This document shows, one piece after another, positions 1 to 64,000 of a stretch of 64,000 bases of DNA. A program made the translations under genes and the position numbers. The DNA lies in contig JADZAF010000057.1 of NCBI GenBank assembly GCA_020852755.1, positions 1 through 64,000 of the forward strand, written 5' to 3'. This DNA is from Bryobacterales bacterium. Lineage in GTDB: Bacteria > Acidobacteriota > Terriglobia > Bryobacterales > Bryobacteraceae. The first letter of the stretch is position 1. Each line of letters starts with the position of its first letter. The notes beneath the pieces were generated by a model. The model saw only the letters and a program-made list of their open reading frames with translations, was not told where the DNA came from and did no database searches.

Positions 1-44
1 GGACAGAGGGATTTAATTCGCCGGCGAATTAAATCCCTCTGTCC
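1..44. repeat. 44-bp perfect palindrome, REP-like
   Basis: Positions 1-22 are the exact reverse complement of 23-44, so the element can form a 22-bp hairpin or cruciform. It lies 3 bases beyond the araD stop codon and would sit at the 3' end of the araD mRNA. Its outer sequence GGACAGAGGGA recurs at 44062-44078, so it is probably one copy of a dispersed family rather than only a terminator. Confidence 0.75.
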
Positions 45-47
45 CCT

Positions 48-740
48 TTATTTCTGGCCGTACGTGGCGGCGGGGCCGTGTTTGCGCAGGAAGTGCTTGT
101 CTCGCTGGGCGGCGCTGAGGGGCGCTGCGGCGGGGTTCAGCGTCAGGCAGTAATAGGCCATGCGGGCGAGCTCCTCCAGGATCACGGCGGTGTGGGCGGC
201 ATCGGTGGCCGAGGCGCCCCAGCAGAACGGACCGTGCCCGGCCACCAGCACGGCGGCGATTTCGCCCGGGTCCAGATCGGCGAAGCGCCGCAGGATGGCC
301 AACCCGGTATTGCGCTCGTAATCGGATTCCATCTCCGCCGCGGCCATCGCTTCGGTCACCGGCACCGGCCCGCGGAAGTAGTCGGCGTGCGTCGTTCCCA
401 GGCAGGGGATCTCACGGCCGGCCTGGGCCCAGGCGGTCGCGTATCGTGAATGGGTGTGAATCACACCGCCGATCGCAGGAAACGCGCGGTACAACTCCAG
501 GTGGGTAGCCAGATCGGAGGAAGGCCGCAGGCGGCCGTCCACGATCCGCCCCTCCAGGTCGGTGATCACCATATCCTCGGGTTTCAGACACTCGTAGGGC
601 ACCCCGCTGGGCTTGATGGCCACCAGCCCGTCCGGCCGGGAGATGCCGCTGGCGTTGCCGAAGGTGTAGATGACGAGGCCTCGGCGCACCAGTTCCAGGT
701 TGGCCTCCAGAACTTCCTTTCGCAGCGTTTCCAGCAGCAT
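48..740 (-). CDS. araD: L-ribulose-5-phosphate 4-epimerase
   Basis: A class II aldolase/epimerase of 230 residues, almost exactly the length of E. coli AraD (231). Family chemistry: interconversion of L-ribulose 5-phosphate and D-xylulose 5-phosphate, feeding L-arabinose into the pentose phosphate pathway. The zinc ligands of the family are visible as D76, H95, H97 and H169; catalytic positions correspond to D120 and Y227. GNASG (28-32) and KPSG (43-46) form the phosphate-binding part. The C-terminal KHGPAATYGQ is typical of AraD rather than of fuculose-phosphate aldolase. The ATG at 740 is chosen because GGGGAGGGG lies just upstream; the frame stays open far beyond it, but only as an antisense shadow of the symporter gene. 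Divergent from that symporter, with 45 bp between the starts. Confidence 0.92.
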   Translation of the reverse strand: MLLETLRKEVLEANLELVRRGLVIYTFGNASGISRPDGLVAIKPSGVPYECLKPEDMVITDLEGRIVDGRLRPSSDLATHLELYRAFPAIGGVIHTHSRYATAWAQAGREIPCLGTTHADYFRGPVPVTEAMAAAEMESDYERNTGLAILRRFADLDPGEIAAVLVAGHGPFCWGASATDAAHTAVILEELARMAYYCLTLNPAAAPLSAAQRDKHFLRKHGPAATYGQK

Positions 741-770
741 CAATTTGACCCCTCCCCGGATTGTAACGTG

Positions 771-776
771 TAGAAT
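771..776 (+). promoter_or_regulatory. -10 box of the symporter gene
   Basis: TAGAAT, 9 bases before the GTG at 786. No convincing -35 is seen at the usual spacing. The short distance would give an almost leaderless mRNA from the GTG, or a short leader if translation starts at the ATG at 795. Confidence 0.35.
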
Positions 777-785
777 TGATCCTTT

Positions 786-2510
786 GTGATCGCCATGCCG
801 GCCCCTCTCTCCTGCCTCTTCCAAACCCAGCCCGCCCGCCTGGTCTCCCTGGCCACGGTGGATCTGCTGATCATCGCCATCTACTTCGCCGCCGTGCTGG
901 CCATCGGCTTCTATTTGAAGAGCCATACACGCACGGGCGAGGATTTCTTCCTGGCCGGCCGGGAGATGACGGCCTGGGTGGCGGGCCTGAGCTTTCTGGC
1001 CGCCAATCTCGGCTCGCTGGAGCTGATGGGCTGGGCCGCGGCGGCTTACCAGTACGGCATTCTGGCCACGCACTGGTATTGGATCGGCGCCATCCCGGCC
1101 ATGCTGTTCCTGGCCATCGTGATGATGCCGTTCTACTACATCTCGAAGACCCATTCCGTGCCGGGCTACTTGAAGCTGCGCTTCGGAGAGCCGGCACGGG
1201 CGCTGTCGGCGGTCTCTTTCGGCCTGATGACGGTGCTGATGAGCGGCATCAACATGTATTCCATGGCCCTGGTGTTGAAGGTGGTGCTGGGCTGGGACAT
1301 CAACTTCAGCATCTGGGTCTCTTCGCTCACCGTGGCGGTGTACGTGGCGCTGGGCGGGCTGCTCTCGGCTATCTTCAACGAGGTCCTGCAATTCGCGCTG
1401 ATCTGGCTGGGGGCGCTGCTCATCCCGGTGCTGGGGCTGATTGAAGCGGGCGGCTGGGACGGCATGACGGCCCGCATCGCGCGCAACTTCCCCGGCCAGG
1501 ACTACACGCACCTGTGGCGCACCCTGGGATCGTTCGGCGATAACCCCATGGGCATCCACTGGACGGGCATTGTGCTGGGCCTGGGCTGGGTGATCTCATT
1601 CGGCTACTGGACCACGGACTTCCTGGTGGTGCAGCGCGTGCTGGCGGCCCGCGACCTGCGTTCAGCCAAGATGGCTCCGGTGATCGGCGCGGCCTTCAAG
1701 ATGATGGTGCCGTTCATCGTGATCCTGCCCGGACTGCTGGGCCTGGCGCTGCTGCCCATGCCGCTGACCGGAGAGAGCCAGGCGCTGGCCAGCGGCGGGC
1801 ACAGCTACAACGAAGTGCTGCCTTTGATGCTGGCGCGCTACCTGGGCCCCGGGCTGCTGGGCCTGGGCATCACGGCCCTGATCGCCGGATTCATGTCGGG
1901 CATGGCAGGCAACGTGAGCGCCTTCGCGACGGTCTGGACGTACGACATCTACCGCGCGCTGATCAAGCGGGAGGCCAGCGACGCGCACTACCTGCGCATG
2001 GGCCGCTGGTGCACGATCCTGGGCGTGCTGGTCAGCATCGGCACGGCCTACCTGGTGATGCAGTTTCTCAGCATCATGGACTACGTGCAGGCGCTGTTCA
2101 GCTTCTTCATCGCGCCGCTGTTCGGGACGGTGCTGCTGGGGATGCTGTGGAAGCGGGCCACTCCGGCGGGCGGTTTCTGGGGCCTGCTGGCGGGAACGGC
2201 CTCGTCGATCGGGATGTGGATCTGGGCGCGCACCGACCCGGGCGCGCTGGCCTACATCGCCCTGTCGACCGAGGCCAAGGACATGGCGGAGAACATGTAC
2301 CGCGCCCTGTGGTCCTGGATCCTGTGCGTGGTGGTGACGGTGGCGGTCAGCCTGGCCACGCGCCCCAAGCCGGACCGGGAGATGGTAGGCCTGGTCTACG
2401 GTTTGACCGAGGTGCCGTCCGAGTCGCACCTGCCGCTGCACCAGCGGCCCATCTTCTGGACGGTGGTGGTGGCCGCCGTTTTTGTGGCATTGAATCTCAT
2501 CTTCTGGTAG
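786..2510 (+). CDS. sodium:solute symporter (SSS family)
   Basis: Integral membrane protein of up to 574 residues with about 13-14 hydrophobic helices, of the SSS/SGLT type (LeuT fold). The family couples sodium entry to uptake of a sugar, sugar acid or other small solute. Family-like stretches include FFLAGREMTAW near residue 57 and GMAGNVSAF near 373 in the sodium-site region. The start is uncertain: GTG at 786 or ATG at 795, both weakly supported by a ribosome site. It is divergent from araD, which makes a pentose or pentose-containing substrate plausible, but the sequence alone does not show the substrate. It is followed after 8 bases by a small membrane protein, so the two are probably co-translated. 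Confidence 0.88.
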   Translation: MIAMPAPLSCLFQTQPARLVSLATVDLLIIAIYFAAVLAIGFYLKSHTRTGEDFFLAGREMTAWVAGLSFLAANLGSLELMGWAAAAYQYGILATHWYWIGAIPAMLFLAIVMMPFYYISKTHSVPGYLKLRFGEPARALSAVSFGLMTVLMSGINMYSMALVLKVVLGWDINFSIWVSSLTVAVYVALGGLLSAIFNEVLQFALIWLGALLIPVLGLIEAGGWDGMTARIARNFPGQDYTHLWRTLGSFGDNPMGIHWTGIVLGLGWVISFGYWTTDFLVVQRVLAARDLRSAKMAPVIGAAFKMMVPFIVILPGLLGLALLPMPLTGESQALASGGHSYNEVLPLMLARYLGPGLLGLGITALIAGFMSGMAGNVSAFATVWTYDIYRALIKREASDAHYLRMGRWCTILGVLVSIGTAYLVMQFLSIMDYVQALFSFFIAPLFGTVLLGMLWKRATPAGGFWGLLAGTASSIGMWIWARTDPGALAYIALSTEAKDMAENMYRALWSWILCVVVTVAVSLATRPKPDREMVGLVYGLTEVPSESHLPLHQRPIFWTVVVAAVFVALNLIFW

Positions 2511-2518
2511 GAACCGTC

Positions 2519-2737
2519 ATGAGCGAGCACAAACATTTCATCTCTATCTGGTTTTTCATCGGGCTGCTGCTCTCGGTTTACGGCGCCCTGATTCTGGGCG
2601 CGGGCATCTACGACTATTTCAACCCGACGCCTCGCGACGTGGTGCTTGCGCAACTGCACGCCGCCATCTGGTGGGGAGCGCTGCTCCTGGTCCTGGGGCT
2701 GTTCTACGTGATTCACTTCCGCCCGGGCAAGGAGTAG
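2519..2737 (+). CDS. small two-helix membrane protein
   Basis: A 72-residue protein with two predicted membrane helices (about 8-30 and 48-66) joined by a short loop containing YDYFNPTPRD. It starts 8 bases after the symporter stop, so a partner or accessory-subunit role is likely; some SSS transporters are known to carry a small second subunit, but I cannot assign this protein to a named family. Its last 25 bases overlap the 3' end of the convergent histidine kinase gene. Function unknown. Confidence 0.7.
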   Translation: MSEHKHFISIWFFIGLLLSVYGALILGAGIYDYFNPTPRDVVLAQLHAAIWWGALLLVLGLFYVIHFRPGKE

Positions 2738-5397
2738 GGCGGTTGGGACCCGCCGGACTCGTCCGGGCCGGCTTCGAGAAGCGCCTGCACCATGGCGCAG
2801 AGGGCCGCCGCGGTATACGGTTTCTGCACGAAGCCCGATACCGGCTGCCCGTTGACGCGGCGCTCCACCTCGACGCGGTTGTAACCGCTCGAGATCAACA
2901 CCGGGATGCCGGGACGAAGTTCCCGCAGGCGGACCAGCGTCTCCTCCCCGCTGAGGCCGGGCATCCCAAGATCCAGCAGTACGACGGGCGGCTGCCCGGC
3001 ATGGCGCTGCAGCACCTCGATAGCCTGCTCACCGGAGCGGGCGGTCAGGACCTTGTGGCCGGCCTGCTGTAAGGCGGCCCGGGCGACGTTGAGGACCATG
3101 GGCTCGTCATCGACCACCAGCACGGTTCCGGCCACGCGAGCAGAGGCGGCGGCCTGGGAAGTCCCGGGCTGAGCGGCCCGGAGGGCGGCGGGAAACAGGA
3201 CCACGAACGACGTGCCCGTGCCGGGAGTGCTGGAGACTTCCACGGTTCCTCCGTGGGCGCGCACGATGCCGGAAACCGCCGAGAGGCCCAGCCCGCTGCC
3301 CGTGGCCTTGGTGGTGAAGAACGGCTCAAAAATGCGGGCCTTGGTCGCCTCGTCCATGCCGCAGCCGTTGTCCAGCACCTCCAGACGGACGTAGCGGCCG
3401 GCAGGCAGGCGGCAGGCGGCAGCCTCGCTTCGATTCAGCGAGACGGAGCCCAGCCGGACGGTGATCAGCCCCGGCTCCTCTCCGAGCGCCTCGGCGGCGT
3501 TGATGATCACGTTCATGAGTAGCTGCTGGATCTGGCCGGTGTGGGCGCGGATGGCGGGCAAGTCCGGCGTCAGGTCCAGGCGCAGCGAGGCCCGCGCGGG
3601 AATGGAGGACTGTACCAGCCTGGCGACGCGGCGCACCAGTTCGGCAAGATCCAGAGTTTCCAGCGCGGTTCTGCCCTTGCCGGAGTACGCCAGCATCTCG
3701 CGGGTGAGGCGCGCCGCGCTCTCGGCGGCTTTCACCACCTGGCCGGAAAATTCCTCCGCCGGGCTGCCGGGCGGAAGCAGTTCCGCCGCCAGGCTGGCGT
3801 TCCCCAGGATGCCTACCAGCAGGTTGTTGAAGTCGTGGGCGATTCCCCCGGCCAGGAGCCCGATACTCTCCAGCTTCTGGGCCTCGTGCACACGCTGCGC
3901 GAGGGCCTTGTGGTCCGTCAGGTCCACGGTGGCGCTGGTGAGACCCACGATCCGGCCGGCTTCGTCGCGGGCCGGTTCGTAGTTGTAAAGGTAGTGGCGG
4001 AGCCGGCCGTCCACGCTGAGTGCCAGCTCACCCTGCGCGCCCGCGCCGGAGGCCAGGACGCGCCGCTTGATTTCGATTACGGGAGCAGCGTCTTCCGAAC
4101 TCAGCAGATCCGCATCGGTCTTGCCAAGAATCGTGGAGGCCGAAAAGCCCGGCTGAGGGTTGTGAATCCAGGTATAGCGGAGGTCCGGATCCTGTTGCGC
4201 GACGGCGATGTTGGAGCCATGCAAAGCCACCCGGAAGCGCTCCTCGCTGCGGCGCAGGTCTTCCTCGATCCGCTTGCTCCCGGTAATCTCCAGACAGGCG
4301 CCCGTAATATAGAGCGGGCGTCCCTGTTCATCGGCCCGCGTCTTGCCTTTAGCCGCCAGCCAGTGAACGCTCCCGTCCGCCCAGACCACCCGAAAGTCAC
4401 GCTCCAGCGGGGAGCAGTCCACGGCCGAGCAAAGACAGTCAGCCATGACGGTGTCCCGGTCCTCGGGATGAATGAGGGCGAAGAACTCAGCCGCGGTGCG
4501 CGGACCCGGAACAGGCGCCAGGCCGAAGAGAGCATGCAGGCTCTCATCAAAATCTATTTCGCCGCTGGCAATATCCCAGCGGAAGGTCCCGGTGCGGGAG
4601 GCCTCCAGCGCCGCCCGCAGGCGCTCCTGGGTGGCCCGAAGTTCCTGTTCGGTGCGCTTGCGATGGTCGATGTCGGTGTTGGTGCCGAACCACTTTACGA
4701 TGCCGCCGTTCTCGTCATGGATGGGAAGAGCCCGGGTCTGGAACCAGCGGTAGACGCCATCGCCGCCGCGGATGCGGAACTCGACGTCGAACCGCTCGCC
4801 GGTCCCCACGACCGAGCGCCAGCGGTCCACGACCGCCGGCCGGTCATCGGGGTGGACGACGGCGAGCCATCCATAGCCCACCTGGTCCGCTTCCGGAACA
4901 CCGGTGTAGTCAATCCACTGGGGGCTGAGGTAGTCGCACTCCCCCCCGGGAGTACAGGTCCAGACGAAAAGCGGAAGGCCTTCCACCACGGTCCGGTAGC
5001 GCACCTGGCTCTCACGCAGCTCCTGCTGCGCCAGTTTGCGGCCGGAGATATCGCGGAACCAGGAGAAGATGCCGCCGGCCGGGCGGGGCGTCAGGTTCGT
5101 CTCGAGCCAGCACCGCCGCAGCGGGTCGTAGCTCTCGAAGCACACCGGCTGGCGTAGTGAGGCGGCGCGGCGGTAGTTCTCTTCGAAGGGGGTGCCGATC
5201 AGACCGGGGAAAGCGTCCCACAAAGTGCGGCCGAGCAACTCGCTCCGCGAATGCCCGAGCGTCTTCTCCGCGGAGGAGTTGACGTAGGCGAAAACGAACT
5301 CATCGTCCAGGGCGAACAGGCCGTCGTCGATGCTGTCCGCCAGCTCGCAGGCCAGTGTCTCGGAATCACATCCCGGGGCGTGGATGTCCGGTTTCAT
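2713..5397 (-). CDS. hybrid multi-PAS sensor histidine kinase with receiver domain
   Basis: A cytoplasmic 894-residue hybrid kinase with no membrane segment. Order: four PAS-like domains (about 18-120, 130-245, 258-375, 383-495), HisKA with phosphoacceptor H521 in GGIAHDFNN, HATPase_c with DNGCGMD (676-682) and the G2 box SGLGLS (701-706), and a C-terminal receiver (758-872) with D763/D764, phosphorylatable D809 and K859. It should autophosphorylate on H521 and pass the phosphate to D809; the signal is unknown. No output domain or separate response regulator lies nearby. The ATG at 5397 is preceded by GGAGAGGG; the frame is open further upstream, but that part crosses the promoter and has no domain. 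The 3' end overlaps the convergent small-protein gene by 25 bp. Confidence 0.93.
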   Translation of the reverse strand: MKPDIHAPGCDSETLACELADSIDDGLFALDDEFVFAYVNSSAEKTLGHSRSELLGRTLWDAFPGLIGTPFEENYRRAASLRQPVCFESYDPLRRCWLETNLTPRPAGGIFSWFRDISGRKLAQQELRESQVRYRTVVEGLPLFVWTCTPGGECDYLSPQWIDYTGVPEADQVGYGWLAVVHPDDRPAVVDRWRSVVGTGERFDVEFRIRGGDGVYRWFQTRALPIHDENGGIVKWFGTNTDIDHRKRTEQELRATQERLRAALEASRTGTFRWDIASGEIDFDESLHALFGLAPVPGPRTAAEFFALIHPEDRDTVMADCLCSAVDCSPLERDFRVVWADGSVHWLAAKGKTRADEQGRPLYITGACLEITGSKRIEEDLRRSEERFRVALHGSNIAVAQQDPDLRYTWIHNPQPGFSASTILGKTDADLLSSEDAAPVIEIKRRVLASGAGAQGELALSVDGRLRHYLYNYEPARDEAGRIVGLTSATVDLTDHKALAQRVHEAQKLESIGLLAGGIAHDFNNLLVGILGNASLAAELLPPGSPAEEFSGQVVKAAESAARLTREMLAYSGKGRTALETLDLAELVRRVARLVQSSIPARASLRLDLTPDLPAIRAHTGQIQQLLMNVIINAAEALGEEPGLITVRLGSVSLNRSEAAACRLPAGRYVRLEVLDNGCGMDEATKARIFEPFFTTKATGSGLGLSAVSGIVRAHGGTVEVSSTPGTGTSFVVLFPAALRAAQPGTSQAAASARVAGTVLVVDDEPMVLNVARAALQQAGHKVLTARSGEQAIEVLQRHAGQPPVVLLDLGMPGLSGEETLVRLRELRPGIPVLISSGYNRVEVERRVNGQPVSGFVQKPYTAAALCAMVQALLEAGPDESGGSQPPYSLPGRK

Positions 5398-5429
5398 CGC
5401 CAACCCTCTCCGCTCGGAATCGCAACCTA

Positions 5430-5459
5430 ATTCTAGCGGTCCGGAGCGTATAGCAGCAA
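5430..5459 (-). promoter_or_regulatory. promoter of the hybrid kinase gene
   Basis: On the minus strand TTGCTG (5459-5454) and TAGAAT (5435-5430) are separated by 18 bp. The -10 lies 32 bp upstream of the ATG at 5397. This is the best sigma70-like match in the divergent gap shared with the VOC gene. Confidence 0.55.
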
Positions 5460-5589
5460 GACATTCAGGTCCAGAACTATGGTTTAGCGCGGAACATACA
5501 TTGGAACTGTAATTTGCTTCACAAATACGTGACGCCCGCTGGGATATCATCGGGAAATAACCCGCAAGAGGCGTGGGGCGAGGAGGACT

Positions 5590-6063
5590 ATGGCAAAGAA
5601 AGTCAAAGCGATTCCGAAGGGCTATCATGCTGTGACTCCGTACCTGATCGTGGACCGGGCGGCGGAAGCCCTGGACTTCTACCAGAAGGCGTTCGGCGCC
5701 GAGGTGCTTATGCGCATGGACTCGCCCGGAGGCAGGATCGGGCACGCGGAGATCCGGATCGGGGATTCGATCGTCATGCTGGCGGACGAGCACCCCGAGA
5801 TGGGAGCCCGCGCACCGCTATCCTACGGCGGATCGCCGGTCCTGATCCACCTCTACGTAGAGAACGTGGACGCGGTGGTGGCGGCGGCCGTGGCGGCCGG
5901 GGCGAGGATGACCCGGCCGGTGGAGAACCAGTTCTACGGCGACCGCTCAGGCGGAGTGGAAGACCCGTTCGGGCACCAGTGGCACGTCACCACGCATGTC
6001 GAAGACGTGTCCATGGAGGAGATCCGGCGCCGGGCCGAACAAAAGATGGCCCAAGGGGGCTGA
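5590..6063 (+). CDS. VOC (glyoxalase/PhnB-like) family protein
   Basis: A 157-residue vicinal-oxygen-chelate protein close to the PhnB/YdcI-like group. It opens with the family pattern VTPYLIVDRAAEALDFYQKA and shows the second half-module ending FYGDRSGGVEDPFGHQW (about 117-133). Members are small dimers built from paired beta-alpha-beta-beta-beta units; some bind metal and act as lyases or resistance proteins, but many have no known reaction. The ATG is well placed after GAGGAGG. It is divergent from the hybrid kinase and appears monocistronic. The substrate cannot be inferred. Confidence 0.85.
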   Translation: MAKKVKAIPKGYHAVTPYLIVDRAAEALDFYQKAFGAEVLMRMDSPGGRIGHAEIRIGDSIVMLADEHPEMGARAPLSYGGSPVLIHLYVENVDAVVAAAVAAGARMTRPVENQFYGDRSGGVEDPFGHQWHVTTHVEDVSMEEIRRRAEQKMAQGG

Positions 6064-6195
6064 CTCGGAGAAGCCGGGTTTCTTCGCGGCGCGCGCCGGT
6101 TTCCGGGAAGCGGCCGGTCTCCAGCCGGTGGCTTGCCCGGACGGAAATCGCGCGAGCCGCGGTACGTTGGGGCGTCACAACAGGGGAATTACAGC

Positions 6196-6792
6196 TCACT
6201 GGTCCTCGAAGAAGCTGCCCGGAGTGGAAGTGCGGGTCCTCGGCGTCGGCTTGTCGGTCCTGGCGAAATCGGCCTTGGCCTCGCCGCTCGCGCCGATATC
6301 CTCGGCACCGGTTTGCCTCAGGATGTCCCTGGCCCGCCGCGCCCAGTCCCCGTTGTCGCAATGCACCGAGAGCAGGATGCCGCCCCGCTTGATGCGTCCC
6401 TCGTAACGCTTGGCTTCGTATTCCGGAATACCCATTCCGATGAGAGCGCCCGTGATGCCGCCGACAACGCCGCCGGCTCCGACTCCGGCCAGCGCCGCAA
6501 CAATCGGTCCGGCTGCGATGAAAGGCCCCAGGCCGGGTATGGTCAGCGCTCCGATCCCTACCAGCCAGCCCAAGGTCCCGCCGATAACAGCTCCGGAGGT
6601 CGCCCCGGTGGCGGTCCCTTCGGGGGCCTTGCTGTGCTTCTCATGGCCCAGATCCTTGTTGCCCATGTTCTCCGGGAACAGTACCGATATGTCGGTGTTC
6701 CGGAAGCCGGCTGCTTTCAGGCGGTCCACCGCATCCTCGACGCTTGCCCGGTCGGGATAGATCCCGAATGCGGCGGTATTCTTACCTGCCAT
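6196..6792 (-). CDS. glycine-zipper general-stress-type protein (GsiB/YflT-like N-domain)
   Basis: A 198-residue protein. Residues about 5-45 resemble the general stress protein 17M/YflT domain (FGIYPDRASVEDAVDRLKAA). The middle (about 60-125) is a long Gly/Ala-rich hydrophobic stretch with GxxxG spacing that could form a membrane hairpin or glycine zipper. A short alpha/beta segment (about 132-165, GGILLSVHCDNG) and a disordered tail follow. Proteins of this architecture are often annotated as low-temperature-induced or general stress proteins, but their activity is unknown. The gene stands alone between the VOC gene and mqnA. Confidence 0.75.
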   Translation of the reverse strand: MAGKNTAAFGIYPDRASVEDAVDRLKAAGFRNTDISVLFPENMGNKDLGHEKHSKAPEGTATGATSGAVIGGTLGWLVGIGALTIPGLGPFIAAGPIVAALAGVGAGGVVGGITGALIGMGIPEYEAKRYEGRIKRGGILLSVHCDNGDWARRARDILRQTGAEDIGASGEAKADFARTDKPTPRTRTSTPGSFFEDQ

Positions 6793-6882
6793 TACACATG
6801 CCTCCCGCCCTGGTGGAGAGCAACCGTCGGGCCACTGCGCCCGCGTTGCCGCGCGGGGGTCAACTGAAACACGGAAAACAGG

Positions 6883-7686
6883 TTAAGTGGGAATGGGCTT
6901 TTCGGAGTGCGGCGCCGCGGCGTAATATTTCCCGGCCAGCTGGAGAAACAGGTTCAGGCCCTCGTACTCGGCCGGACCCAGCTCCCAGACCATGACGCGG
7001 GTCAGGTAGTCGCGGGTGAGGGCCTCGGGCAGACGGCGCGGCCCGGATTCGGCGAGCACGATGTCATCCAGGCGCTCGCGGCCGAAACGGTAGGATTCGC
7101 GGAAGAGGCCGGCCACTTCCTCCGTAACCGCCGCGGCGCGCCCCGCCCACACGGCATAGACCATGGGCAAGCCCGTCATCCGCCACCATTCCTCGCCGAG
7201 GTCATGCACCTCCCAGGGCAGGGAGCGGGTGTCCACCTGCATGGCGGGATCGCCGATGATCACCGCCGCGTCGGCCGCGGCCAGCATGCGGTCCAAATCC
7301 GGCGCCATGGGAACCAGGAGGGGTTCGGTGTTGTAGCGGCGGGCCAGCACCGTCCGGGCCAGGGCCACCGAGGTGCGGGAACTGACATCAGCGGCCAGCG
7401 AACGCACTTCCCGGGGAGGAACACGGGAGATCATGAGGACGCTGCGCACCGGACCGTGACTGGCGATACCGAGGCCTGGGATCATCTTTAACTGCTGGCG
7501 TCCCAGTTCGATGGCCGGCACGATCCCGATATCGCATTCTCCCGAGGCGATCCGGTCGGCGCACCGGGAAGGCACATCGAAGGAGAGGTGGAACACCCCG
7601 CGCTGGGCGCCGTGAAGCATGCCCCACACCAGGGGAACCGTATTCAGATAGCTGACAACAGAGACTTTGAGCTGTGGTTGGGTCAA
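6883..7686 (-). CDS. mqnA: menaquinone biosynthesis chorismate dehydratase
   Basis: A 267-residue MqnA/MqnD-family protein with a periplasmic-binding-protein-like fold. It is assigned to MqnA, which converts chorismate to 3-[(1-carboxyvinyl)oxy]benzoate, the first step of the futalosine route to menaquinone. Family motifs: VVSYLNTVPLVWG (10-22), ECDIGIVPAIE (about 50-60) and the segment DAAVIIGDPAM (about 138-148). Translation must start at TTG (7686-7684): an in-frame TGA lies two codons upstream and no ATG or GTG occurs near the conserved N-terminus. The ribosome site is weak. MqnD is the alternative within the superfamily. No other mqn gene is in the window. Confidence 0.87.
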   Translation of the reverse strand: MTQPQLKVSVVSYLNTVPLVWGMLHGAQRGVFHLSFDVPSRCADRIASGECDIGIVPAIELGRQQLKMIPGLGIASHGPVRSVLMISRVPPREVRSLAADVSSRTSVALARTVLARRYNTEPLLVPMAPDLDRMLAAADAAVIIGDPAMQVDTRSLPWEVHDLGEEWWRMTGLPMVYAVWAGRAAAVTEEVAGLFRESYRFGRERLDDIVLAESGPRRLPEALTRDYLTRVMVWELGPAEYEGLNLFLQLAGKYYAAAPHSEKPIPT

Positions 7687-7880
7687 AGCTCAAGTGTCGC
7701 GCACCGCCCGGCCGGGATGCAAAGGAGGGCGAGTTTCGGATCCGGTCCAGGCGGCCGCCGGGGGCAGGATTCCGGTACCCGCTTTCCGGACGGTACTACC
7801 CCTGGAAAGGGGTTTGCGGCCCCACTGCGAAAGTGCTAATTTCAGGAAGGCGTCTTCCGCGTCGCGCCCACCTGAATCCC

Positions 7881-10800
7881 ATGACAAAACACTTGTTCTC
7901 TTGGATGTCCCTGCTGTTGTTTTCGACTGTTGCCGCGGCGCAAGTCACTGTCAACACGGTTGCGTCCCGGGTGGTCGGCCATCCGCAGCTCACTCTGGCC
8001 ACCAGCAGCCCGAACCTGGTTGAGGGCCGGGAATTCAACAGCCCGCAGGGGATCGTGGTCGATACCGCGGCCAATCCCCCGACTCTGTTTGTCGCGGATA
8101 CCGCCAACAATCGCGTGTTGGGGTGGCGCAATGCGACCAGCTTCGCCAACGGCTCTCGCGCCGACCTGGTCCTCGGGCAGCCGGATTTCTTCACGACGAC
8201 CGGCTCCACGGCGACGGGCCGTCTCTACTTCCCGACCGGGCTGGCGGTAGACAGCCAGCACAGCCTGTACGTAGTGGATTCCCGGAACAACCGGGTGCTG
8301 AGGTTCCCGGACCCGTTCGCCCGCCAGCAGAGCGGCGGCGACCAGGTGCCGGACCTGGTGCTGGGGCAGAAAAGCTTCTCGACCGGGACGGCGAATTCCG
8401 GGGGAGTCTCCGCTTCGACCCTGCGGACATGCTGCGCTTCGGGCAACGTGCCCTACCGCGCTTCGGTGGCGATCGATCAGAACGGAAACGTCTGGGTGAG
8501 CGATCCGGGCAATCACCGGGTGCTGCGCTACCCGGCCGCCAACCTGGGCGCCGGCGCGCGCGGTCCGGACGCCGACATCGTGCTGGGGCAGCCGGATTTC
8601 ACCACCGCCTCCGCTCCGCCCTCCGGCGCGTCGACGCGGGCCAACAAGGGACTGCTGCGTGTGCCCTCGGGAGTGGTGTTCGACCGCTCCGGCAACCGGC
8701 TGTACGTCTCCGATGAACTCAGCCGGGTGCTGGTTTTCGACAACCCGCGGCTGGGCGTGCCGCAACAGCAGGCCGCGAGGCTGCTGGGGATCTCGGTGGT
8801 TTCGTCCGGGCAGCAGCCGGCGCCGGACGTGGTCCTGTACGCGCCTGAGGGTGTGCTGATGATCGGCGACCGGCCCGCCGTGGTGGATACGGGCGGCCAC
8901 CGCATCGTCATCTATCCGCCTTACGAGCAGTGGGAAGCGGAAAGCTCCACGAACCCGTCGCCGCGCGCTACGGCTATCGTCGGGCAGTTCGCCTTCGCCC
9001 CCGAACCGAAGTCGAACCGCAACCAGCAGGAGCCCGCCAATAACTCGTTGAGCGCCCCGGTGGCCGCCTGGTACGCCGGCAGCGAGCTGTTCGTGGCCGA
9101 TGCGGGCAACAACCGCGTCCTGGTTTTTCCCCAGGTGGCGGGCGCCTTCTCGGCAGCCACCCGGCTGCTGGGACAGGACGACTTCATGTTCAATGCACCC
9201 AACCTGATCGAGGGGCGCGAGCTTTTCCTGGGGAACGCCGGCGGCATCGCGGTGGACACGCGCTCGGACCCGCCGCACCTCTACGTGGCCGATACGTATA
9301 ACAACCGGGTGCTGGGTTTTCGGGATGTCCGCAAGGTTACGGCGGGAAGCCGTGCGGACCTGGTCATCGGGCAGCCCGATTTCCGGCGCTCCATCGCGAA
9401 CTACAAGACCCTCGACCCCTCCAACTCCCGGGACACGCCCACTCCCTCGAGCCTTTACCTGCCGGTCGGCCTGACTTTGGACAGCGCCGGCAACCTCTGG
9501 GTGGCCGACGCGGGCAACGGCCGCGTACTGCGCTTCTCCAGGCCGTTCGAACAGGGCAATTTCCCTAACGCCGACCTAGTGATCGGCCAGGGCGGGTTCG
9601 GCGAACGGATTCTCGACCTTCCCTCCCGCAGCCGCATGTCGGCTCCCTACGGCCTGGCGTTCGACGCGGAGTTCGGTCTGTTCGTCTCCGACCAGGGGAA
9701 TAACCGGGTGCTGTTCTTCCCAGCGCCTTATACCAACGGAATGGATGCGGCCAAGGTCTTCGGGCAAGCCGATTTCATCACCGGCGCCGCCGGTAATACC
9801 ATGAACCGGATGAACGGGCCGACGCATCTGGCGGTGGATTCGGACGGCCGGCTGCACGTCACGGACACTGGGAATAACCGGATTCTGCTGTTCGAAAACT
9901 GGCGCGCAGCCTCAGAGACCGATCAATTCGCCCAGAATTCGATTGCCGGCCTCAACCGCCCCTTCGGCGTATTCGTGAGCCACGTGACGGGAGAGATCTG
10001 GGTGGCGGAGACGGGCCGGAACCGGGCCATCCGTTTTCCGAAATTCACCGACCTGCCTATCGGATCCGCCGCCCCGACGGCGCTGGTGCCCTCGGCGGGC
10101 CCGCTGGCCGTAGCCCAGGACACGTTCGGCACGCTTTACATCGCCGACGCGGCCAACCGGGTGGCTCTGTACTATCCGCCGGTAGCCGCGCTGAACGGAG
10201 CCAGTTTCCTCAGCCCGTTCGCCACGAAGGAAGCCGCGGACAACTCCATACGGACGGCCATTCAGAACGGCACGGTCACGCAGCTGCTGGCCGCCTATCC
10301 GCCCCTGGCGCCGGCCATGTGGGCTTCGCTGTTCCCGCTTGACATCGCCCTGGGCGGTATTCGTTTGATCGAATCCACAGCGGTGGCTACCTCCTACCCC
10401 ATTCCGACCGAACTGGGGGATATTCAAGTGCTGATCGGGGACCGCCCGGCGCCGATCCTGTTCGTGGCGCCGGGCCAGATCAATTTCCAGATACCCTCCG
10501 GCACGCAGGCATCGGGCCTGGTGGAGGTGCGGGTCGAGCGCAAGTCGACGGGCCAGATCGTGGCAATCGGCAACATAGCCATGCGCTCGGAGTCGCCCGC
10601 GCTATTCATGCGCGAGGACAATCCGGGCGGGTTCAAGCAGATAGCGGCCATCAATCAGGACGGCTCGATTAACTCCTCCGTCAACCAGGTGGCGCGCGGC
10701 CAGGTGATTCAGCTGTTCGGCACCGGACAGGGACTGGTGTCCGGCCAGCCGGCCGATGGGCAGCCGGTTCCGACCGGACAGTTGTACAGCACTTCGGAGA

Positions 10801-11024
10801 AGCCCCGGGTGATCACTTCGGCCGGCGAGCTGGACCAGAGCAACGTGCAGTTTTCCGGCCTGGCCCCGGACCTGGTGGGAGTCTGGCAGGTGAACGTAAG
10901 GATCCCCACGGAAGTGTCTCCCGGCCATCTGCAGCTCGTCCTGCAGTTCAAGGGCGTCAACACCAACGGCGCGGGCCAGGTGCCTACCGCCGCGCAGGTC
11001 CGCACCAGCATCTGGGTCAAGTAG
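7881..11024 (+). CDS. secreted NHL-repeat protein with TIGR03437-type C-terminal domain
   Basis: A 1047-residue protein with an N-terminal signal peptide (MTKHLFSWMSLLLFSTVAAAQ). From about residue 30 to 740 it has about a dozen NHL-like strands of the form ADTANNRVL interleaved with about eight copies of an LVLGQPDF-like motif, which suggests one or two beta-propellers. The last ~270 residues (about 775-1047) match the TIGR03437 domain found mainly in Solibacter-type Acidobacteria (APGQINFQIP and LFGTGQG are visible). Such proteins are exported and thought to bind surfaces, carbohydrates or partner proteins; no enzyme site is seen. The ATG at 7881 starts the signal peptide, though the Shine-Dalgarno is weak. 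A GC-rich hairpin follows the stop. Confidence 0.88.
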   Translation: MTKHLFSWMSLLLFSTVAAAQVTVNTVASRVVGHPQLTLATSSPNLVEGREFNSPQGIVVDTAANPPTLFVADTANNRVLGWRNATSFANGSRADLVLGQPDFFTTTGSTATGRLYFPTGLAVDSQHSLYVVDSRNNRVLRFPDPFARQQSGGDQVPDLVLGQKSFSTGTANSGGVSASTLRTCCASGNVPYRASVAIDQNGNVWVSDPGNHRVLRYPAANLGAGARGPDADIVLGQPDFTTASAPPSGASTRANKGLLRVPSGVVFDRSGNRLYVSDELSRVLVFDNPRLGVPQQQAARLLGISVVSSGQQPAPDVVLYAPEGVLMIGDRPAVVDTGGHRIVIYPPYEQWEAESSTNPSPRATAIVGQFAFAPEPKSNRNQQEPANNSLSAPVAAWYAGSELFVADAGNNRVLVFPQVAGAFSAATRLLGQDDFMFNAPNLIEGRELFLGNAGGIAVDTRSDPPHLYVADTYNNRVLGFRDVRKVTAGSRADLVIGQPDFRRSIANYKTLDPSNSRDTPTPSSLYLPVGLTLDSAGNLWVADAGNGRVLRFSRPFEQGNFPNADLVIGQGGFGERILDLPSRSRMSAPYGLAFDAEFGLFVSDQGNNRVLFFPAPYTNGMDAAKVFGQADFITGAAGNTMNRMNGPTHLAVDSDGRLHVTDTGNNRILLFENWRAASETDQFAQNSIAGLNRPFGVFVSHVTGEIWVAETGRNRAIRFPKFTDLPIGSAAPTALVPSAGPLAVAQDTFGTLYIADAANRVALYYPPVAALNGASFLSPFATKEAADNSIRTAIQNGTVTQLLAAYPPLAPAMWASLFPLDIALGGIRLIESTAVATSYPIPTELGDIQVLIGDRPAPILFVAPGQINFQIPSGTQASGLVEVRVERKSTGQIVAIGNIAMRSESPALFMREDNPGGFKQIAAINQDGSINSSVNQVARGQVIQLFGTGQGLVSGQPADGQPVPTGQLYSTSEKPRVITSAGELDQSNVQFSGLAPDLVGVWQVNVRIPTEVSPGHLQLVLQFKGVNTNGAGQVPTAAQVRTSIWVK

Positions 11025-11032
11025 GCCAAGGA

Positions 11033-11061
11033 AGCCGGGCGCCAATTCAGCGCGCCCGGCT
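11033..11061 (+). terminator. hairpin after the NHL gene
   Basis: AGCCGGGCGC (11033-11042) pairs perfectly with GCGCCCGGCT (11052-11061) around a 9-nt loop, 9 bp after the stop codon. There is no T-run, so it is either a weak or Rho-assisted terminator or a stabilising 3' end. Confidence 0.5.
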
Positions 11062-11080
11062 CTCATCCCCGCTGTTTCGC

Positions 11081-11086
11081 TAAAAT
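11081..11086 (+). promoter_or_regulatory. -10 box of the SurA-like gene
   Basis: TAAAAT ends 10 bases before the ATG at 11097, and no Shine-Dalgarno lies between them, so transcription would start about 3 bases before the start codon. No clear -35 is present. Confidence 0.35.
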
Positions 11087-11096
11087 AGTAGTCGTT

Positions 11097-12332
11097 ATGG
11101 TCTTACGGTTTTTGACCGGCGCCGCGGTTGTGCTGGGCACCGCGCTGGCCGGTGATGTGCGCATCGTCGAGGAGATCGTCGCCAAGGTGAACGGCGACAT
11201 CATCACCCGCAGCGAACTGGAGCGCGAGCGCCAGTACCTCGAGATGGCCCTGAAGCAGCAGGGTCTTACCGCGAACCAGCTACAGGAAGCCATCCGCCAG
11301 CGGGAGAAAGACATTCTCAAGGACCGCATTGACCAGTTGCTGCTGGTGCAGAAGGGCAAGGAACTGGGCATCAGCGTCGAGAGTGAAGTCACCAAGCGGC
11401 TGGCCGAGATTCAGCTCGAGCAGAAGATCGCAGACCCGGACAAGTTCCAGGCCTGGATTCGAGAGCAGGCCGGGCAGCCCTACGAGGACTTCCGGGCGCA
11501 GATGAGGGACAGCATGCTGACCCGCCGGGTGATCGGCCAGGAGGTGGGTTCGCGCATCAACGTTCCGCAGTCCGAAATCGAGAAGTACTACCAGGAGCAC
11601 AAGAACGATTTCATCCGCGAGGAGCAGGTGTTTCTGCGCGAGATCCTGGTTTCGACCGAAGGCAAGAAGCCGGAGGAAGCCGCGGCCGCCGAGAAGAAGG
11701 CCAAGGACCTGGTGGCGCGGGCGCGCAAGGGAGAGAAGTTCCACGAACTGGCCCGGGACAACTCCGACGCCCTGACTGCCCGGAACTATGGCGAGATGGG
11801 CACCTTCAAGCGAGGCGAGCTGAGGAAGGAAATCGAGGAGATCGTGTTCAAGGCCGAGAAAGGCTATGTGACCGATCCGATCCGGGTGCCGAACGGCTTC
11901 GTCATTTTGAAGGTGGAAGAACGCTTCGCGCCCGGCCTGGCCCCGCTCGAGCAGGTGGAGAACGAGATCCGCGAGCGGCTGTACATGCCGAGAATGGAGC
12001 CTCGCCTGAAGGAATACATGACCAGGCTGCGCGTGGACGCGTTCCTGGAGATCCGGGACGGCTACGTCGACACCGGCGCGGCGCCCGGCAAGGACACCCG
12101 CTGGAAAGACCCGGCGCAACTCAGACCCGAGACCACGACCAAGGAGGAAGTGGCGGCCAGCAGGCGGCGCAAGCTGCTGTGGGTTGTTCCGTGGTTCGGC
12201 CAGAAGACGGTTGAACCGGAGGTGGATACCCGGAGCCTGGGGATGGGCCGCGAAAGGGAGGCGGAGCAGAAAGAGGAAGCCGCCCCCGCGGTTCCCGCGC
12301 CCGCCGCGACCCCTGCCGGGAAGCCGCAATGA
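11097..12332 (+). CDS. SurA-like periplasmic peptidyl-prolyl isomerase
   Basis: A 411-residue exported protein: signal peptide (about 1-18, ending ALAG), a SurA N-terminal-like helical region opening VAKVNGDIITRSELERER, a PpiC/parvulin domain (about 178-280, with QVFLREILVS and GYVTDPIRVPNGFVILKV) and a charged, Pro/Ala-rich tail. SurA-type proteins escort unfolded outer-membrane proteins through the periplasm and can isomerise X-Pro bonds. It heads a same-strand series with waaF, groS and skp, consistent with envelope building, and its stop overlaps the next gene by ATGA, so the two are translationally coupled. Confidence 0.88.
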   Translation: MVLRFLTGAAVVLGTALAGDVRIVEEIVAKVNGDIITRSELERERQYLEMALKQQGLTANQLQEAIRQREKDILKDRIDQLLLVQKGKELGISVESEVTKRLAEIQLEQKIADPDKFQAWIREQAGQPYEDFRAQMRDSMLTRRVIGQEVGSRINVPQSEIEKYYQEHKNDFIREEQVFLREILVSTEGKKPEEAAAAEKKAKDLVARARKGEKFHELARDNSDALTARNYGEMGTFKRGELRKEIEEIVFKAEKGYVTDPIRVPNGFVILKVEERFAPGLAPLEQVENEIRERLYMPRMEPRLKEYMTRLRVDAFLEIRDGYVDTGAAPGKDTRWKDPAQLRPETTTKEEVAASRRRKLLWVVPWFGQKTVEPEVDTRSLGMGREREAEQKEEAAPAVPAPAATPAGKPQ

Positions 12333-13459
12333 AATCTCCCTGCGTGAGGGATCTGGAGCCCAACCAGACGGTCACGGGCATCTTCCTGGTACACAGCAAG
12401 GAGGTTCGCCAGAAGAAGAGCGGCGAGCCTTACCTCTCGCTGCTGCTGGGCGATCGAAGCGGCGACCTGGAAGCCAAGATGTGGGACAACGTGGGCGAGG
12501 CCGTGGACGCTTTCGAGCGCGACGACTTCATCAAGGTCAAGGGGATCGTCCAGGTTTACCACAACAAGCCGCAGCTGACGATTCACAAGCTGCGGCGGAT
12601 GGAAGAAGCGGAAGTCGACTTCGCCGACTTCTTCCCCGCTTCGGAGCGCGATCCCGACGCCATGTTCGCTTCCCTGCGGGAGATCGTGAACGGCATCGGC
12701 AACCCGCACCTGAAGAGCCTGCTGAACCTTTTCCTGGACGACGAAGAGGTGGCCCGGCGCTACCGCCAGGCGCCCGCGGCCAAGCAGGTGCATCACGCAT
12801 TCCTGGGCGGACTGATCGAACACGTGCTGTCGTTGTGCGAGCTGTGCCGCTTCATGGCCTCGCACTACCGCGATATCGACCTCGATCTGCTGCTGGCCGG
12901 GGCCATCCTGCACGATGTCGGGAAGATCTACGAACTGAGCTACAGCCGGGGTTTTTCGTATACTTCCGAGGGGCAGCTGCTGGGCCACGTGGTCATCGGG
13001 CTGCGCATGATCGAGGAGAAGTCCAGGCAGGTGCCGGGATTTCCGCGGGAACTGCGCACGCTGCTGGATCACATGGTGATCAGCCATCACGGCAAGCTGG
13101 AGTTCGGCTCTCCCAAGCTGCCCTTGTTTCCGGAAGCCCTGTTGTTGCACTATCTGGATGATCTGGATTCGAAGATGGAGTGCATGCGCGCCCTGGTGGA
13201 ACGGGACCAACTGGTGAACGGCCACTTCACGGCGTACAGTTCGGCCCTGGAGCGCACGGTATTGAAGAAGGCGAAATACCTCGCGGGGGAAACCCCGGCG
13301 GCACTGGAAACTCCCGAGCCTGCCGCTCCGCCGCGCGCGCCGGTATCCGGTCCGGCGCCCTCTCCGCTGGCCGCCAAGGCGCCGCAGTCGGGAACGCCCT
13401 TCGGCGCGAAGCTGCTGCAGGCGCTGGGTCCCGCGACGAACGCCGAGAAGGAGGGTTGA
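12329..13459 (+). CDS. OB-fold/HD-domain 3'-5' exoribonuclease, YhaM-like
   Basis: A 376-residue protein with an N-terminal OB fold (about 10-90) and a metal-dependent HD domain (about 150-290). HD-type ligands visible are H156/H157, H165, the HD pair H195-D196 in LHDVGK, and the later HH in ISHHGKLEFGSP. This matches YhaM/CbfI proteins of Firmicutes, which trim RNA (and some DNA) from the 3' end. The last ~80 residues are Pro/Ala-rich and probably disordered. The ATG overlaps the stop of the preceding isomerase gene. The alternative is a general HD phosphohydrolase, but the OB-HD order favours YhaM. Confidence 0.83.
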   Translation: MKSPCVRDLEPNQTVTGIFLVHSKEVRQKKSGEPYLSLLLGDRSGDLEAKMWDNVGEAVDAFERDDFIKVKGIVQVYHNKPQLTIHKLRRMEEAEVDFADFFPASERDPDAMFASLREIVNGIGNPHLKSLLNLFLDDEEVARRYRQAPAAKQVHHAFLGGLIEHVLSLCELCRFMASHYRDIDLDLLLAGAILHDVGKIYELSYSRGFSYTSEGQLLGHVVIGLRMIEEKSRQVPGFPRELRTLLDHMVISHHGKLEFGSPKLPLFPEALLLHYLDDLDSKMECMRALVERDQLVNGHFTAYSSALERTVLKKAKYLAGETPAALETPEPAAPPRAPVSGPAPSPLAAKAPQSGTPFGAKLLQALGPATNAEKEG

Positions 13460-13460
13460 A

Positions 13461-13862
13461 ATGGGCCGGAGAGTCTCTGCGCGCGCGATTCCGCCGCCGC
13501 TGGAGCTGATCTGCCTGAAGGCCCTGTGGTCGCTGGGCGCAGGCCGGGTCGAAGACGTGCGGCAGGCCGTGGCGGCGACCCGCCCTCTGGCGTACACCAC
13601 CGTGATGACCGTGCTGGAGCGGTTGACGCGGCGCGGCGCGGTGGCCCGGCGCAAGGTGGGGCGCTCGTTTCTGTATTCTCCGGAAGTCTCCCGCGCTTCC
13701 CTGCGCCTGCTGGCGGTCCGGGACCTGGTGGACACCTATTTCGACGGGTCCGAGTCCCAGCTCCTGGATTTTCTGCGGGAACGCTCCAGCGAGGCGGGAG
13801 CGCCGGTGGAAGCTGTCCAACCGGCCATCTCCGAAAGCCGCCTGGACACCGCCCTGCTGTGA
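13461..13862 (+). CDS. BlaI/MecI-family transcriptional repressor
   Basis: A 133-residue winged-helix protein with the BlaI/MecI/CopY signature: PPLELICLKALWSLGAG, then AYTTVMTVLERLTRRG as recognition helix region and a basic wing (RRKVGRSFLY). BlaI dimers bind TACA/TGTA dyads and are usually inactivated by cleavage through a BlaR1-type protease. Here no blaR lies next to it; the gene sits between the exonuclease gene (1 base after its stop) and waaF (adjacent stop and start). This is a different context from the BlaI-BlaR1 pair at 31-33 kb. The ATG has GAGGG upstream. Confidence 0.85.
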   Translation: MGRRVSARAIPPPLELICLKALWSLGAGRVEDVRQAVAATRPLAYTTVMTVLERLTRRGAVARRKVGRSFLYSPEVSRASLRLLAVRDLVDTYFDGSESQLLDFLRERSSEAGAPVEAVQPAISESRLDTALL

Positions 13863-14909
13863 ATGGCCGCATTCGCCAAGATTCTGGTACGTGCCCCGAA
13901 CTGGCTGGGCGACGCCGTTCTGTCGCTGCCCGCGCTGCGAGTGCTCCGGCGGCGTTTTCCCGGCGCCGAGATCGTGGCGGCGGCCAAGCCGTGGGTGGCC
14001 GCGCTTTACAAGGGTGAATCCGCCGTCAGCCGCACGATTCCGTTTCCCGCCCGGGGCGGCCTTCGCGACCTGAAACGCAAGGGGACTTTCGCCCGGCAAC
14101 TCCGGGCCGAGCGTTTCGATTGCGCGGTCCTGTTCCAGAACGCCTTCGAGGCGGCCGCCCTGGCCTGGCTGGCCGGCATCCCGCGCCGCATCGGATACGA
14201 CCGGGACGGCCGCGGGCGGCTGCTGACCGACGCCATTCCGGTTCCCAAGCCGGGTGAGATTCCGAGACACCAGCGTTTCTATTACCTCGAGTTGCTGCGG
14301 CGCGCCGGCTTTCCCCCCGAGGGCGCGGAGGGACCGATCTGCCTGGAAAACGCCGGGACCGCGCGGCGGGCGGGCCTGGAGTGGCTCCGGCAGCGGGGGA
14401 TCGATCCGCCGGTGGTGGGGATCAGCCCGGGCGCCGCTTACGGAGGCGCCAAGCGCTGGCTGCCTGAACGCTTCGCCGAGGCCGGCTGGCGGACGGCCTC
14501 GGAACTCGGAGGCGCCGTGGTGGTGTTCGGCTCCGAAGCGGAGCGGCTTCTGGGTGAGACCGTGTGCCGGACGGTTCAGTCCCTGGGAGGCCGTGCCTAT
14601 AACCTGGCGGGCGGCACTTCGCTGAGCGAGTTCATCGAGGCGGTCGCGGCCTGCGAGCTCTTCTTCTGCAACGACTCGGGCGCCATGCACGTGGCTTCGG
14701 CGCTGAACGTCCCGACTGTCGCCGTCTTTGGCGCCACCGACGTGGAAGCCACGGGACCGGCCGGGCCGCGCGCCCTGGTGGTGCGCGATCCGGTGGAATG
14801 CAGCCCCTGCCTGCTCCGGGAGTGCCCCATCGACCACCGCTGTATGACTCGCGTCACCGCCGGGCAGGTGGTGACCGTCTCGCGGGAATGGCTGCATGCT
14901 AGACTGTAG
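13863..14909 (+). CDS. waaF: ADP-heptose:LPS heptosyltransferase II
   Basis: A 348-residue GT-B glycosyltransferase of family GT9, the same length as E. coli WaaF. Family role: transfer of the second L-glycero-D-manno-heptose to the inner core of lipopolysaccharide at the inner face of the cytoplasmic membrane. Visible motifs: [20 protein letters not shown] (6-25), [13 protein letters not shown] in the C-terminal half, the nucleotide-sugar site NDSGAMHVA, and the ending with [16 protein letters not shown] typical of heptosyltransferase II. The start codon follows the stop of the BlaI-like gene directly. A gmhB-like gene for heptose synthesis lies at 31 kb. Confidence 0.9.
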
Positions 14910-14912
14910 AGG

Positions 14913-14928
14913 CGCACCTGCCGGTGCG
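14913..14928 (+). promoter_or_regulatory. leader hairpin before groS
   Basis: CGCACC (14913-14918) and GGTGCG (14923-14928) form a 6-bp stem closed by TGCC, just upstream of the AGGAG ribosome site at 14941. No CIRCE element (the usual HrcA operator of groS) is seen. Confidence 0.35.
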
Positions 14929-14950
14929 GCTAACTTCCCAAGGAGCTACC

Positions 14951-15238
14951 ATGAACCTTCGTCCTTTACACGACCGCGTGCTGATCAAGAGAATCGAGGA
15001 AGCCGAAACCGCCAGCGGGGGGATCATCATTCCCGATACCGCCAAGGAAAAGCCCCAACAGGGTGAAGTGATGGGCGTAGGGGACGGCAAACTGCTGGAG
15101 AACGGCGAGCGCGTTCCGCCGGATGTCAAGGTAGGCGACCGCATCCTGTTCGGCAAGTATTCCGGCTCGGAAATCAAGCTCGAGGGCGACGAGTATCTGA
15201 TCCTGCGCGAGGACGAGATCCTGGCCGTTCTGGCATAG
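14951..15238 (+). CDS. groS: co-chaperonin GroES
   Basis: A 95-residue Gro[20 protein letters not shown] at the N-terminus, the mobile-loop segment [17 protein letters not shown] (about 22-38), and the closing [17 protein letters not shown]. It caps the GroEL ring and releases substrate. The ATG at 14951 sits behind AGGAG with 5-base spacing. Unusually, groL does not follow; the next gene is skp. The missing CIRCE site and the missing groL suggest it is not regulated as a standard groESL operon. Confidence 0.95.
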
Positions 15239-15264
15239 CCTGCCGGGTCCGCTCTCCGCACCCC

Positions 15265-15279
15265 TGTGTTAACCTGGAA
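15265..15279 (+). promoter_or_regulatory. conserved upstream element before skp
   Basis: TGTGTTAACCTGGAA is identical at 14 of 15 positions to 63037-63051 upstream of rpsO. It ends 33 bases before the skp start and could be an extended -10 (TG near TTAACCT) or a shared regulator site. Confidence 0.35.
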
Positions 15280-15312
15280 GTGTATTTATCAGTAGGAGTT
15301 TAGCGACAGCTT

Positions 15313-15837
15313 ATGTCTCGAAACGGGAAGGTTCGGCTGCCCTTGCTCGGGGCCGGCATTCTACTGGCCGCCTCTCTGGCCCCAGCGCAGTCGAAGGTCG
15401 CTGTCATCAGCCTGCAAAGGGCCGTGCTGGAATCGGCGGAGATCCAGAAAGCCTCCGCCGAGCTGGAAGCCAAGTACAAACCGCGGCAGACCAGGATCGA
15501 ACAGCTTCAGAAAGAGATCCAGGACCTTCAGCAGAAACTGCAGGCCGGCCAGGGTAAGTTGACGCCCCAGGCCGAAGCCGACCTCATGGCCGGCGGCCAG
15601 AGGAAGCAGCGCGAACTGCAGCGGCTCACCGAAGACCTGCAGGCCGAAGTGGACCGCGAGCGCAACGACATCCTGACTCGCAGCAGCCAGCGCATGTCGG
15701 AAGTAGTCGGCAAGATCGCGGGCGCCAAAGGCCTGGACGTGGTCATCGATATTTCCAATACGGTCTACTTCAAGCCCGCCCTGGACATCACCAAAGAAGC
15801 CCTGGCCGAATACGACAAGACCTATCCGGCCAAGTAG
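15313..15837 (+). CDS. skp: OmpH/Skp-like periplasmic chaperone
   Basis: A 174-residue exported protein. A signal peptide (1 to about 25, LLAASLAPAQS) precedes the Skp core: SKVAVISLQRAVLES (27-41), then a long charged coiled coil (about 45-130) that forms the tentacles of the Skp trimer, then KGLDVVIDISNTVYFKP closing the beta body. Skp holds unfolded outer-membrane proteins in the periplasm before BAM-mediated insertion. It fits the SurA-like gene 4 kb upstream. An AGGAG at 15293 is somewhat far from the ATG at 15313. Confidence 0.87.
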   Translation: MSRNGKVRLPLLGAGILLAASLAPAQSKVAVISLQRAVLESAEIQKASAELEAKYKPRQTRIEQLQKEIQDLQQKLQAGQGKLTPQAEADLMAGGQRKQRELQRLTEDLQAEVDRERNDILTRSSQRMSEVVGKIAGAKGLDVVIDISNTVYFKPALDITKEALAEYDKTYPAK

Positions 15838-15864
15838 GCGGGCCCGCTGCGCGAGCGGGTTCGA

Positions 15865-16314
15865 GTGAAATGCATGGGTTACCTTGACCGATACGGAGAA
15901 GGCGAGGAGCGGCGCGAGAAGATCATCAAACGCACCCTGCTCTCTCTACTGATTCTGGCGATCGCGGGCTCCGTTCTCTACTATCTGTTCAAGAACTATC
16001 GCGAGGAGCGGCAGGTGCGCCGCTTCTACGAGATGCTCGCCCGGCAGGACTACACAGGCGCCTACCAGCTGTGGGGCTGCTCCAAGGAAGAACCGTGCCG
16101 CGATTACTCTTTTGAGCGCTTTATGGAAGACTGGGGAGGCGGCAGTCTGAACTCGAAGCCGGGCGAGGCGGAGATCGTCAAGAGCCGGTCGTGCGGTTCC
16201 GGCGTGATCATCACCACCCGGATGGGCGAGCGCGAAGAGAAGCTGTGGGTGCAGCGCAGCACGCTGGTGATGGGCTTCTCGCCGTGGCCGGCATGCCCCG
16301 CTTCGGGGCTCTGA
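15865..16314 (+). CDS. single-pass membrane protein of unknown function
   Basis: A protein of 149 residues from GTG at 15865, or 146 from ATG at 15874, which I consider about as likely. A charged N-terminus (YGEGEERREK) is followed by one membrane helix (about 24-42, TLLSLLILAIAGSVLYYLF) and a soluble region of about 100 residues with paired cysteines (WGCSKEEPC and KSRSCGSG) that probably lies in the periplasm. The soluble part (RRFYEMLARQDYTGAYQLWG) resembles small lumazine-like/DUF4878-type folds only in general outline. No function can be assigned. It lies 27 bases after skp, possibly in the same transcript. Confidence 0.7.
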   Translation: MKCMGYLDRYGEGEERREKIIKRTLLSLLILAIAGSVLYYLFKNYREERQVRRFYEMLARQDYTGAYQLWGCSKEEPCRDYSFERFMEDWGGGSLNSKPGEAEIVKSRSCGSGVIITTRMGEREEKLWVQRSTLVMGFSPWPACPASGL

Positions 16315-16321
16315 GGCTCCG

Positions 16322-16777
16322 TCAGCCCTTACCCGCCTTGCGCGCTTCGGCGTCCTGATACTCCACCCGGCGGCCGGTCCGGGCCTCCAACCCCGCCAGC
16401 ACCGCGCGCACCGCCCCCTTGTGTACCTGAAACACGAGGGCCTGCTGCCGCCCGTCTGCGCCGGTGAAGCCGAGGGTAAGGAAATGCTTGCGCCTCTTGG
16501 CCAGCAGCAGCAACGGCGAGATGACGATGCTCTCCACCAGCCGGCGGTCCACCTTTTGGCCGTACTCGAGCAGGTTGATGCTCGCGTAGGGGATCTCCAG
16601 CAGAGAGTCCCTGACCCGTATGCGCAGCGCATCTCCGCGCGACAGGTCCATGCGGCCTCCGGACCCTTGCGGAAGAGAAGCCATGGTTCCGCCGGCGTAT
16701 TCGATCCGGGCGCCCTCGGTCTCCTCCGCGACTGCCAGGACAGGGACGAGCAGAACGAGCAGGCAAAGTCTGAACAT
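16322..16777 (-). CDS. exported protein of unknown function
   Basis: A 151-residue protein with a clear signal peptide (MFRLCLLVLLVPVLAVAEE). The mature part is mostly beta with a short hydrophobic patch (SIVISPLLLLAKRRKHFLTL) and a Lys/Arg-rich end. I do not recognise the family; similar small exported proteins with an EYAGGT-type start occur in Acidobacteria. The ATG at 16777 is preferred because it begins the signal peptide; an in-frame ATG 15 bases upstream is the alternative. It is convergent with the preceding membrane-protein gene, 7 bases apart. Confidence 0.65.
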   Translation of the reverse strand: MFRLCLLVLLVPVLAVAEETEGARIEYAGGTMASLPQGSGGRMDLSRGDALRIRVRDSLLEIPYASINLLEYGQKVDRRLVESIVISPLLLLAKRRKHFLTLGFTGADGRQQALVFQVHKGAVRAVLAGLEARTGRRVEYQDAEARKAGKG

Positions 16778-16919
16778 CGGCGCAATTCCCATTTCAGATA
16801 GTGGCCGCGAGCCGGAATTCCGCTCACCAAAAGCTCGGGCTGGTGAAGGGGAAGACACCTCGGGAGGCGCTTTGCCGCCGGGCGGTCTGTGGATTGCATC
16901 GCTTCCTCACGGAGGGGTT

Positions 16920-17069
16920 ATGCTCTGGACGATTTTTGTGATTCTCCTCGTGCTGTGGCTGGTGGGCCTGGTGAGTTCGTACACGCTGGGAGGATTCGTT
17001 CACATCCTGCTCGTGCTGGCTGTCGTGGTGCTGGTGATCAACCTGTTGTCCGGCCGGCGAGCAGTTTAG
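16920..17069 (+). CDS. Lmo0937-family small membrane protein
   Basis: A 49-residue hydrophobic protein with two helices (about 3-20 and 25-43) of the lmo0937 type (MLWTIFVILLVLWLVGLVSS, then GGFVHILLVLAVVVLVIN). Members are widespread and uncharacterised, often stress-associated. GGAGGGG directly upstream of the ATG makes the start convincing. Confidence 0.75.
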   Translation: MLWTIFVILLVLWLVGLVSSYTLGGFVHILLVLAVVVLVINLLSGRRAV

Positions 17070-17130
17070 GCCGTCAATGCGGCGCCCGGCGAACGCGCGG
17101 TCCGGTGAAGCGTTTTCCGCCGGACCGCGG

Positions 17131-17160
17131 TTGCCCGCCGGCGACCGGGGGCTGTACTAT
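17131..17160 (+). promoter_or_regulatory. promoter of the enolase-superfamily gene
   Basis: TTGCCC (17131-17136), 18 bp, TACTAT (17155-17160). It ends 8 bases before the TTG used as start, so the mRNA would have almost no leader. Confidence 0.4.
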
Positions 17161-17168
17161 GTGTAATC

Positions 17169-18320
17169 TTGACCAGGCGCCAACTTCTGTTCGAGACTGC
17201 TTCGCGGTTGCGCGGCGCAGGCCGCCGGATCGCCAAAGTCGAGGTGTTCCCGGCGATCTATCCGATCACCGGGCACTTCAAGTTCTTCGCCAAGCCTGAA
17301 CGTCCCACCGTACTCGTCAAGATCACCGCGGAAGACGGCGCCTTCGGCTGGGGACAGAGTGTTCCGAGCCCGAGCTGGAGCTACGAGACGCAGGAGTCGG
17401 TGATTTCGACCCTCGAGAGGTACCTGGCGCCGGTTCTAACCGGCCGCGACCCTTTCGACCTGGCCGGGGCCCATGCCGCCATGAACCGGGCCGTCGCGCC
17501 TTCCTTCTCGACCGGCATGCCCATCGCCAAGGCCGGCATCGATCTGGCCCTGCACGATCTGGCGGGCCGCATCACGGGCCAGAGCCTGCCCGGGCGCTGG
17601 GGGCGCGCGGCCCTGCCCCGCATCACCGTGAGCTGGACGGTGAATCCGCAGTCTGTCGAGGAGACCGAAAAGCTGGTGGAGCAGGGCTGGGCGAAGGGCT
17701 ACCGCAATTTCAATGTGAAGGTGGCGCCCGATCCCCGGTTCGACCTGGAGATGTGCCGGCGGGTGAAGAAGCTGGCGCCGGATGGATTCCTGTGGGCCGA
17801 CGCCAACGGCGGCTATGAGCTTTCGGCGGCCCTGTGGGCCGCGCCCCGGCTGGCCGACGCGGGAGTGGCCGTGCTCGAGCAGCCGGTGCCGTCGAACCGC
17901 CTGAGCGGGTTCCGCGAGCTGAAGCGACAGGGCGCTCTGCCCATCATCATGGACGAAGGCGTGGTCTCCACGGTGGAGCTGATCGAATTTATCCGCCTGG
18001 GCCTGCTGGACGGGGTGGCCATGAAGCCGGGCCGCACCGCCGGCCTGTGGGCCGCGCGGCGCCAGGTGGAAATCGTGAAGGACGCCGGCCTGATGTTCCT
18101 GGGAAGCGGGATCACGGATCCCGACGTTTCGCTGGCGGCGTCGCTGATCCTCTACGCGGCGTACGGCCTTGAATATCCGGCCGCCTTGAACGGCCCCCAG
18201 TTCCTGGGCGGCACTGTCCTGCGCAAGCCGCTGGAGGTCAGGAACGGGCAGATGGAAGTGCCGGCCGGCCCGGGTTTGGGTGTGGACGTGGACGAGGACA
18301 AAGTGAGATCCGGTCGATGA
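17169..18320 (+). CDS. enolase-superfamily (mandelate racemase/muconate lactonizing-like) enzyme
   Basis: A protein of up to 383 residues with the MR/MLE fold: an N-terminal capping domain (about 22-140) and a TIM barrel carrying metal ligands in WADANG, LEQPVP and MDEGVV. Superfamily members abstract a proton next to a carboxylate, most often dehydrating sugar acids. In the strand-2 motif FNVKV the first Lys of KxK is replaced by Asn, so chemistry may differ from a typical racemase. Start: TTG at 17169; there is no in-frame ATG and the first ~20 residues are not conserved-looking, so the true start may be slightly later. Its stop overlaps the next gene (ATGA). Confidence 0.82.
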   Translation: MTRRQLLFETASRLRGAGRRIAKVEVFPAIYPITGHFKFFAKPERPTVLVKITAEDGAFGWGQSVPSPSWSYETQESVISTLERYLAPVLTGRDPFDLAGAHAAMNRAVAPSFSTGMPIAKAGIDLALHDLAGRITGQSLPGRWGRAALPRITVSWTVNPQSVEETEKLVEQGWAKGYRNFNVKVAPDPRFDLEMCRRVKKLAPDGFLWADANGGYELSAALWAAPRLADAGVAVLEQPVPSNRLSGFRELKRQGALPIIMDEGVVSTVELIEFIRLGLLDGVAMKPGRTAGLWAARRQVEIVKDAGLMFLGSGITDPDVSLAASLILYAAYGLEYPAALNGPQFLGGTVLRKPLEVRNGQMEVPAGPGLGVDVDEDKVRSGR

Positions 18321-19168
18321 GAGCGCTGCTTCCGCTGCTTTTGCTCTGCGCCGCCGCGCCGGCCGCCGACCGGTTTGCTCTCCGGCCGGCCGGGGATGGT
18401 TCGCTGGAACTGGCCGAGAACGGAAAGACGGTCTTCGTCTACAACTACGGTCCCAAGCTCAAACCGGGCGTGCCGGAGCAGTTCCGGAGATCCTCGTATC
18501 TGCATCCGGTCTACGCACCGGACGGCACGCTGTTGAGCGATGACTTTCCCAAGGATCACTACCATCACCGGGGCATCTTCTGGGCCTGGCGAGTGGTGCG
18601 GGCGGCCGGCGAAGTCCACGACCTGTGGACCATCGAGGGAATCCATCACCGCTTCCTGCGCTGGCTGAAGCGGGATGCGGGAACCGGATCCGCGCGCCTG
18701 GCGCTGGAGAACGGGTGGTTTGCCGGGGAGCGGCGCGTGATGAAGGAAACGGTCGACATCACCGCCTTCCCTGCCAGGCTTCAGCGCCGCGAAATCGATT
18801 TCGTCCTCACCCTGGAGGCCGTGGACGGGCCGGTGGAGATCTCCGGCAGCCCCGACCGCGGCTACAGCGGTTTCGGTTTCCGCTTCGCCCCGCGCGAGAA
18901 TACGGTGATCGAAACGGATGCCGGAGCCGAGAAGGAAGACACCAACCTGGCGCCGCATCGCTGGGCGCAGTTGAGCGCGGTGTTTCAGGGCAGGCGCGCG
19001 GGGGCGCGCATCGAGGTCCACCCGTCCAACCCGGCCTTCCCCAACGGCTGGTGCCTGAGGCACTACGGCTATCTGGGCGTCGCCTTTCCCGGACTCCAGT
19101 CCTACCGTTTCGAGCCCGGCCGGCCGGTGGTCTTCAGGTACCGGGTGACGCTGTTCGCCCAACCGTGA
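18317..19168 (+). CDS. exported DUF6807 (PmoA-like) protein
   Basis: A 283-residue protein with a signal peptide (MRALLPLLLLCAAAPAAD) and the DUF6807 fold, formerly called the methane-oxygenase PmoA family despite being unrelated to particulate methane monooxygenase. Diagnostic features are YNYGPKLKPG, RRSSYLHPVY and the histidine-rich KDHYHHRGIFWAW (about 74-86). Members are common in Acidobacteria and Planctomycetes beside sugar oxidoreductases; their activity is unknown. The ATG overlaps the stop of the MR/MLE gene, so co-expression is likely. Confidence 0.82.
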   Translation: MRALLPLLLLCAAAPAADRFALRPAGDGSLELAENGKTVFVYNYGPKLKPGVPEQFRRSSYLHPVYAPDGTLLSDDFPKDHYHHRGIFWAWRVVRAAGEVHDLWTIEGIHHRFLRWLKRDAGTGSARLALENGWFAGERRVMKETVDITAFPARLQRREIDFVLTLEAVDGPVEISGSPDRGYSGFGFRFAPRENTVIETDAGAEKEDTNLAPHRWAQLSAVFQGRRAGARIEVHPSNPAFPNGWCLRHYGYLGVAFPGLQSYRFEPGRPVVFRYRVTLFAQP

Positions 19169-19181
19169 GCCTCGGGTGGAC

Positions 19182-19187
19182 TACAAT
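19182..19187 (+). promoter_or_regulatory. -10 box of the SDR gene
   Basis: TACAAT, 29 bases before the ATG at 19216. It lies inside an imperfect dyad: GGGTGGA (19174-19180) against TCCGCCC (19193-19199), with one G-T pair. Confidence 0.35.
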
Positions 19188-19215
19188 AGGACTCCGCCCT
19201 AAGGAATTCGTGAAC

Positions 19216-19989
19216 ATGGACAACATCTTCTCGCTGCAAGGAAAGACTGCGCTCGTCGCCGGCGCCAGCCGCGGCATCGGACTGGCGATCGCGGAAGCCA
19301 TGGCGGCGGCGGGCGCGCGGACGATCCTGGCGGCACGGTCCATCGACAAGCTGAACACCCATGCCGCCCGCTTCAGAGAGCAGGGGTGGCAGGCCGGGGC
19401 GCTGGCGCTGGACGTGGCCAGTTCGGAGTCCATCCGGGCCGCCGCCGAATCGCTCGATCCGGTAGACATCCTGGTGAACGTCGCCGGCGCGAACCTCCGC
19501 AAGCCGTTCGAGCAGTACACCCGCCAGGAGTACGATTCCCTGCTGCAGACCAACCTGCACGGGCTGATGGAACTGACCCAGCGGGTGGGGAGCCGCATGA
19601 TCGCCGCCGGGCGCGGGGGAAAGATCATCTTCATCGGCAGCCTGATGTCGATCCTGGGATTGCCTTACCTTTCCGTTTACGCCATCACCAAGGGCGCCCT
19701 GGCGCAGCTTGCGAAGGTGCTGGCGGCGGAGTGGGGCAAGTACGGCATCCAGGTCAACTGCATCGCTCCGGGGTTTATCATTACGGACTTGAACCGGGCG
19801 ATGTGGCAGGATCCGAAGATGAACGAATGGATTCGGGGGGTACAGGCCAACCCGGTCCCCGGCAAGCCGGAAGACATTGCCCCTCTGGCGGTCTTTCTGG
19901 CAGGAGCCGGTTCCAGGTACATCACCGGACAGGTCATCGCGGTGGACGGAGGGTACAGCACCACCGGGGTCTGGCCTTTCCAGCCCTGA
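19216..19989 (+). CDS. short-chain dehydrogenase/reductase
   Basis: A 257-residue classical SDR. The cofactor motif GASRGIG lies at 16-22, VAGAN at about 89-93, the Asn of the catalytic tetrad at N113, the serine region IGSLMS at 140-145, and Y155-xxx-K159. The C-terminal PEDIAPLAVFLAG and ITGQVIAVDGG are typical of FabG/gluconate 5-dehydrogenase-like members. It probably oxidises or reduces a sugar or sugar acid with NAD(P), in line with the MR/MLE enzyme upstream. The ATG is used; a GTG 6 bases earlier, closer to AAGGA, is possible. Confidence 0.87.
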   Translation: MDNIFSLQGKTALVAGASRGIGLAIAEAMAAAGARTILAARSIDKLNTHAARFREQGWQAGALALDVASSESIRAAAESLDPVDILVNVAGANLRKPFEQYTRQEYDSLLQTNLHGLMELTQRVGSRMIAAGRGGKIIFIGSLMSILGLPYLSVYAITKGALAQLAKVLAAEWGKYGIQVNCIAPGFIITDLNRAMWQDPKMNEWIRGVQANPVPGKPEDIAPLAVFLAGAGSRYITGQVIAVDGGYSTTGVWPFQP

Positions 19990-19990
19990 T

Positions 19991-20677
19991 TCAGCGGCCG
20001 ATCTTGCGAGCCACCAGAACCCGGGAGGGATAGAATCCCTGCCGGACGGCGCGGTCGCTCAAGATACGGAACCGGTGGGATTCGATCAATCCGGGGATCC
20101 CGTCGGCCACCTGACGTCCCCAGAAGGCGGGGGCGAGGGAACCGGCCACGCGATAGACGCGGTTGAAGCCCGAGGTGTTCTGGCCGATCAGCACCAGAGT
20201 GAGCCGGCCGGGGTCGCGCAGCACGCGATGGAACTCGCGGACCGTTCGCTCGATATCCTCGGCCGAAAGCAACTCCAACAGGTAACAGCAGACGACGGCA
20301 TCGAAACTGGAATCGCGAAAGGGCATGTGGCGCGCGTCCACCGCCTGGCAGACGGCAGCCGCGCCGGGGAAGTTCCGGCGGGCGATCCGCTGAGCGCGAG
20401 CGGCCATGTTGGGAGAGATGTCCACTCCCACCGTGCAGCCTCTGGGGTTCGCACGCACCAGGCGGCGGAACATCTCCCCGGAGCCCGTGGCCACTTCCAA
20501 AACTCGCATGCCGTCCTCGATTCCGGCGGCATCCAACGCACAGCGGTGCGCCAGGGAGTGAAACAGCATGGTGGATATGGGATAAACGCGTGCGACGGTG
20601 TCGTAGACGCGGCGTGTACGCCCTGCGAGGGTGGCCGGCATCCCGTTGACCGGCCAGCCGTTTCCAGACAGTTGCAA
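19991..20677 (-). CDS. class I SAM-dependent methyltransferase
   Basis: A 228-residue UbiE/Methyltransf_11-type enzyme. Motif I VLEVATGSGEMF (about 59-70), motif II with VGVDISPNM (82-90), and the DSSFDAVVCCYLLELL segment typical of motif IV. It transfers a methyl group from S-adenosylmethionine to an unknown acceptor; a lipid or quinone is plausible given its UbiE-like shape. The start is TTG at 20677, supported by GAGGAG with 6-base spacing; the next ATG is 12 codons later. It follows the LytS-like kinase gene by 27 bases. Confidence 0.8.
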   Translation of the reverse strand: MQLSGNGWPVNGMPATLAGRTRRVYDTVARVYPISTMLFHSLAHRCALDAAGIEDGMRVLEVATGSGEMFRRLVRANPRGCTVGVDISPNMAARAQRIARRNFPGAAAVCQAVDARHMPFRDSSFDAVVCCYLLELLSAEDIERTVREFHRVLRDPGRLTLVLIGQNTSGFNRVYRVAGSLAPAFWGRQVADGIPGLIESHRFRILSDRAVRQGFYPSRVLVARKIGR

Positions 20678-20704
20678 TGAGTGCTCCTCGTTGAGTAATT
20701 ACCG

Positions 20705-22012
20705 TTAAACAGCAGTCGCCATTTGCGTCGCCAATTCGGGCACTTCAATTTCAATGCGGGTGCCGCGGCCTGGCTTGCTATCGATATACAGCCTGTAATC
20801 GGTGCTAAACAGAACCTTCAGCCGCTCATTCACGCTGCTGATGCCGATGCCGCGCTCGAACAGAGTGGCCAGCTTCGCTTCCGGAATGCCCACGCCGTCG
20901 TCTTCCACTACCAGGCGGAGCCGGTCGCCGGTGACCCGGCAACTCAGCCGGATGGTGCCTCCCTCTACTTTGCCGCTTAATCCGTGCTTAATGCAATTCT
21001 CAATCAAAGGTTGCAGCAGCATGCTGGGTACCGCCAGGTCCATCGTCTCCGGGTCCACTTCCTTCTCAAAGCGCAGCTTCTCCCCGAAGCGAACCATCTC
21101 GATGGCCAGGTAATCTTCGATGAAGGTGAGCTCCTCCCGGAGGGGGTTGAAATTCTCGTGTTTGCGAAGCAGGCGCCGGAGGATGCGGGAGAGCTTGAAC
21201 ACCACCAGGCGGGCCTGGTGCGGATCGGTGCGGATCAGCGAGGAGACCGAGTTGAGCGTATTGAACAGGAAGTGCGGGTTGATCTGGCTGGAGAGAGCTT
21301 GCAGCCGGGCTTCCACCAGCAAGCGCGCCTGGTCCTCCAGCTTTTTCTCGTTGCGGGTGTTGTTCCAGATCTTCAGCGGCAGGGTCACCGCGAACAGGGT
21401 GGCCGCGTAGACTGCCGCGATATTCAGGGGATGAACGGCCAGCGGCGCCAGGCGGAAGAGGCGTTCCGGACCGAAAAAGAACCCGAGCGTCTGCCGGAGG
21501 AACTCCGCGGCCAGGACGGCCAGCAGCAGCAATCCGTGGAAAGCGGTTCTCCGGCGCGCCTCCCGGTCCCGCCACAGGCGGTACGGGTTTACGTTCAGCA
21601 GGGGCGAAAAGTGCCAGATGTCGTCGGGATCGGGAGCGCAATCCCGGATGAGGCCGCCGGTGACGCCGATCCCGGCCAGCAGGGGCAGGGTCAGGTACTC
21701 GCCGTTGAATACGGCCGGCAGGGAGATCAGGACTCCGGAGAGCAGCCCGGTCACGTAGCCTCCCAGGATCCCGGCGAGGACGCTGGCCTCCAGGCCCAGG
21801 TCCACGGCCTGGTACCCGCGAGTGATCACCCGGGCGGCCACCCCGGTGGCGAAGATCAGCGAAAACCACAAAGACAGCCGCAGGCGCTGGTTGAGGGTGC
21901 GCTCTTCGCGCAACAAGAGCTTTCTCACGGCCTTGGCGCGAACCAGGATGCTGGCGAGCGCGGCCACCACGCCGACCTTTAGCAACAGAATGGCCAGGTA
22001 GGTCTCTTGCAT
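20705..22012 (-). CDS. LytS/YehU-type sensor histidine kinase
   Basis: A 435-residue membrane kinase. Five to six helices occupy residues 1-215 (5TM-LYT-like), followed by a His_kinase domain with the phosphoacceptor H247 in SSQINPHFLFNTLNS and a HATPase_c domain (LLQPLIENCIKHGL as N box, VEDDGVGIP, RGIGISSVNERL). Such kinases partner LytTR-type response regulators and sense cell-wall state, potential or small acids. No response regulator gene is adjacent; the downstream gene in the same direction is a methyltransferase. Confidence 0.88.
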   Translation of the reverse strand: MQETYLAILLLKVGVVAALASILVRAKAVRKLLLREERTLNQRLRLSLWFSLIFATGVAARVITRGYQAVDLGLEASVLAGILGGYVTGLLSGVLISLPAVFNGEYLTLPLLAGIGVTGGLIRDCAPDPDDIWHFSPLLNVNPYRLWRDREARRRTAFHGLLLLAVLAAEFLRQTLGFFFGPERLFRLAPLAVHPLNIAAVYAATLFAVTLPLKIWNNTRNEKKLEDQARLLVEARLQALSSQINPHFLFNTLNSVSSLIRTDPHQARLVVFKLSRILRRLLRKHENFNPLREELTFIEDYLAIEMVRFGEKLRFEKEVDPETMDLAVPSMLLQPLIENCIKHGLSGKVEGGTIRLSCRVTGDRLRLVVEDDGVGIPEAKLATLFERGIGISSVNERLKVLFSTDYRLYIDSKPGRGTRIEIEVPELATQMATAV

Positions 22013-22067
22013 CGGCTACGGAATGCTGGCCCCGCCGCCGTAGGGCGGTCTCCATGGGCAGCAGCAA

Positions 22068-22081
22068 CCCATTATAATGGG
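22068..22081 (+). promoter_or_regulatory. palindromic -10 region of ribA
   Basis: CCCATTATAATGGG is a perfect 14-bp palindrome containing TATAAT at 22073-22078, 33 bases before the ribA start. No -35 is recognisable, so an activator or overlapping repressor site is possible. Confidence 0.45.
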
Positions 22082-22105
22082 ATACTTAAGCCCCAGAAGT
22101 TGCAC

Positions 22106-22726
22106 ATGCCCGGTTCCGCGGTATTTCGTCTCGAAAAAGTGGCCGAAGCCGACTTTCCCACCGAGTTCGGCTTGTTCCGGATCTACGGTTTCGAGGGCCG
22201 CAGCGGGGATCGCGTGGAGGAAGCCGTCGTCTTGAGCATGGGCGACCTGTCCAGGCCCCAGGACGGCCCCCTGGTCCGCATTCATTCCCAGTGCCTTACG
22301 GGCGATGTGTTCCACAGCCTGCGGTGCGACTGCCAGGCCCAGCTGGAGCAGTCTCTGAACCGCATGGCGGCGGAAGGCTGCGGCCTGCTGATCTACGAGC
22401 ACCAGGAAGGGCGGGGCATCGGGCTGCTGAACAAGCTGAAGGCCTATGAGCTGCAGGATCACGGCGCCGACACCGTGGAAGCCAACGAGCAACTGGGCTT
22501 TGAGGCCGACCTCCGGAACTACGAATTGCCCGCGGAGATTCTCCGGTACTTCTGCTTGCACAAGGTGCGCCTTCTCTCAAACAACCCGGAGAAAGTCCAG
22601 GCGGTGGAGCGCGCGGGGATCCGGGTGACCGAGAGGGTTCCCTGCGTGGCGGAGCCGGTCGGGTTCCGGGAGAACTACCTGCGTACCAAGCGCGAGAAGA
22701 TGGGCCACCTGCTGGAAGGCTTCTAG
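22106..22726 (+). CDS. ribA: GTP cyclohydrolase II
   Basis: A 206-residue monofunctional RibA. It opens the imidazole ring of GTP to give 2,5-diamino-6-ribosylamino-4-pyrimidinone 5'-phosphate, the entry to riboflavin. Zinc ligands C63, C74 and C76 lie in HSQCLTGDVFHSLRCDC, the catalytic loop YEHQEGRGIGL at 97-107, and the C-terminal KVRLLSNNPEKV is present. It lacks a DHBP synthase (RibB) domain, so that step must be encoded elsewhere. It stands apart from any other rib gene here and is divergent from the LytS-like kinase. Confidence 0.93.
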   Translation: MPGSAVFRLEKVAEADFPTEFGLFRIYGFEGRSGDRVEEAVVLSMGDLSRPQDGPLVRIHSQCLTGDVFHSLRCDCQAQLEQSLNRMAAEGCGLLIYEHQEGRGIGLLNKLKAYELQDHGADTVEANEQLGFEADLRNYELPAEILRYFCLHKVRLLSNNPEKVQAVERAGIRVTERVPCVAEPVGFRENYLRTKREKMGHLLEGF

Positions 22727-22735
22727 CCCGGATCT

Positions 22736-23205
22736 TCAGGCCGTCTGCATGCGGAGCGGCGCTCCGTAAACCGCCGCCGTGAAAGCCTCGAAACCCTCCT
22801 TCAAGGACATGGCCGGAAACTCGATCCGGCTCAGGTCCGTCTCGCCCACGCCCGGAAGGCCCGCTTTTCGGATGTGACCCGCGGCCGAAGCGTGGAACCC
22901 GGGCAGGTTGGCGCCCACCACGTCCGCGGCGACGGCGGGGGGTGCCGGCGATCGCCAGCCCGGTGTTCAGTTTTTCTCCCCAGCAGTCCGGCCCCGACCA
23001 TGGCTGGATGGCCGGCCGCGGGAAAGGACATCGCGATGCTCTGGAGCGCCAGGGTCACAGTGGCAGTCCGGTGGACCTTCAACTGGTTCAGCGCAATCAG
23101 GGTCTCGTATTCGAGCACGGCGGGGTTGACGATGACGGAGCGCGGCGGGCCGCCGTTCGTACTCTCCAGCCTGGCCTCGGTAAGCGGGGGCAGGCACTTG
23201 CTCCG
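22736..23205 (-). pseudogene. decayed DUF362-family gene
   Basis: Reading the minus strand, three pieces in different frames together resemble the C-terminal half of a DUF362 protein: one with VNPAVLEYETLIALNQLKVH and TVTLALQSIAMSFPAA, then GHPAMVGAGLLG joined directly (a gap of about 40 residues relative to the family as I remember it), then NTGLAIAGT, and finally VVGANLPGFHASAAGH to the stop at 22736. Two +1 shifts are needed, one next to an A5 run (around 22970-22976) and one at a C6 run (around 22936-22941). The N-terminal half is missing. Shifts at homopolymers could be assembly errors, but the missing pieces argue for true decay. The upstream boundary is approximate. Confidence 0.6.
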
Positions 23206-23356
23206 ATTGCAGAAACGGCCCTCCGGCGGCTTCTGCCGCAGTGCGTACTCGCCCGACGGGAAAAGGTGCAAGGGCGTACCCGTGCCGCCTCCCCGGCCGG
23301 CGGATGGCTGTGAATGGCCGGCCAATTGCACCGGGCCCTTTTAGAGGGACAGGGGA

Positions 23357-23662
23357 ATGCCCGAGAAGAAAACCGTCGAAAGGGCCCGGAGGAAGGCCCG
23401 GGAGGGCAAGGCGCCCACGACCCAGGCAGGCGAATTCGTGCGCGAAGAGATGGAGCACGTCAAAGAGGGGAAGCACGGCGCCGCCTCCAGGAAGCAGGCC
23501 ATCGCCATCGGCCTCTCCAAGGCGCGGCGATCAGGCGTGAAGCTACCACCTCCCAAGAAGGGCCGGTACTCGGAGGCCGCGCGAAGGAAGGCGCAGCGGG
23601 AATCCGCGCGGGCGCGGGAGGCCGGCAAGTCGATCTCCGGTCCGAAGCGCAAGGCGGCCTGA
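23357..23662 (+). CDS. DUF6496 basic protein
   Basis: A 101-residue, very Lys/Arg-rich protein matching DUF6496: EFVREEMEHVKEGKHGA (about 27-43), KQAIAIGLSKARRSGVKL and PPPKKG. The composition and helical repeats suggest binding to DNA, RNA or other polyanions, but no function is known for the family. It ends 1 base before the TTG start of the AI-2E-family transporter, so they probably share a transcript. Confidence 0.78.
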   Translation: MPEKKTVERARRKAREGKAPTTQAGEFVREEMEHVKEGKHGAASRKQAIAIGLSKARRSGVKLPPPKKGRYSEAARRKAQRESARAREAGKSISGPKRKAA

Positions 23663-23663
23663 T

Positions 23664-24770
23664 TTGAGCAGCGATGTTCGGGTGGAGAGCAACCACCAGA
23701 TCCGCCCGGCCGCCAACGGATGGTTTTCGCGCGAGCGCCTGCTCACCTTGACCCTGGTCGCGGCGTCGCTTCTGATCCTGTACGTCTGCCTGCTGCTGGT
23801 CAAGCCTTTCCTTCCCGCGCTCACCTGGGCCCTGGCGCTGGCGGTGGTGGCCGGCCCGGTGCACGAATGGCTGCGGCGGCGCATCCAGCGGCGGGACCTG
23901 GCGGCCGGGCTGGCTGTCTTCGTGGTGACGCTGCTGATCATCGGCCCGGGCTTCCTGCTGCTGCACCGGCTGGTGGATCAGGCCGGCGAGGGCATCGCGA
24001 GGCTCGAAGACCAACCGGGGCCATGGAGCGCGCTTCCGGAGCAACTCCCGCGGCTGGCGCCCATATGGCGCTGGGCCGAGTCGCACCTCAACGTGCGCCA
24101 GGAGATTGCGCGCGTGCAGGAGGCGCTGCGGGCTCACCTGCCCTCCCTGCTTACCGGCTCGCTCTGGGCCGTGGCCCAGCTCCTGGTCTCTCTTTTCGCA
24201 CTGTTCTACTTTTTCCGGGACCGGGGACGGGTGCTTCGGGGCCTGCGAAGCCTGGTGCCGCTCTCCCACGAGGAGGCGGACGAGGTCTTCCAGCGCGTAC
24301 GGGATACGGTCTATGGAACCGTGTACGGCCACCTGGCAGTGGCGGGAGTGCAGGGCCTGCTCGGAGGCCTGATGTTCTGGTGGCTGGGACTGCCGGCCCC
24401 GGTTCTATGGGGGTTCGTGATGGCGCTGGCGGCTGTGGTGCCGGTGCTGGGTCCCTTCGTCGTCTGGGTGCCGGCGGCCGTCTACCTGGTCCTGGACGGA
24501 AGCTGGGGGAAGGGGCTGATTCTGACGGCCTGGGGCACGCTGGTGGTGAGCCTGATTGACAATCTGCTGTATCCCATACTGGTGGGCAACCGCATGCGGC
24601 TCCACACCTTGCCGGTGTTCCTGGCGATCGTCGGCGGCCTGATCGTATTCGGGGCGGCCGGCCTGGTCCTGGGGCCCGTGGTCCTGGCCCTGGCGGCGGC
24701 GCTGGTGGACATCTGGCGCCGCCGCACGGCCGGAGGGCAGACGGCGGAGGAAGCCATCGAGCCCGGATAG
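23664..24770 (+). CDS. AI-2E/PerM-family transporter
   Basis: A 368-residue membrane protein with about eight helices and the family pattern: paired N-terminal helices (LTLTLVAASLLILYVCLLLV), an amphipathic central region (about 110-170) and a C-terminal bundle with VVPVLGPFVVWVPAAVYL and LYPILVGNRMRLHTLPVFLA. Members include TqsA (AI-2 export) and Na+/H+ antiporters, so the substrate is open. The start is TTG at 23664 immediately after the DUF6496 stop; the ribosome site is weak, and a GTG at 23679 is an alternative. Confidence 0.85.
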   Translation: MSSDVRVESNHQIRPAANGWFSRERLLTLTLVAASLLILYVCLLLVKPFLPALTWALALAVVAGPVHEWLRRRIQRRDLAAGLAVFVVTLLIIGPGFLLLHRLVDQAGEGIARLEDQPGPWSALPEQLPRLAPIWRWAESHLNVRQEIARVQEALRAHLPSLLTGSLWAVAQLLVSLFALFYFFRDRGRVLRGLRSLVPLSHEEADEVFQRVRDTVYGTVYGHLAVAGVQGLLGGLMFWWLGLPAPVLWGFVMALAAVVPVLGPFVVWVPAAVYLVLDGSWGKGLILTAWGTLVVSLIDNLLYPILVGNRMRLHTLPVFLAIVGGLIVFGAAGLVLGPVVLALAAALVDIWRRRTAGGQTAEEAIEPG

Positions 24771-24790
24771 GCACGCGGCTCGGCTGTGGC

Positions 24791-24819
24791 GCCGGATCTC
24801 TTACAATTGAGGATCCGGC
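24791..24819 (+). promoter_or_regulatory. -10 box within a perfect inverted repeat (EamA gene)
   Basis: GCCGGATC (24791-24798) and GATCCGGC (24812-24819) flank a 13-nt spacer holding TACAAT (24802-24807). The ATG lies 7 bases downstream of the right arm. The layout suits a repressor that blocks RNA polymerase at the -10; the arms could also form a leader hairpin if transcription starts upstream. Confidence 0.5.
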
Positions 24820-24826
24820 ACCCTCC

Positions 24827-25753
24827 ATGAATCCTCGGCCAGCCCGCGCCATCCCCGAGCCAGGCGAGGTTTCCGTCACGGTGAGCCGGCTGCTGGTCCT
24901 GGCGGCGGCGGTGCTGTTTTCCACCGGGGGCGCGGCGATCAAAGCCACCCGGTTTTCAAGCTGGCAGGTGGCCGGATTCCGGTCCGCCGTGGCTGCCGCG
25001 GCGCTGTGCCTCCTGGTCCCCGGCGCTCGCAAAGGATGGAACTGGAGGTTTCTGCCGGTGGGCGCGGCCTACGCCTCGACCATGGTTCTGTTCGTGGCGG
25101 CGACCAAGCTGACGACGGCAGCCAACGCGATCTTTCTGCAGTCTACAGCGCCTCTGTACATGCTGCTACTGGGCCCCTGGCTGCTTAAGGAGCGGATCCG
25201 GCGGAGCGACCTGTGGCTGATTGCCGGGCTGTTGCTGGGCGTGGCGTTGTTCTTCCTCGGTTCCGAGCAGGCAGCCGCGACAGCGCCCAGCCCCCGGCTG
25301 GGCAACCAGGTGGCGGTTCTGTCCGGCGTGTTCTGGGCGCTCACCGTGGGCGGCTTGCGCTGGCTGGCAAAGCAGGGACTGGGTTCATCGATGCCGGCGG
25401 TGGTGACGGGGAATGTCATCGCTTTCCTCGGCTGTCTGCCTTTTTCCCTGCCGCTGACCGGCGTCGCCCCGCGCGACCTGCTGGCGGTCGGATACCTGGG
25501 AGTCTTTCAGATCGGTCTCGCTTATCTTTGCCTGACCCGCGCCGTGCGGCGCCTGCCGGCGTTTGAGGTCTCGACGCTGCTGTTGATTGAACCTGCTCTG
25601 AACCCGGTGTGGGCCTGGCTGCTGCACGGTGAGCGGCCGAGCGGCTGGGGATTGTCCGGGGGCGTGCTGATCCTGGGAGTGACGCTGGCCAATGCCTGCT
25701 GGCATGCACGGAACGAGCGCCGGAAGCAGCTTGAGAGCCGCCCGGCCGGCTAG
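24827..25753 (+). CDS. EamA/DMT-superfamily transporter
   Basis: A 308-residue protein with ten hydrophobic helices in two EamA repeats (about 18-145 and 160-295). Characteristic stretches are FLQSTAPLYMLLLGPWLLKE ending the first repeat and LLLIEPALNPVWAWLLHGE ending the second. DMT exporters move amino acids, metabolites or drugs outward; the substrate is unknown. The promoter dyad just upstream suggests specific control. The gene appears monocistronic. Confidence 0.87.
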   Translation: MNPRPARAIPEPGEVSVTVSRLLVLAAAVLFSTGGAAIKATRFSSWQVAGFRSAVAAAALCLLVPGARKGWNWRFLPVGAAYASTMVLFVAATKLTTAANAIFLQSTAPLYMLLLGPWLLKERIRRSDLWLIAGLLLGVALFFLGSEQAAATAPSPRLGNQVAVLSGVFWALTVGGLRWLAKQGLGSSMPAVVTGNVIAFLGCLPFSLPLTGVAPRDLLAVGYLGVFQIGLAYLCLTRAVRRLPAFEVSTLLLIEPALNPVWAWLLHGERPSGWGLSGGVLILGVTLANACWHARNERRKQLESRPAG

Positions 25754-25883
25754 TCACAGTCCGGCGCGGGACGGCGTTCCGAGCGGACCGATGGGGACCT
25801 GGGGAACGACAATCGCCGGGTTGCCGCTCGAATGCCCTGGATGACAGCTCGGGAAGGCTCGCTCGGGGCCCGCCATAACAAGA

Positions 25884-25907
25884 AGAGCGAACCTCGCGGT
25901 TCGCTCT
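25884..25907 (-). terminator. terminator hairpin between EamA and PEP-CTERM genes
   Basis: AGAGCGAACC (25884-25893) pairs perfectly with GGTTCGCTCT (25898-25907) around TCGC. On the minus strand it is followed by the T-rich TCTTGTTAT, so it most likely ends the PEP-CTERM gene transcript; it may also serve the convergent EamA gene. Confidence 0.65.
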
Positions 25908-25951
25908 CTTGGCCGATCAATCGCTTCAGTTGGTGAAGGTCAGGAAGGAGA

Positions 25952-26662
25952 CTAGGAAACTTTGCGTCTGCCCCACCAGGCCAGACCCGCCAACCCGGCG
26001 CCCAACAGGATGAACGTGGCCGGTTCCGGGATCTGGGAGGTTGCGTCGATGGAGTAGAAAACCCCGTAGAACGCGGACAGGTCCGGAGTGAAGGACAGCA
26101 GGCCCGCCACCCAGAAGTTACCGGGGTCGGGATTGAGGCTGTACAGGTTGCCGACAATCAGGCCCCCCATACCCAGCCAGGGTAGGCCACCCAGCGGCCA
26201 CGTCCCGTTGCCACCCGGGAACATGGGGCCGGTCGCCAGGCCCAGCAAGCCCCAACCGTAGTAACTCATCAGGCCATTGATCTTGACCATGGTCATGGTG
26301 CCGGCATTCCAGCTCGGGCCGAACTGGCTCAAAAACATGTCCAGCGCGAATGCTGCCTGTGTCGCGCGGGGATCGCTCGCGTATTGCAGGCCCTTCACGG
26401 TTGCCTCAATCCCCATCGGATACGAGGGCACCGCCCAGGTTCCCTGAAACTGTTGGCTCGGGTCCATGCCGATGGTGTCCCAGATGAATGAGCCTGAGAT
26501 CGTAGTGCCGGCGAAATTGGCCGGGTTCACGATCGGCGCACTCTGCATGATGCCCATGAAATCGCCCGTGAAGGTGTACGTGACCGTGCTGGCGGCCACC
26601 GGAGAAACCGCCAGCGCCAGCAGGCCGACGAGCAGGAGCGATTGGAGCTTGAAATACCTCAT
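25952..26662 (-). CDS. PEP-CTERM sorting-domain protein
   Basis: A 236-residue exported protein. A signal peptide (about 1-26, LLLVGLLALAVSPVAAS) is followed by a Gly-rich, beta-type body and a C-terminal PEP-CTERM signal: PEPATFILLGAGLAGLAWW then GRRK. Proteins with this tail are cut and anchored or released by an exosortase, often in exopolysaccharide-producing bacteria; no exosortase gene is in the window. The ATG at 26662 has GGGAGG 7 bases upstream. The body has no recognisable enzymatic domain. Confidence 0.82.
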   Translation of the reverse strand: MRYFKLQSLLLVGLLALAVSPVAASTVTYTFTGDFMGIMQSAPIVNPANFAGTTISGSFIWDTIGMDPSQQFQGTWAVPSYPMGIEATVKGLQYASDPRATQAAFALDMFLSQFGPSWNAGTMTMVKINGLMSYYGWGLLGLATGPMFPGGNGTWPLGGLPWLGMGGLIVGNLYSLNPDPGNFWVAGLLSFTPDLSAFYGVFYSIDATSQIPEPATFILLGAGLAGLAWWGRRKVS

Positions 26663-26788
26663 CAGTAGGCCTCCCAAAAATAGAGCCGCGTCCTCAAGTT
26701 GACTCCCAATTAGGATAAATCCGTACTGGCCGCAATGCCAGCCTGGATTCCATTAACCAGTTCTAGTACTTGTGATCTCCCGGGGAGT

Positions 26789-26804
26789 CCTGGCGGCCGC
26801 CAGG
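26789..26804. other. 16-bp GC palindrome upstream of adk
   Basis: CCTGGCGGCCGCCAGG is a perfect palindrome in the 248-bp gap between the PEP-CTERM gene and adk. It may be an operator; nothing else in this gap is recognisable apart from a poorly spaced TTGACC (26815) and TACGAT (26834). Confidence 0.3.
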
Positions 26805-26910
26805 CGGCCCCGGCTTGACCCTGCCGGCCGGCCTACGATAGCCTTTTCATTCAGGAACGACTTCTGGATGTCAGGATCTGATTGCCTGAAAACCGTTGAA
26901 TGGAGGACAT

Positions 26911-27564
26911 TTGACTCTCTTACTTTTCGGCCCGCCCGGGTGCGGCAAGGGGACGCAGGCGCGCTACATCGCCGCGATGTTGGGAATTCCCGCCATCTCC
27001 ACCGGTGAGATGTTCCGTTCGGAGTGCCGGGCCGGAACCGAACTGGGACAGCGGGTCAATTCGATCCTGGCCAGCGGCGGGCTGGTGAGCGATGAGATCG
27101 TCAACCAGGTGGTGGCCAGCCGCCTTTCCAGGCCCGACTGCCAGTCCGGCTTCCTCCTGGACGGGTATCCGCGCACCGTGGCTCAGGCCGACTTCCTGGG
27201 CGCGCTGGTGAAACAACAGGGACTTCCCGCTCCGGTAGTAGTTCACATCGACGTCCCCGAATCGGCCCTGGTCGAGCGCCTGTGCGCCCGGCGCCAGTGC
27301 CCCCAGTGCGGACGGATCTACAACCTCCTGCACCAGGCGCCCCTCAAGGAAGGCTATTGCGACGACGACGGCGGCGAGCTGACCCAAAGGAAAGACGACT
27401 GTGAGGACGTGATCCGGCAGCGGCTGCGGGCCTACGAGGAGCAGTCCGCGCCGCTGGTGGAGTATTACGCCTCCGGGGAGTACCTCCGGGTGGACGGAAA
27501 CCGGACACCAGAGCGAATCACAGAGGAGATCGAGGCACGCCTCACCGGGCGGTGGGTGCGCTAA
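26911..27564 (+). CDS. adk: adenylate kinase, zinc-LID type
   Basis: A 217-residue long-form adenylate kinase catalysing ATP + AMP to 2 ADP. P-loop GPPGCGKGTQ (7-16), AMP-site DGYPRT (84-89), and a zinc-bearing LID with C130, C133, C150 and D153, the same four positions used in Bacillus Adk. That numbering supports TTG at 26911 as start, preceded by GGAGG; a second TTG 15 bases upstream is less likely. A separate nuoB gene is convergent downstream, beyond a bidirectional terminator. Confidence 0.92.
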   Translation: MTLLLFGPPGCGKGTQARYIAAMLGIPAISTGEMFRSECRAGTELGQRVNSILASGGLVSDEIVNQVVASRLSRPDCQSGFLLDGYPRTVAQADFLGALVKQQGLPAPVVVHIDVPESALVERLCARRQCPQCGRIYNLLHQAPLKEGYCDDDGGELTQRKDDCEDVIRQRLRAYEEQSAPLVEYYASGEYLRVDGNRTPERITEEIEARLTGRWVR

Positions 27565-27610
27565 GAACCCCAACTGGGTGCTGTTACGCGGAGAGCATTG
27601 CGGAGAATCG

Positions 27611-27788
27611 GGCGCGGAGCTTTGAAATGCGGGGGATGGGAGCCGCGCCGGAATGGTAACCGAAATGCCCTGTAAAGGACATACATAACCTAAGTCCCAG
27701 ACTTAGTAAATGCATCCCCGGCGGCGAGACCCAGCTCGCCGCCAGCCCCTCTCAGCAAAGCCCCGGGGTTCCCAACTCCGGGGCTTTT
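27611..27788 (+). ncRNA. candidate structured RNA: five stem-loops ending in a terminator
   Basis: The 298-bp gap between adk and nuoB has no open frame of note but holds five successive hairpins: 27611-27617 with 27643-27649 (7 bp); 27665-27682 (ATG-CCT stem with a GTAA tetraloop and one mismatch); 27690-27695 with 27701-27706 (6 bp); 27720-27728 with 27735-27743 (9 bp); and the terminator stem 27757-27766 with 27778-27787 (10 bp) followed by T4. This looks like a small RNA or a highly structured adk 3' end. I could not match it to a known RNA family. Strand inferred from the terminator; the 5' end is unknown. Confidence 0.35.
27757..27788 (+). terminator. bidirectional rho-independent terminator
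   Basis: AAAGCCCCGG (27757-27766) pairs with CCGGGGCTTT (27778-27787), with an 11-nt loop and a T-run at 27785-27788. The AAA on the left gives a T-run on the other strand too, fitting the convergent genes adk (+) and nuoB (-). Confidence 0.8.
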
Positions 27789-27862
27789 CTGTATCCGCCG
27801 GCGCGCTGAACCGGCGGGGCTTCCCGGCGAAGGGCCGTGACTTGGCGCGAGGGATTCAGGGA

Positions 27863-28405
<543 letters not shown>

Positions 28406-28440
28406 ACACGCCCATTCTCTCATGAACAAACCGTGTCCGG

Positions 28441-28446
28441 TACAAT
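28441..28446 (+). promoter_or_regulatory. -10 box of malQ
   Basis: TACAAT, 15 bases before the ATG at 28462; GGACGGGG serves as ribosome site. A short dyad GTCC (28435) / GGAC (28453) brackets it. No -35 match is present at normal spacing. Confidence 0.4.
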
Positions 28447-28461
28447 CGAAAAGGACGGGGC

Positions 28462-30693
28462 ATGTCCGAAACCTACACCCAACTACTTGATCGCGCGGCC
28501 CTTGACTGGGGTGTCGAACCCGGTTTTTGGGACATCTGGGGCCGCCGGCATGAGACCGGTGCGGACACCAAGCGCGCCATCCTGACGGCCCTGGGAGTTC
28601 CCTGCGGCGACTCCTTCCAGATTCAGACGGCGCTGGACCGGCGCTACCGCTCCCAGTGGAGCAGCCTGCTGGCTCCCTGCATGGTTCTGAGCGCCAACGC
28701 GGTGCCCAGGGAGGTACCTGTCCGGCTGCCGGCCGAACTTGCCGGCGCCGCGGCCCGGGTGGAAATTCACCGCGAAGACCGTACCACGGACCGCTACGAG
28801 GTTCTCCTGGCAGGCCTGCCGGAGCGCGGTTCGGCCGAAGTGGATGGCCGGCGCTATGTCGAGAAGCGCATTGTCTTTCCCGATTCCCTGCCGCTCGGAT
28901 ACCATGACCTGTGCGTAGCCGTCGGCCCCCCCGGAGGAGAGCGAAGCGCCCGCATGCGCCTGATCCTCACTCCGGACCGCGCCTACCTTCCGGAGCGGCT
29001 GCAGCGCGGCGACCGCATGGCGGGTGTGGCAGTCAGCCTGTACGGGTTGCGGTCCGCGCGCAACTGGGGCTGCGGCGATTTCGGAGACCTGCGGGTCCTG
29101 ACCCAGTGGGCGGGGGACGACGCCGGCGCCAGCTTCATCGCCCTGAATCCTCTGCACGCGCTGCACAATCGCCGCCCGTACAACAGCAGCCCGTACCTGC
29201 CGCTCTCGACCTTTTATCAGAACGTCATCTATTTGGAAGTCGAAGCCATTGAGGATTTTCAAGCCTCCGCCCAGGTGCTGCGCCTGTGGAAGAGACCCGA
29301 GGTCCAGGCCGAAATCGAAGCCCTGCGCTCCTCCGAATTCGTCGAATACGAGCGGGTGCACTGCCTCAAGCTGCGCTTCCTGAAGCTGATGTTCGCCTCG
29401 TTTCTACGAGCCCGGGCAAAGGGCTCCGAGCGCTGGGCGGCCTTCGAGGAGTTCATCGAGCGGGAAGGCAGCCTGCTGGATTCCTTCGCCACCTACTGCG
29501 CGCTGGACGAGCACGTTCACAGGCGCAATCCGGATGTATGGATCTGGCCGGACTGGCCCGAGCCGTACCGCGACCCGGGCTCGGAAGCCGTGCGCGCCTT
29601 CCACGACAAGCACTGGCGCTCGGTCCTGTTCTACAAGTACGTGCAGTGGCAGCTGGATCTGCAGCTGGCCGCCGCTCAGGAGCACGCCAAACGGAAAGGT
29701 TTGGCCCTGGGCCTCTACCACGACCTCGCACTGGCCACCGACCGCTGCGGAGCCGACCTGTGGGCCTATCGCCGCTTCTACGTCTCCGGATGCCAGGTCG
29801 GCTCGCCGCCGGACGATTTCTCGCCCAAGGGCCAGAACTGGGGATTTCCTCCTCCCAACCATCAGGAGCACCGGGACGAGGGCTATCACCTGTTCGCCGA
29901 ATCCATGCGCAAGAATTGCCGGCACGGGGGGGCGCTGCGCATCGATCACGTGATGCGCTTTTTCCGACTCTACTGGATTCCGGACGGGCTGGACGCCTCC
30001 TGCGGCGCTTACGTGAAGGACCACTGGGAGGAGATGCTCCGCATCCTGGCGCTGGAGAGCGTGCGCAACAGGGTGGTGGTAGTGGGAGAGGACCTGGGCA
30101 CGGTGGAGCCGCGCATCCGCGAGACGCTGGCGCGGTTCGGGATCCTGAGCTACCGGCTGCTCTACTTCGAGAAGAACCAGGACGGCAGTTTCCGGTCGCC
30201 CGGCGAATATCCCGCTCAGTCCCTGGTCTCCATCACCACGCACGACCTGCCGACCCTGGCGGGCTTCTGGTCGAACGAGGATATCGAGGCGCGCCGCCGG
30301 GCCGGCATTCTGCCCGACGAGCAATCCTACCGTGCCCAACTGGAGCAGCGCGGCCGCGAGAAACAGGCACTTCTGGACCTTTTCTTTCGCCACCGGCTGC
30401 TGCCGGATTCCGTCCCGCGCTCCGCCGCCAGCATACCGGAACTGACCGGCGAGCTGCACAACGCGGCGGTCGGGTTTCTGGCCCAGACACCCTCCATGCT
30501 CATGCTGTTGAACCAGGAGGACCTGACCAAGGAGACCGGGCAGCAAAACCTGCCGGGAACCACCTCGCAGCATCCCAACTGGAGCCGCAAGACGAAGTTC
30601 GCGGTGGAGGAACTGCGCACCGGCGCCCAAGCCCGGGACTTCACCGCCATGTTCCGCCACTGGCTGGAACGGACCGGGCGTCTAAACCGCTGA
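28462..30693 (+). CDS. malQ: 4-alpha-glucanotransferase (amylomaltase)
   Basis: A 743-residue GH77 enzyme that moves alpha-1,4-glucan segments between maltodextrins and releases glucose. The catalytic triad of the family is visible: nucleophile D495 in LRIDHVMRF, acid/base E543 in VVGEDLGTV and D595 in [12 protein letters not shown]. Residues 1 to about 185 form an additional N-terminal domain, as in the longer E. coli-type MalQ. It probably serves glycogen or maltodextrin turnover. Divergent from nuoB; its stop abuts the end of the convergent gmhB gene. Confidence 0.92.
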
Positions 30694-31212
30694 TCAGCGG
30701 CGCGTAATCAGGTCGGCGGCAACCTCCAGGCTGGCCACCCGGTGCGCCGCGGTCACGCCCTGGTTGTAGTCGGTATCCAGCAGGACGGGAGTGACTCCGG
30801 CGGCCAGGGCGGCCTCCACGTCCCGGTCCGTGTCGCCCACGAAGTACGACGCCGCCAGGTCGATCGAGAGGCGGGCGGCCGCTTCGCGCAGCATCCCCGC
30901 TTTGGGCTTGCGGCATTCGCAGCCGTCCCGGTCGGTATGGGGACACACCATGACGGCATCCAGGGGAACGGTTTCCCGCAGGAGCGCGTGCATGCGGCTC
31001 AGCGTCTCCCAGTCCCGCATGCCGCGGGAGATGCCCGGCTGGTTGGTGGCCAGGACCGTCAGATAGCCGGCTTCACGGATGCGGCGCACCGGCCCGGCCA
31101 CATCGGGCAGAATCCGGAAATCCTCCAGGGCGAGCGGGCCATAGGCGTAGCCGTTGCGGACAACCGGACGCACCAGCACGCCGTCGCGATCGAGAAATAC
31201 CGCTTTGTTCAG
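30694..31212 (-). CDS. gmhB: D-glycero-D-manno-heptose 1,7-bisphosphate phosphatase-like HAD protein, CTG start
   Basis: A HAD-IIIA phosphatase. To include the essential DxD nucleophile motif (FLDRDGV, D8 and D10) translation must begin at the CTG at 31212-31210: an in-frame TAG lies just upstream, and the first conventional start (GTG) falls after the motif. GGGAGG with 6-base spacing precedes the CTG, and the encoded start (NKAVFLDRDGV) matches family N-termini. A zinc site CPHTDRDGCECRKPKAGM (C90, H92, C98, C100) identifies the GmhB subgroup; GDTDRD (125-130) holds the metal-binding acids. It dephosphorylates heptose bisphosphate on the way to ADP-heptose, the WaaF donor. Histidinol-phosphatase is the main alternative. 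Confidence 0.8.
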   Translation of the reverse strand: MNKAVFLDRDGVLVRPVVRNGYAYGPLALEDFRILPDVAGPVRRIREAGYLTVLATNQPGISRGMRDWETLSRMHALLRETVPLDAVMVCPHTDRDGCECRKPKAGMLREAAARLSIDLAASYFVGDTDRDVEAALAAGVTPVLLDTDYNQGVTAAHRVASLEVAADLITRR

Positions 31213-31269
31213 AACAGCCTCCCACTACCAGGAGACACTCTCCGGGCGCCCGTTGGCAAGCGCGCGGCG

Positions 31270-32733
31270 TCACTGGCGCCGGGGCGCGGGCGTCAGCCGG
31301 TAGTCGCCCGTGTTCTCCGGATCGACGAACCAGGCTTCCAGGTTCCTGCCCAGACCTTCCAGCCAGTGGTAGAGCCAGACCTCGTACGGGAATCCGCTGC
31401 TCGGCCCGGGATGCGACTCGATCTCGTCGGGCGGTCCGAAAGTGATGTAGATGCGCCCGCGGTCGGTCGTCCATCCCGGCATGTTGGTCCCCGGGAAGCG
31501 CTGGTTGGCATAGGCGATGCGGCGATAGTGCTCGTCCTTGAATTCGTTGCGCGGAGTGCCGGGAGTCGGATCGCGGCGCTGCCAGAACTGCTGGATGAAG
31601 TGCTCCCGCTCCTCGCCGGTAGCCAGGGCTTGAAAGGCTTTCCGCTCCCTCGCCGTGATGATGTAGGCGACGTCCTCTTTCACCCACTTCTCGTAAGGCG
31701 AAGCCAATGGGCCGGCCGCCGCGGTCTGCGTTGGCGGGTTCCACGCGAAAGCCATCCAGGCCGCCAGCACCAGCAGCAGGGCGGCCCCGAGAACAGGGGC
31801 GGCCGCCGGGCGCGGCGTTTCCCGGTTCAACAGCCGCAGGATCCGGTCCATCAGTCTTCCTCCCGTGGCGGCCAGCGCGGGCTCGGGCGGCCACCGTCTT
31901 TCCTCCAGCGCGGCCAGGGCCGCCGCATAGCCGCGGGCATCGCCGGACCAAGCCACCGCCACGTCGTCGCAGCAGTTCTCCCGCTCGGCTCGAATCCGGG
32001 CCGAAACCCACCATACCGCCGGATGGTAGAACAGCAGCCCCTCCACCAGGTTTTCCAGCAGGTTGACCAGGTAGTCGTGCCGGCGTATATGAGCCAGTTC
32101 GTGCGCCAGAACGGCCTCCATCTGCGCCGCCGGCAGACCGGCCAGCAGGCCGGCGGGAACCAGGATCACCGGCCGGAAGTAACCGATCACCACCGGCGCT
32201 TCCGCCAGGCAGGACTCGAGCAGGCGTACCGGTTTTGAAATACGCAGGCGGGCGGCCGCCTGGTGCAGGCGACCCTGCCAGAAACCCTCCACGGGCCAGG
32301 CGCCGGCGGTGCGCAGGCGGCGCGCGGCCAGCCATCCGCCCAGCGTCCGCGCGTACAGGACCAGGACGCAGGCCATCCATACGGGCACCAGCCACACGAT
32401 GCGGTCGGCCCACGGCGAGCCTGCGGCCCACCCCGCTGCGAATCCGCTATCGGGGCCGCCCGCGGGTGCGGCCGTATCCCACCACTGCCAGAGAGCGGCC
32501 GTCCGGGCGCGCTCGGGAATCATCAGCGCCAGGGTCACCGCGAAGGTGGCGGGCATCAGCAGCAACGCCGCGCAGGCGGCGGCATAGCGCCACGTGGCCG
32601 GACGGCGGCGGAAGGCAGCCAGCGTGACCGCCAGCAGCGCGGCCACGAGCACTCCCTGCCACAGGAAGTGCACCAGGGCCCAGGCCAGGCCCTCGGCCTG
32701 CGGCGAATGAATCCAGTTTGCCGGCGTACTCAT
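31270..32733 (-). CDS. BlaR1-type M56 metallopeptidase fused to a GWxTD domain
   Basis: A 487-residue protein. The N-terminal half has membrane helices (about 15-40, 48-72, 110-132, 315-332) and the M56 zinc-protease site H211-E212-xx-H215 with ERE at about 250-252. After the last helix comes a soluble domain (about 345-470) with GWTTDRGRIYITFGPPDEIE, the GWxTD module known from Acidobacteria and Bacteroidota. In BlaR1/MecR1 this place is taken by a penicillin-binding sensor domain, so here GWxTD may be the sensor; its ligand is unknown. Upon signal the protease should inactivate the BlaI-like repressor encoded upstream (ATGA overlap). Confidence 0.85.
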   Translation of the reverse strand: MSTPANWIHSPQAEGLAWALVHFLWQGVLVAALLAVTLAAFRRRPATWRYAAACAALLLMPATFAVTLALMIPERARTAALWQWWDTAAPAGGPDSGFAAGWAAGSPWADRIVWLVPVWMACVLVLYARTLGGWLAARRLRTAGAWPVEGFWQGRLHQAAARLRISKPVRLLESCLAEAPVVIGYFRPVILVPAGLLAGLPAAQMEAVLAHELAHIRRHDYLVNLLENLVEGLLFYHPAVWWVSARIRAERENCCDDVAVAWSGDARGYAAALAALEERRWPPEPALAATGGRLMDRILRLLNRETPRPAAAPVLGAALLLVLAAWMAFAWNPPTQTAAAGPLASPYEKWVKEDVAYIITARERKAFQALATGEEREHFIQQFWQRRDPTPGTPRNEFKDEHYRRIAYANQRFPGTNMPGWTTDRGRIYITFGPPDEIESHPGPSSGFPYEVWLYHWLEGLGRNLEAWFVDPENTGDYRLTPAPRRQ

Positions 32734-33104
32734 GGGGATTCCCTCTCGTATTCGTCGAGCAGCCTGCGGATGGCGTCCAGTTCCTCACGGGAAGCCCGCT
32801 TGGCCGCCAGCGCGCCCTGGAGCAGGCTGCGGGCCGAGCCTCCGAAGACGCGCTGGAGCAGGTCGCCGGCGAGCTGTCGCTGGGTCGCTTCGCGCGGCTG
32901 GCTGGCCCGGTAAACGTGGGCCCGCCGGCTTTCGTCCCGCCGTACGAGTCCTTTTTCGGTCATGATCTGGAGCAGCTTGAGCACGGTGGTGTAGAGGGCG
33001 GGCTTGCGGCGGGCGAGGGCGTCGTGGACCTGCCGGACGGTGGAGGGCCCGCGCTCCCAAAGCACGGCCAGGATCTCGAGTTCCGCGGCGGTCGGTCGTA
33101 GCAT
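32730..33104 (-). CDS. BlaI/MecI-family repressor paired with BlaR1-GWxTD
   Basis: A 124-residue winged-helix repressor: TAAELEILAVLWERGPSTVRQV, recognition segment ALYTTVLKLLQIMTEKGL and basic wing RRDESRRAHVYRA, then a dimerisation helix region. Its stop overlaps the start of the M56 protease gene by ATGA, the classic blaI-blaR arrangement. It should bind a dyad near its own promoter; the 24-bp inverted repeat at 33112-33176 begins 7 bases before the start codon and contains TACA/TGTA elements. There is no obvious Shine-Dalgarno. Confidence 0.87.
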   Translation of the reverse strand: MLRPTAAELEILAVLWERGPSTVRQVHDALARRKPALYTTVLKLLQIMTEKGLVRRDESRRAHVYRASQPREATQRQLAGDLLQRVFGGSARSLLQGALAAKRASREELDAIRRLLDEYERESP

Positions 33105-33111
33105 GGTGGTA

Positions 33112-33176
33112 TTTCGGTGACAGGCTACATAACCCGCAACGGGGGAGTTTGGGGGTTATGTAGCCTGTCACCGAAA
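33112..33176. repeat. 24-bp perfect inverted repeat between blaI and the esterase gene
   Basis: Positions 33112-33135 and 33153-33176 are exact reverse complements with a 17-nt loop. Each arm holds GGTGACAGG and GCTACATAACCC, so TACA/TGTA half-sites of BlaI type are present. The GGTGACAGG end is also reminiscent of REP elements associated with RAYT transposases. Either role (operator/terminator or REP copy) is possible. Confidence 0.7.
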
Positions 33177-33263
33177 CTCTTCTACGAAGACTTTACTACG
33201 AGGGCCTTCGTGGTGTCAAGGTCCGCGTTGCGCCGCCGCCTGGCTTGCGGGACACTCGTGGCC

Positions 33264-34463
33264 ATGCGCTTTTCCCGAAGAGAATTCTCCCGCCTGGCCC
33301 TGGCCGCCCCCGCCGGGGCCCAGTCTGCCCCGTCCCCGGAGGAATCCCACATCGGCAGCCTCTACCCCTTCGTGCAGGGGCAGGCCGACGCCGCCCGCCA
33401 GGAACTCTCCTTCCTCCAGCCGCGGTTTCGGGACCTGAAGTCGTGGAAGCCGGCGGCCCGCCGGCGCGTGCTCGATCACCTCTTCTACACGCCGGCGCCG
33501 GCGGCTCCGGACCCGCAACTCATCAGCCGCACGGACCGCGGCGACTACATCGAGGAGCACCTCACCTTCAGAACCACGCCCGATATTCGCGTGCCGGCTT
33601 TCGTGCTGCTGCCGAAGGATCGCAAGGGCCGCGCGCCGGGCGTTGTGGCGCTGCACGATCACGGCGGGTTCTACCTGTTCGGCAAGGAGAAGATCACCGC
33701 CCGGCCCGGCGAGCATCCGGTGCTGGGCGAGTTCCGCGATCAGTACTACGGCGGCCGCAGCACGGCGGTCGAGATGGTCCGCCGCGGCTACGTAGTCGCC
33801 GTGATCGACATGTTCTACTGGGGCGAGCGCCGCCTGGTGCTCGGCTCCGATCCGGCCTCCTACAAAGACCGGCCGCCCTCCATGTCGAAGGAGGAGATTG
33901 CAGCCTTCAACCGGCGCTCGGGGCAGAATGAGCAACTGGTGGCCCGCAGCCTGTTCACCGCCGGCATCAGTTGGCCCGGGGTGATCCTGTGGGACGATCT
34001 GCGGACCGTCGACTATCTCTGCTCGCGTCCGGAAGTGGATCCCAACCGCATCGCCTCGGTGGGCCTTTCGGTGGGCGGCTACCGCAGTTTCCTGCTGGCC
34101 GCGCTGGATGAGCGCGTCAAGGCGGCGGTGGACGTGGGCTGGATGACCTCCTTCCCGTTCCAGGTCAAGCGGCACGTACAGAACACGGTGGGGCTCACCT
34201 TCCACATTCCCGGCCTGTTGCGCTACCTGGACCTGCCCGACCTGGCCGCCCTGGCGGCGCCGCGCGCGCTGCTGGTGATCAACGGCTCGCAGGACCGTCT
34301 TTTCGCGCCGGAGGGCGTGCGCGCCGCCTTCGAGAAGATCGGCGGCATCTACCGCAAAGCCGGGGTCCCGGAACGCCAGGCCTGCCGGCTCTACGATGCG
34401 CCGCACCAGTTCAACGAGGCGATGCAGGAAGAAGCCTGGAGGTGGCTGGCCCGCTGGGTATAG
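33264..34463 (+). CDS. Tat-exported alpha/beta hydrolase (acetyl-xylan-esterase-like)
   Basis: A 399-residue hydrolase with a Tat signal at the N-terminus (RFSRREFSRLALAAPAG). The catalytic triad is read as S269 in GLSVGG, D344 in NGSQDRLF and H381 in DAPHQFN. It resembles the dienelactone hydrolase/acetyl-xylan esterase group (abhydrolase_7-like), which removes acetyl or other ester groups from plant polysaccharides. ALHDHGGFYLFGKEK (about 129-143) is the oxyanion-hole region. The ATG at 33264 starts the Tat signal; the open frame extends upstream into the inverted repeat without recognisable protein. Confidence 0.83.
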   Translation: MRFSRREFSRLALAAPAGAQSAPSPEESHIGSLYPFVQGQADAARQELSFLQPRFRDLKSWKPAARRRVLDHLFYTPAPAAPDPQLISRTDRGDYIEEHLTFRTTPDIRVPAFVLLPKDRKGRAPGVVALHDHGGFYLFGKEKITARPGEHPVLGEFRDQYYGGRSTAVEMVRRGYVVAVIDMFYWGERRLVLGSDPASYKDRPPSMSKEEIAAFNRRSGQNEQLVARSLFTAGISWPGVILWDDLRTVDYLCSRPEVDPNRIASVGLSVGGYRSFLLAALDERVKAAVDVGWMTSFPFQVKRHVQNTVGLTFHIPGLLRYLDLPDLAALAAPRALLVINGSQDRLFAPEGVRAAFEKIGGIYRKAGVPERQACRLYDAPHQFNEAMQEEAWRWLARWV

Positions 34464-34481
34464 CGCGGCCGCCACAGGGGC

Positions 34482-34511
34482 CTGACAAGATGCCGCGGCG
34501 CGGGATAGAAT
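34482..34511 (+). promoter_or_regulatory. promoter of the TonB-receptor operon
   Basis: CTGACA (34482-34487), 18 bp, TAGAAT (34506-34511); the -10 ends 20 bases before the ATG at 34532. Confidence 0.6.
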
Positions 34512-34512
34512 G

Positions 34513-34530
34513 CTCCCCATAAGGGGGGAG
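34513..34530 (+). promoter_or_regulatory. leader hairpin enclosing the Shine-Dalgarno
   Basis: CTCCCC (34513-34518) pairs perfectly with GGGGAG (34525-34530) around ATAAGG. The right arm is the ribosome-binding site, 1 base before the ATG. The fold would hide it, as in simple RNA thermometers or protein-controlled leaders. If transcription starts about 7 bases after the -10 (34518), part of the left arm would be missing from the mRNA. Confidence 0.4.
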
Positions 34531-34531
34531 T

Positions 34532-37500
34532 ATGCGAGAAAAGATTCCGGCACGCCCGGTGTGTCTCCTGGCGTGTTTCGCCTGGCTGGCCGGCGCCGCC
34601 TGGTGCCAGCAGACCCGCGGATCGATCGTGGGACTGGTCACCGACCCCTCCGGGTCGGCGGTTCCCGGCGTTCCGGTGACGCTAACCAATGAAAGGACCG
34701 GTATCACCGCCTCCACCACTACGGGCACAACCGGCGAATACACTTTCGTGAACCTGGACCCGGGAAGCTACGCGGTTGCGGTGGAGGCCCCGGGCTTCAA
34801 GAAAGGAGTCGTGCAGAAGATTACGCTGTACGTGGCTCAGGCATCCCGCGTGGACCTGGTGTTGGAGGTCGGCGAAGTGACCACCAGCGTCGAGGTGCAG
34901 GCCGCCATTCCCGTAGTGCAGTCGGAACGCTCCTCGGTGGGCAGCGTGGTGGACGGCACGCAGATCGTCTCCATGCCGCTCAACGGCCGGGCCAGCATCT
35001 ACAGCCTGATGGCCCTGGCGCCCGGCGTCGCGCGGGCCGGCATCAATCCCATGATCGCGGGAGGAAGCTGGTACGGCTCGGCGAACATGACCGTGGACGG
35101 CGCGGCCAACATCGACGTGGGCAACGAGCGCATCCTGCCGCTGGCGCCCTCGCTGGAGTCGATCGCCGAGTTCAGCGTGATCGGCAACGGCGCTTCGGCC
35201 GAATATGGTCGAGGCGGGGCCCAGGTGGTGGTGGCTACGCGCAGCGGCACCAACGAGTTTCACGGCAGCCTCTTCGCGTTCAACCGCAACCGGGTGACGG
35301 CCGCCAAGAACGCCTTCGCCACCGGACTGCCCAAGCCGAAGTTCAACCGCAACGAGTTCGGCGGCTCGCTGGGCGGACCGGTGATCAGGAACAAGCTGTT
35401 CTTCTTCGGCGTCTACGAGGGACTGCGGCAGCGGGTCGCCAGCACGGTGGTGACCGCCATGCCGACCGCGGCGTTGCGGCGCGGCGATTTCGGCGGGCTG
35501 GCTCCCATACGGGATCCCTGGGGGAATACGCCGTTTCCAAACAACCAGGTTCCGGCGGACCGTATCGCTCCGGCCGCCGCCGAGCTGATGAAGTTCGCCT
35601 CGGATCCCAACACCGCCACCACCGCTCCGGCCGGGCTGGGAAACAACTTCACGGCCAACATCCCCACCCGCGAGTTCAATGACCGGCATACCGTCCGTGC
35701 GGACTACCAGTTGACTCCCCGGGACAACTTCATGGCGCGCTATTTTCAGGTGGATAACGGGCCTTACGAAGCGGCTGCCGGCGGCACCGACAAGTTCGGC
35801 AACTGGGGAGGTTTCGGCACTGCCACAAAGAACGTAACCGGCTCCTACAGCCGGGTGCTCTCGCCCCGCCTGATCAGCGAATCGCGCTTCGGCTTCGCCC
35901 ACACCCGCTACTTCCGCACCACGCAGAACAACACCTTCGACCCCAGCAAGATCATCCCCGGGCTGATCACGCCCGCCGAGGGACTGGGCGGGCTGCCGAC
36001 GGTCAGCATCACGGGGTTCCGGGGTTTCTTCGACCAGCCGGGCTCGGGGGACCGGCAGCGCAGCTACGAAGTCCTCCAGACGGTGAACTGGACCCGGAAC
36101 AAACACACCGTCAAGGCGGGCTTCGAGTTTCAGAGAGCGTCCTCGCGCAACTGGCAGAACCCGCCGCCCTACCGCGGCCAGTTCAACTTCGACGGACGCT
36201 ACTCCGGACACGCCTTCGCCGACTTCCTGCTGGGCGCGCCCTCGCTTACCGGGCGGGTCAGCAAGAACGTGCTGGCGGAGCCGCTCAACAGCCGCTACGC
36301 GGCCTTTCTGCAGGACGACTGGAATCTGTCGCGGAAGCTCACTCTGAATCTCGGCCTGCGCTACGAGTACGCCGGGCTGTTCACGAACGGCCAGGGAGAC
36401 ATGTCCAACTTCTATCCCGACCTGGGAAAGCTGGTGGTCATCGACGGCACGCCGGATGCCCGGCTGATGGCGGCCCTGCCGGTGGTGATGGGCCAGGACG
36501 CAGGCATCGGGCGGGGCAACTGGCTCAACCGCGACCGGAACAACTGGGCGCCGCGCGTGGGCTTCGCCTACCGGCCGTTCGGGAACACGCGCTTTGTGGT
36601 CCGCAGCAGCTACGGGATCTACTACAACGTGATTCCCGGCTACACCTTTTTCGGATTCGTGCTGAACCCTCCCTTCCGCCTGTCCGAGACCTTCGAGCCC
36701 GGGGCGGGAACAACGCCCAGCCTGACGCTGGCGAACGCCTTCCCCGGGGCGGGCGCGGTGGCCGGCAATCCCAGCCTGACGGCTTTTTCGCGCGACCGGC
36801 GCACGCCCTATCACCAGCAATGGAACTTCACGCTGGAAGGCGAGGTGCTCCCCAACACCGCACTGCGCGCTTCCTACGTGGGCAACAAGGGGACTCACCT
36901 GGAGCGGCAGTTCCCGCTGAACGATCCGGCTCCGGCGCCGGGAGCCCTGCAGCCCCGCCGGCCGTACCAGCCTTTCGGCTCGATCACGTATTACGAATCG
37001 GGCCGCGATTCGATCCTCCACCAGCTGCAGTTGTCCGCCATCCGGCGTTTCGCGCAGGGGCTCTCCTTCCAGGTGGAGTATCAGTTCTCGCGCGCTCTGG
37101 GCGAACAGGTGTACGGGCTTGCGCCCATGGACAACCGCAACACCCGCCTGGACCGCGGCAACCTGGACTTCATCCGCCGCCACGTGACTCGCGCCAATTA
37201 CGTCTACGACCTGCCTTTCGGCAAGGGAAAGCGCTGGCTCGGGTCGGTGAGCGGCGCCGCCGACAAGCTGCTGAGCGGGTGGCAGTTGACCGGCATCCTG
37301 GCATTCGGCAGCGGCGAGCCTTTCTCGGTGACCTTTACCAGCCAGGTGTTGGGGTGGCCCAGCAGCCGGGCGGACATCGTCGGCGATCCCGGCTTGCCGG
37401 ACCGCTCGACCGCGCGCTGGTTCAACCCGGCGGCCTTCGCCGTCCCCGCGCCTTTCACCTACGGCAACTCCGCGCGCAACCTGCTGTTCGGGCCCGGCTA

Positions 37501-37705
37501 CTTTGACTGGGACGTGGGCATTTTCAAGAACACCGCTATTGGAGAGAGGATGATGCTGGAGTTTCGCGGCGAGTTCTTCAACTTTCTGAATCACGCCAAC
37601 TTCGGACTGCCGGCAGCGAATATCAGCGTTCCTTCGACGGTCGGCCGCATCTCGAGCGCCGGCGATCCGCGCACCATTCAATTCGGCATGAGGCTGCGCT
37701 TCTGA
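34532..37705 (+). CDS. Oar-like TonB-dependent receptor (1)
   Basis: A 1057-residue outer-membrane protein: signal peptide (about 1-25), carboxypeptidase-regulatory-like beta domain (about 28-115, GSIVGLVTDPSGSAVPGVPV), a plug-like region with PLNGRASIYSLMALAPGV and DGAANIDVGNE, and a long beta barrel ending NHANFGLPAANISVPS to a terminal RLRF with aromatic last residue. Oar-type receptors take up large ligands such as oligosaccharides or peptides using TonB energy. It shares TGATG with the next gene, so receptor and URO-D-like protein are translationally coupled. Confidence 0.9.
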   Translation: MREKIPARPVCLLACFAWLAGAAWCQQTRGSIVGLVTDPSGSAVPGVPVTLTNERTGITASTTTGTTGEYTFVNLDPGSYAVAVEAPGFKKGVVQKITLYVAQASRVDLVLEVGEVTTSVEVQAAIPVVQSERSSVGSVVDGTQIVSMPLNGRASIYSLMALAPGVARAGINPMIAGGSWYGSANMTVDGAANIDVGNERILPLAPSLESIAEFSVIGNGASAEYGRGGAQVVVATRSGTNEFHGSLFAFNRNRVTAAKNAFATGLPKPKFNRNEFGGSLGGPVIRNKLFFFGVYEGLRQRVASTVVTAMPTAALRRGDFGGLAPIRDPWGNTPFPNNQVPADRIAPAAAELMKFASDPNTATTAPAGLGNNFTANIPTREFNDRHTVRADYQLTPRDNFMARYFQVDNGPYEAAAGGTDKFGNWGGFGTATKNVTGSYSRVLSPRLISESRFGFAHTRYFRTTQNNTFDPSKIIPGLITPAEGLGGLPTVSITGFRGFFDQPGSGDRQRSYEVLQTVNWTRNKHTVKAGFEFQRASSRNWQNPPPYRGQFNFDGRYSGHAFADFLLGAPSLTGRVSKNVLAEPLNSRYAAFLQDDWNLSRKLTLNLGLRYEYAGLFTNGQGDMSNFYPDLGKLVVIDGTPDARLMAALPVVMGQDAGIGRGNWLNRDRNNWAPRVGFAYRPFGNTRFVVRSSYGIYYNVIPGYTFFGFVLNPPFRLSETFEPGAGTTPSLTLANAFPGAGAVAGNPSLTAFSRDRRTPYHQQWNFTLEGEVLPNTALRASYVGNKGTHLERQFPLNDPAPAPGALQPRRPYQPFGSITYYESGRDSILHQLQLSAIRRFAQGLSFQVEYQFSRALGEQVYGLAPMDNRNTRLDRGNLDFIRRHVTRANYVYDLPFGKGKRWLGSVSGAADKLLSGWQLTGILAFGSGEPFSVTFTSQVLGWPSSRADIVGDPGLPDRSTARWFNPAAFAVPAPFTYGNSARNLLFGPGYFDWDVGIFKNTAIGERMMLEFRGEFFNFLNHANFGLPAANISVPSTVGRISSAGDPRTIQFGMRLRF

Positions 37706-38757
37706 TGTCCCGGGAACGGGTGGAGCGGGCCATGCGGCGGCTTCCGCCTTCCGGCCGGCCGCCCGTGGTCCCGCTCATCGACACGTCGTACGCCGCACGC
37801 TGCCTGGGCGTGCCGGTTTCGGAGTGTTTCCTCAATCCGTGCCTGCACGCCCGGGCGCTGGCGCGCGCGCTCGAACGCCATCCCGGAATCGACGGGCTCT
37901 CCATCAACATCGGGCTGACGCCGGGCATGATTCGGGAACAGGAGCGCACCGTGGAGGGCCGCCGCATCCGGACCGTGGACGGCGTCGAGTGGTTCCAGCC
38001 GTGGGACGACATCGGCACTCCCTCGCGCCATGAAGTGACCTCCTTTTCCGATGCCCGCCTGCGCGGCCCCAGCATCTTCCGGGAGCACATCGCGGCTACA
38101 CTGCGGGCGATTCCGGAGGAGACTCTGCGCGGCTACCACATCTCAGCCGGGCTGACGGGTCCGTATTCGCAGGTGGTGTTCACGGTGGGGCTGGAGCGGG
38201 CACTGGACGCCATCACCGGGGAGCCCGAGGCGCTGCTCGCAGCGGTGCGCGCACGCGTTCCGTATACGCTGGAGTGGGCCGAGGAACTCACCGGACTGGG
38301 AGCCGCCAGCGTCTGGATCGGCGAAGGGTTTGCCTCCAACAGCCTGATCTCTCCCCGGCAGTACGAGACGTTCGTGATGCCTTTCCAGAGGATGGTGGCC
38401 GGGCGGTTGAGGGAACTCGGTGTCCCCAGCGTCGTGCACATCTGCGGGAAGGCTGAGAAGATGCTGGAACGCATCGCGGCCACCGGCGCCGATTGCTTCG
38501 AAGCCGACTGGCCGGTGGATATGGCCGGGGCGCAGCGCCGCATCGGAGACCGCATGGCTCTGAAGGGCAACCTGCACACCACGCGCCTGCTCGAAGCGTC
38601 CGCGGAGGAGATCTACCGCGAATCGCTAGCGCTGCTCCGCGCCGCCTGGCCGGGAGGCGGGTTTATTTTGAGCAGCGGCTGCGCCCTGGGCCGTGACACG
38701 CCGCCCGCCAACGTGGACGCCATGGCCCGGGCGGCCCGCGATTTCGAAGCCGGTTGA
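37705..38757 (+). CDS. uroporphyrinogen decarboxylase-like protein
   Basis: A 350-residue TIM-barrel protein of the URO-D superfamily. Signature-like parts: YHISAGLTGPYSQVVF (about 146-161), VWIGEGFASNSLISPRQYE (about 204-222), VVHICGKAEKMLERIAATGADCFE (in two halves around 244-268) and GFILSSGCALGRDTPPAN near the end. The His and Cys in VHICG and the Cys in SSGC resemble the zinc site of MtaA/MtbA methyltransferases rather than HemE. Its place inside a TonB-receptor/glycosidase operon suggests methyl transfer from a methylated or methoxylated substrate rather than heme synthesis; this is an inference. It overlaps the receptor stop by one base. Confidence 0.78.
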   Translation: MSRERVERAMRRLPPSGRPPVVPLIDTSYAARCLGVPVSECFLNPCLHARALARALERHPGIDGLSINIGLTPGMIREQERTVEGRRIRTVDGVEWFQPWDDIGTPSRHEVTSFSDARLRGPSIFREHIAATLRAIPEETLRGYHISAGLTGPYSQVVFTVGLERALDAITGEPEALLAAVRARVPYTLEWAEELTGLGAASVWIGEGFASNSLISPRQYETFVMPFQRMVAGRLRELGVPSVVHICGKAEKMLERIAATGADCFEADWPVDMAGAQRRIGDRMALKGNLHTTRLLEASAEEIYRESLALLRAAWPGGGFILSSGCALGRDTPPANVDAMARAARDFEAG

Positions 38758-38823
38758 AAACCGGACCGCGGGTTGAATCGCCGCCCCACGCGAAGCCTTG
38801 TAATGTAGAGAGACGAGGTGTCG

Positions 38824-40086
38824 ATGATTACACGAAGAGCCTGGCTGGGAATGGCGGCCGGCGCCGCGCTGGCGCAGAACGCCAAGCCGGTCCGGATCGG
38901 CATGGTGGGAGTGGGAAACCGCGGCACGTCACTGCTGCGCAACCTGCTCGATCTGCCCGGGGTCGAGATTCCGGCCATTTGCGATATCAACGAAGCCAAC
39001 CTGCAGCGCGGCCAGGGCATCGTCGAGAAAGCCGGGCACAAGCGCCCCGAGGGTTACTGGAACGGGCTGGAGGATTTCCGGCGGCTGGCGGCGCGCGACG
39101 ACCTGGACGCGGTGCTCACCGCCACGCCCTGGGAGTGGCACGCACCAGTGGCGATCGCGGCCATGCGGGCGGGAAAGTACGCGGCCACCGAAGTGCCGGC
39201 CGCCATCACCCTGGAGGAATGCTGGGACCTGGTCAACACTTCCGAGAAGACCGGCATGCCCTGCATGATCCTGGAGAACGTCTGCTACTACCGCAACGTG
39301 CTCATGATTCTGAACATGATCCGGCAGGGCGTCTTCGGCGAGATCGTGCACTGCGAGGGCGGCTACCAGCACCACATCCGCAAGATCCGGCCGGACGGCG
39401 AGGTTTCCTGGCGCGGCATGCATTCCGTGAAGCGCAACGCCAACCTCTACCCCACCCACCCCATCGGCCCCATCGCCTGGTGGACCAACATCAACCGGGG
39501 CGACCGCTTCACCCACCTCACCTCCATGAGCAGCAAATCGCTGGGCATCAACCGCCAGGCGGCTGAGCGGGCCGGTCCCGGCCACCCCAACGCCAAGCGG
39601 CGCTACGCGCTCGGCGACGTCAACACGACGCTGATCCGGACCGAGAACGGGGTCACCGTCACCCTGACTCACGACACCCAGTCGCCCCGCCCGTACGATC
39701 TCGGATTCAAGCTCCAGGGCACCCTCGGCATCTATTCCGGAACCCTGGAGAAGATCTTCATCCACGACGCCGCGAGCGGTCCCGAACAGTGGCGAGACAT
39801 GGGGCCCTACTACGAGAAGTACGAGCACCCGGTCTGGAAGAGGCTGGGGCAGACCGCTACGAAGTACGGGCACTTCGGAGGCGACTACCTGGAGCTGCTG
39901 GAATTCGTCGCCGCGGTGCGGAACCGGACCCAAACGCCGATCGATGTGTACGACTCGGCCGTGTGGAGCGCCATCACGCCGCTGACCGAGCAGTCCGTGG
40001 CCGGAGGGAGCGCGCCGGTCGATTTTCCGGACTTCACCCGCGGCAAGTGGAAGACCGCCAAGCCGGTGGAAGTGACCGGCGGGTAG
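38824..40086 (+). CDS. GH109-like Gfo/Idh/MocA oxidoreductase, Tat-exported
   Basis: A 420-residue protein with Tat signal ITRRAWLGMAAGAALAQ and a Rossmann motif GMVGVGNRG (about 27-35). Several stretches match the GH109 alpha-N-acetylgalactosaminidase family: TATPWEWHAPVAIAAMRAGK, EVPAAITLEECW, NLYPTHPIGPIAWW and NINRGDRF. GH109 enzymes hydrolyse the glycoside through NAD-dependent oxidation at C3 and elimination. The substrate here may differ. The ATG at 38824 is preferred over GTG at 38818 for its spacing from GAGG. It is followed after 15 bases by a phosphoesterase gene. Confidence 0.84.
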   Translation: MITRRAWLGMAAGAALAQNAKPVRIGMVGVGNRGTSLLRNLLDLPGVEIPAICDINEANLQRGQGIVEKAGHKRPEGYWNGLEDFRRLAARDDLDAVLTATPWEWHAPVAIAAMRAGKYAATEVPAAITLEECWDLVNTSEKTGMPCMILENVCYYRNVLMILNMIRQGVFGEIVHCEGGYQHHIRKIRPDGEVSWRGMHSVKRNANLYPTHPIGPIAWWTNINRGDRFTHLTSMSSKSLGINRQAAERAGPGHPNAKRRYALGDVNTTLIRTENGVTVTLTHDTQSPRPYDLGFKLQGTLGIYSGTLEKIFIHDAASGPEQWRDMGPYYEKYEHPVWKRLGQTATKYGHFGGDYLELLEFVAAVRNRTQTPIDVYDSAVWSAITPLTEQSVAGGSAPVDFPDFTRGKWKTAKPVEVTGG

Positions 40087-40101
40087 ACGAGAGCAACTGC
40101 C

Positions 40102-41259
40102 ATGCGAATGATACCGATCCTGTTCCTGTGGCTGCCGGCGCTGGTCATGCTGCCGGCTGCCCAGCTTGGCCCCTACATCACCCATGACACCCGGCCGGTG
40201 ATCACCAACGGGCCTTACCTGCTCGCTCCCGCGGAAGATTCGGCCACCATCGTCTGGATGACCGATACACCCTGCCACTCCAAGGTGGTCTATGAAGACA
40301 GCGGCGGCAGAGTGAGGGAAGCCGAGAACGGCGAGCACGGATTGCTGCCCGTCGGGCTCCGGCACGTGGTCCGGCTGCGCGGCCTCCAACCCGGCGCTAC
40401 CTATCGCTACCGGGTGGTCTCCACACGGGTCGTGAAGATGAAATCCTACTGGCCGGAAAAAGGCCTTTCGGTCGAGAGCCGGCTGGCCTCCTTCACCACC
40501 TTCGACCGGCGCAAGCCGGCTTGCTCTTTCAGCCTGATCACGGACACCCACGAGGACGTGAAACGCATTGCCTCGCTGGTCCAGCGGATCGACTGGGGCG
40601 GGACCGACTTTCTGGTGCACCTGGGGGATGCCTTTCACGGCATCGAAAGCGAGGAGGCGATCTGGAACCTGTTCCTGGAGCCGCTGTCCAACGCCCTGGC
40701 GCAAACCCGGCCGCTGCTTTTCGTACGGGGCAATCACGAGGCCCGCGGCGCGGCCGCCCGTCTCCTGGCGGACTATGTGCCGTTTCCGGAAGGACGTTTC
40801 TACTATGCGCGCGATCACGGCCCGGTCCATTTCGTGACCCTGGACACCGGGGAGGACAAGGACGACGAGACCAACGTCTATGCCGGATTGAACCGGTTCA
40901 AGGCCTACCGCGAGGAAGAACTTGCATGGTTCCGCGAGCACGCCCGCACCACCCGGCGTATGGCCGAGGCGCCGTTCCGGGTCTTACTGATGCACAACCC
41001 CGGTTGGGGATGGGTGGATCAACAGAACGGCCGCTGGACGGAAGCAGCCAATGAGGCCGGGATCGACCTGGCCATATCGGGCCACACCCACCGCTTCGCG
41101 CACTGGGAACCGGGCCGGAGAGGGAACCGCTATCACCAGTTGATCATCGGGCCGGACGAGGTCGCCCGGGTGGATGCGAGCCAGACGGAACTCCAGGTGC
41201 GGGTTACGGGCAAGGACGGGGAAACAGTGGCATCCTTCAGCGTTCCGCGCCGCAAGTAG
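40102..41259 (+). CDS. exported metallophosphoesterase (purple-acid-phosphatase-like)
   Basis: A 385-residue protein with a signal peptide (about 1-20), an N-terminal fibronectin-like beta domain (about 32-135, NGPYLLAPAEDSATIVWMTD) and a calcineurin-like core. Metal ligands: D148 and H150 in TDTH, D176 in HLGDAFHG, N and H of GNHE, H in MHNPGWG and GHTH near the C-terminus. The architecture resembles purple acid phosphatases, but TDTH replaces the tyrosine-bearing motif, so it is more likely a dinuclear phosphoesterase. It should release phosphate or split a phosphodiester outside the cytoplasm. Confidence 0.84.
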   Translation: MRMIPILFLWLPALVMLPAAQLGPYITHDTRPVITNGPYLLAPAEDSATIVWMTDTPCHSKVVYEDSGGRVREAENGEHGLLPVGLRHVVRLRGLQPGATYRYRVVSTRVVKMKSYWPEKGLSVESRLASFTTFDRRKPACSFSLITDTHEDVKRIASLVQRIDWGGTDFLVHLGDAFHGIESEEAIWNLFLEPLSNALAQTRPLLFVRGNHEARGAAARLLADYVPFPEGRFYYARDHGPVHFVTLDTGEDKDDETNVYAGLNRFKAYREEELAWFREHARTTRRMAEAPFRVLLMHNPGWGWVDQQNGRWTEAANEAGIDLAISGHTHRFAHWEPGRRGNRYHQLIIGPDEVARVDASQTELQVRVTGKDGETVASFSVPRRK

Positions 41260-41265
41260 CCCAGT

Positions 41266-41991
41266 CTATTTTCCGAAGAGCTTCTTGATGTCGGGCCAGA
41301 ACTCCCTGAGGACGTTCTTGCCTGCCGTCCAACCGAGGTTCGTGGTGCCGCGCATCAGGGCGTCCCGGGTGCTGTTTTCACCGGCCGGATACCAGGCGTT
41401 GGTGAGGAAAGCCGTGCCATAGCCGCTGATTACCGTGGGCGCGGCGAAAGTCCTGGCCCCGTCGTTCCTGTACGCCACCACGGTGCTTGCCAGGGCGTGC
41501 CCCAGCCGCGGCAAGAACTTGTCGGACTGGCTCCGGCGGTACCGTGAATCGATGCCCATGGCCACATCCAGGCCGAACCGCATGCTGTTGCGCACCGTCC
41601 GGTTTCCGACTCTGGAAGCGATCCGGCCGCTGTAACCGTCGAAGCCCGTCCCCCAATTGCCCGCGCTGTCCATGAGCTGGCTGAACACCCCGTTGGCCAT
41701 GGCGCCGAGCTGCGCGTTGCGGCCGAAAGTGTCCCGCAGATAATAGTGAAGCTTCTCCTCCGTAGTGACGTAAGGCCGCGGAACGGCAACCAGCGGCGCG
41801 GGTTGGCTCAGCGCGGGATTCAGCAGCCAGTTCCGGGACGACTCCACGCGCGGCCGGATCGGAGACTCGGCGGCCAGGGCCGGGGCCGGCTCCAGGGACC
41901 CGGGATCGGCATTGGCGGAGGGGGTCTGGGCGGCGGCGGTCAGGGAAGCGGCCAAAAAAACCAGGAGGGATTTCGAAGGGATACAGCTCAT
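41266..41991 (-). CDS. exported protein of unknown function
   Basis: A 241-residue protein with a signal peptide (SKSLLVFLAASLTAAAQ), a Pro/Ala-rich linker (about 26-70) and a conserved-looking body: TEEKLHYYLRDTFGR, ANGVFSQLMDSAGNWG, AMGIDSRYRRS and SGYGTAFLTNAWYP. I recall similar proteins in Acidobacteria but no assigned function; an outer-membrane-associated role is only a guess. The ATG at 41991 starts the signal peptide; no Shine-Dalgarno is obvious. It is convergent with the phosphoesterase gene, 6 bases apart. Confidence 0.68.
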   Translation of the reverse strand: MSCIPSKSLLVFLAASLTAAAQTPSANADPGSLEPAPALAAESPIRPRVESSRNWLLNPALSQPAPLVAVPRPYVTTEEKLHYYLRDTFGRNAQLGAMANGVFSQLMDSAGNWGTGFDGYSGRIASRVGNRTVRNSMRFGLDVAMGIDSRYRRSQSDKFLPRLGHALASTVVAYRNDGARTFAAPTVISGYGTAFLTNAWYPAGENSTRDALMRGTTNLGWTAGKNVLREFWPDIKKLFGK

Positions 41992-42185
41992 GGAAATTCT
42001 GGGGTACTTTCTTGCCGGCCCAAGGCAGGCGCACATTCGGGCGCTGTGCAGGTGGGAAGACGTACTCGCCTCTCTGGTTCCGGCTTTCGTGCTTTTTCAA
42101 TTCTACCAAGTTTCGGAGAAATGCAAACGGAAAAATATCGGAATTGGTAGCCGGTGTGCATGTCCCGGCACGGGAGGAGGCTCCT

Positions 42186-42656
42186 ATGACTCAATCCAAT
42201 CCCGAACAGTGCCGGGACGTAATGACACCCGATCCGGTCTGCTGCTCGGTCAGCGACTCGGCGGCCGATGCCGCCCGGGTCATGGCGGAACACGATGTCG
42301 GCCCGGTTCCCGTGGTGGACAGCCAGGCTTCAAAACGCCTGGTGGGAATCGTCACCGACCGCGACCTGGCCGTGCGGGTCATCGCCGAGGGGCGCAGCGC
42401 GAAAACCACCCGGCTGAGCGACATCATTTCGCGCAACCTGGTGACCTGTTCGCCGGACGACGATCTGAACGTCTGCCTGGAACGTATGCAGTCCCACCAG
42501 CTGCGCCGAATCCCGGTGGTGGACCAGAACCGTCGCATTATCGGCGTGATCTCCCAGGCGGACATCGCCCTGCGTTTGCGCGAGCGCTCCAAGACCGCGG
42601 ACGTGGTGGAACAGGTTTCCCGGCCGAAAACCATGACCGGCGGGGGAGGCGCCTGA
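42186..42656 (+). CDS. CBS-domain protein
   Basis: A 156-residue protein made of two CBS motifs (about 8-65 and 75-130): DVMTPDPVCCSVSDSAADAA with GIVTDRDLAVRVIAEG, and LVTCSPDDDLNVCLERM with GVISQADIALRL. A CBS pair binds adenine nucleotides such as AMP, ATP or NAD and acts as a cytosolic energy sensor. No catalytic domain is attached. The ATG follows GGAGGAGG. The frame upstream of 42186 is open but has no domain. Confidence 0.87.
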   Translation: MTQSNPEQCRDVMTPDPVCCSVSDSAADAARVMAEHDVGPVPVVDSQASKRLVGIVTDRDLAVRVIAEGRSAKTTRLSDIISRNLVTCSPDDDLNVCLERMQSHQLRRIPVVDQNRRIIGVISQADIALRLRERSKTADVVEQVSRPKTMTGGGGA

Positions 42657-42666
42657 ACGGTTTGCT

Positions 42667-42696
42667 TCCGAACCGTTGTAGAATCGACGGTTCGGA
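42667..42696 (+). promoter_or_regulatory. -10 box within a perfect inverted repeat (rhaM)
   Basis: TCCGAACCG (42667-42675) and CGGTTCGGA (42688-42696) flank a 12-nt spacer with TAGAAT (42679-42684) in its exact centre. The right arm also supplies part of the ribosome site (GGAGG). A second, overlapping dyad AACGGTT (42656-42662) / AACCGTT (42671-42677) lies upstream. It looks like an operator for rhamnose control. Confidence 0.5.
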
Positions 42697-42704
42697 GGCA
42701 CACC

Positions 42705-43022
42705 ATGAAGCGGATCTGTTTCCTGTTGCGCGTGAAGCCGGACCGGCTGGCGGAGTATAAGGAGCGGCACAAAGCGGTCTGGCCGGAGATGCAGGAGGCC
42801 CTCCGGGAGACCGGCTGGCACAATTACTCACTCTTCCTGCGCGACGACGGCCTGCTGGTGGGGTACGTGGAAACCCCCGACTTCCAGGCGGCGCTGGACG
42901 GCATGGCCAGGAAGGAAGTCAACGAGCGCTGGCAGAAGCAGATGGCCGAGTTTTTCGACCTGGGCGGCGAACATGCCGACCGGGCCATGAGCCCGCTCGA
43001 GGAAGTGTTCCACCTCGATTAG
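42705..43022 (+). CDS. rhaM: L-rhamnose mutarotase
   Basis: A 105-residue RhaM (DUF718) that interconverts alpha- and beta-L-rhamnose. The residues of the E. coli active site are conserved at the same numbers: Y18, H22, Y41 and W76. It is a cytosolic dimer. Its stop codon overlaps the stop of the convergent RhaT-like gene (TTAG), so the two genes share their 3' ends. With the transporter it indicates use of L-rhamnose, though isomerase, kinase and aldolase genes are not in the window. Confidence 0.92.
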   Translation: MKRICFLLRVKPDRLAEYKERHKAVWPEMQEALRETGWHNYSLFLRDDGLLVGYVETPDFQAALDGMARKEVNERWQKQMAEFFDLGGEHADRAMSPLEEVFHLD

Positions 43023-44014
43023 CGGGCGCCCAGCGAGATCACGGCCAGAGCGGCGATCATTACGAGGATGCCGGCGGCCAGGTAGCGGGTGGCCTTGCGG
43101 CCCGCGGTTTTCCACTCGCCCGTCAGGATTCCCCAGAAGTTGGCCACCAGCACCTGAGTGGTCATGAATAGCGGCCAGCCCACCGAGGTGCCCAGCGGCC
43201 CCATCCGGGTGGCGCCCAGGCCGTAGAAGAACATGCCGAACATCCACAGGAAGCCCATTACGGCCGTCAGCATCACATTCCGCGCGGTGAAGCCCGCCTT
43301 CTCCGTTTCCGGGCTCTTGCCCATCAGGTAGAGACAGTAGCCGGCGTTGATCAGGAAGCCCGAGGAGATGGCGATGGCGAAGATGGCGATCGAGGCCGTG
43401 GCCGGGTTGGCGCCCGTTCGCGCGGCCTCGGCGGAGATCGGGTCTCCGAAGGCCAGGGCGAAATTCATCATCGGCGAGGTGACCCCGGAGGCGATGCAGA
43501 TCGCCAGACCCCGCCCGAAACTGCCGGCCGGGCGGCGGGCGGCCGACTCCTTCAGCGCGCCGGCCCGGGCGCACAGGGCGATGCCGGCGATCACGATCAC
43601 CAGGCCGAGCAGCAGCACGGCGCCGCGCGAGGAAGCCATCTCGCCGGGGTGCAGCACGGCCAGCGGGACCAGCGAGCCCACCGCGGCAGTCAGCGAGATG
43701 ATCACGGCCACGCCGAGAGCCATGCCGACGCGGGCGATGCCGAGGCCGAACAGCACCGAGCCGATCCCCCAGCCCATCCCGAACAGGGCCGCCAGGGCGA
43801 GGGGGGCGGAACCCACCCGCGCGTACACGCCGCCCGCATCGGGAATCGCGAAGGAAACGATCAGCCAGGGAAACACGATCATGCCGGCGATCGAATAGAA
43901 CAGCCAGCCCATGGCCCACGACCAGCCGCGCAGGTATTTCTGGGGCAGCGGGAAGGTGCCCTGCATGGCGCCGCCCCCCATGGTCAGGAACAGGCCCATC
44001 CAGCTAAAGTTCAT
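43019..44014 (-). CDS. RhaT-like sugar/proton symporter (1)
   Basis: A 331-residue membrane protein with ten helices, of the RhaT family: GTFPLPQKYLRGWSWAMGWL (about 22-41) with the loop typical of RhaT, and GWGIGSVLFGLGIARVGMALG. E. coli RhaT imports L-rhamnose or L-lyxose with protons. Position next to rhaM makes rhamnose the best guess, although the family is broad in Acidobacteria. The ATG at 44014 has GGAGG 5 bases upstream. A second, related transporter lies in the operon at 47963. Confidence 0.85.
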   Translation of the reverse strand: MNFSWMGLFLTMGGGAMQGTFPLPQKYLRGWSWAMGWLFYSIAGMIVFPWLIVSFAIPDAGGVYARVGSAPLALAALFGMGWGIGSVLFGLGIARVGMALGVAVIISLTAAVGSLVPLAVLHPGEMASSRGAVLLLGLVIVIAGIALCARAGALKESAARRPAGSFGRGLAICIASGVTSPMMNFALAFGDPISAEAARTGANPATASIAIFAIAISSGFLINAGYCLYLMGKSPETEKAGFTARNVMLTAVMGFLWMFGMFFYGLGATRMGPLGTSVGWPLFMTTQVLVANFWGILTGEWKTAGRKATRYLAAGILVMIAALAVISLGAR

Positions 44015-44061
44015 GCGGTCCTCCGGACTCCGGTCCCCCATTTCACCACACTCGGATCAAA

Positions 44062-44078
44062 GGGGACAGAGGGAATTA
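44062..44078. repeat. partial copy of the left-edge REP-like element
   Basis: GGGGACAGAGGGAATTA, matching the outer part of the palindrome at 1-44. It has no partner arm here, so it is a half or degenerate copy. It lies between the rhaT-like gene and the apiose-type operon promoter. Confidence 0.5.
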
Positions 44079-44095
44079 CCGGGGTGTGCATCAGC

Positions 44096-44124
44096 TTGAC
44101 GGGGCGACGCCCGGAGTGTACTAT
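44096..44124 (+). promoter_or_regulatory. sigma70-type promoter of the apiose-type operon
   Basis: TTGACG (44096-44101), 17 bp, TACTAT (44119-44124); transcription would start near 44131, right before the GGAGG (44134-44138) of the first gene. A small dyad GGGC-GAC-GCCC (44102-44112) lies in the spacer and may be an operator. Confidence 0.65.
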
Positions 44125-44146
44125 CGCCGTCTCGGAGGAAAGAACC

Positions 44147-44989
44147 TTGACTACCATCGCCCTGCTGGGCGCGGGCGGCAAGATGGGCTGCCGCTGCACC
44201 GACAATCTGAAGAAATCCGACTACGGGGTCCGCCACGTGGAGATCAGCCCGGGCGGCATCGCGGCGCTGGCCGCTCGCGGCATCGCGCCCGTACCCATTG
44301 AAGAAGCGGTGCCGGGAGCCGATGCCGTCATCCTGGCCGTGCCCGACGTCGCTATCGGGAAAGTCTCCCACCAGATCGCGCCTCTGCTCCGGCCCGGCGC
44401 GCTGGTTATCGTCCTCGACGCCGCCGCGCCCTATGCGGGCGAACTGCCGGACCGGACCGACATCGGCTACTTCGTCACGCACCCCTGCCATCCCCCGGTC
44501 TTCAACGACGAGACCGATCCGGAAGCCCGCCGCGACTTCTTCGGAGGCATCAAGGCCCGCCAGCACATCGTGTGCGCGCTGATGCAGGGCCCCGAGGAGG
44601 CCTACGTCCTGGGCGAACAGATTGCCCGCACCATCTTCGCACCCGTCATGCGGGCCCACCGCTGCACCATGGAGCAGATCGCCATCCTGGAGCCCGCCCT
44701 TTCGGAGACCGTGGCCGCCACCTGCGTCACCGTGATCCGGGAGGCCATGGAGGAAGCCATCCGCCGCGGGGTGCCGCGCGAGGCGGCCCGCGACTTCCTG
44801 CTCGGGCATATTCACATCGAGCTGGCCCTGGTCTTCGAGGAGCTGACCACGGCGCGCTTCTCCGACGGCGCGATGAAGGCGATCGAAGAAGCCAAGGCGG
44901 TCCTCTTCCAGCCGGACTGGAAGAAGGTTTTCGAGCCCGAAGAGATCCGCAAGAGCGTCCGCAAGATCACCGCGGCGGCCCGAGCCTGA
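44147..44989 (+). CDS. apnO: D-apionate oxidoisomerase-like dehydrogenase
   Basis: A 280-residue protein with a Rossmann motif GAGGKMG (8-14) and a helical C-terminal domain of the phosphogluconate-dehydrogenase-like type. It resembles ApnO, which oxidises and rearranges D-apionate to 3-oxo-isoapionate with NAD. Family-like parts: FVTHPCHPPVFNDET (99-113), CALMQGPEEAYVLGE (123-137) and EPALSETVAATC (162-173). The start is TTG at 44147, with GGAGG 8 bases upstream; no ATG is available. The call rests on remembered family sequence plus the apsD- and apnL-like neighbours; a generic phosphogluconate-dehydrogenase-like enzyme is the fallback. Confidence 0.75.
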   Translation: MTTIALLGAGGKMGCRCTDNLKKSDYGVRHVEISPGGIAALAARGIAPVPIEEAVPGADAVILAVPDVAIGKVSHQIAPLLRPGALVIVLDAAAPYAGELPDRTDIGYFVTHPCHPPVFNDETDPEARRDFFGGIKARQHIVCALMQGPEEAYVLGEQIARTIFAPVMRAHRCTMEQIAILEPALSETVAATCVTVIREAMEEAIRRGVPREAARDFLLGHIHIELALVFEELTTARFSDGAMKAIEEAKAVLFQPDWKKVFEPEEIRKSVRKITAAARA

Positions 44990-45003
44990 CGTCCGGAGCG
45001 ACT

Positions 45004-46026
45004 ATGAGCAACCTGCGATTTGCCGCCTTCGGGGCGGGATTCTGGGCGCGCTTCCAATTGGCCGGCTGGCGCGAAGCGGGCGGCGCGGACTGCGTGGCTA
45101 TCTACAACCGGACGAGAAGCAAGGCGGAGTCCCTGGCCCGGGAGTTCTCCATCCCCGCGGTTTACGACAATGCGGAAGAACTCCTGGACAGGGAGCGGCT
45201 GGACTTCGTCGACGTCATCACCGATGTGGACACCCACGCGCGCTTCGTTCACCTGGCCGCGGCGCACAAGCTGCCTGTGATCTGCCAGAAGCCCCTGGCG
45301 CCCAGCCTGGCGGAGGCCGAGGGCATGCTGCGGGCCTGCCGCGAGTCCGGAGTTCCCCTGCTGGTGAACGAAAACTGGCGCTGGCAGACTCCCATACGCG
45401 AGCTGAAGAGGGCGCTGGAGGCGGGCGTCATCGGGCGGCCGTTCCGCGCCCGCATCGACATGATCTCCGGCTTCCCGGTGTTCCGGAACCAGCCCTTCCT
45501 GCGCGAACTGAAGCAGTTCATCCTGACCGACCTGGGCAGCCACACCCTGGACGTCGCCCGCTTCCTGATGGGAGAGCCCGACCGGCTCTACTGCCAGACC
45601 CACCGGGTGCATTCCGGCATCCAGGGCGAGGACGTGGCCACCATCATGCTGAGCGTTCCCGGGGCCACGGTGCTGGTGGAGATGGCCTACGCGGAAAACT
45701 ATCTGGAACGCGACCGCTTCCCGGAAACCTTCATCTTCGTGGAAGGCGACCGCGGCTCGGCGGAACTGGCGCCCGATTTCTGGATCCGGGTGACCACCAG
45801 GGAAGGCACGCATGCCCGGCGCTGCCCGCCGCCCCGCTACCCGTGGGCCGACCCCGCTTACGACGTGGTGCATTCCAGCATCGTGCCCTGCCAGGCCAAC
45901 CTGCTGGCGGCGCTCAAGGGCGAGCAAGCGGCGGAAACCAGCGGCGAGGACAACCTGAAAACCGTGCGCCTGGTCTTTTCCTCCTATGAATCCGCGGCCG
46001 CGGGCCGGGCGGTCGATCTGCGATGA
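45004..46026 (+). CDS. apsD: D-apiose dehydrogenase-like Gfo/Idh/MocA enzyme
   Basis: A 340-residue NAD(P)-dependent oxidoreductase: Rossmann GAGFWAR (10-16), the catalytic Lys in CQKPLAPS (K96), NENWRWQTPIRELKRAL and the conserved DLGSHTLDVARFL (about 176-188) holding the family Asp/His. It resembles D-apiose dehydrogenase ApsD, which oxidises D-apiose to apionolactone. Gfo/Idh/MocA enzymes are diverse, so specificity rests mainly on the operon. It starts 14 bases after the apnO-like stop and overlaps the apnL-like gene by ATGA. Confidence 0.75.
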   Translation: MSNLRFAAFGAGFWARFQLAGWREAGGADCVAIYNRTRSKAESLAREFSIPAVYDNAEELLDRERLDFVDVITDVDTHARFVHLAAAHKLPVICQKPLAPSLAEAEGMLRACRESGVPLLVNENWRWQTPIRELKRALEAGVIGRPFRARIDMISGFPVFRNQPFLRELKQFILTDLGSHTLDVARFLMGEPDRLYCQTHRVHSGIQGEDVATIMLSVPGATVLVEMAYAENYLERDRFPETFIFVEGDRGSAELAPDFWIRVTTREGTHARRCPPPRYPWADPAYDVVHSSIVPCQANLLAALKGEQAAETSGEDNLKTVRLVFSSYESAAAGRAVDLR

Positions 46027-47966
46027 CCCGCAACGTCCTCTACTACGGCAGGGAGGAGCCGCTCCCGGAGAAGATCCCGCTGCGCGCCGGGCCGCTCTCG
46101 CTGATTTTTGAACAGGGCCTGCTGCGCTACGTGCGCCTCGGCGATAGCGAAATCCTGCGCGCCGTCTATGCCGCCGTGCGCGATGCCAACTGGGGCACCC
46201 TGCCGAACCGCATCTCCAATCTCTCCGTCCAGCGCGGCGCCGGCACGTTCCAGATTCGCTACGACGTGGAGAACCGGCAGGGCGGCATCGACTTCCGCTG
46301 GGCGGGAAGCATCACGGGCGACGAGCGGGGCACGGTCGTTTTCCGGATGAAGGGCAAGGCGCACTCGACGTTCCGCAAGAACCGCATCGGTCTCTGCGTG
46401 CTGCACCCCATGGATTGCGCGGGCCGGCCCTGCACGGTCGAGAAGACCGGCGGCAGCCGGCAGAGCGGCGCATTCCCGCTGTACATCTCACCCCATCAGC
46501 CGTTCTTCGATATCGCCGCGATCACCCATGAAGTCGCGCCCGGGATTGCCGCCGAGGTGCGCTTCTCGGGCGAGGTCTTCGAAATGGAGGACCAGCGCAA
46601 CTGGACCGACGCCTCCTTCAAGACCTACTGCACCCCGCTGAGCCTGCCTTTCCCCGCGGAAATCAAGGCCGGCACGGAGATCGACCAGTCGGTGACGCTC
46701 ACCCTGCGCGGCACGGTTCCGGAAGTTCCGGCGCGCGCGGCGGGCGGCGCTGTCAGCATCGGATTCTCCGATCTCGGCGCGCGCCCGCTGCCGGCGATCG
46801 GCCTCGGCATAGCCGGCCATGGCGGCGCGCCTGGAGAAAAAGAGGTCGAGCGCCTCAAGGCATTGCACCTCTCCCATCTGCGCGCCGATCTGCGGCTCTC
46901 CGATATCAGCACCGTGGAACGCGCCTGCGCGGAATCCGAAGCGCTGGGCCTTCCGCTCGAGGCGGCTCTCTTCCTCAGCGGCGCGGCGCCCGATGAACTG
47001 CGGCGCCTGGCCGAACACCTCGCCCGGCGCAAACCCCGCATTGCCCGCTGGCTGGTGTTTCACGAAGCGGAGAAATCCACCCGGCCGGAATGGGTTGCGC
47101 TGGCCCGCGAGCACCTGTCCGGCCACGACCGCGCCGCGGCCTTTGTTTCCGGCACCAACGCTTACTTCACGGAACTGAACCGGGAACGGCCTGAAACCGC
47201 GCTTTTGGACGGCGCTTGTTTCTCCATCAATCCGCAGGTGCACGCCTTTGACAACGACACGCTGGTAGAGAACCTGGCCGCGCAGGCCGCGGCGGTGGCT
47301 TCGGCGCACCAGTTCCTGGGCGCGCTTCCCGTCGTGATCTCGCCGGTCACCTTGACGCCGCGCTTCAACCCGTCCGCGACCGGCCCGGACGCCGCGCCCC
47401 CGCCCGGCGACTTGCCGTCCCAGGTGGATCCCCGGCAGATGTCGCTCTTCGGAGCGGGCTGGACGGCCGGCAGCCTCAAGCACCTGGCTGAAGCCGGCGT
47501 GGCAAGCGTCACCTACTATGAGACCTCCGGCTGGCACGGTGTCATGGAGACCGGGACCGGTTCTGCTCTCCCGCAACGTTTTCAATCCATTCCCGGCGGC
47601 GTGTTTCCTCTCTATCACGTACTGGCTGATGCAGGGGAGTTCCGCGGTGGGGAAGTTCTTCCTTCCCGCTCCAGCCATCCGTTGCAGGCGGAAGTTCTCG
47701 TCCTGCGCCGTGAGGGCCATCTGCGCATTCTGGTCGCCAGCTTTCAGCCGGAAGTGCAGTCCGTCCGGTTGAGCGCCGCGGCGCTTGGGCGGAGTGTGCG
47801 GCTCCGGACTCTGGACGAAACCAGCGCCGCGCGGGCCATGGCGGCGCCGGAGCAGTTCCGGCAGGAGCCGGGACAGCTCATCGAAATCACCGGCCAGGAG
47901 CTGGAACTGAGCCTGCGGCCGTATGCGGTGGCGCGGATCGATACATCACTGAAGGAGAGTCCATGA
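46023..47966 (+). CDS. apnL: D-apionate lactonase-like protein
   Basis: A 647-residue protein without signal or membrane segment. Three parts are apparent: an N-terminal beta domain (about 1-230; LRAVYAAVRDANWGT, NRIGLCVLHPMD, YISPHQPFFDI), a TIM-barrel-like centre (about 240-520; GACFSINPQVHAFD and SVTYYETSGWHGV) and a C-terminal beta domain. The layout and the HPMD/SPHQPF signatures correspond to ApnL, which opens apionolactone to D-apionate. This is the most distinctive member of the cluster. ATGA overlaps join it to both neighbours. Confidence 0.8.
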   Translation: MTRNVLYYGREEPLPEKIPLRAGPLSLIFEQGLLRYVRLGDSEILRAVYAAVRDANWGTLPNRISNLSVQRGAGTFQIRYDVENRQGGIDFRWAGSITGDERGTVVFRMKGKAHSTFRKNRIGLCVLHPMDCAGRPCTVEKTGGSRQSGAFPLYISPHQPFFDIAAITHEVAPGIAAEVRFSGEVFEMEDQRNWTDASFKTYCTPLSLPFPAEIKAGTEIDQSVTLTLRGTVPEVPARAAGGAVSIGFSDLGARPLPAIGLGIAGHGGAPGEKEVERLKALHLSHLRADLRLSDISTVERACAESEALGLPLEAALFLSGAAPDELRRLAEHLARRKPRIARWLVFHEAEKSTRPEWVALAREHLSGHDRAAAFVSGTNAYFTELNRERPETALLDGACFSINPQVHAFDNDTLVENLAAQAAAVASAHQFLGALPVVISPVTLTPRFNPSATGPDAAPPPGDLPSQVDPRQMSLFGAGWTAGSLKHLAEAGVASVTYYETSGWHGVMETGTGSALPQRFQSIPGGVFPLYHVLADAGEFRGGEVLPSRSSHPLQAEVLVLRREGHLRILVASFQPEVQSVRLSAAALGRSVRLRTLDETSAARAMAAPEQFRQEPGQLIEITGQELELSLRPYAVARIDTSLKESP

Positions 47967-48985
47967 ACGGGAACCTGGGCTGGGGCATCGCCGGAGTGCT
48001 GCTGGGCGGTTTGCTCAACGGCAGCTTCGTGGCGCCCATGAAGCGGCTGCACGCCTGGAAATGGGAGAACAGCTGGTTCGTCTATTCGGTTTCGGGTCTG
48101 CTCCTCGTGCCCTGGCTGGTGGCCCTGGCGGTGGTGCCGGAACTGGGCGCGATCTTCGTTCAGACCTCCGGGGGCACGCTGCTGAAGGTGCTGCTGTTCG
48201 GATTCGGCTGGGGCGTTGGTTCGGTGCTGTTCGGCCTCGGGGTCAGCCGCATGGGACTCTCGGTCGGTTACGGCATCATCCTGGGATTGATCGCGCCCAT
48301 CGGCACCTTCCTGCCGCTGGTCGTGCTGCACCCGGAGCGCCTGTGGACGCGGCAGGGCCTTGCCCTGGTGATCGGGACGCTGATCGTGATCGGCGGCATC
48401 GTGTTGTGCGCGGCGGCCGGCGGCATCCGCGAGCGGGCGGTCAAGCCTGCTGCTGAAGGAGCCGCGCGGAGCGGGTATGGCACGGGGCTGCTGATTTGCA
48501 TTCTGGCCGGCATCTTCTCGCCGATGCTGAATTTCGCTTTCGTATTCGGCGAGGAGTTGCAGCAGCGGGCGCTGGCGGCGGGCGCCGGCACGGCCATGGC
48601 TTCGAATGCCATCTGGTCGCTGTGCCTGACGGCCGGTTTCATCGCCAATGCCGGCTACGCCGCCATCCTGCTGCGGCGGAACGGGACCTGGAGGCTTTTC
48701 TCGCCGGACAAGGCCCCGGCCGGGCACTGGATCGGCGGCAGTCTCATGGGCATCATCTGCTTCGCCAGCTTCATGACCTACGGTTCGGGCGCCACCGCTC
48801 TCGGCGATCTGGGCGGCATCGTGGGCTGGCCGCTGTTCATGGCCATGAGCCTGATCACCTCGAACCTGCTGGGCCTGCTGACGGGCGAATGGGCGGGCGC
48901 GCCGAAGAAGGCGTACCTGTATTCGCTGGCGGGCATCGGCCTGCTGATCGTGGCCATCACCATCATCTCGAGAGGCAACGCATGA
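47963..48985 (+). CDS. RhaT-like transporter (2), candidate apiose/apionate importer
   Basis: A 340-residue, ten-helix member of the RhaT/DMT group: GSFVAPMKRLHAWKWENSW (about 20-38), GWGVGSVLFGLGVSRMGLS and an ending close to the transporter at 43019 (GWPLFMAMSLITSNLLGLLTGEW against GWPLFMTTQVLVANFWGILTGEW, split here by natural variation). Being translationally coupled to the lactonase upstream and the TIM-barrel gene downstream (ATGA both sides), it should import the substrate of this pathway rather than rhamnose. Direct evidence for specificity is lacking. Confidence 0.84.
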   Translation: MNGNLGWGIAGVLLGGLLNGSFVAPMKRLHAWKWENSWFVYSVSGLLLVPWLVALAVVPELGAIFVQTSGGTLLKVLLFGFGWGVGSVLFGLGVSRMGLSVGYGIILGLIAPIGTFLPLVVLHPERLWTRQGLALVIGTLIVIGGIVLCAAAGGIRERAVKPAAEGAARSGYGTGLLICILAGIFSPMLNFAFVFGEELQQRALAAGAGTAMASNAIWSLCLTAGFIANAGYAAILLRRNGTWRLFSPDKAPAGHWIGGSLMGIICFASFMTYGSGATALGDLGGIVGWPLFMAMSLITSNLLGLLTGEWAGAPKKAYLYSLAGIGLLIVAITIISRGNA

Positions 48986-49794
48986 AGCTGGGCATTGGCG
49001 CCTACACCTACATGTGGGCCATCGGCCTTCCCGGGGCCGAGCCCGAGAGCCCGATGAGCTGGCGGGAGCTGTTCACGCAGGCGCGGGCGTTCGGGGTCCG
49101 CGTGGTGCAGTTCGGACCCAACCTGCCGCTGGAGAAACTTCCGGAAGCCGAACTGGACGCCCTCGCCCGGCAGGCGCGCGAGTGGAACCTGGAGATCGAG
49201 GCGGGCACGCGCGGCATCGACCCGGAGCCGCTGCGGCGTTCCATCGCCGTCGCCCGGCGCTGCGGCGCGACCCTGCTTCGCTCGGTGCCCGAGGTCGGCC
49301 GCGGGGAGATCCCTTCACCCGAAGCTTTCGTCGCCAGCGTCCGCTGCGTCCTGCCCGACCTGGAGGCAGCCGGGATGCGGCTCTCGCTCGAAAACACACG
49401 GATTCCCGCAGCGCAGCTCAGCCAGGCGATCGACGCGATCGGCAGTTCGCTGGTGGGCATCACTCTGGATACCGTCAACTCCCTGGCGATTCCCGAAGGG
49501 ACCGAGCAGGTGGCCCGCACCCTGGCCCGCCACACGTTCTGCCTGCACCTGAAGGACTTTGTGGTCTTCCGCGAGTGGCACATGGCGGGCTTTCGCGTGG
49601 AAGGCCGCCCGGCCGGGCAGGGACAGCTCAACGTGCCCTGGCTGCTCAGCCTGCTGAAGGCCGCCGGCCGCTCCCCGAACGCCATTCTGGAACTTTGGAC
49701 GCCGGAGCAGGCCACGCTCGCGGAAACCATCGCGCTCGAGCGGCGCTGGGCGGAAGAAAGCATTTCCTACCTGCGCCGCCACATTCCCGATTGA
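48982..49794 (+). CDS. xylose-isomerase-like TIM-barrel protein, candidate 3-oxo-isoapionate decarboxylase
   Basis: A 270-residue AP-endonuclease-2/sugar isomerase-type barrel. The expected metal ligands are E137 in LSLENTR, D163 in TLDTVNS, H189 in FCLHLKD and E237 in ILELWT. Members isomerise, epimerise or decarboxylate sugars and sugar acids. In published apiose pathways OiaC, of this fold, decarboxylates 3-oxo-isoapionate to L-erythrulose; the operon makes that the best candidate role, and a sugar isomerase is the alternative. ATGA overlap with the transporter gene. An erythrulose kinase is not in the window. Confidence 0.78.
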   Translation: MKLGIGAYTYMWAIGLPGAEPESPMSWRELFTQARAFGVRVVQFGPNLPLEKLPEAELDALARQAREWNLEIEAGTRGIDPEPLRRSIAVARRCGATLLRSVPEVGRGEIPSPEAFVASVRCVLPDLEAAGMRLSLENTRIPAAQLSQAIDAIGSSLVGITLDTVNSLAIPEGTEQVARTLARHTFCLHLKDFVVFREWHMAGFRVEGRPAGQGQLNVPWLLSLLKAAGRSPNAILELWTPEQATLAETIALERRWAEESISYLRRHIPD

Positions 49795-49857
49795 GCGCAA
49801 ACCCGCTTGTAACCGCGGCCGCGAAGTGGCAGTCTTGTCTGGGGAGGGAGAGCACTG

Positions 49858-51261
49858 ATGCGCAGGAGAGCTTTCATCCGATCGATGGCCGCGGCCCCCG
49901 CCGCCGGCCTGTTTCACTTCCCTTGCGGATTCGTCCCGCAAGCGCCGGCGCAGCCGCGCGGCGGGATGGCGCAGGCCGGTCCCTTCAGCCCGAGCGAGGG
50001 TGCAAACAATCCGTTCGGCGTGGCGCAGGGCGTACATCCCGGCAGAGTGGCGTGGGTCCGCGACACGAAAGCCACGCGCTGGGACGGCACGACCGGAAAA
50101 TGGTGGGAGGACGCCTACAGCGATCAGGCGGCAGCCGCCCGCATGATGTCCCGGGTTCTCAGGGATCTGACCGGCCGGAAAAACGACAAACAGGCCTGGG
50201 ACACCCTGTTCCGCCACTTCAATGAAACGCACCGGGCGGGAGGCTCCGGGTACCGTCCAGGGGAAAAGATCGCCGTCAAGATCAACTGCAATCAGGACCG
50301 CTCCGCCGAGTGGGGCGTTCCGCGGGCCGGCGGTCCTCCGGGCGGCTTTCGCGGCGGACCTCCCCGGCCGCCCTTGAACGGGCTGCCCAGCCCCCACGTC
50401 GTGGCGGCCCTGGTGAACCAGCTGATCCAGGCGGGGGGCGTGCGCGGCGAGGACATCCTGCTCTTCGAAGTCGCCCAGGGGCGCAACATCGGCCGGCCCA
50501 TCTATGAACGGATCCGGGCCAATTCCAATCCTCAGTTCCAGCAGGTCCGGTTCCTGGTCAACAACGACTACGGATTGGGCGGGCGGCTATCGCCGGAGCC
50601 CGACGAGTCCCACCCCATCCATTTCTCAAAGGCGGAAGTGCCGGTGGGCTACCTGCCGCGCCAGGTGACCGAGGCGAAGTACATGATCAACCTGGCCATC
50701 CTGCGGGCGCACGGGATGGCGGGCCTGACCCTGACCGGGAAGAATCATTTCGGATCGGTTCACTTTCCGAATGACGGCGGCTGGACTCCCAGGGTCCTGC
50801 ATCCCCAGGTGCTGCGGACTCAGGCCATGGGCTCCTACAACTGCCTGGTGGATTTGATGGGGCATCCGCACCTGGGAGGCAAGAGCATGCTCTATATGCT
50901 CGACGGGCTCTATGCGTCGGCGCATAACGAGGGCAACGTGATCCGCTTCGCCTCCCTGGGAGACACCTGGGCCGCCAGTCTGCTGGCCAGCCAGGATCCC
51001 GTGGCGATTGATTCGGTCGGGCTCGACATTCTGAGGAACGAGCCGCGCGCCACCGAAGTCCGGGGCAACGCCGACAACTATCTGCACGAAGCCGCGCAGG
51101 CCGCCCGGCCGCCCTCCGGCACGGTATACGATCCGGGCAAGACCGGCCGGTCGATCGCCAGTCTCGGCGTGCACGAACACTGGAACAACGCCGCCGACCG
51201 AAAGTACTCGCGCAACCTGGGGCGAAAAGAAGGCATAGAGCTGATCGCCGCGCTGGGGTAG
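49858..51261 (+). CDS. Tat-exported DUF362 protein
   Basis: A 467-residue protein with a Tat-type N-terminus (RRRAFIRSMAAAPAAG), a Gly/Pro-rich patch (about 160-180) and the DUF362 core: AVKINCNQD, SPHVVAALVNQLIQAGG, YMINLAILRAHGMAGLTLTGKNHFGSV (in two halves) and LASQDPVAIDSVGLDIL. DUF362 proteins are often fused to ferredoxins and have no established reaction; this one has no iron-sulfur motif. It lies 63 bp after the apiose-type operon, with its own GGGAGGGAG upstream, and may be a read-through member. Confidence 0.83.
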   Translation: MRRRAFIRSMAAAPAAGLFHFPCGFVPQAPAQPRGGMAQAGPFSPSEGANNPFGVAQGVHPGRVAWVRDTKATRWDGTTGKWWEDAYSDQAAAARMMSRVLRDLTGRKNDKQAWDTLFRHFNETHRAGGSGYRPGEKIAVKINCNQDRSAEWGVPRAGGPPGGFRGGPPRPPLNGLPSPHVVAALVNQLIQAGGVRGEDILLFEVAQGRNIGRPIYERIRANSNPQFQQVRFLVNNDYGLGGRLSPEPDESHPIHFSKAEVPVGYLPRQVTEAKYMINLAILRAHGMAGLTLTGKNHFGSVHFPNDGGWTPRVLHPQVLRTQAMGSYNCLVDLMGHPHLGGKSMLYMLDGLYASAHNEGNVIRFASLGDTWAASLLASQDPVAIDSVGLDILRNEPRATEVRGNADNYLHEAAQAARPPSGTVYDPGKTGRSIASLGVHEHWNNAADRKYSRNLGRKEGIELIAALG

Positions 51262-51418
51262 GCCGAACGGGAACCGGCCCGCGCAGGTTCACGCGGCAGC
51301 ATAGGCCTCAACCGGCAGGAAGTGGGCTGTTTCCGGCAGGGGGCGGCGAGAGTGACGTCACGGCGTATTGAAACGTGCGCCACAATCGGGCTGGAACCGT
51401 AACTCGCCTCTTACGCAT

Positions 51419-51448
51419 TTGCTGTAAGCGCGCCTACTTCGATACCAT
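51419..51448 (+). promoter_or_regulatory. promoter of TonB receptor 2
   Basis: TTGCTG (51419-51424), 18 bp, TACCAT (51443-51448). The -10 ends 8 bases before the ATG at 51457 and no Shine-Dalgarno intervenes, so a leaderless mRNA is likely. Confidence 0.45.
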
Positions 51449-51456
51449 TAGCTCAA

Positions 51457-53844
51457 ATGAGGCGGCTAGCGGTATTGTTCACGTTGTCATGGTGCGTCTG
51501 GGCACAATCCACAGGTACCGTCACCGGGTCCGTCACCGATCCGAACGGCGCGGCCATTGTCGGCGCACGGATCCGGATTGAGAATCCCCTCACCGGTTTC
51601 GAGCGCGAATTGTTGAGCGAAGCGGACGGCTCCTTCTCCATCGTCAACCTGGCCTTCGCCAATTACGTGGTGCAGATCGAAGCTCCGGGTTTCGTTCCCG
51701 CGCGCAAGGAGATCTCCCTGCGGACCAACGTGCCGCTCACCATGGTGGTGTCGCTGCGCATCGCGGAGAACATCCAGAGCGTAGAGGTCAGGGCTTTCGA
51801 CATCGGCGCGCTCGTACAACCGGAAGCCACGGGAACCCAGACGGCGCTGGACGCCTCCACCATTGGGAAATTTCCCACCCAGGCGGGCAGCCGCGGCCTG
51901 GAGTCGGTGCTGGTGTCCCTGCCCGGTTTCGCCATGAACGCCAACGGCGCCATTCACCCCCGCGGCGCCCACAACCAGATGACGTACGTCATCGACGGGA
52001 TGCCCATCAGCGACCAGTTGACCGGCGCCTTCGCCAACTCGGTGGACCCCAGCATCATCGAGAACATCGACCTGTTCACCGGCAACGTCCCGGCCGAGTA
52101 CGGCAACAAAGTCTCGGGCGTAGCCAACATCACGACCCGCTCGGGTCTCGGCAGCGGGCGGAAGTTCTCGGCCAGCACCCAGGTGGGGGCAGCCGGTTTC
52201 GATACCCTCACCCAGTTGACCCAGATCGCGGGCGGAACCGACCGGTTCGGCTATTTCGTTTCCGCCAACGCGGTCAAGACCCATCGCTACCTGGACCAGG
52301 TTTCGCTCGACAACCTCCACAACGGCGGCAATTCCGAGCGCATGTTCAGCCGCTTCGACATCAACCTGGGCCCGCGGGACCTGCTGCGTGCCAACCTGAT
52401 GGCCGGCCGCTCGTCGTTTGAACTGGCCAACCTGCGGTCGCAGCAAGCCGCCGGGCAGGACCAGCGCCAGGTGCTGCGCGATTTTTCCGCCTCGCTGGGC
52501 TGGGTGCACACCCTGAGCCCCCGCGCCACCCTGGACTCCACGGCCTCCTATCGCACCACGGTCGCGCAACTGTTTCCCAGCGCGGGAGACACCCCGGTGA
52601 CCGCCGCCCAGGCCCGGCACTTGTCCAATATCAGCCTGGCGGGCCGCTTCAATTTCGTATCCGGCCCCCACACCGTCCGGGCCGGCGGCGACTACCTGCA
52701 CTTCCCGGTCAGCGAGAATTTCAGCTTCGGCATTACAGATCCTTCGTTCAACCGGCCGGGCGCTCCGGGCTTCATCCCCACCCTCCTGGCCCACGACCTG
52801 AGCCGCGGCGGCCGCCTCTTCCACTTCTCCGGAAGAGATTCGGGCAATATGTACACCGGTTTCGCTCAGGACATGTTGAAATGGAGCCGCTTCACCCTGT
52901 CGCTCGGGCTGCGCTACGATGCTTACCGCTTCCTGGTTCACGGCCGGCAGTTGCAGCCGCGCGTCGGCCTAGCCTATCACATCACGGAAACCGGCACCGT
53001 TCTCCGGGCCTCCTACAACCGCACCTACCAGACGCCTCCCAACGAGAATCTGCTGCTCTCGAACTCGGATGCCTCCAGCGTGCTGGTGCCGCCGGACGTG
53101 CGCGAAACTCTGGGCGGCGCTCTCATCCGGATCCGGCCCGAGCGGCAGAACGTGTACGAGGCGGGCCTGCAGCAGTCGGTGGCGGGACGCGCCAGCATCA
53201 GCGCCGCCTACTACCACAAGGACTCCCGCGACATGCAGGACAATGACAATTTCTTCAACACCGGCATCATCTTCCCCACAGCGTTGCAGCGCTCGCGCGT
53301 GAACGGCGCCGAGATGCGCGCCGTGGCGCCGGTGTGGAAGGGGCTCTCGGGGACGCTCAGCATGACCCACTACCACGCCGTCGTGACCCCGCCCTTTACC
53401 GGCGGCCTGTTCCTGGGAAGCGCCGCCATCGACCTGTTGAGCTCCGGCCCGTTCGTCATCGATCACGATCAGACCCTGGGCATGCACGGCATGGTGCAGT
53501 ACAACTGGAAGAAGGGCTTCTGGACCACCTGGTCGATTCGCCATGACAGCGGCCTGGTTTCCAATCCTTCGGATCCGGTCGAGGTAGCCAGGAATCCCGA
53601 CTACGCCGATCTCCTGCCGTACGTGAACCTGACGTCCAACCCGCCCCGCGTCAACCCCCGCACGGTATATGACTTCGCTGTCGGCTACGAGGCCACACGC
53701 GAAGGCCGGAAGCGCTGGGACGCGCAGTTCAATCTCTTCAACCTGACCAACCAGACCGCCCTGTTCAACTTTCAGTCCATTTTCGTGGGCACCCGGCTGA
53801 TCGAGCCCCGCTCAGCCGGCCTCAAAGTGCGCTGGCACTGGTAG
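51457..53844 (+). CDS. Oar-like TonB-dependent receptor (2)
   Basis: A 795-residue outer-membrane receptor, shorter than the other two. Signal peptide (about 1-17), carboxypeptidase-regulatory domain (about 20-105, GTVTGSVTDPNGAAIVGARI), a plug domain with VLVSLPGFAMNANGAIHPRG and YVIDGMPISDQL, and a barrel ending LIEPRSAGLKVRWHW with terminal Trp. Unlike receptors 1 and 3 it has a more canonical plug (IDLFTGNVPAEYGNKVSG). The ligand is unknown. It is followed by mscL, which has its own promoter. Confidence 0.88.
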   Translation: MRRLAVLFTLSWCVWAQSTGTVTGSVTDPNGAAIVGARIRIENPLTGFERELLSEADGSFSIVNLAFANYVVQIEAPGFVPARKEISLRTNVPLTMVVSLRIAENIQSVEVRAFDIGALVQPEATGTQTALDASTIGKFPTQAGSRGLESVLVSLPGFAMNANGAIHPRGAHNQMTYVIDGMPISDQLTGAFANSVDPSIIENIDLFTGNVPAEYGNKVSGVANITTRSGLGSGRKFSASTQVGAAGFDTLTQLTQIAGGTDRFGYFVSANAVKTHRYLDQVSLDNLHNGGNSERMFSRFDINLGPRDLLRANLMAGRSSFELANLRSQQAAGQDQRQVLRDFSASLGWVHTLSPRATLDSTASYRTTVAQLFPSAGDTPVTAAQARHLSNISLAGRFNFVSGPHTVRAGGDYLHFPVSENFSFGITDPSFNRPGAPGFIPTLLAHDLSRGGRLFHFSGRDSGNMYTGFAQDMLKWSRFTLSLGLRYDAYRFLVHGRQLQPRVGLAYHITETGTVLRASYNRTYQTPPNENLLLSNSDASSVLVPPDVRETLGGALIRIRPERQNVYEAGLQQSVAGRASISAAYYHKDSRDMQDNDNFFNTGIIFPTALQRSRVNGAEMRAVAPVWKGLSGTLSMTHYHAVVTPPFTGGLFLGSAAIDLLSSGPFVIDHDQTLGMHGMVQYNWKKGFWTTWSIRHDSGLVSNPSDPVEVARNPDYADLLPYVNLTSNPPRVNPRTVYDFAVGYEATREGRKRWDAQFNLFNLTNQTALFNFQSIFVGTRLIEPRSAGLKVRWHW

Positions 53845-53932
53845 CCGGCCCTCAGCCGGTTCCCCCCGGGTCGCGGCTCCACTTTCTCCCCGGAAGCGGC
53901 ACCGGAAATGCCGCTCCGTATTTCCGATTACC

Positions 53933-53945
53933 CTGATACAATCAG
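53933..53945 (+). promoter_or_regulatory. extended -10 of mscL inside a dyad
   Basis: TGATACAAT is an extended -10; CTGAT (53933-53937) and ATCAG (53941-53945) form a small dyad around it. No -35 is needed with the TGn extension. Confidence 0.45.
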
Positions 53946-53986
53946 ACGACCCCGTGCAGCCTGCGGGGCGCACAGGAGGAAGAGCG

Positions 53987-54412
53987 ATGTTAAAAGGGTT
54001 CAAGGAATTCCTGCTCCGTGGCAACGTTGTCGACCTGGCCGTGGCAGTCGTGATCGGCGGCGCTTTCGGCGCCGTGGTCACCGCTCTTGTCAAGGACCTG
54101 ATCACCCCGCTGATCGCCGCGATCGTCGGCCAGCCGGACTTCTCAGCCATCACTTTCACCGTCAACAACAGCAAGTTCCTGATTGGCGATTTCATCAATG
54201 CGGTGGTCTCCTTTCTGATGATTGCGGCGGCCATCTACTTCTTCGTGGTTGTGCCCGTGAATGCCGTCACCAGCCGCATGCGTCGCGGTGAAGCGCCTCC
54301 GGACCCGACCACCAAGCAGTGCCCCGAGTGCCTGAGCACCATTCCGATCCAGGCGCGCCGCTGCGCGGCTTGCGCCAGCCCGGTGCCGGCCGCCGGTTCA
54401 CGGGGCGCGTAG
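53987..54412 (+). CDS. mscL: large-conductance mechanosensitive channel with C-terminal zinc ribbon
   Basis: A 141-residue MscL. FKEFLLRGNVVDLAVAVVIG (5-24) is the N-terminal amphipathic part and first pore helix; the second helix is at about 70-92. It opens under membrane tension to relieve hypo-osmotic shock. Unusually, the cytoplasmic tail carries a zinc-ribbon-like CPEC...CAAC motif (C112, C115, C126, C129) in place of the usual charged helical bundle. The start has AGGAGGAAGAGCG before ATG, one of the strongest ribosome sites in the window. Confidence 0.92.
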   Translation: MLKGFKEFLLRGNVVDLAVAVVIGGAFGAVVTALVKDLITPLIAAIVGQPDFSAITFTVNNSKFLIGDFINAVVSFLMIAAAIYFFVVVPVNAVTSRMRRGEAPPDPTTKQCPECLSTIPIQARRCAACASPVPAAGSRGA

Positions 54413-54585
54413 TCCCTCGTTTGCAGCCGCGGGCGGGGACCGGGGAGAGAATCTCTCACGGTCCCCGCAAGGCTTCTCCTCTTTTGTCCCCGTGGGGTGC
54501 GGTAACTCCGCACTATTCCGAGCGTCTTCCGTTCCCCCGCGACTCACGTGTGTCACAATGTGAGGCTCCTGACGAGGTGTACATC

Positions 54586-56037
54586 ATGAACCGCCGGAAT
54601 TTCTCCAGAGGCATGCTCGCCCTGCCCGCCGCCGCCCAGCTCGCCTGCCGCCGTGAACCGGATCCCGCCGGGGAAACGTACCAGGAGCCGGCCCGAAGCC
54701 TGCCAGTGCGAAGATTCGACGTGGTCGTAGCCGGCGGTGGAACCGCCGGGGTGGTGGCGGCGCTGGCCGCCGCCCGGCAGGGCGCCCGAACCGCCTTGAT
54801 CGAATCCAAGGGCTACACGGGCGGCACGGTGGTGGAAGGCGGCACCGCCCTGCACAGCTACTACAACCTTTGGAAAGCGTTTCCCGGCGTGGAAAAGCGC
54901 CAGGTGGTGCGGGGCATTCCCCAGGAGATCGTGGACCGCCTGGCCAGGGCCGGCGGCACCTCCGGCCACGCCGAGATGCAGAAAGGCTACGACTATGACT
55001 CGGTCTGCACGGCGATCGACACCGAAGTCTACAAGCTCGTCACCTTGGAGATGCTGCAGGAAGCCGGTGTCTTCTGCTGCCTGAACACCTTCCTGGCCGG
55101 GGCGATTCGGGAAGGCAGCCGGGTCGGCGGAGCGATCGTGGAAAGCCGCTCGGGCCGCGAGGCGTTCCGCGCCGCCTCCTTCGTGGATGCCACGGCCTAT
55201 GGCGACCTGGCGGCCTTTGCGGGAGCCAGGTACACCGAGCCGAACGATTACGCTGTCTGCAACAGCATCGGTGTGGCCAACGTGAACGTGGAGAAGTACC
55301 GGGCCTTTTTGGAATCGCACAAGGCTCTCACCGAGCTCAGCCAGGGCCCGCGCGACGGCCGGGACCACCAGATCGTGCGCCTGAACGGAACCGCTGCCGG
55401 TCTGCCGGAGGGTTTCCGGCAGGAGGCCCGCATGCTCGGCATGTCGCTGACCACCACCACGGTTCGCGATAACTACTTCATGTTCATCAAGGTGAACCTG
55501 AAGATGCCGGTGAGCCCCACCAACCGGGACGAAGCGGCCACGGCGGAGTTGGAAATCCGCAGGCGCCAGGCGCGGGCGGTCGCCCTGTTCCGCCGCTACG
55601 TGCCCGGCTGCGAGAAGGCATTCATCGCGCGGACCAGCCCCTCGCTCAACATACGGAGGGGCCGCCTGATCGCCTGCGATTACGACATCACCCTCGCCGA
55701 TGTTCTGGAAGCCCGGCATTTCGAGGACGATGTCATGGCCTACGGTTTCCACGACTCGGCGCCCCGCCTGCAGATCCGGAACGGCGGCACTTACGGGATC
55801 CCGTACCGGGCCCTGCGCGTAGCGGGCATCGAGAACCTGCTGGCGGCCGGCATGATGATCACCTCCAACCACGACGCCCACATGTCGACCCGGAACACGG
55901 TCTGTTGCATGGGGCAGGGCCAGGCGGCGGGCGCCGCCGCGGCACTCTGCGCGGCCCGCAAGTGCGGCTCCCGCGACCTGCCCTACGGCAGTCTGCGAAC
56001 CGCTCTGGAAAAGGGCGGAGTGCATTTCGAAGCCTGA
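54586..56037 (+). CDS. Tat-exported FAD-dependent oxidoreductase
   Basis: A 483-residue flavoprotein: Tat-like N-terminus MNRRNFSRGMLALPAAAQLAC (a lipobox-like Cys at 21), dinucleotide motif VVAGGGTAGVVAALAAARQG (51-70), and the FAD_oxidored core (SFVDATAYGDLAAFAGARY, NLLAAGMMITSNHDAHMSTR). The family includes enzymes that oxidise or open sugars and sugar acids in Planctomycetes and Acidobacteria; the reaction is unknown. It is followed after 38 bases by a sodium symporter and a ThuA protein, which suggests import and breakdown of one compound. Confidence 0.82.
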   Translation: MNRRNFSRGMLALPAAAQLACRREPDPAGETYQEPARSLPVRRFDVVVAGGGTAGVVAALAAARQGARTALIESKGYTGGTVVEGGTALHSYYNLWKAFPGVEKRQVVRGIPQEIVDRLARAGGTSGHAEMQKGYDYDSVCTAIDTEVYKLVTLEMLQEAGVFCCLNTFLAGAIREGSRVGGAIVESRSGREAFRAASFVDATAYGDLAAFAGARYTEPNDYAVCNSIGVANVNVEKYRAFLESHKALTELSQGPRDGRDHQIVRLNGTAAGLPEGFRQEARMLGMSLTTTTVRDNYFMFIKVNLKMPVSPTNRDEAATAELEIRRRQARAVALFRRYVPGCEKAFIARTSPSLNIRRGRLIACDYDITLADVLEARHFEDDVMAYGFHDSAPRLQIRNGGTYGIPYRALRVAGIENLLAAGMMITSNHDAHMSTRNTVCCMGQGQAAGAAAALCAARKCGSRDLPYGSLRTALEKGGVHFEA

Positions 56038-56075
56038 ATCGCGGCCCCGAGTGGTAGCATGGTCAACTTGCCGTT

Positions 56076-57878
56076 ATGCGACTTCACCCCCTTGACTGGA
56101 TCATCGTAGTCGTCTCGATCGCCATCTGCTTCATTCCCGCCCTGTTCTTCGCCCGGCGTTCGGGAAAGAGCACGTCCGAGTTCTTCGCCTCGGGCCGCTC
56201 GGTGCCCTGGTGGCTGGCCGGGCTTTCCATGGTTGCGACCACTTTCGCCAGCGACACTCCCAACCTGGTCACCAACTTCGTGCGCACCCAGGGGGTGGCG
56301 GGCAACTGGCAGTGGTGGGCCTTCGTGCTCACCGGGGTGGCTACGGTCTTCTTCTACGCGCGGCTGTGGCGCCGCTCGGGCGTCCTGACCGACCTGGAAT
56401 TTTACGAGCTGCGCTACTCCGGGACGGCGGCCAGCGTGGTGCGCGGGTTCCGCTCCCTCTACCTGGGTCTGTTCTTCAACTGCATCATCATCGCCACGGT
56501 CAACCTGGCGGCCTGCAAGATCGCCGGCATCCTGTTCGGCTTGAGCCGCTGGCAGACGCTGCTGGCGGTGGGCCTGCTCAACGTGGTCTTCGCCGCCCAC
56601 TCCGGCCTGTGGGGCGTGCTGGTCATCGACATGATCCAGTTCTTCATCAAGATGTCCGCCGTCATCGCCGCCGCGTACTTCGCCGTGCGGCTTCCGGAGG
56701 TAGGCGGGCTGAGCGGGCTGGTGGACAAGGTGTCCAAACTGGAAGGCCCCGGCGGGCTGAACTACCTGAGCATGCTGCCCGATTTCACCAACACGTGGGA
56801 GCTGGCGGTGGCGGTCTTCATCATGCCCATCGCGGTGCAGTGGTGGGCGGTCTGGTACCCGGGCGCGGAACCCGGCGGGGGCAGCTACATCGCGCAGCGC
56901 ATGCTGGCTTCGAAGTCGGAGAAGGACTCGCTGGGCGGAACCCTGTTCTTCAACATCGCCCACTACGTGCTGCGTCCCTGGCCCTGGATCCTGGTGGGGC
57001 TGGCCTCGCTGATCGTCTATCCCAACCTCTCCGATATTCAGAAAGCCTTCCCACACCTCGATCCCCAGCTCATCGGCCATGACATCGCCTACCCCGCCAT
57101 GCTGAAGTTCCTGCCGGTGGGCTGGCTGGGCCTTATGGTGGCCGGCCTGCTGGCCGCCAATTCATCCACCGTGCTGACGCATTTGAACTGGGGCGCGTCC
57201 TACCTGGTGCACGACTTCTACCGCCGCTTCGTGAAACGCGAGGCCAGCGAGAAGCATTACGTGCTGATGGGCCGGCTGGCCACCATCGCGCTGTTCGTGC
57301 TCTCTTCGGTGATGGTCTTCTTCATGGAAACGGCGCAGGACAGCTTCAACATCATCCTCCAGATCGGCGCCGGCACCGGCCTGCTCTACCTGCTGCGCTG
57401 GTTCTGGTGGCGGGTGAACGCCTGGTGTGAAGTGGCTGCCATGGCTAGTTCCTTCGCCATTTCGCTCCTCTTCCTGGTGCTGGCGAAGACCGGCACCCGG
57501 GTCGACACCCACAAGCAGCTGCTCCTCACCGTGATCTTCACCTCGATCTGCTGGCTGGCTACCGCCTACCTGGGGCCGGAGACCGACCGCCGCGCGCTGA
57601 TCGACTTCTACCGCAAGGTGCGTCCGTTCGGGCCCGGCTGGCGGGCCATCCGGCTGGAAGCGGGCATCTCCGACGAGGAAGCCGCGCTGCACTCCCGGCA
57701 CGAGAACATCCCGCTCTCCCTGCTCGGCTGGGTCACCGGCTGCGTGGCCATCTGGTCGTCGCTCTTTTCGGTGGGCAACTGGCTGTATGGGCGCACCGAA
57801 TATGCAGTCGCCCTCACCGCGATATTTGTCCTGAGCAGCCTGGTCCTGGTTCGTGTGATTCAACGGCTCTGGAGATAA
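56076..57878 (+). CDS. sodium:solute symporter (SSS family, 2)
   Basis: A 600-residue transporter with about 13-14 membrane helices. SSS-type segments: SEFFASGRSVPWWLAGLSMV (about 34-53), the sodium-site region SMVATTFASDTPN, and LMVAGLLAANSSTVLTHLNWG (about 351-371). It is longer than the symporter at 786 and has a cytosolic loop near the C-terminus (about 505-545). Partners upstream (flavoprotein) and downstream (ThuA protein, 9 bases away) suggest a sugar or sugar-derived substrate. Confidence 0.88.
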   Translation: MRLHPLDWIIVVVSIAICFIPALFFARRSGKSTSEFFASGRSVPWWLAGLSMVATTFASDTPNLVTNFVRTQGVAGNWQWWAFVLTGVATVFFYARLWRRSGVLTDLEFYELRYSGTAASVVRGFRSLYLGLFFNCIIIATVNLAACKIAGILFGLSRWQTLLAVGLLNVVFAAHSGLWGVLVIDMIQFFIKMSAVIAAAYFAVRLPEVGGLSGLVDKVSKLEGPGGLNYLSMLPDFTNTWELAVAVFIMPIAVQWWAVWYPGAEPGGGSYIAQRMLASKSEKDSLGGTLFFNIAHYVLRPWPWILVGLASLIVYPNLSDIQKAFPHLDPQLIGHDIAYPAMLKFLPVGWLGLMVAGLLAANSSTVLTHLNWGASYLVHDFYRRFVKREASEKHYVLMGRLATIALFVLSSVMVFFMETAQDSFNIILQIGAGTGLLYLLRWFWWRVNAWCEVAAMASSFAISLLFLVLAKTGTRVDTHKQLLLTVIFTSICWLATAYLGPETDRRALIDFYRKVRPFGPGWRAIRLEAGISDEEAALHSRHENIPLSLLGWVTGCVAIWSSLFSVGNWLYGRTEYAVALTAIFVLSSLVLVRVIQRLWR

Positions 57879-57887
57879 GGAGCTCCT

Positions 57888-58634
57888 ATGCGCATCTCCC
57901 TCCTGGTTCCACTCCTCCTGCTGGCGGCGCCGGCCGTTCCGGCACAGAACGTATCGAGGGTTTATCAGAGCGCGCAGCGCCCCCGCTGCCTGGCCGTGAT
58001 CGGCGACCGCTACCACAGTCCGGTCTATATCCGCGAAGGCCTCGCCGCCGCCCTGGTGCGCGAGAACATTCCTACCACTTTTGTCGAGGACACGTCGCAG
58101 CTGAGCGCCGCCGCCCTGGCGGAGCACCAGTTACTGATCATCTTGCGCGACGGCATGGAGTGGCCGGCAGGCTATGACAAGCCGCACGTCAAGTGGATGA
58201 CCCCGGAGCAGGAGCGGGCTATCGTGGATTTTGTGAACCGCGGCGGCGCTTTCCTGCCGCTGCATAACGCCACCGCCATCTACCCTCCGGGCGGCCCGTA
58301 CTATCAGCTGCTGGCCGGCGATTTCCTGCGCCATCCCAAACCGTACACCTTTACGGTGCGGGTGGAGAACAAGAGCCACCCGGTCACCGCCGGAGTGGAA
58401 GACTTCCAGGTCTTCGACGAGCACCACTTCGTGAAGTACGCCCTGGGTCCTGAGAATGTCCTGCTGCGCGCCATGGCCCCGGACAATTCCGAATCCGTGG
58501 CAGGCTGGTGGCGGGAAAGCGGGAAGGGCCGCATGTGTTTCCTCTCGCTGGGCCACGGCCCGGAGGCGCTGAACCACCCCATGGTGCAGCGCCTGCTGCG
58601 CAACGCCATCAACTGGACGCTGCGCCTGCCCTGA
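57888..58634 (+). CDS. exported ThuA-domain protein
   Basis: A 248-residue protein with a signal peptide (LLVPLLLLAAPAVPAQ) and a ThuA domain, a glutamine-amidotransferase-like fold. DFVNRGGAFLPLHNAT (about 112-127) and SHPVTAGVEDFQVFDEHHFVKY (in two halves around 164-185) are characteristic. ThuA is linked to trehalose use in rhizobia, but the biochemical reaction is not established, and the canonical catalytic Cys of the amidotransferase fold is absent at the usual place. Co-transcribed with the symporter, with AGGAGC before the ATG. Confidence 0.83.
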   Translation: MRISLLVPLLLLAAPAVPAQNVSRVYQSAQRPRCLAVIGDRYHSPVYIREGLAAALVRENIPTTFVEDTSQLSAAALAEHQLLIILRDGMEWPAGYDKPHVKWMTPEQERAIVDFVNRGGAFLPLHNATAIYPPGGPYYQLLAGDFLRHPKPYTFTVRVENKSHPVTAGVEDFQVFDEHHFVKYALGPENVLLRAMAPDNSESVAGWWRESGKGRMCFLSLGHGPEALNHPMVQRLLRNAINWTLRLP

Positions 58635-58643
58635 GGCGCCGGG

Positions 58644-59408
58644 CTACTGCAGGGTGAAGTGCACGTCCACCTGGGTGTCCACCTCCACCGGCTCGCCGTT
58701 GAGCAGCAGCGGCTCATAGACCCATTGGGACACGGCCTCGATGGCCGCCCTGGTCAGCAGCGGGTGGCCGCTGATCAGCTTCAGGCTCCGGATGGTTCCG
58801 CCGGTGCTGATGACCGCCTGTAACCGGACCGTGCCCGCAACGCGCGCCTGGCGCGCCAGCACGGGGTAAGCCGGCATCACGCGGTGGATGAGCCGGGCCG
58901 CCTGCACATTGCCGCCGACCACGATCCGGCGCGGGGCCGCGGCGGCGGGGCTGACGGGGGACTCGACCGGGGGCGGCGCGGCCGGGGCCGGAATGGCCTG
59001 CAGCAGCCGGACCAGCGGAGCCGCCGCCTCCCGGGCGGCCGGACCGATCGATCCCGGAACTCCGAACTCCAGCCCGCCGGCGGATTCGATTGCCGGAACC
59101 GGCTCGTCGATGATCAAGGTAACTTCGTCGGGAATCCGGACAGGGGCCTGCAAGCCGTGAGCGGCCGCCTGCGGAGCCGCTCGCCGGGCCGCTTTCAACC
59201 GGGGCGCGGCCGCCGCCCGCGGCCGTCCCGGAGGCGCCCCGGGCGCGAGGACGATGGAGAGCAGCCGGGCCCGCGGCAAGGTGTCGGTGACGATCAGCGG
59301 CAGGAGCGCTGCCAGGGCGACCGCGGCCAGTTCGCCCGCGAAGGACATGACCACCAACCAGGGCCTGCGCGTCCGCCCGTTCTGCTGCAGCATGACCTGT
59401 TCGAACAT
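58644..59408 (-). CDS. TonB-family energy transducer
   Basis: A 254-residue protein. One membrane helix near the N-terminus (about 20-42), a Pro/Ala-rich periplasmic spacer (about 50-175) and a C-terminal TonB domain (about 178-254): AARLIHRVMPAYPVLARQARVAG, then ISTGGTIRSLKLISGHPLL and AIEAVSQWVYEPLLLNGEPV. It should couple proton-motive force, via ExbB/ExbD, to the outer-membrane receptors encoded nearby. ExbB/ExbD genes are not in the window. ATG preceded by GGGGAGG. Divergent in neither direction; receptor 3 lies upstream on the same strand. Confidence 0.83.
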   Translation of the reverse strand: MFEQVMLQQNGRTRRPWLVVMSFAGELAAVALAALLPLIVTDTLPRARLLSIVLAPGAPPGRPRAAAAPRLKAARRAAPQAAAHGLQAPVRIPDEVTLIIDEPVPAIESAGGLEFGVPGSIGPAAREAAAPLVRLLQAIPAPAAPPPVESPVSPAAAAPRRIVVGGNVQAARLIHRVMPAYPVLARQARVAGTVRLQAVISTGGTIRSLKLISGHPLLTRAAIEAVSQWVYEPLLLNGEPVEVDTQVDVHFTLQ

Positions 59409-59424
59409 GGCGATCCTCCCCGGC

Positions 59425-59447
59425 CAGTTAGTAACTTCGGCTAACTG
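59425..59447 (-). promoter_or_regulatory. dyad upstream of the TonB-family gene
   Basis: CAGTTAG (59425-59431) and CTAACTG (59441-59447) form a perfect 7-bp inverted repeat with a 9-nt spacer, starting 16 bases upstream of the start codon. It has the size of a repressor operator. Confidence 0.4.
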
Positions 59448-59558
59448 CCATCTAAGTAGACACCGCGCGAAGACACCGGGTTCCGGATGCGGGAGGACCG
59501 CGGAGGCACGGAGGAGCCGGCCTTCCTCCGTGCCTCGCGGCTGAACAAGATACTGCCT

Positions 59559-62500
59559 TTAGAAGATCAGCTTGAGGGCCAGCTGGGTCATGCGCTCGCC
59601 CTGGGCGCTGGAGACTTCCCCGAAGGTCGCGCTGTTGACGAAGCGGTCCGGCGCGTTGAACTGGGGCGTATTGGTCAGATTGAAGAACTCCGCGCGGAAC
59701 TCCAGCCGCACCGCTTCATTGAGCGGGAAGCGCTTCTGAATGGACAGGTCGTACTGCTTGAGCCCGGGTCCCCGCTCGGTGCCGTTACCCGCGCTGCCCA
59801 GCATTCCGGCCGCCGGGATGCGGTAGGCGCTGGTTTCGAACCACCGCGCTCCGCGTCCGACATCGCCGATCGTCCCGCCGGTTCCGATGCGGTCCGCCCG
59901 GGCGCCGCGCGAGTTGGTGTTGGAGTTGTCCGGCCCCCGGATGGTCAGCGGGAATCCGCTGCGCAGCGACAGGATGCCGCCCAGCTGCCAGTTGCCGATC
60001 AGTCCTTCCAGCACCGGATGCATGCCGGTTCCGAACATCTTGCCCCGGCCCACCGGCAGTTCGTAGACGTGCGAGAACGTGAACATGTGCCGGGCGTCGA
60101 AGTACGTCGGTCCCCACTCCGCCCGCTGATCGTAAAGGTACTGCCAGTAAGCCGACTGCACGGCCGCCTGGCCGCCCTCGCCGTAGTAGCCGATGGCGTC
60201 GCTCATGCCTTTCGACAGCGTATAATTCGCCTGGAATTCCAGGCCGCTGCTCAGCCGCTTTCGCAGCATGGTCTGGAGGCCGTGGTACTGCTGGTTGCCG
60301 TTGGATTCGGTTCCCGAAATCTGGGCGATATTGCTGAGCGCCGGGTTGCCCCTCAGGTAGGGGCTGGGCTCAGTCTGGCCGGGTCCCACGATGCGCCGCT
60401 GGAAGTACGGCATCGGAACCACCAGGTGGTGGCCCTTCTGCCCGACGTAGCCCACCGTGGCCACCATCTCGCCCGGCAGCTGCCGCTCGACGGTCAGGTT
60501 CCACTGCTGCGTGTTGGCGGGCCGGACGAACGGATCCCACAAGCGGATGTTCACCCGGGCGAAGGGATCGGCCTGCCGCAGCGCCGTCAGGCCGTCGGAG
60601 GCCGTAGAGAGCGGCAGGTTCAGGTCGGAGCGGTCGTAGCGTCCCTCGAACTCGGCGTTGAACGGCGGGTTGAACGGCAGCCGCAGGTTGGTGCCGGTGC
60701 CCTCCATGAACGAGGAGATGGTGTAGGCCCCGCGCACCACGAAGTGCTGGATGAAGCGCGGCGACCAGGCGAAGCCGACTCGCGGCTGGAAGTCCTTCTT
60801 GAAGGGATGATAGAGCGCGCGGCTGTTGCCGTCCTGGCCCGCCAGCAGCAGCCTGCCGGTGAACGGCTCGAAGTTGGACTGCCGGTCCTTCACTTCCACC
60901 AGCGGGGTGTGGTACTCCCAGCGGATGCCGAGATTCAGCGTCAGGGTGTCCAGCACCCGCCAGTCGTCCTGGAAGTACACCCCATAGATGGTCTTGCGGT
61001 GGCCCCAGGTGCCGGTGTTCAACCCGCGGCCCAGCGTCTCCGGAAGGCCCAGGAAGAAGTCGGCGTCGCTCCAGGCCACCTGGCTGGAATCGGCGCCGGT
61101 GAACCGCCCGGAGAAGTTCATGAACCCGGTACGCCCGTTGTTGCCGGCGTAGAAGGTGTTCATCTGCTGCCGCAGCACCTGGCCGCCCATCTTCATCAGG
61201 TGCCGGCCCCGGATCACGGTGAGGTTGTCGGCGTAATGGTACGTCGTGTTGGCGAACAGCTGCTGGGTGCCGATGTTGGCGCTGCCGATGCCGCTGGTGA
61301 AACTGCTTCCGAATCCGATGCTCAGCAGTCCGGGGCTGTTGACTCCGGCAATGCCGTACTTCTGGTTGAGGTCCGGGTAGCCTTTATCGGCGCCGCCGTT
61401 GTGCAGCACGATCCGGTTCACGCCCGCGCGGGCCTCGTTGACCAGGTTCGGGGTGATGGTGCGCGTCCAGTTCACCACGCCCGCCTTGAAGGGCGAGTCG
61501 TTGAAACTGTTGAAGAACAGCGGGAAGGTGTTGCTGCCCGGGTTGGTCTGGTTGCTCTGGGAGTAGCGGACCCACAGGTAGTCCTTGTCGTTGGGCCGGG
61601 CGTCGACCTTGATATCGCCCTGGTCCAGGTTCAGCTTGTTGGCCGAGGCGTTCAACTGATTGAACCGGAGATCGGAGACCAGCGGCTCGGGATAGAGGCT
61701 GGTGTCGGAGAACAGGGCCCGCGCCACCGGGCTCATCAGGCTCATCGGGATCTGGTTGTTGGGGAAAGGCGCCCGCTTGCCGTCCGCGCCCACCGAGAAC
61801 GGATTGTAGAGCTGCACGCTGGCGCGGTTCTGCTCCTGCTGCAGGTTCAGCAGGCGGGAAAAGTCGCCCCGCCGGAACTCGCTCGGAATCACCGTAAGCC
61901 GGCTGAGCGAAGGCGGTGTCGGCCGGCGCATGCCCATGTAGTCGGCGAAGAAGAACAGCCGGTCCTTGCCGTTGAACAGTTTCGGAATCACCACCGGGCC
62001 GCCGAGGGTGCCGCCGAAGGCGTTATAGCGCACGGCGGTGCGGTCCAGGTCCTGCCAGTTGCGCCCCCAGTTGTTGGCGTTCAGCTTGTCGTTGCGGAAG
62101 AACTCGAAGACCGAACCGTGCAATTCGTTGGTGCCGGACTTGATGTTGACGCTGACGATCCCGCCCTGGAAATTGCCGAACTCGGCCGAGGCGTTGTTGG
62201 TGATGATGCGCACCTCCGAGATGGCGTCCAGGTTGGGCTGGTAGGAGGTCAGGTTGTCCGAAACCTGGTTGTTGTCGATGCCGTCCAGCAGGAAGTTGTT
62301 GGCTTCCTTGCGGTTGCCGTTGACGTACGGGCGTCCGCCGCCGGTGGTGCGCCGGTCGTTGTTGAATGAACTGGGATCGGTCGTGGTGACTCCGGGAGTG
62401 AGCAGCGCGAGCGTGATATAGTTCCGGCTGATCAGCGGCGTGTTTACCAGGCGGTTGGATGTGATGGTCGAAGAGACCATGGTGGTCTCGGTTTGCAGCA

Positions 62501-62876
62501 GCGGAGCTTCCCCCGTCACCTGGATGGATTCGGTTATCGCGCCCACCTCGAGGGTCACGTTGACCCGGGCGCGCTGGTTGACTTCCAGGCGGATTCCCGG
62601 GCGGGTAGCCGCCTTGAAGCCGCCGGCCTCAAAGACCAGGTCGTAGGTGCCGGGCGGAATCGCCGGAAAGGCGTAAATGCCTTCCGGGTTGGTCTTGGTG
62701 GGCCACTGGGCGCCGCGGTCCACGTCCTTGGCGACGACCGTGGCGCCGGCAATGGCAGCGCCGGACGGATCGGTGACGGCGCCGGTGATTCCCGCGCTGA
62801 CTTCCTGTGCCCAGGCGCGCGGAACCAGCAGCAGCGCCGCCGTAAGCAAAGCGACACTTGCAGCTTTCTTTTTCAT
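59559..62876 (-). CDS. Oar-like TonB-dependent receptor (3)
   Basis: A 1105-residue outer-membrane receptor: signal peptide (KKKAASVALLTAALLLVPRAWA), carboxypeptidase-regulatory domain (about 28-115, GITGAVTDPSGAAIAGATVV), a plug-like part with VNTPLISRNYITLALLTPGV and FLLDGIDNNQVSDN, and a large barrel ending GERMTQLALKLIF. It is of the type expanded in Solibacter-like genomes, probably for plant- or peptide-derived ligands. ATG at 62876 behind GAGGG; the upstream open frame crosses the promoter. It has one of the clearest promoters in the window. Confidence 0.9.
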   Translation of the reverse strand: MKKKAASVALLTAALLLVPRAWAQEVSAGITGAVTDPSGAAIAGATVVAKDVDRGAQWPTKTNPEGIYAFPAIPPGTYDLVFEAGGFKAATRPGIRLEVNQRARVNVTLEVGAITESIQVTGEAPLLQTETTMVSSTITSNRLVNTPLISRNYITLALLTPGVTTTDPSSFNNDRRTTGGGRPYVNGNRKEANNFLLDGIDNNQVSDNLTSYQPNLDAISEVRIITNNASAEFGNFQGGIVSVNIKSGTNELHGSVFEFFRNDKLNANNWGRNWQDLDRTAVRYNAFGGTLGGPVVIPKLFNGKDRLFFFADYMGMRRPTPPSLSRLTVIPSEFRRGDFSRLLNLQQEQNRASVQLYNPFSVGADGKRAPFPNNQIPMSLMSPVARALFSDTSLYPEPLVSDLRFNQLNASANKLNLDQGDIKVDARPNDKDYLWVRYSQSNQTNPGSNTFPLFFNSFNDSPFKAGVVNWTRTITPNLVNEARAGVNRIVLHNGGADKGYPDLNQKYGIAGVNSPGLLSIGFGSSFTSGIGSANIGTQQLFANTTYHYADNLTVIRGRHLMKMGGQVLRQQMNTFYAGNNGRTGFMNFSGRFTGADSSQVAWSDADFFLGLPETLGRGLNTGTWGHRKTIYGVYFQDDWRVLDTLTLNLGIRWEYHTPLVEVKDRQSNFEPFTGRLLLAGQDGNSRALYHPFKKDFQPRVGFAWSPRFIQHFVVRGAYTISSFMEGTGTNLRLPFNPPFNAEFEGRYDRSDLNLPLSTASDGLTALRQADPFARVNIRLWDPFVRPANTQQWNLTVERQLPGEMVATVGYVGQKGHHLVVPMPYFQRRIVGPGQTEPSPYLRGNPALSNIAQISGTESNGNQQYHGLQTMLRKRLSSGLEFQANYTLSKGMSDAIGYYGEGGQAAVQSAYWQYLYDQRAEWGPTYFDARHMFTFSHVYELPVGRGKMFGTGMHPVLEGLIGNWQLGGILSLRSGFPLTIRGPDNSNTNSRGARADRIGTGGTIGDVGRGARWFETSAYRIPAAGMLGSAGNGTERGPGLKQYDLSIQKRFPLNEAVRLEFRAEFFNLTNTPQFNAPDRFVNSATFGEVSSAQGERMTQLALKLIF

Positions 62877-62924
62877 GCACTTATCCCTCTTTTTTGTTGC
62901 CCTGAAGTTGCAGCTTTTGGTTAG

Positions 62925-62953
62925 ATTATCGACCCCGGAACTGAAGCTGTCAA
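62925..62953 (-). promoter_or_regulatory. sigma70 promoter of TonB receptor 3
   Basis: On the minus strand TTGACA (62953-62948), exactly 17 bp, GATAAT (62930-62925). Expected transcription start near 62918, giving a leader of about 42 bases. Confidence 0.75.
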
Positions 62954-63036
62954 CCACCCGCGGGTTAACAGCAGGTAAACAAAACGGGGCTGTCCGGAGG
63001 GACACGGCCAGGTGCGGAGGCGGCGGCCACTTCCCT

Positions 63037-63051
63037 TGTGTTATCCTGGAA
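63037..63051 (+). promoter_or_regulatory. conserved upstream element before rpsO
   Basis: TGTGTTATCCTGGAA, 14 of 15 bases identical to 15265-15279 before skp. It lies 46 bases upstream of the rpsO start and may be an extended -10 (TG near TTATCCT) or a shared regulator site. Confidence 0.35.
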
Positions 63052-63097
63052 AGGTTTAACAACGAGATAGAGAAGACAACGGAGCAGCAACTCTAGA

Positions 63098-63367
63098 ATG
63101 GCACTGGCGACAGAGCGCAAGCAGCAAATCATGAGTGAAAACCGGGTTCGCAAGAACGATACCGGTTCGCCAGAAGTACAGATCGCTCTGCTGAGCGGGC
63201 AAATCGCGAAGCTGACGGAACACTTTAAGACCCATAAGAAGGATCACTCTTCGCGCCGCGGGCTGTTGATGATGGTGGCCAGGCGCCGCCGTCTCTTGAC
63301 CTATTTGAGAGACAACTCGCCCGAGCGCTACAAAGCCGTGATCCAGAAGTTGGGTATCCGCCGCTAG
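63098..63367 (+). CDS. rpsO: 30S ribosomal protein S15
   Basis: An 89-residue S15, the standard length. It binds 16S rRNA in the central domain and early in 30S assembly. Recognisable: [20 protein letters not shown] (24-43), [19 protein letters not shown] (45-63) and [17 protein letters not shown]. The ATG follows a weak ribosome site (GGAGCAACTCTAGA). Followed by pnp, as in most bacteria. Confidence 0.96.
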
Positions 63368-63370
63368 AGT

Positions 63371-63396
63371 TCTCTCGCGCAGGAGTGGGCGAGAGA
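63371..63396 (+). promoter_or_regulatory. hairpin after rpsO
   Basis: TCTCTCGC (63371-63378) pairs with GCGAGAGA (63389-63396) around a 10-nt loop, 3 bases after the rpsO stop. There is no T-run. In the rpsO-pnp context it could be a weak terminator or a processing site. Confidence 0.5.
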
Positions 63397-63463
63397 GCCG
63401 CGGCAGCCCAACTGAAATCCGCTTTGACGCCCCGGGCTTCATCCGGGTCCTCCCCCTCCTCAC

Positions 63464-63526
63464 GCCCCCGATGAGGGGCTCATCCTGTCAACTCCAGTCT
63501 CGAAAGACCGGCCGATGAGGGGCCGG
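63464..63526 (+). promoter_or_regulatory. twin hairpins with GATGA loops in the pnp leader
   Basis: GCCCC (63464-63468) / GGGGC (63475-63479) closes loop CGATGA, and CCGGCC (63508-63513) / GGCCGG (63521-63526) closes loop GATGAGG. Both lie within a 12-bp direct repeat CCGATGAGGGGC (63468-63479 and 63512-63523). They may mediate autoregulation of pnp. Confidence 0.4.
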
Positions 63527-63576
63527 GCGAAATTTACGCGGTCGGGGCCGCCCGATCGAGGTTGGAGCAGAATTCA

Positions 63577-64000
63577 ATGGCACACACAGTTGAAGTTCTT
63601 CTGGGCGACCGGAAAATCACGTTGGAAACGGGCGAAGTTGCCAGACAGGCTCATGGAGCCGTGGTCGTCCGTTCCGGCGATTCCGTCGTTCTTGTCAGCG
63701 CCTGCATGGCCGAAGAGGCCAAGCCGGGCGCAGCCTTTTTCCCGTTGACCGTCGACTACCGGGAATACAGCTACGCCGCCGGGAAGATCCCCGGTGGTTT
63801 CATCAAACGCGAGGGCCGGCCCTCGGAGAAGGAAATCCTTACCAGCCGGCTGATCGACCGGCCCATCCGGCCGCTGTTTCCCGAAGGCTTCATGGTGGAA
63901 ACCCAGATCATCGCCCTGGTGCTTTCCGCCGATCCGGAAGCAGACCCCAATTCGCTGGCGATTGTCGGCGCTTCGGGGGCGCTGGCCATCTCCGACATCC
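63577..64000 (+). CDS. pnp: polynucleotide phosphorylase (5' part, cut by the window edge)
   Basis: The first 141 codons of PNPase run off the right edge. The enzyme degrades RNA from the 3' end with phosphate, as a trimer in the degradosome. The visible part belongs to the first RNase PH-like domain: [20 protein letters not shown] (20-39), [20 protein letters not shown] (in the 65-86 region), and [18 protein letters not shown], all diagnostic. The start ATG at 63577 follows GGAGCAG. It lies 209 bp after rpsO, separated by a structured leader. Confidence 0.95.

Follow-up and report, generated by a model that had tools for sequence, protein, structure and literature searches.

Apiose is a branched plant sugar that cross-links rhamnogalacturonan II and forms part of many plant glycosides. 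An oxidative D-apiose pathway with an ApsD-ApnL-ApnO-OiaC branch was reportedly described by Carter et al. in 2018. The isomerase pathway, D-apiose degradation I (ApsI, a kinase and AptA/AptB), has been found in Pectobacterium and E. coli ST131 (PMC13001218), and apiose supports the growth of a Rhodobacteraceae isolate that has ApnL, ApsD, ApnO, OiaK and OiaX (PMC11747546). Titles and abstracts of the literature combining apiose and Acidobacteria gave no sign of an operon such as the one analysed here.

The window, that is, the whole 64,000-nucleotide stretch of DNA under analysis, comes from contig 57 of the 7.44-Mb genome, rated 100% complete, of a soil-type acidobacterium. Reading of the sequence and the ORF list revealed a same-strand run of five genes (44147-49794, plus strand). 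In our judgement, this operon most probably equips the cell to take up D-apiose and to degrade it via the OiaC-terminated oxidative (non-isomerase) route, with activities and substrate predicted from gene families and context.

Operon layout and the ApnO-like and ApsD-like genes

Gene 1 (44147-44989) begins with a TTG codon, 7 nt downstream of the ribosome-binding site GGAGGA (44134-44139, plus strand), and is separated from gene 2 (45004-46026) by 14 bp. The other junctions are ATGA overlaps, located at 46023-46026 (genes 2/3), 47963-47966 (genes 3/4) and 48982-48985 (genes 4/5). The first-pass annotation had described five genes joined in this manner, and all four junctions proved exact to the base. 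It had also placed a promoter ahead of them. The hexamers TTGACG (44096-44101) and TACTAT (44119-44124) are present with the N17 spacer, but the search for sigma-70-like sites in 43000-50400 found 1 site against 0.7 ± 0.9 expected from shuffled sequence, no better than chance. The match was therefore dropped as evidence for the operon, and what speaks for 44096-44124 (plus strand) as its putative promoter is the position ahead of gene 1. A gene for a DUF362 protein (49858-51261) follows on the same strand 63 bp past the operon, and a shared transcript is possible. At 38818-41259, a gene for a GH109-like Gfo/Idh/MocA protein is followed by one for a purple-acid-phosphatase-type metallophosphoesterase.

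The genes that we take to be ApsD and ApnO in the clusters discussed below were assigned from their place in the cluster and from the NCBIfam models for ApnL, OiaK and OiaX. The reference cluster of S. meliloti has an ApnL of 834 bits (NCBIfam cut-off, 750), together with genes for a Gfo/Idh/MocA protein and for an ABC transporter of the ribose type. Gene 1, the candidate D-apionate oxidoisomerase, has NAD-binding and PGDH_C domains (Pfam PF16896, 229 bits) and is close in sequence to the ApnO of this model-positive apiose cluster, sharing 64% identity over 276 aa with the gene in the ApnO position; it matches PDB 5t57 with 345 bits. Gene 2, the candidate D-apiose dehydrogenase, matches the GFO_IDH_MocA domain and is orthologous to the Gfo/Idh/MocA protein in the ApsD position of S. 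meliloti (41% over 340 aa). The PDB 5uhw family is the only strong PDB relative of gene 2 (277 bits), and 5uhw is also the closest solved relative of the S. meliloti protein (539 bits).

The core apsD-apnL-rhaT-oiaC was found in five other Bryobacteraceae genomes (L019, L022, L023, L024 and L168), where apnO comes after it. Since the core recurs in five genomes of the family, the arrangement is no chance product, and chance clustering of the five genes was ruled out. A further locus, L046, combines apnL-apsD-rhaT with apnO-oiaK-oiaX.

The ApnL-like protein and the substrate

The sole NCBIfam match of gene 3 (46023-47966) was ApnL, NF049900, with 295 bits and an E-value of 9e-88 over model positions 3-593 of 595. 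The equivalog cut-off of this model is 750 bits, and the rhizobial ApnL of L012, L014 and L015 score 813-842 bits; because 295 bits is far under the cut-off, we call gene 3 ApnL-like and not a certified ApnL. Neither a Pfam family nor a PDB sequence matched it. It is homologous over its whole length to the ApnL-like superfamily, and 11 polar residues (R53, D54, R121, E189, D190, R192, N193, D196, K200, H407 and R471) are identical in 56 of the 56 aligned ApnL-like proteins, the rhizobial ones included. Homology of this kind suggests that gene 3 encodes a D-apionolactonase.

The structural model of gene 3 (pLDDT 92.4) consists of an N-terminal beta sandwich and a clan-A glycosidase-like barrel. 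The barrel resembles GH79, GH51 and GH30 enzymes; for GH79 5bwi, 368 residues were aligned with a Z score of 27.5 and an rmsd of 3.5. Clan-A glycosidases normally carry two catalytic glutamates at strand ends. Despite the barrel match, the gene 3 family has no conserved Glu at the ends of beta 4 and beta 7 (strands numbered from DSSP, not by superposition). This makes a retaining clan-A mechanism improbable, and the candidate role of glycosidase was rejected. The missing strand-end glutamates are consistent with a non-glycosidase function for gene 3, and fold likeness by itself proves no function.

ApnL-like genes were detected in 56 of 237 Bryobacteraceae genomes. Among the loci read, many ApnL-like genes belong to clusters without ApnO or ApsD; the wider ApnL-like family may thus act on other lactones. 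In nine clusters (L025, L028, L031, L039, L044, L071, L082, L094 and plasmid L013), the ApnL-like gene adjoins genes for a D-2-hydroxyacid dehydrogenase and an HpcH/HpaI aldolase. These clusters mostly lack ApnO, ApsD and OiaC, and possibly represent either another apionate route or a different lactone pathway. At L020, L035, L036, L062 and L160, ApnL-like genes are found near sulfatase genes without the apiose partner genes.

In about a dozen loci, L022 and L023 among them, genes of the apiosidase family occur close to ApnL (375 bits in L023). The genome of the window has four apiosidase-family genes above the cut-off. The best of the four proteins matches the solved structure named 'Apiosidase' (PDB 8t9w) with 493 bits and the entry pair 3kzs/5msy with 267 bits; this homologue is encoded on a different contig from the operon.

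It is quite improbable, in our assessment, that the operon merely resembles an apiose operon, with the same enzyme families acting on some other sugar or lactone such as a branched or 3-substituted pentose. The 295 of 750 bits of gene 3 would fit such a substrate, as would the ApnL-like genes that stand apart from ApnO and ApsD, some beside the 2-hydroxyacid dehydrogenase and HpcH aldolase genes and others beside sulfatases. Against it stand the 64% identity of gene 1 to rhizobial ApnO, the joint occurrence of ApsD, ApnL, ApnO and OiaC in sister operons that have genes of the apiosidase family close by, and the apiosidase homologue in the same genome. Moreover, a check of whether the best hits belong to families with a different proven substrate left gene 3 with the ApnL model only and gene 1 nearest to ApnO-type proteins. 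Apiose as the substrate fits the gene structure, the family membership and homology, the conserved co-occurrence, the lack of OiaK and OiaX, the apiosidase homologue and the candidate downstream enzymes. What counts against apiose is the ApnL score far under the cut-off, the fact that the sister of gene 3, L045, is an orphan without ApnO or ApsD, and the location of the apiosidase gene on another contig. To these is added a second decarboxylase that seems redundant in clusters containing an OiaC-like gene besides OiaK and OiaX.

The decarboxylation step and transport

Gene 5 (48982-49794) encodes a xylose-isomerase-like TIM barrel (Pfam PF01261, AP_endonuc_2, 70 bits) with the metal quartet E137, D163, H189 and E237. 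The folds nearest to its model (pLDDT 94.8) were an isomerase and D-tagatose 3-epimerases (Z 25-27). It had no match in NCBIfam, a set in which we know of no OiaC model, and was 29% identical to the OiaC candidate of Pantoea, whose cluster comprises OiaC-like, ApnO, DhaK, a TPI-like protein and RpiB. When 369 proteobacterial genomes were searched for OiaC-like genes, only the starting genome was returned. Among the loci read, 15 besides the window have an OiaC-like gene, each together with an ApnO-like gene. Neither OiaK nor OiaX is present in the window's genome as assembled, which excludes the kinase/RuBisCO-like route there as far as the assembly goes. The ApnO-linked TIM barrel of gene 5 is therefore the candidate for decarboxylation.

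As an alternative, gene 5 might be a D-apiose isomerase of the ApsI type or a tetrulose epimerase, providing a second metabolic entry. It shares 31-34% identity with plasmid TIM barrels encoded beside split transketolases and DhaK (L115-L119), a layout that matches D-apiose degradation I, versus 29% with the Pantoea candidate; its top fold matches are epimerases and isomerases, and OiaC-like genes also occur beside OiaK and OiaX. However, gene 5, 15 of the 15 other ApnO-linked copies and the Pantoea copy share R197 and L216, whereas each of the five AptAB/DhaK-type TIM barrels has P and A at these positions. AptA/AptB were found in none of the 15 ApnO-linked loci and, if gene 5 were taken away, the pathway of this genome would have no decarboxylation step. 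The two residues and the missing AptA/AptB disfavour an apiose isomerase, and we consider this alternative unlikely. The preferred reading, an OiaC-like 3-oxo-isoapionate decarboxylase, is a putative assignment based on context and these two diagnostic residues; at a guess, R197 binds the carboxylate.

In five loci (L049, L050, L059, L064 and L081), OiaK and OiaX accompany an OiaC-like TIM barrel, so that each cluster apparently has two routes of decarboxylation; a DUF6786 gene is located in between at L050, L059 and L064. Three of these OiaC-like copies form a branch of their own and may have a different activity.

Gene 4 (47963-48985) belongs to the RhaT family (PF06379, 97 bits against a Pfam gathering score of 27). 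It falls under the equivalog cut-offs of the NCBIfam RhaT (L-rhamnose/proton symporter) models, which range from 369 to 523; the best score was 251 against 369. The RhaT genes at the equivalent place in the five sister operons are 57-66% identical to it. Among the loci read, a linked RhaT gene was found only in Bryobacteraceae, and several other clusters have ABC genes. A second RhaT-family gene (43019-44041, minus strand; PF06379, 129 bits), 41% identical to gene 4, is divergent from the operon, and its membership in the system is uncertain. It occupies the place that a divergent GntR regulator has in three sister operons.

From its position, gene 4 likely imports apiose. A different cargo, such as rhamnose, apionate or an oligosaccharide product, with apiose entering via another system, is conceivable but somewhat doubtful. 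The RhaT family is known for rhamnose, a second gene of the family is divergent from the operon, and most other clusters have ABC genes; yet gene 4 lies inside the operon with overlapping codons, holds the equivalent place in five sister operons and scores under the RhaT equivalog cut-offs. The first-pass annotation regarded the RhaT-linked arrangement as not established, and we likewise encountered no mention of apiose together with RhaT in the literature searched.

Taking gene 4 as the apiose importer, the pathway would proceed as follows. Imported D-apiose would be oxidized to D-apionolactone by ApsD (gene 2) with NAD, and ApnL (gene 3) would open the ring to yield D-apionate. ApnO (gene 1) would convert D-apionate to 3-oxo-isoapionate by oxidation and rearrangement, and the metal-dependent TIM barrel of gene 5 would decarboxylate the latter to L-erythrulose. 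From there, DhaK-type kinases and RpiB-type isomerases with genes outside the operon could lead on to erythrose 4-phosphate. The genome has three DhaK-type kinases (Dak1) and three RpiB, none of them linked to the operon, and the surroundings of the three DhaK genes showed no apiose-specific context. The chain from apiose to L-erythrulose had been proposed from the window alone and is supported by the gene families and the genome context. The five family calls behind it also survive, with gene 3 under the ApnL cut-off, gene 5 called on context and two residues, and the gene 4 substrate taken from position.

Ancestry and comparison with described systems

In the trees, the OiaC of the window and of the five sister operons form one clade (support 99), and the ApsD and RhaT of the window lie near the sister operons' copies, the ApsD clade with a support of only 76. 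The ApnO of the window shares a group (support 99) with L046, L057 and the rhizobial type, and the sister-operon ApnO forms a separate deep branch; a single group for the ApnO of the six operons is disfavoured (p-AU 0.015). The ApnL of the six operons do not form a single clade either (p-AU 9.6e-5), and that of the window groups with L045 (support 96), the orphan Bryobacteraceae copy. Since the sister operons' ApnL belong to more than one lineage, the ApnL test does not set the window apart. Judged from these trees, the operon is a mosaic, its ApnL and ApnO being of ancestry other than that of the sister operons, with replacement possible in either direction.

A broader proposal, evenly poised in our view between right and wrong, combines three elements: a RhaT-family symporter as the Bryobacteraceae apiose importer; an OiaC-type operon that evolves by in-place replacement of single genes (ApnL and ApnO exchanged, ApsD, RhaT and OiaC staying); and a large family of ApnL-like proteins acting on uncharted lactones. 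The survey points to the RhaT family as apiose carriers open to testing and, because there are more ApnL-like proteins than apiose clusters, additional lactone pathways probably exist. Going by named records, it extends the oxidative apiose pathway to Acidobacteriota, Chloroflexota, Planctomycetota, Armatimonadota, Gemmatimonadota, Thermomicrobiota and Bacteroidota, a range that goes past Proteobacteria, the group in the literature searched.

With D-apiose degradation I, the operon shares only the substrate; that route runs through an isomerase and transketolase, whereas the window and the ApnO-linked loci are without AptA/AptB. The Sinorhizobium/Shinella clusters (L012, L014 and L015) resemble it in ApnO (62-64% identity), ApsD (41%) and ApnL (32-33%) but have a ribose-type ABC transporter, and L014 and L015 have OiaK and OiaX in place of OiaC. 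The Bryobacteraceae sister operons share the core (ApsD, 65-72%; RhaT, 57-66%; OiaC, 45-60%); their ApnO, in contrast, is of another type (40-45%) and placed last, their ApnL belong to other lineages, and three have the divergent GntR gene. The pathway ascribed to Carter et al. agrees with the window in the four enzyme families and in the order in which these probably act. The window differs from it in an ApnL under the curated cut-off, in having no linked L-erythrulose kinase or isomerases, and in a RhaT-family carrier inside the operon of an acidobacterium. The enzymes are those of the known pathway, whereas the RhaT-type transporter and the patchwork origin are new as far as the literature searched shows.
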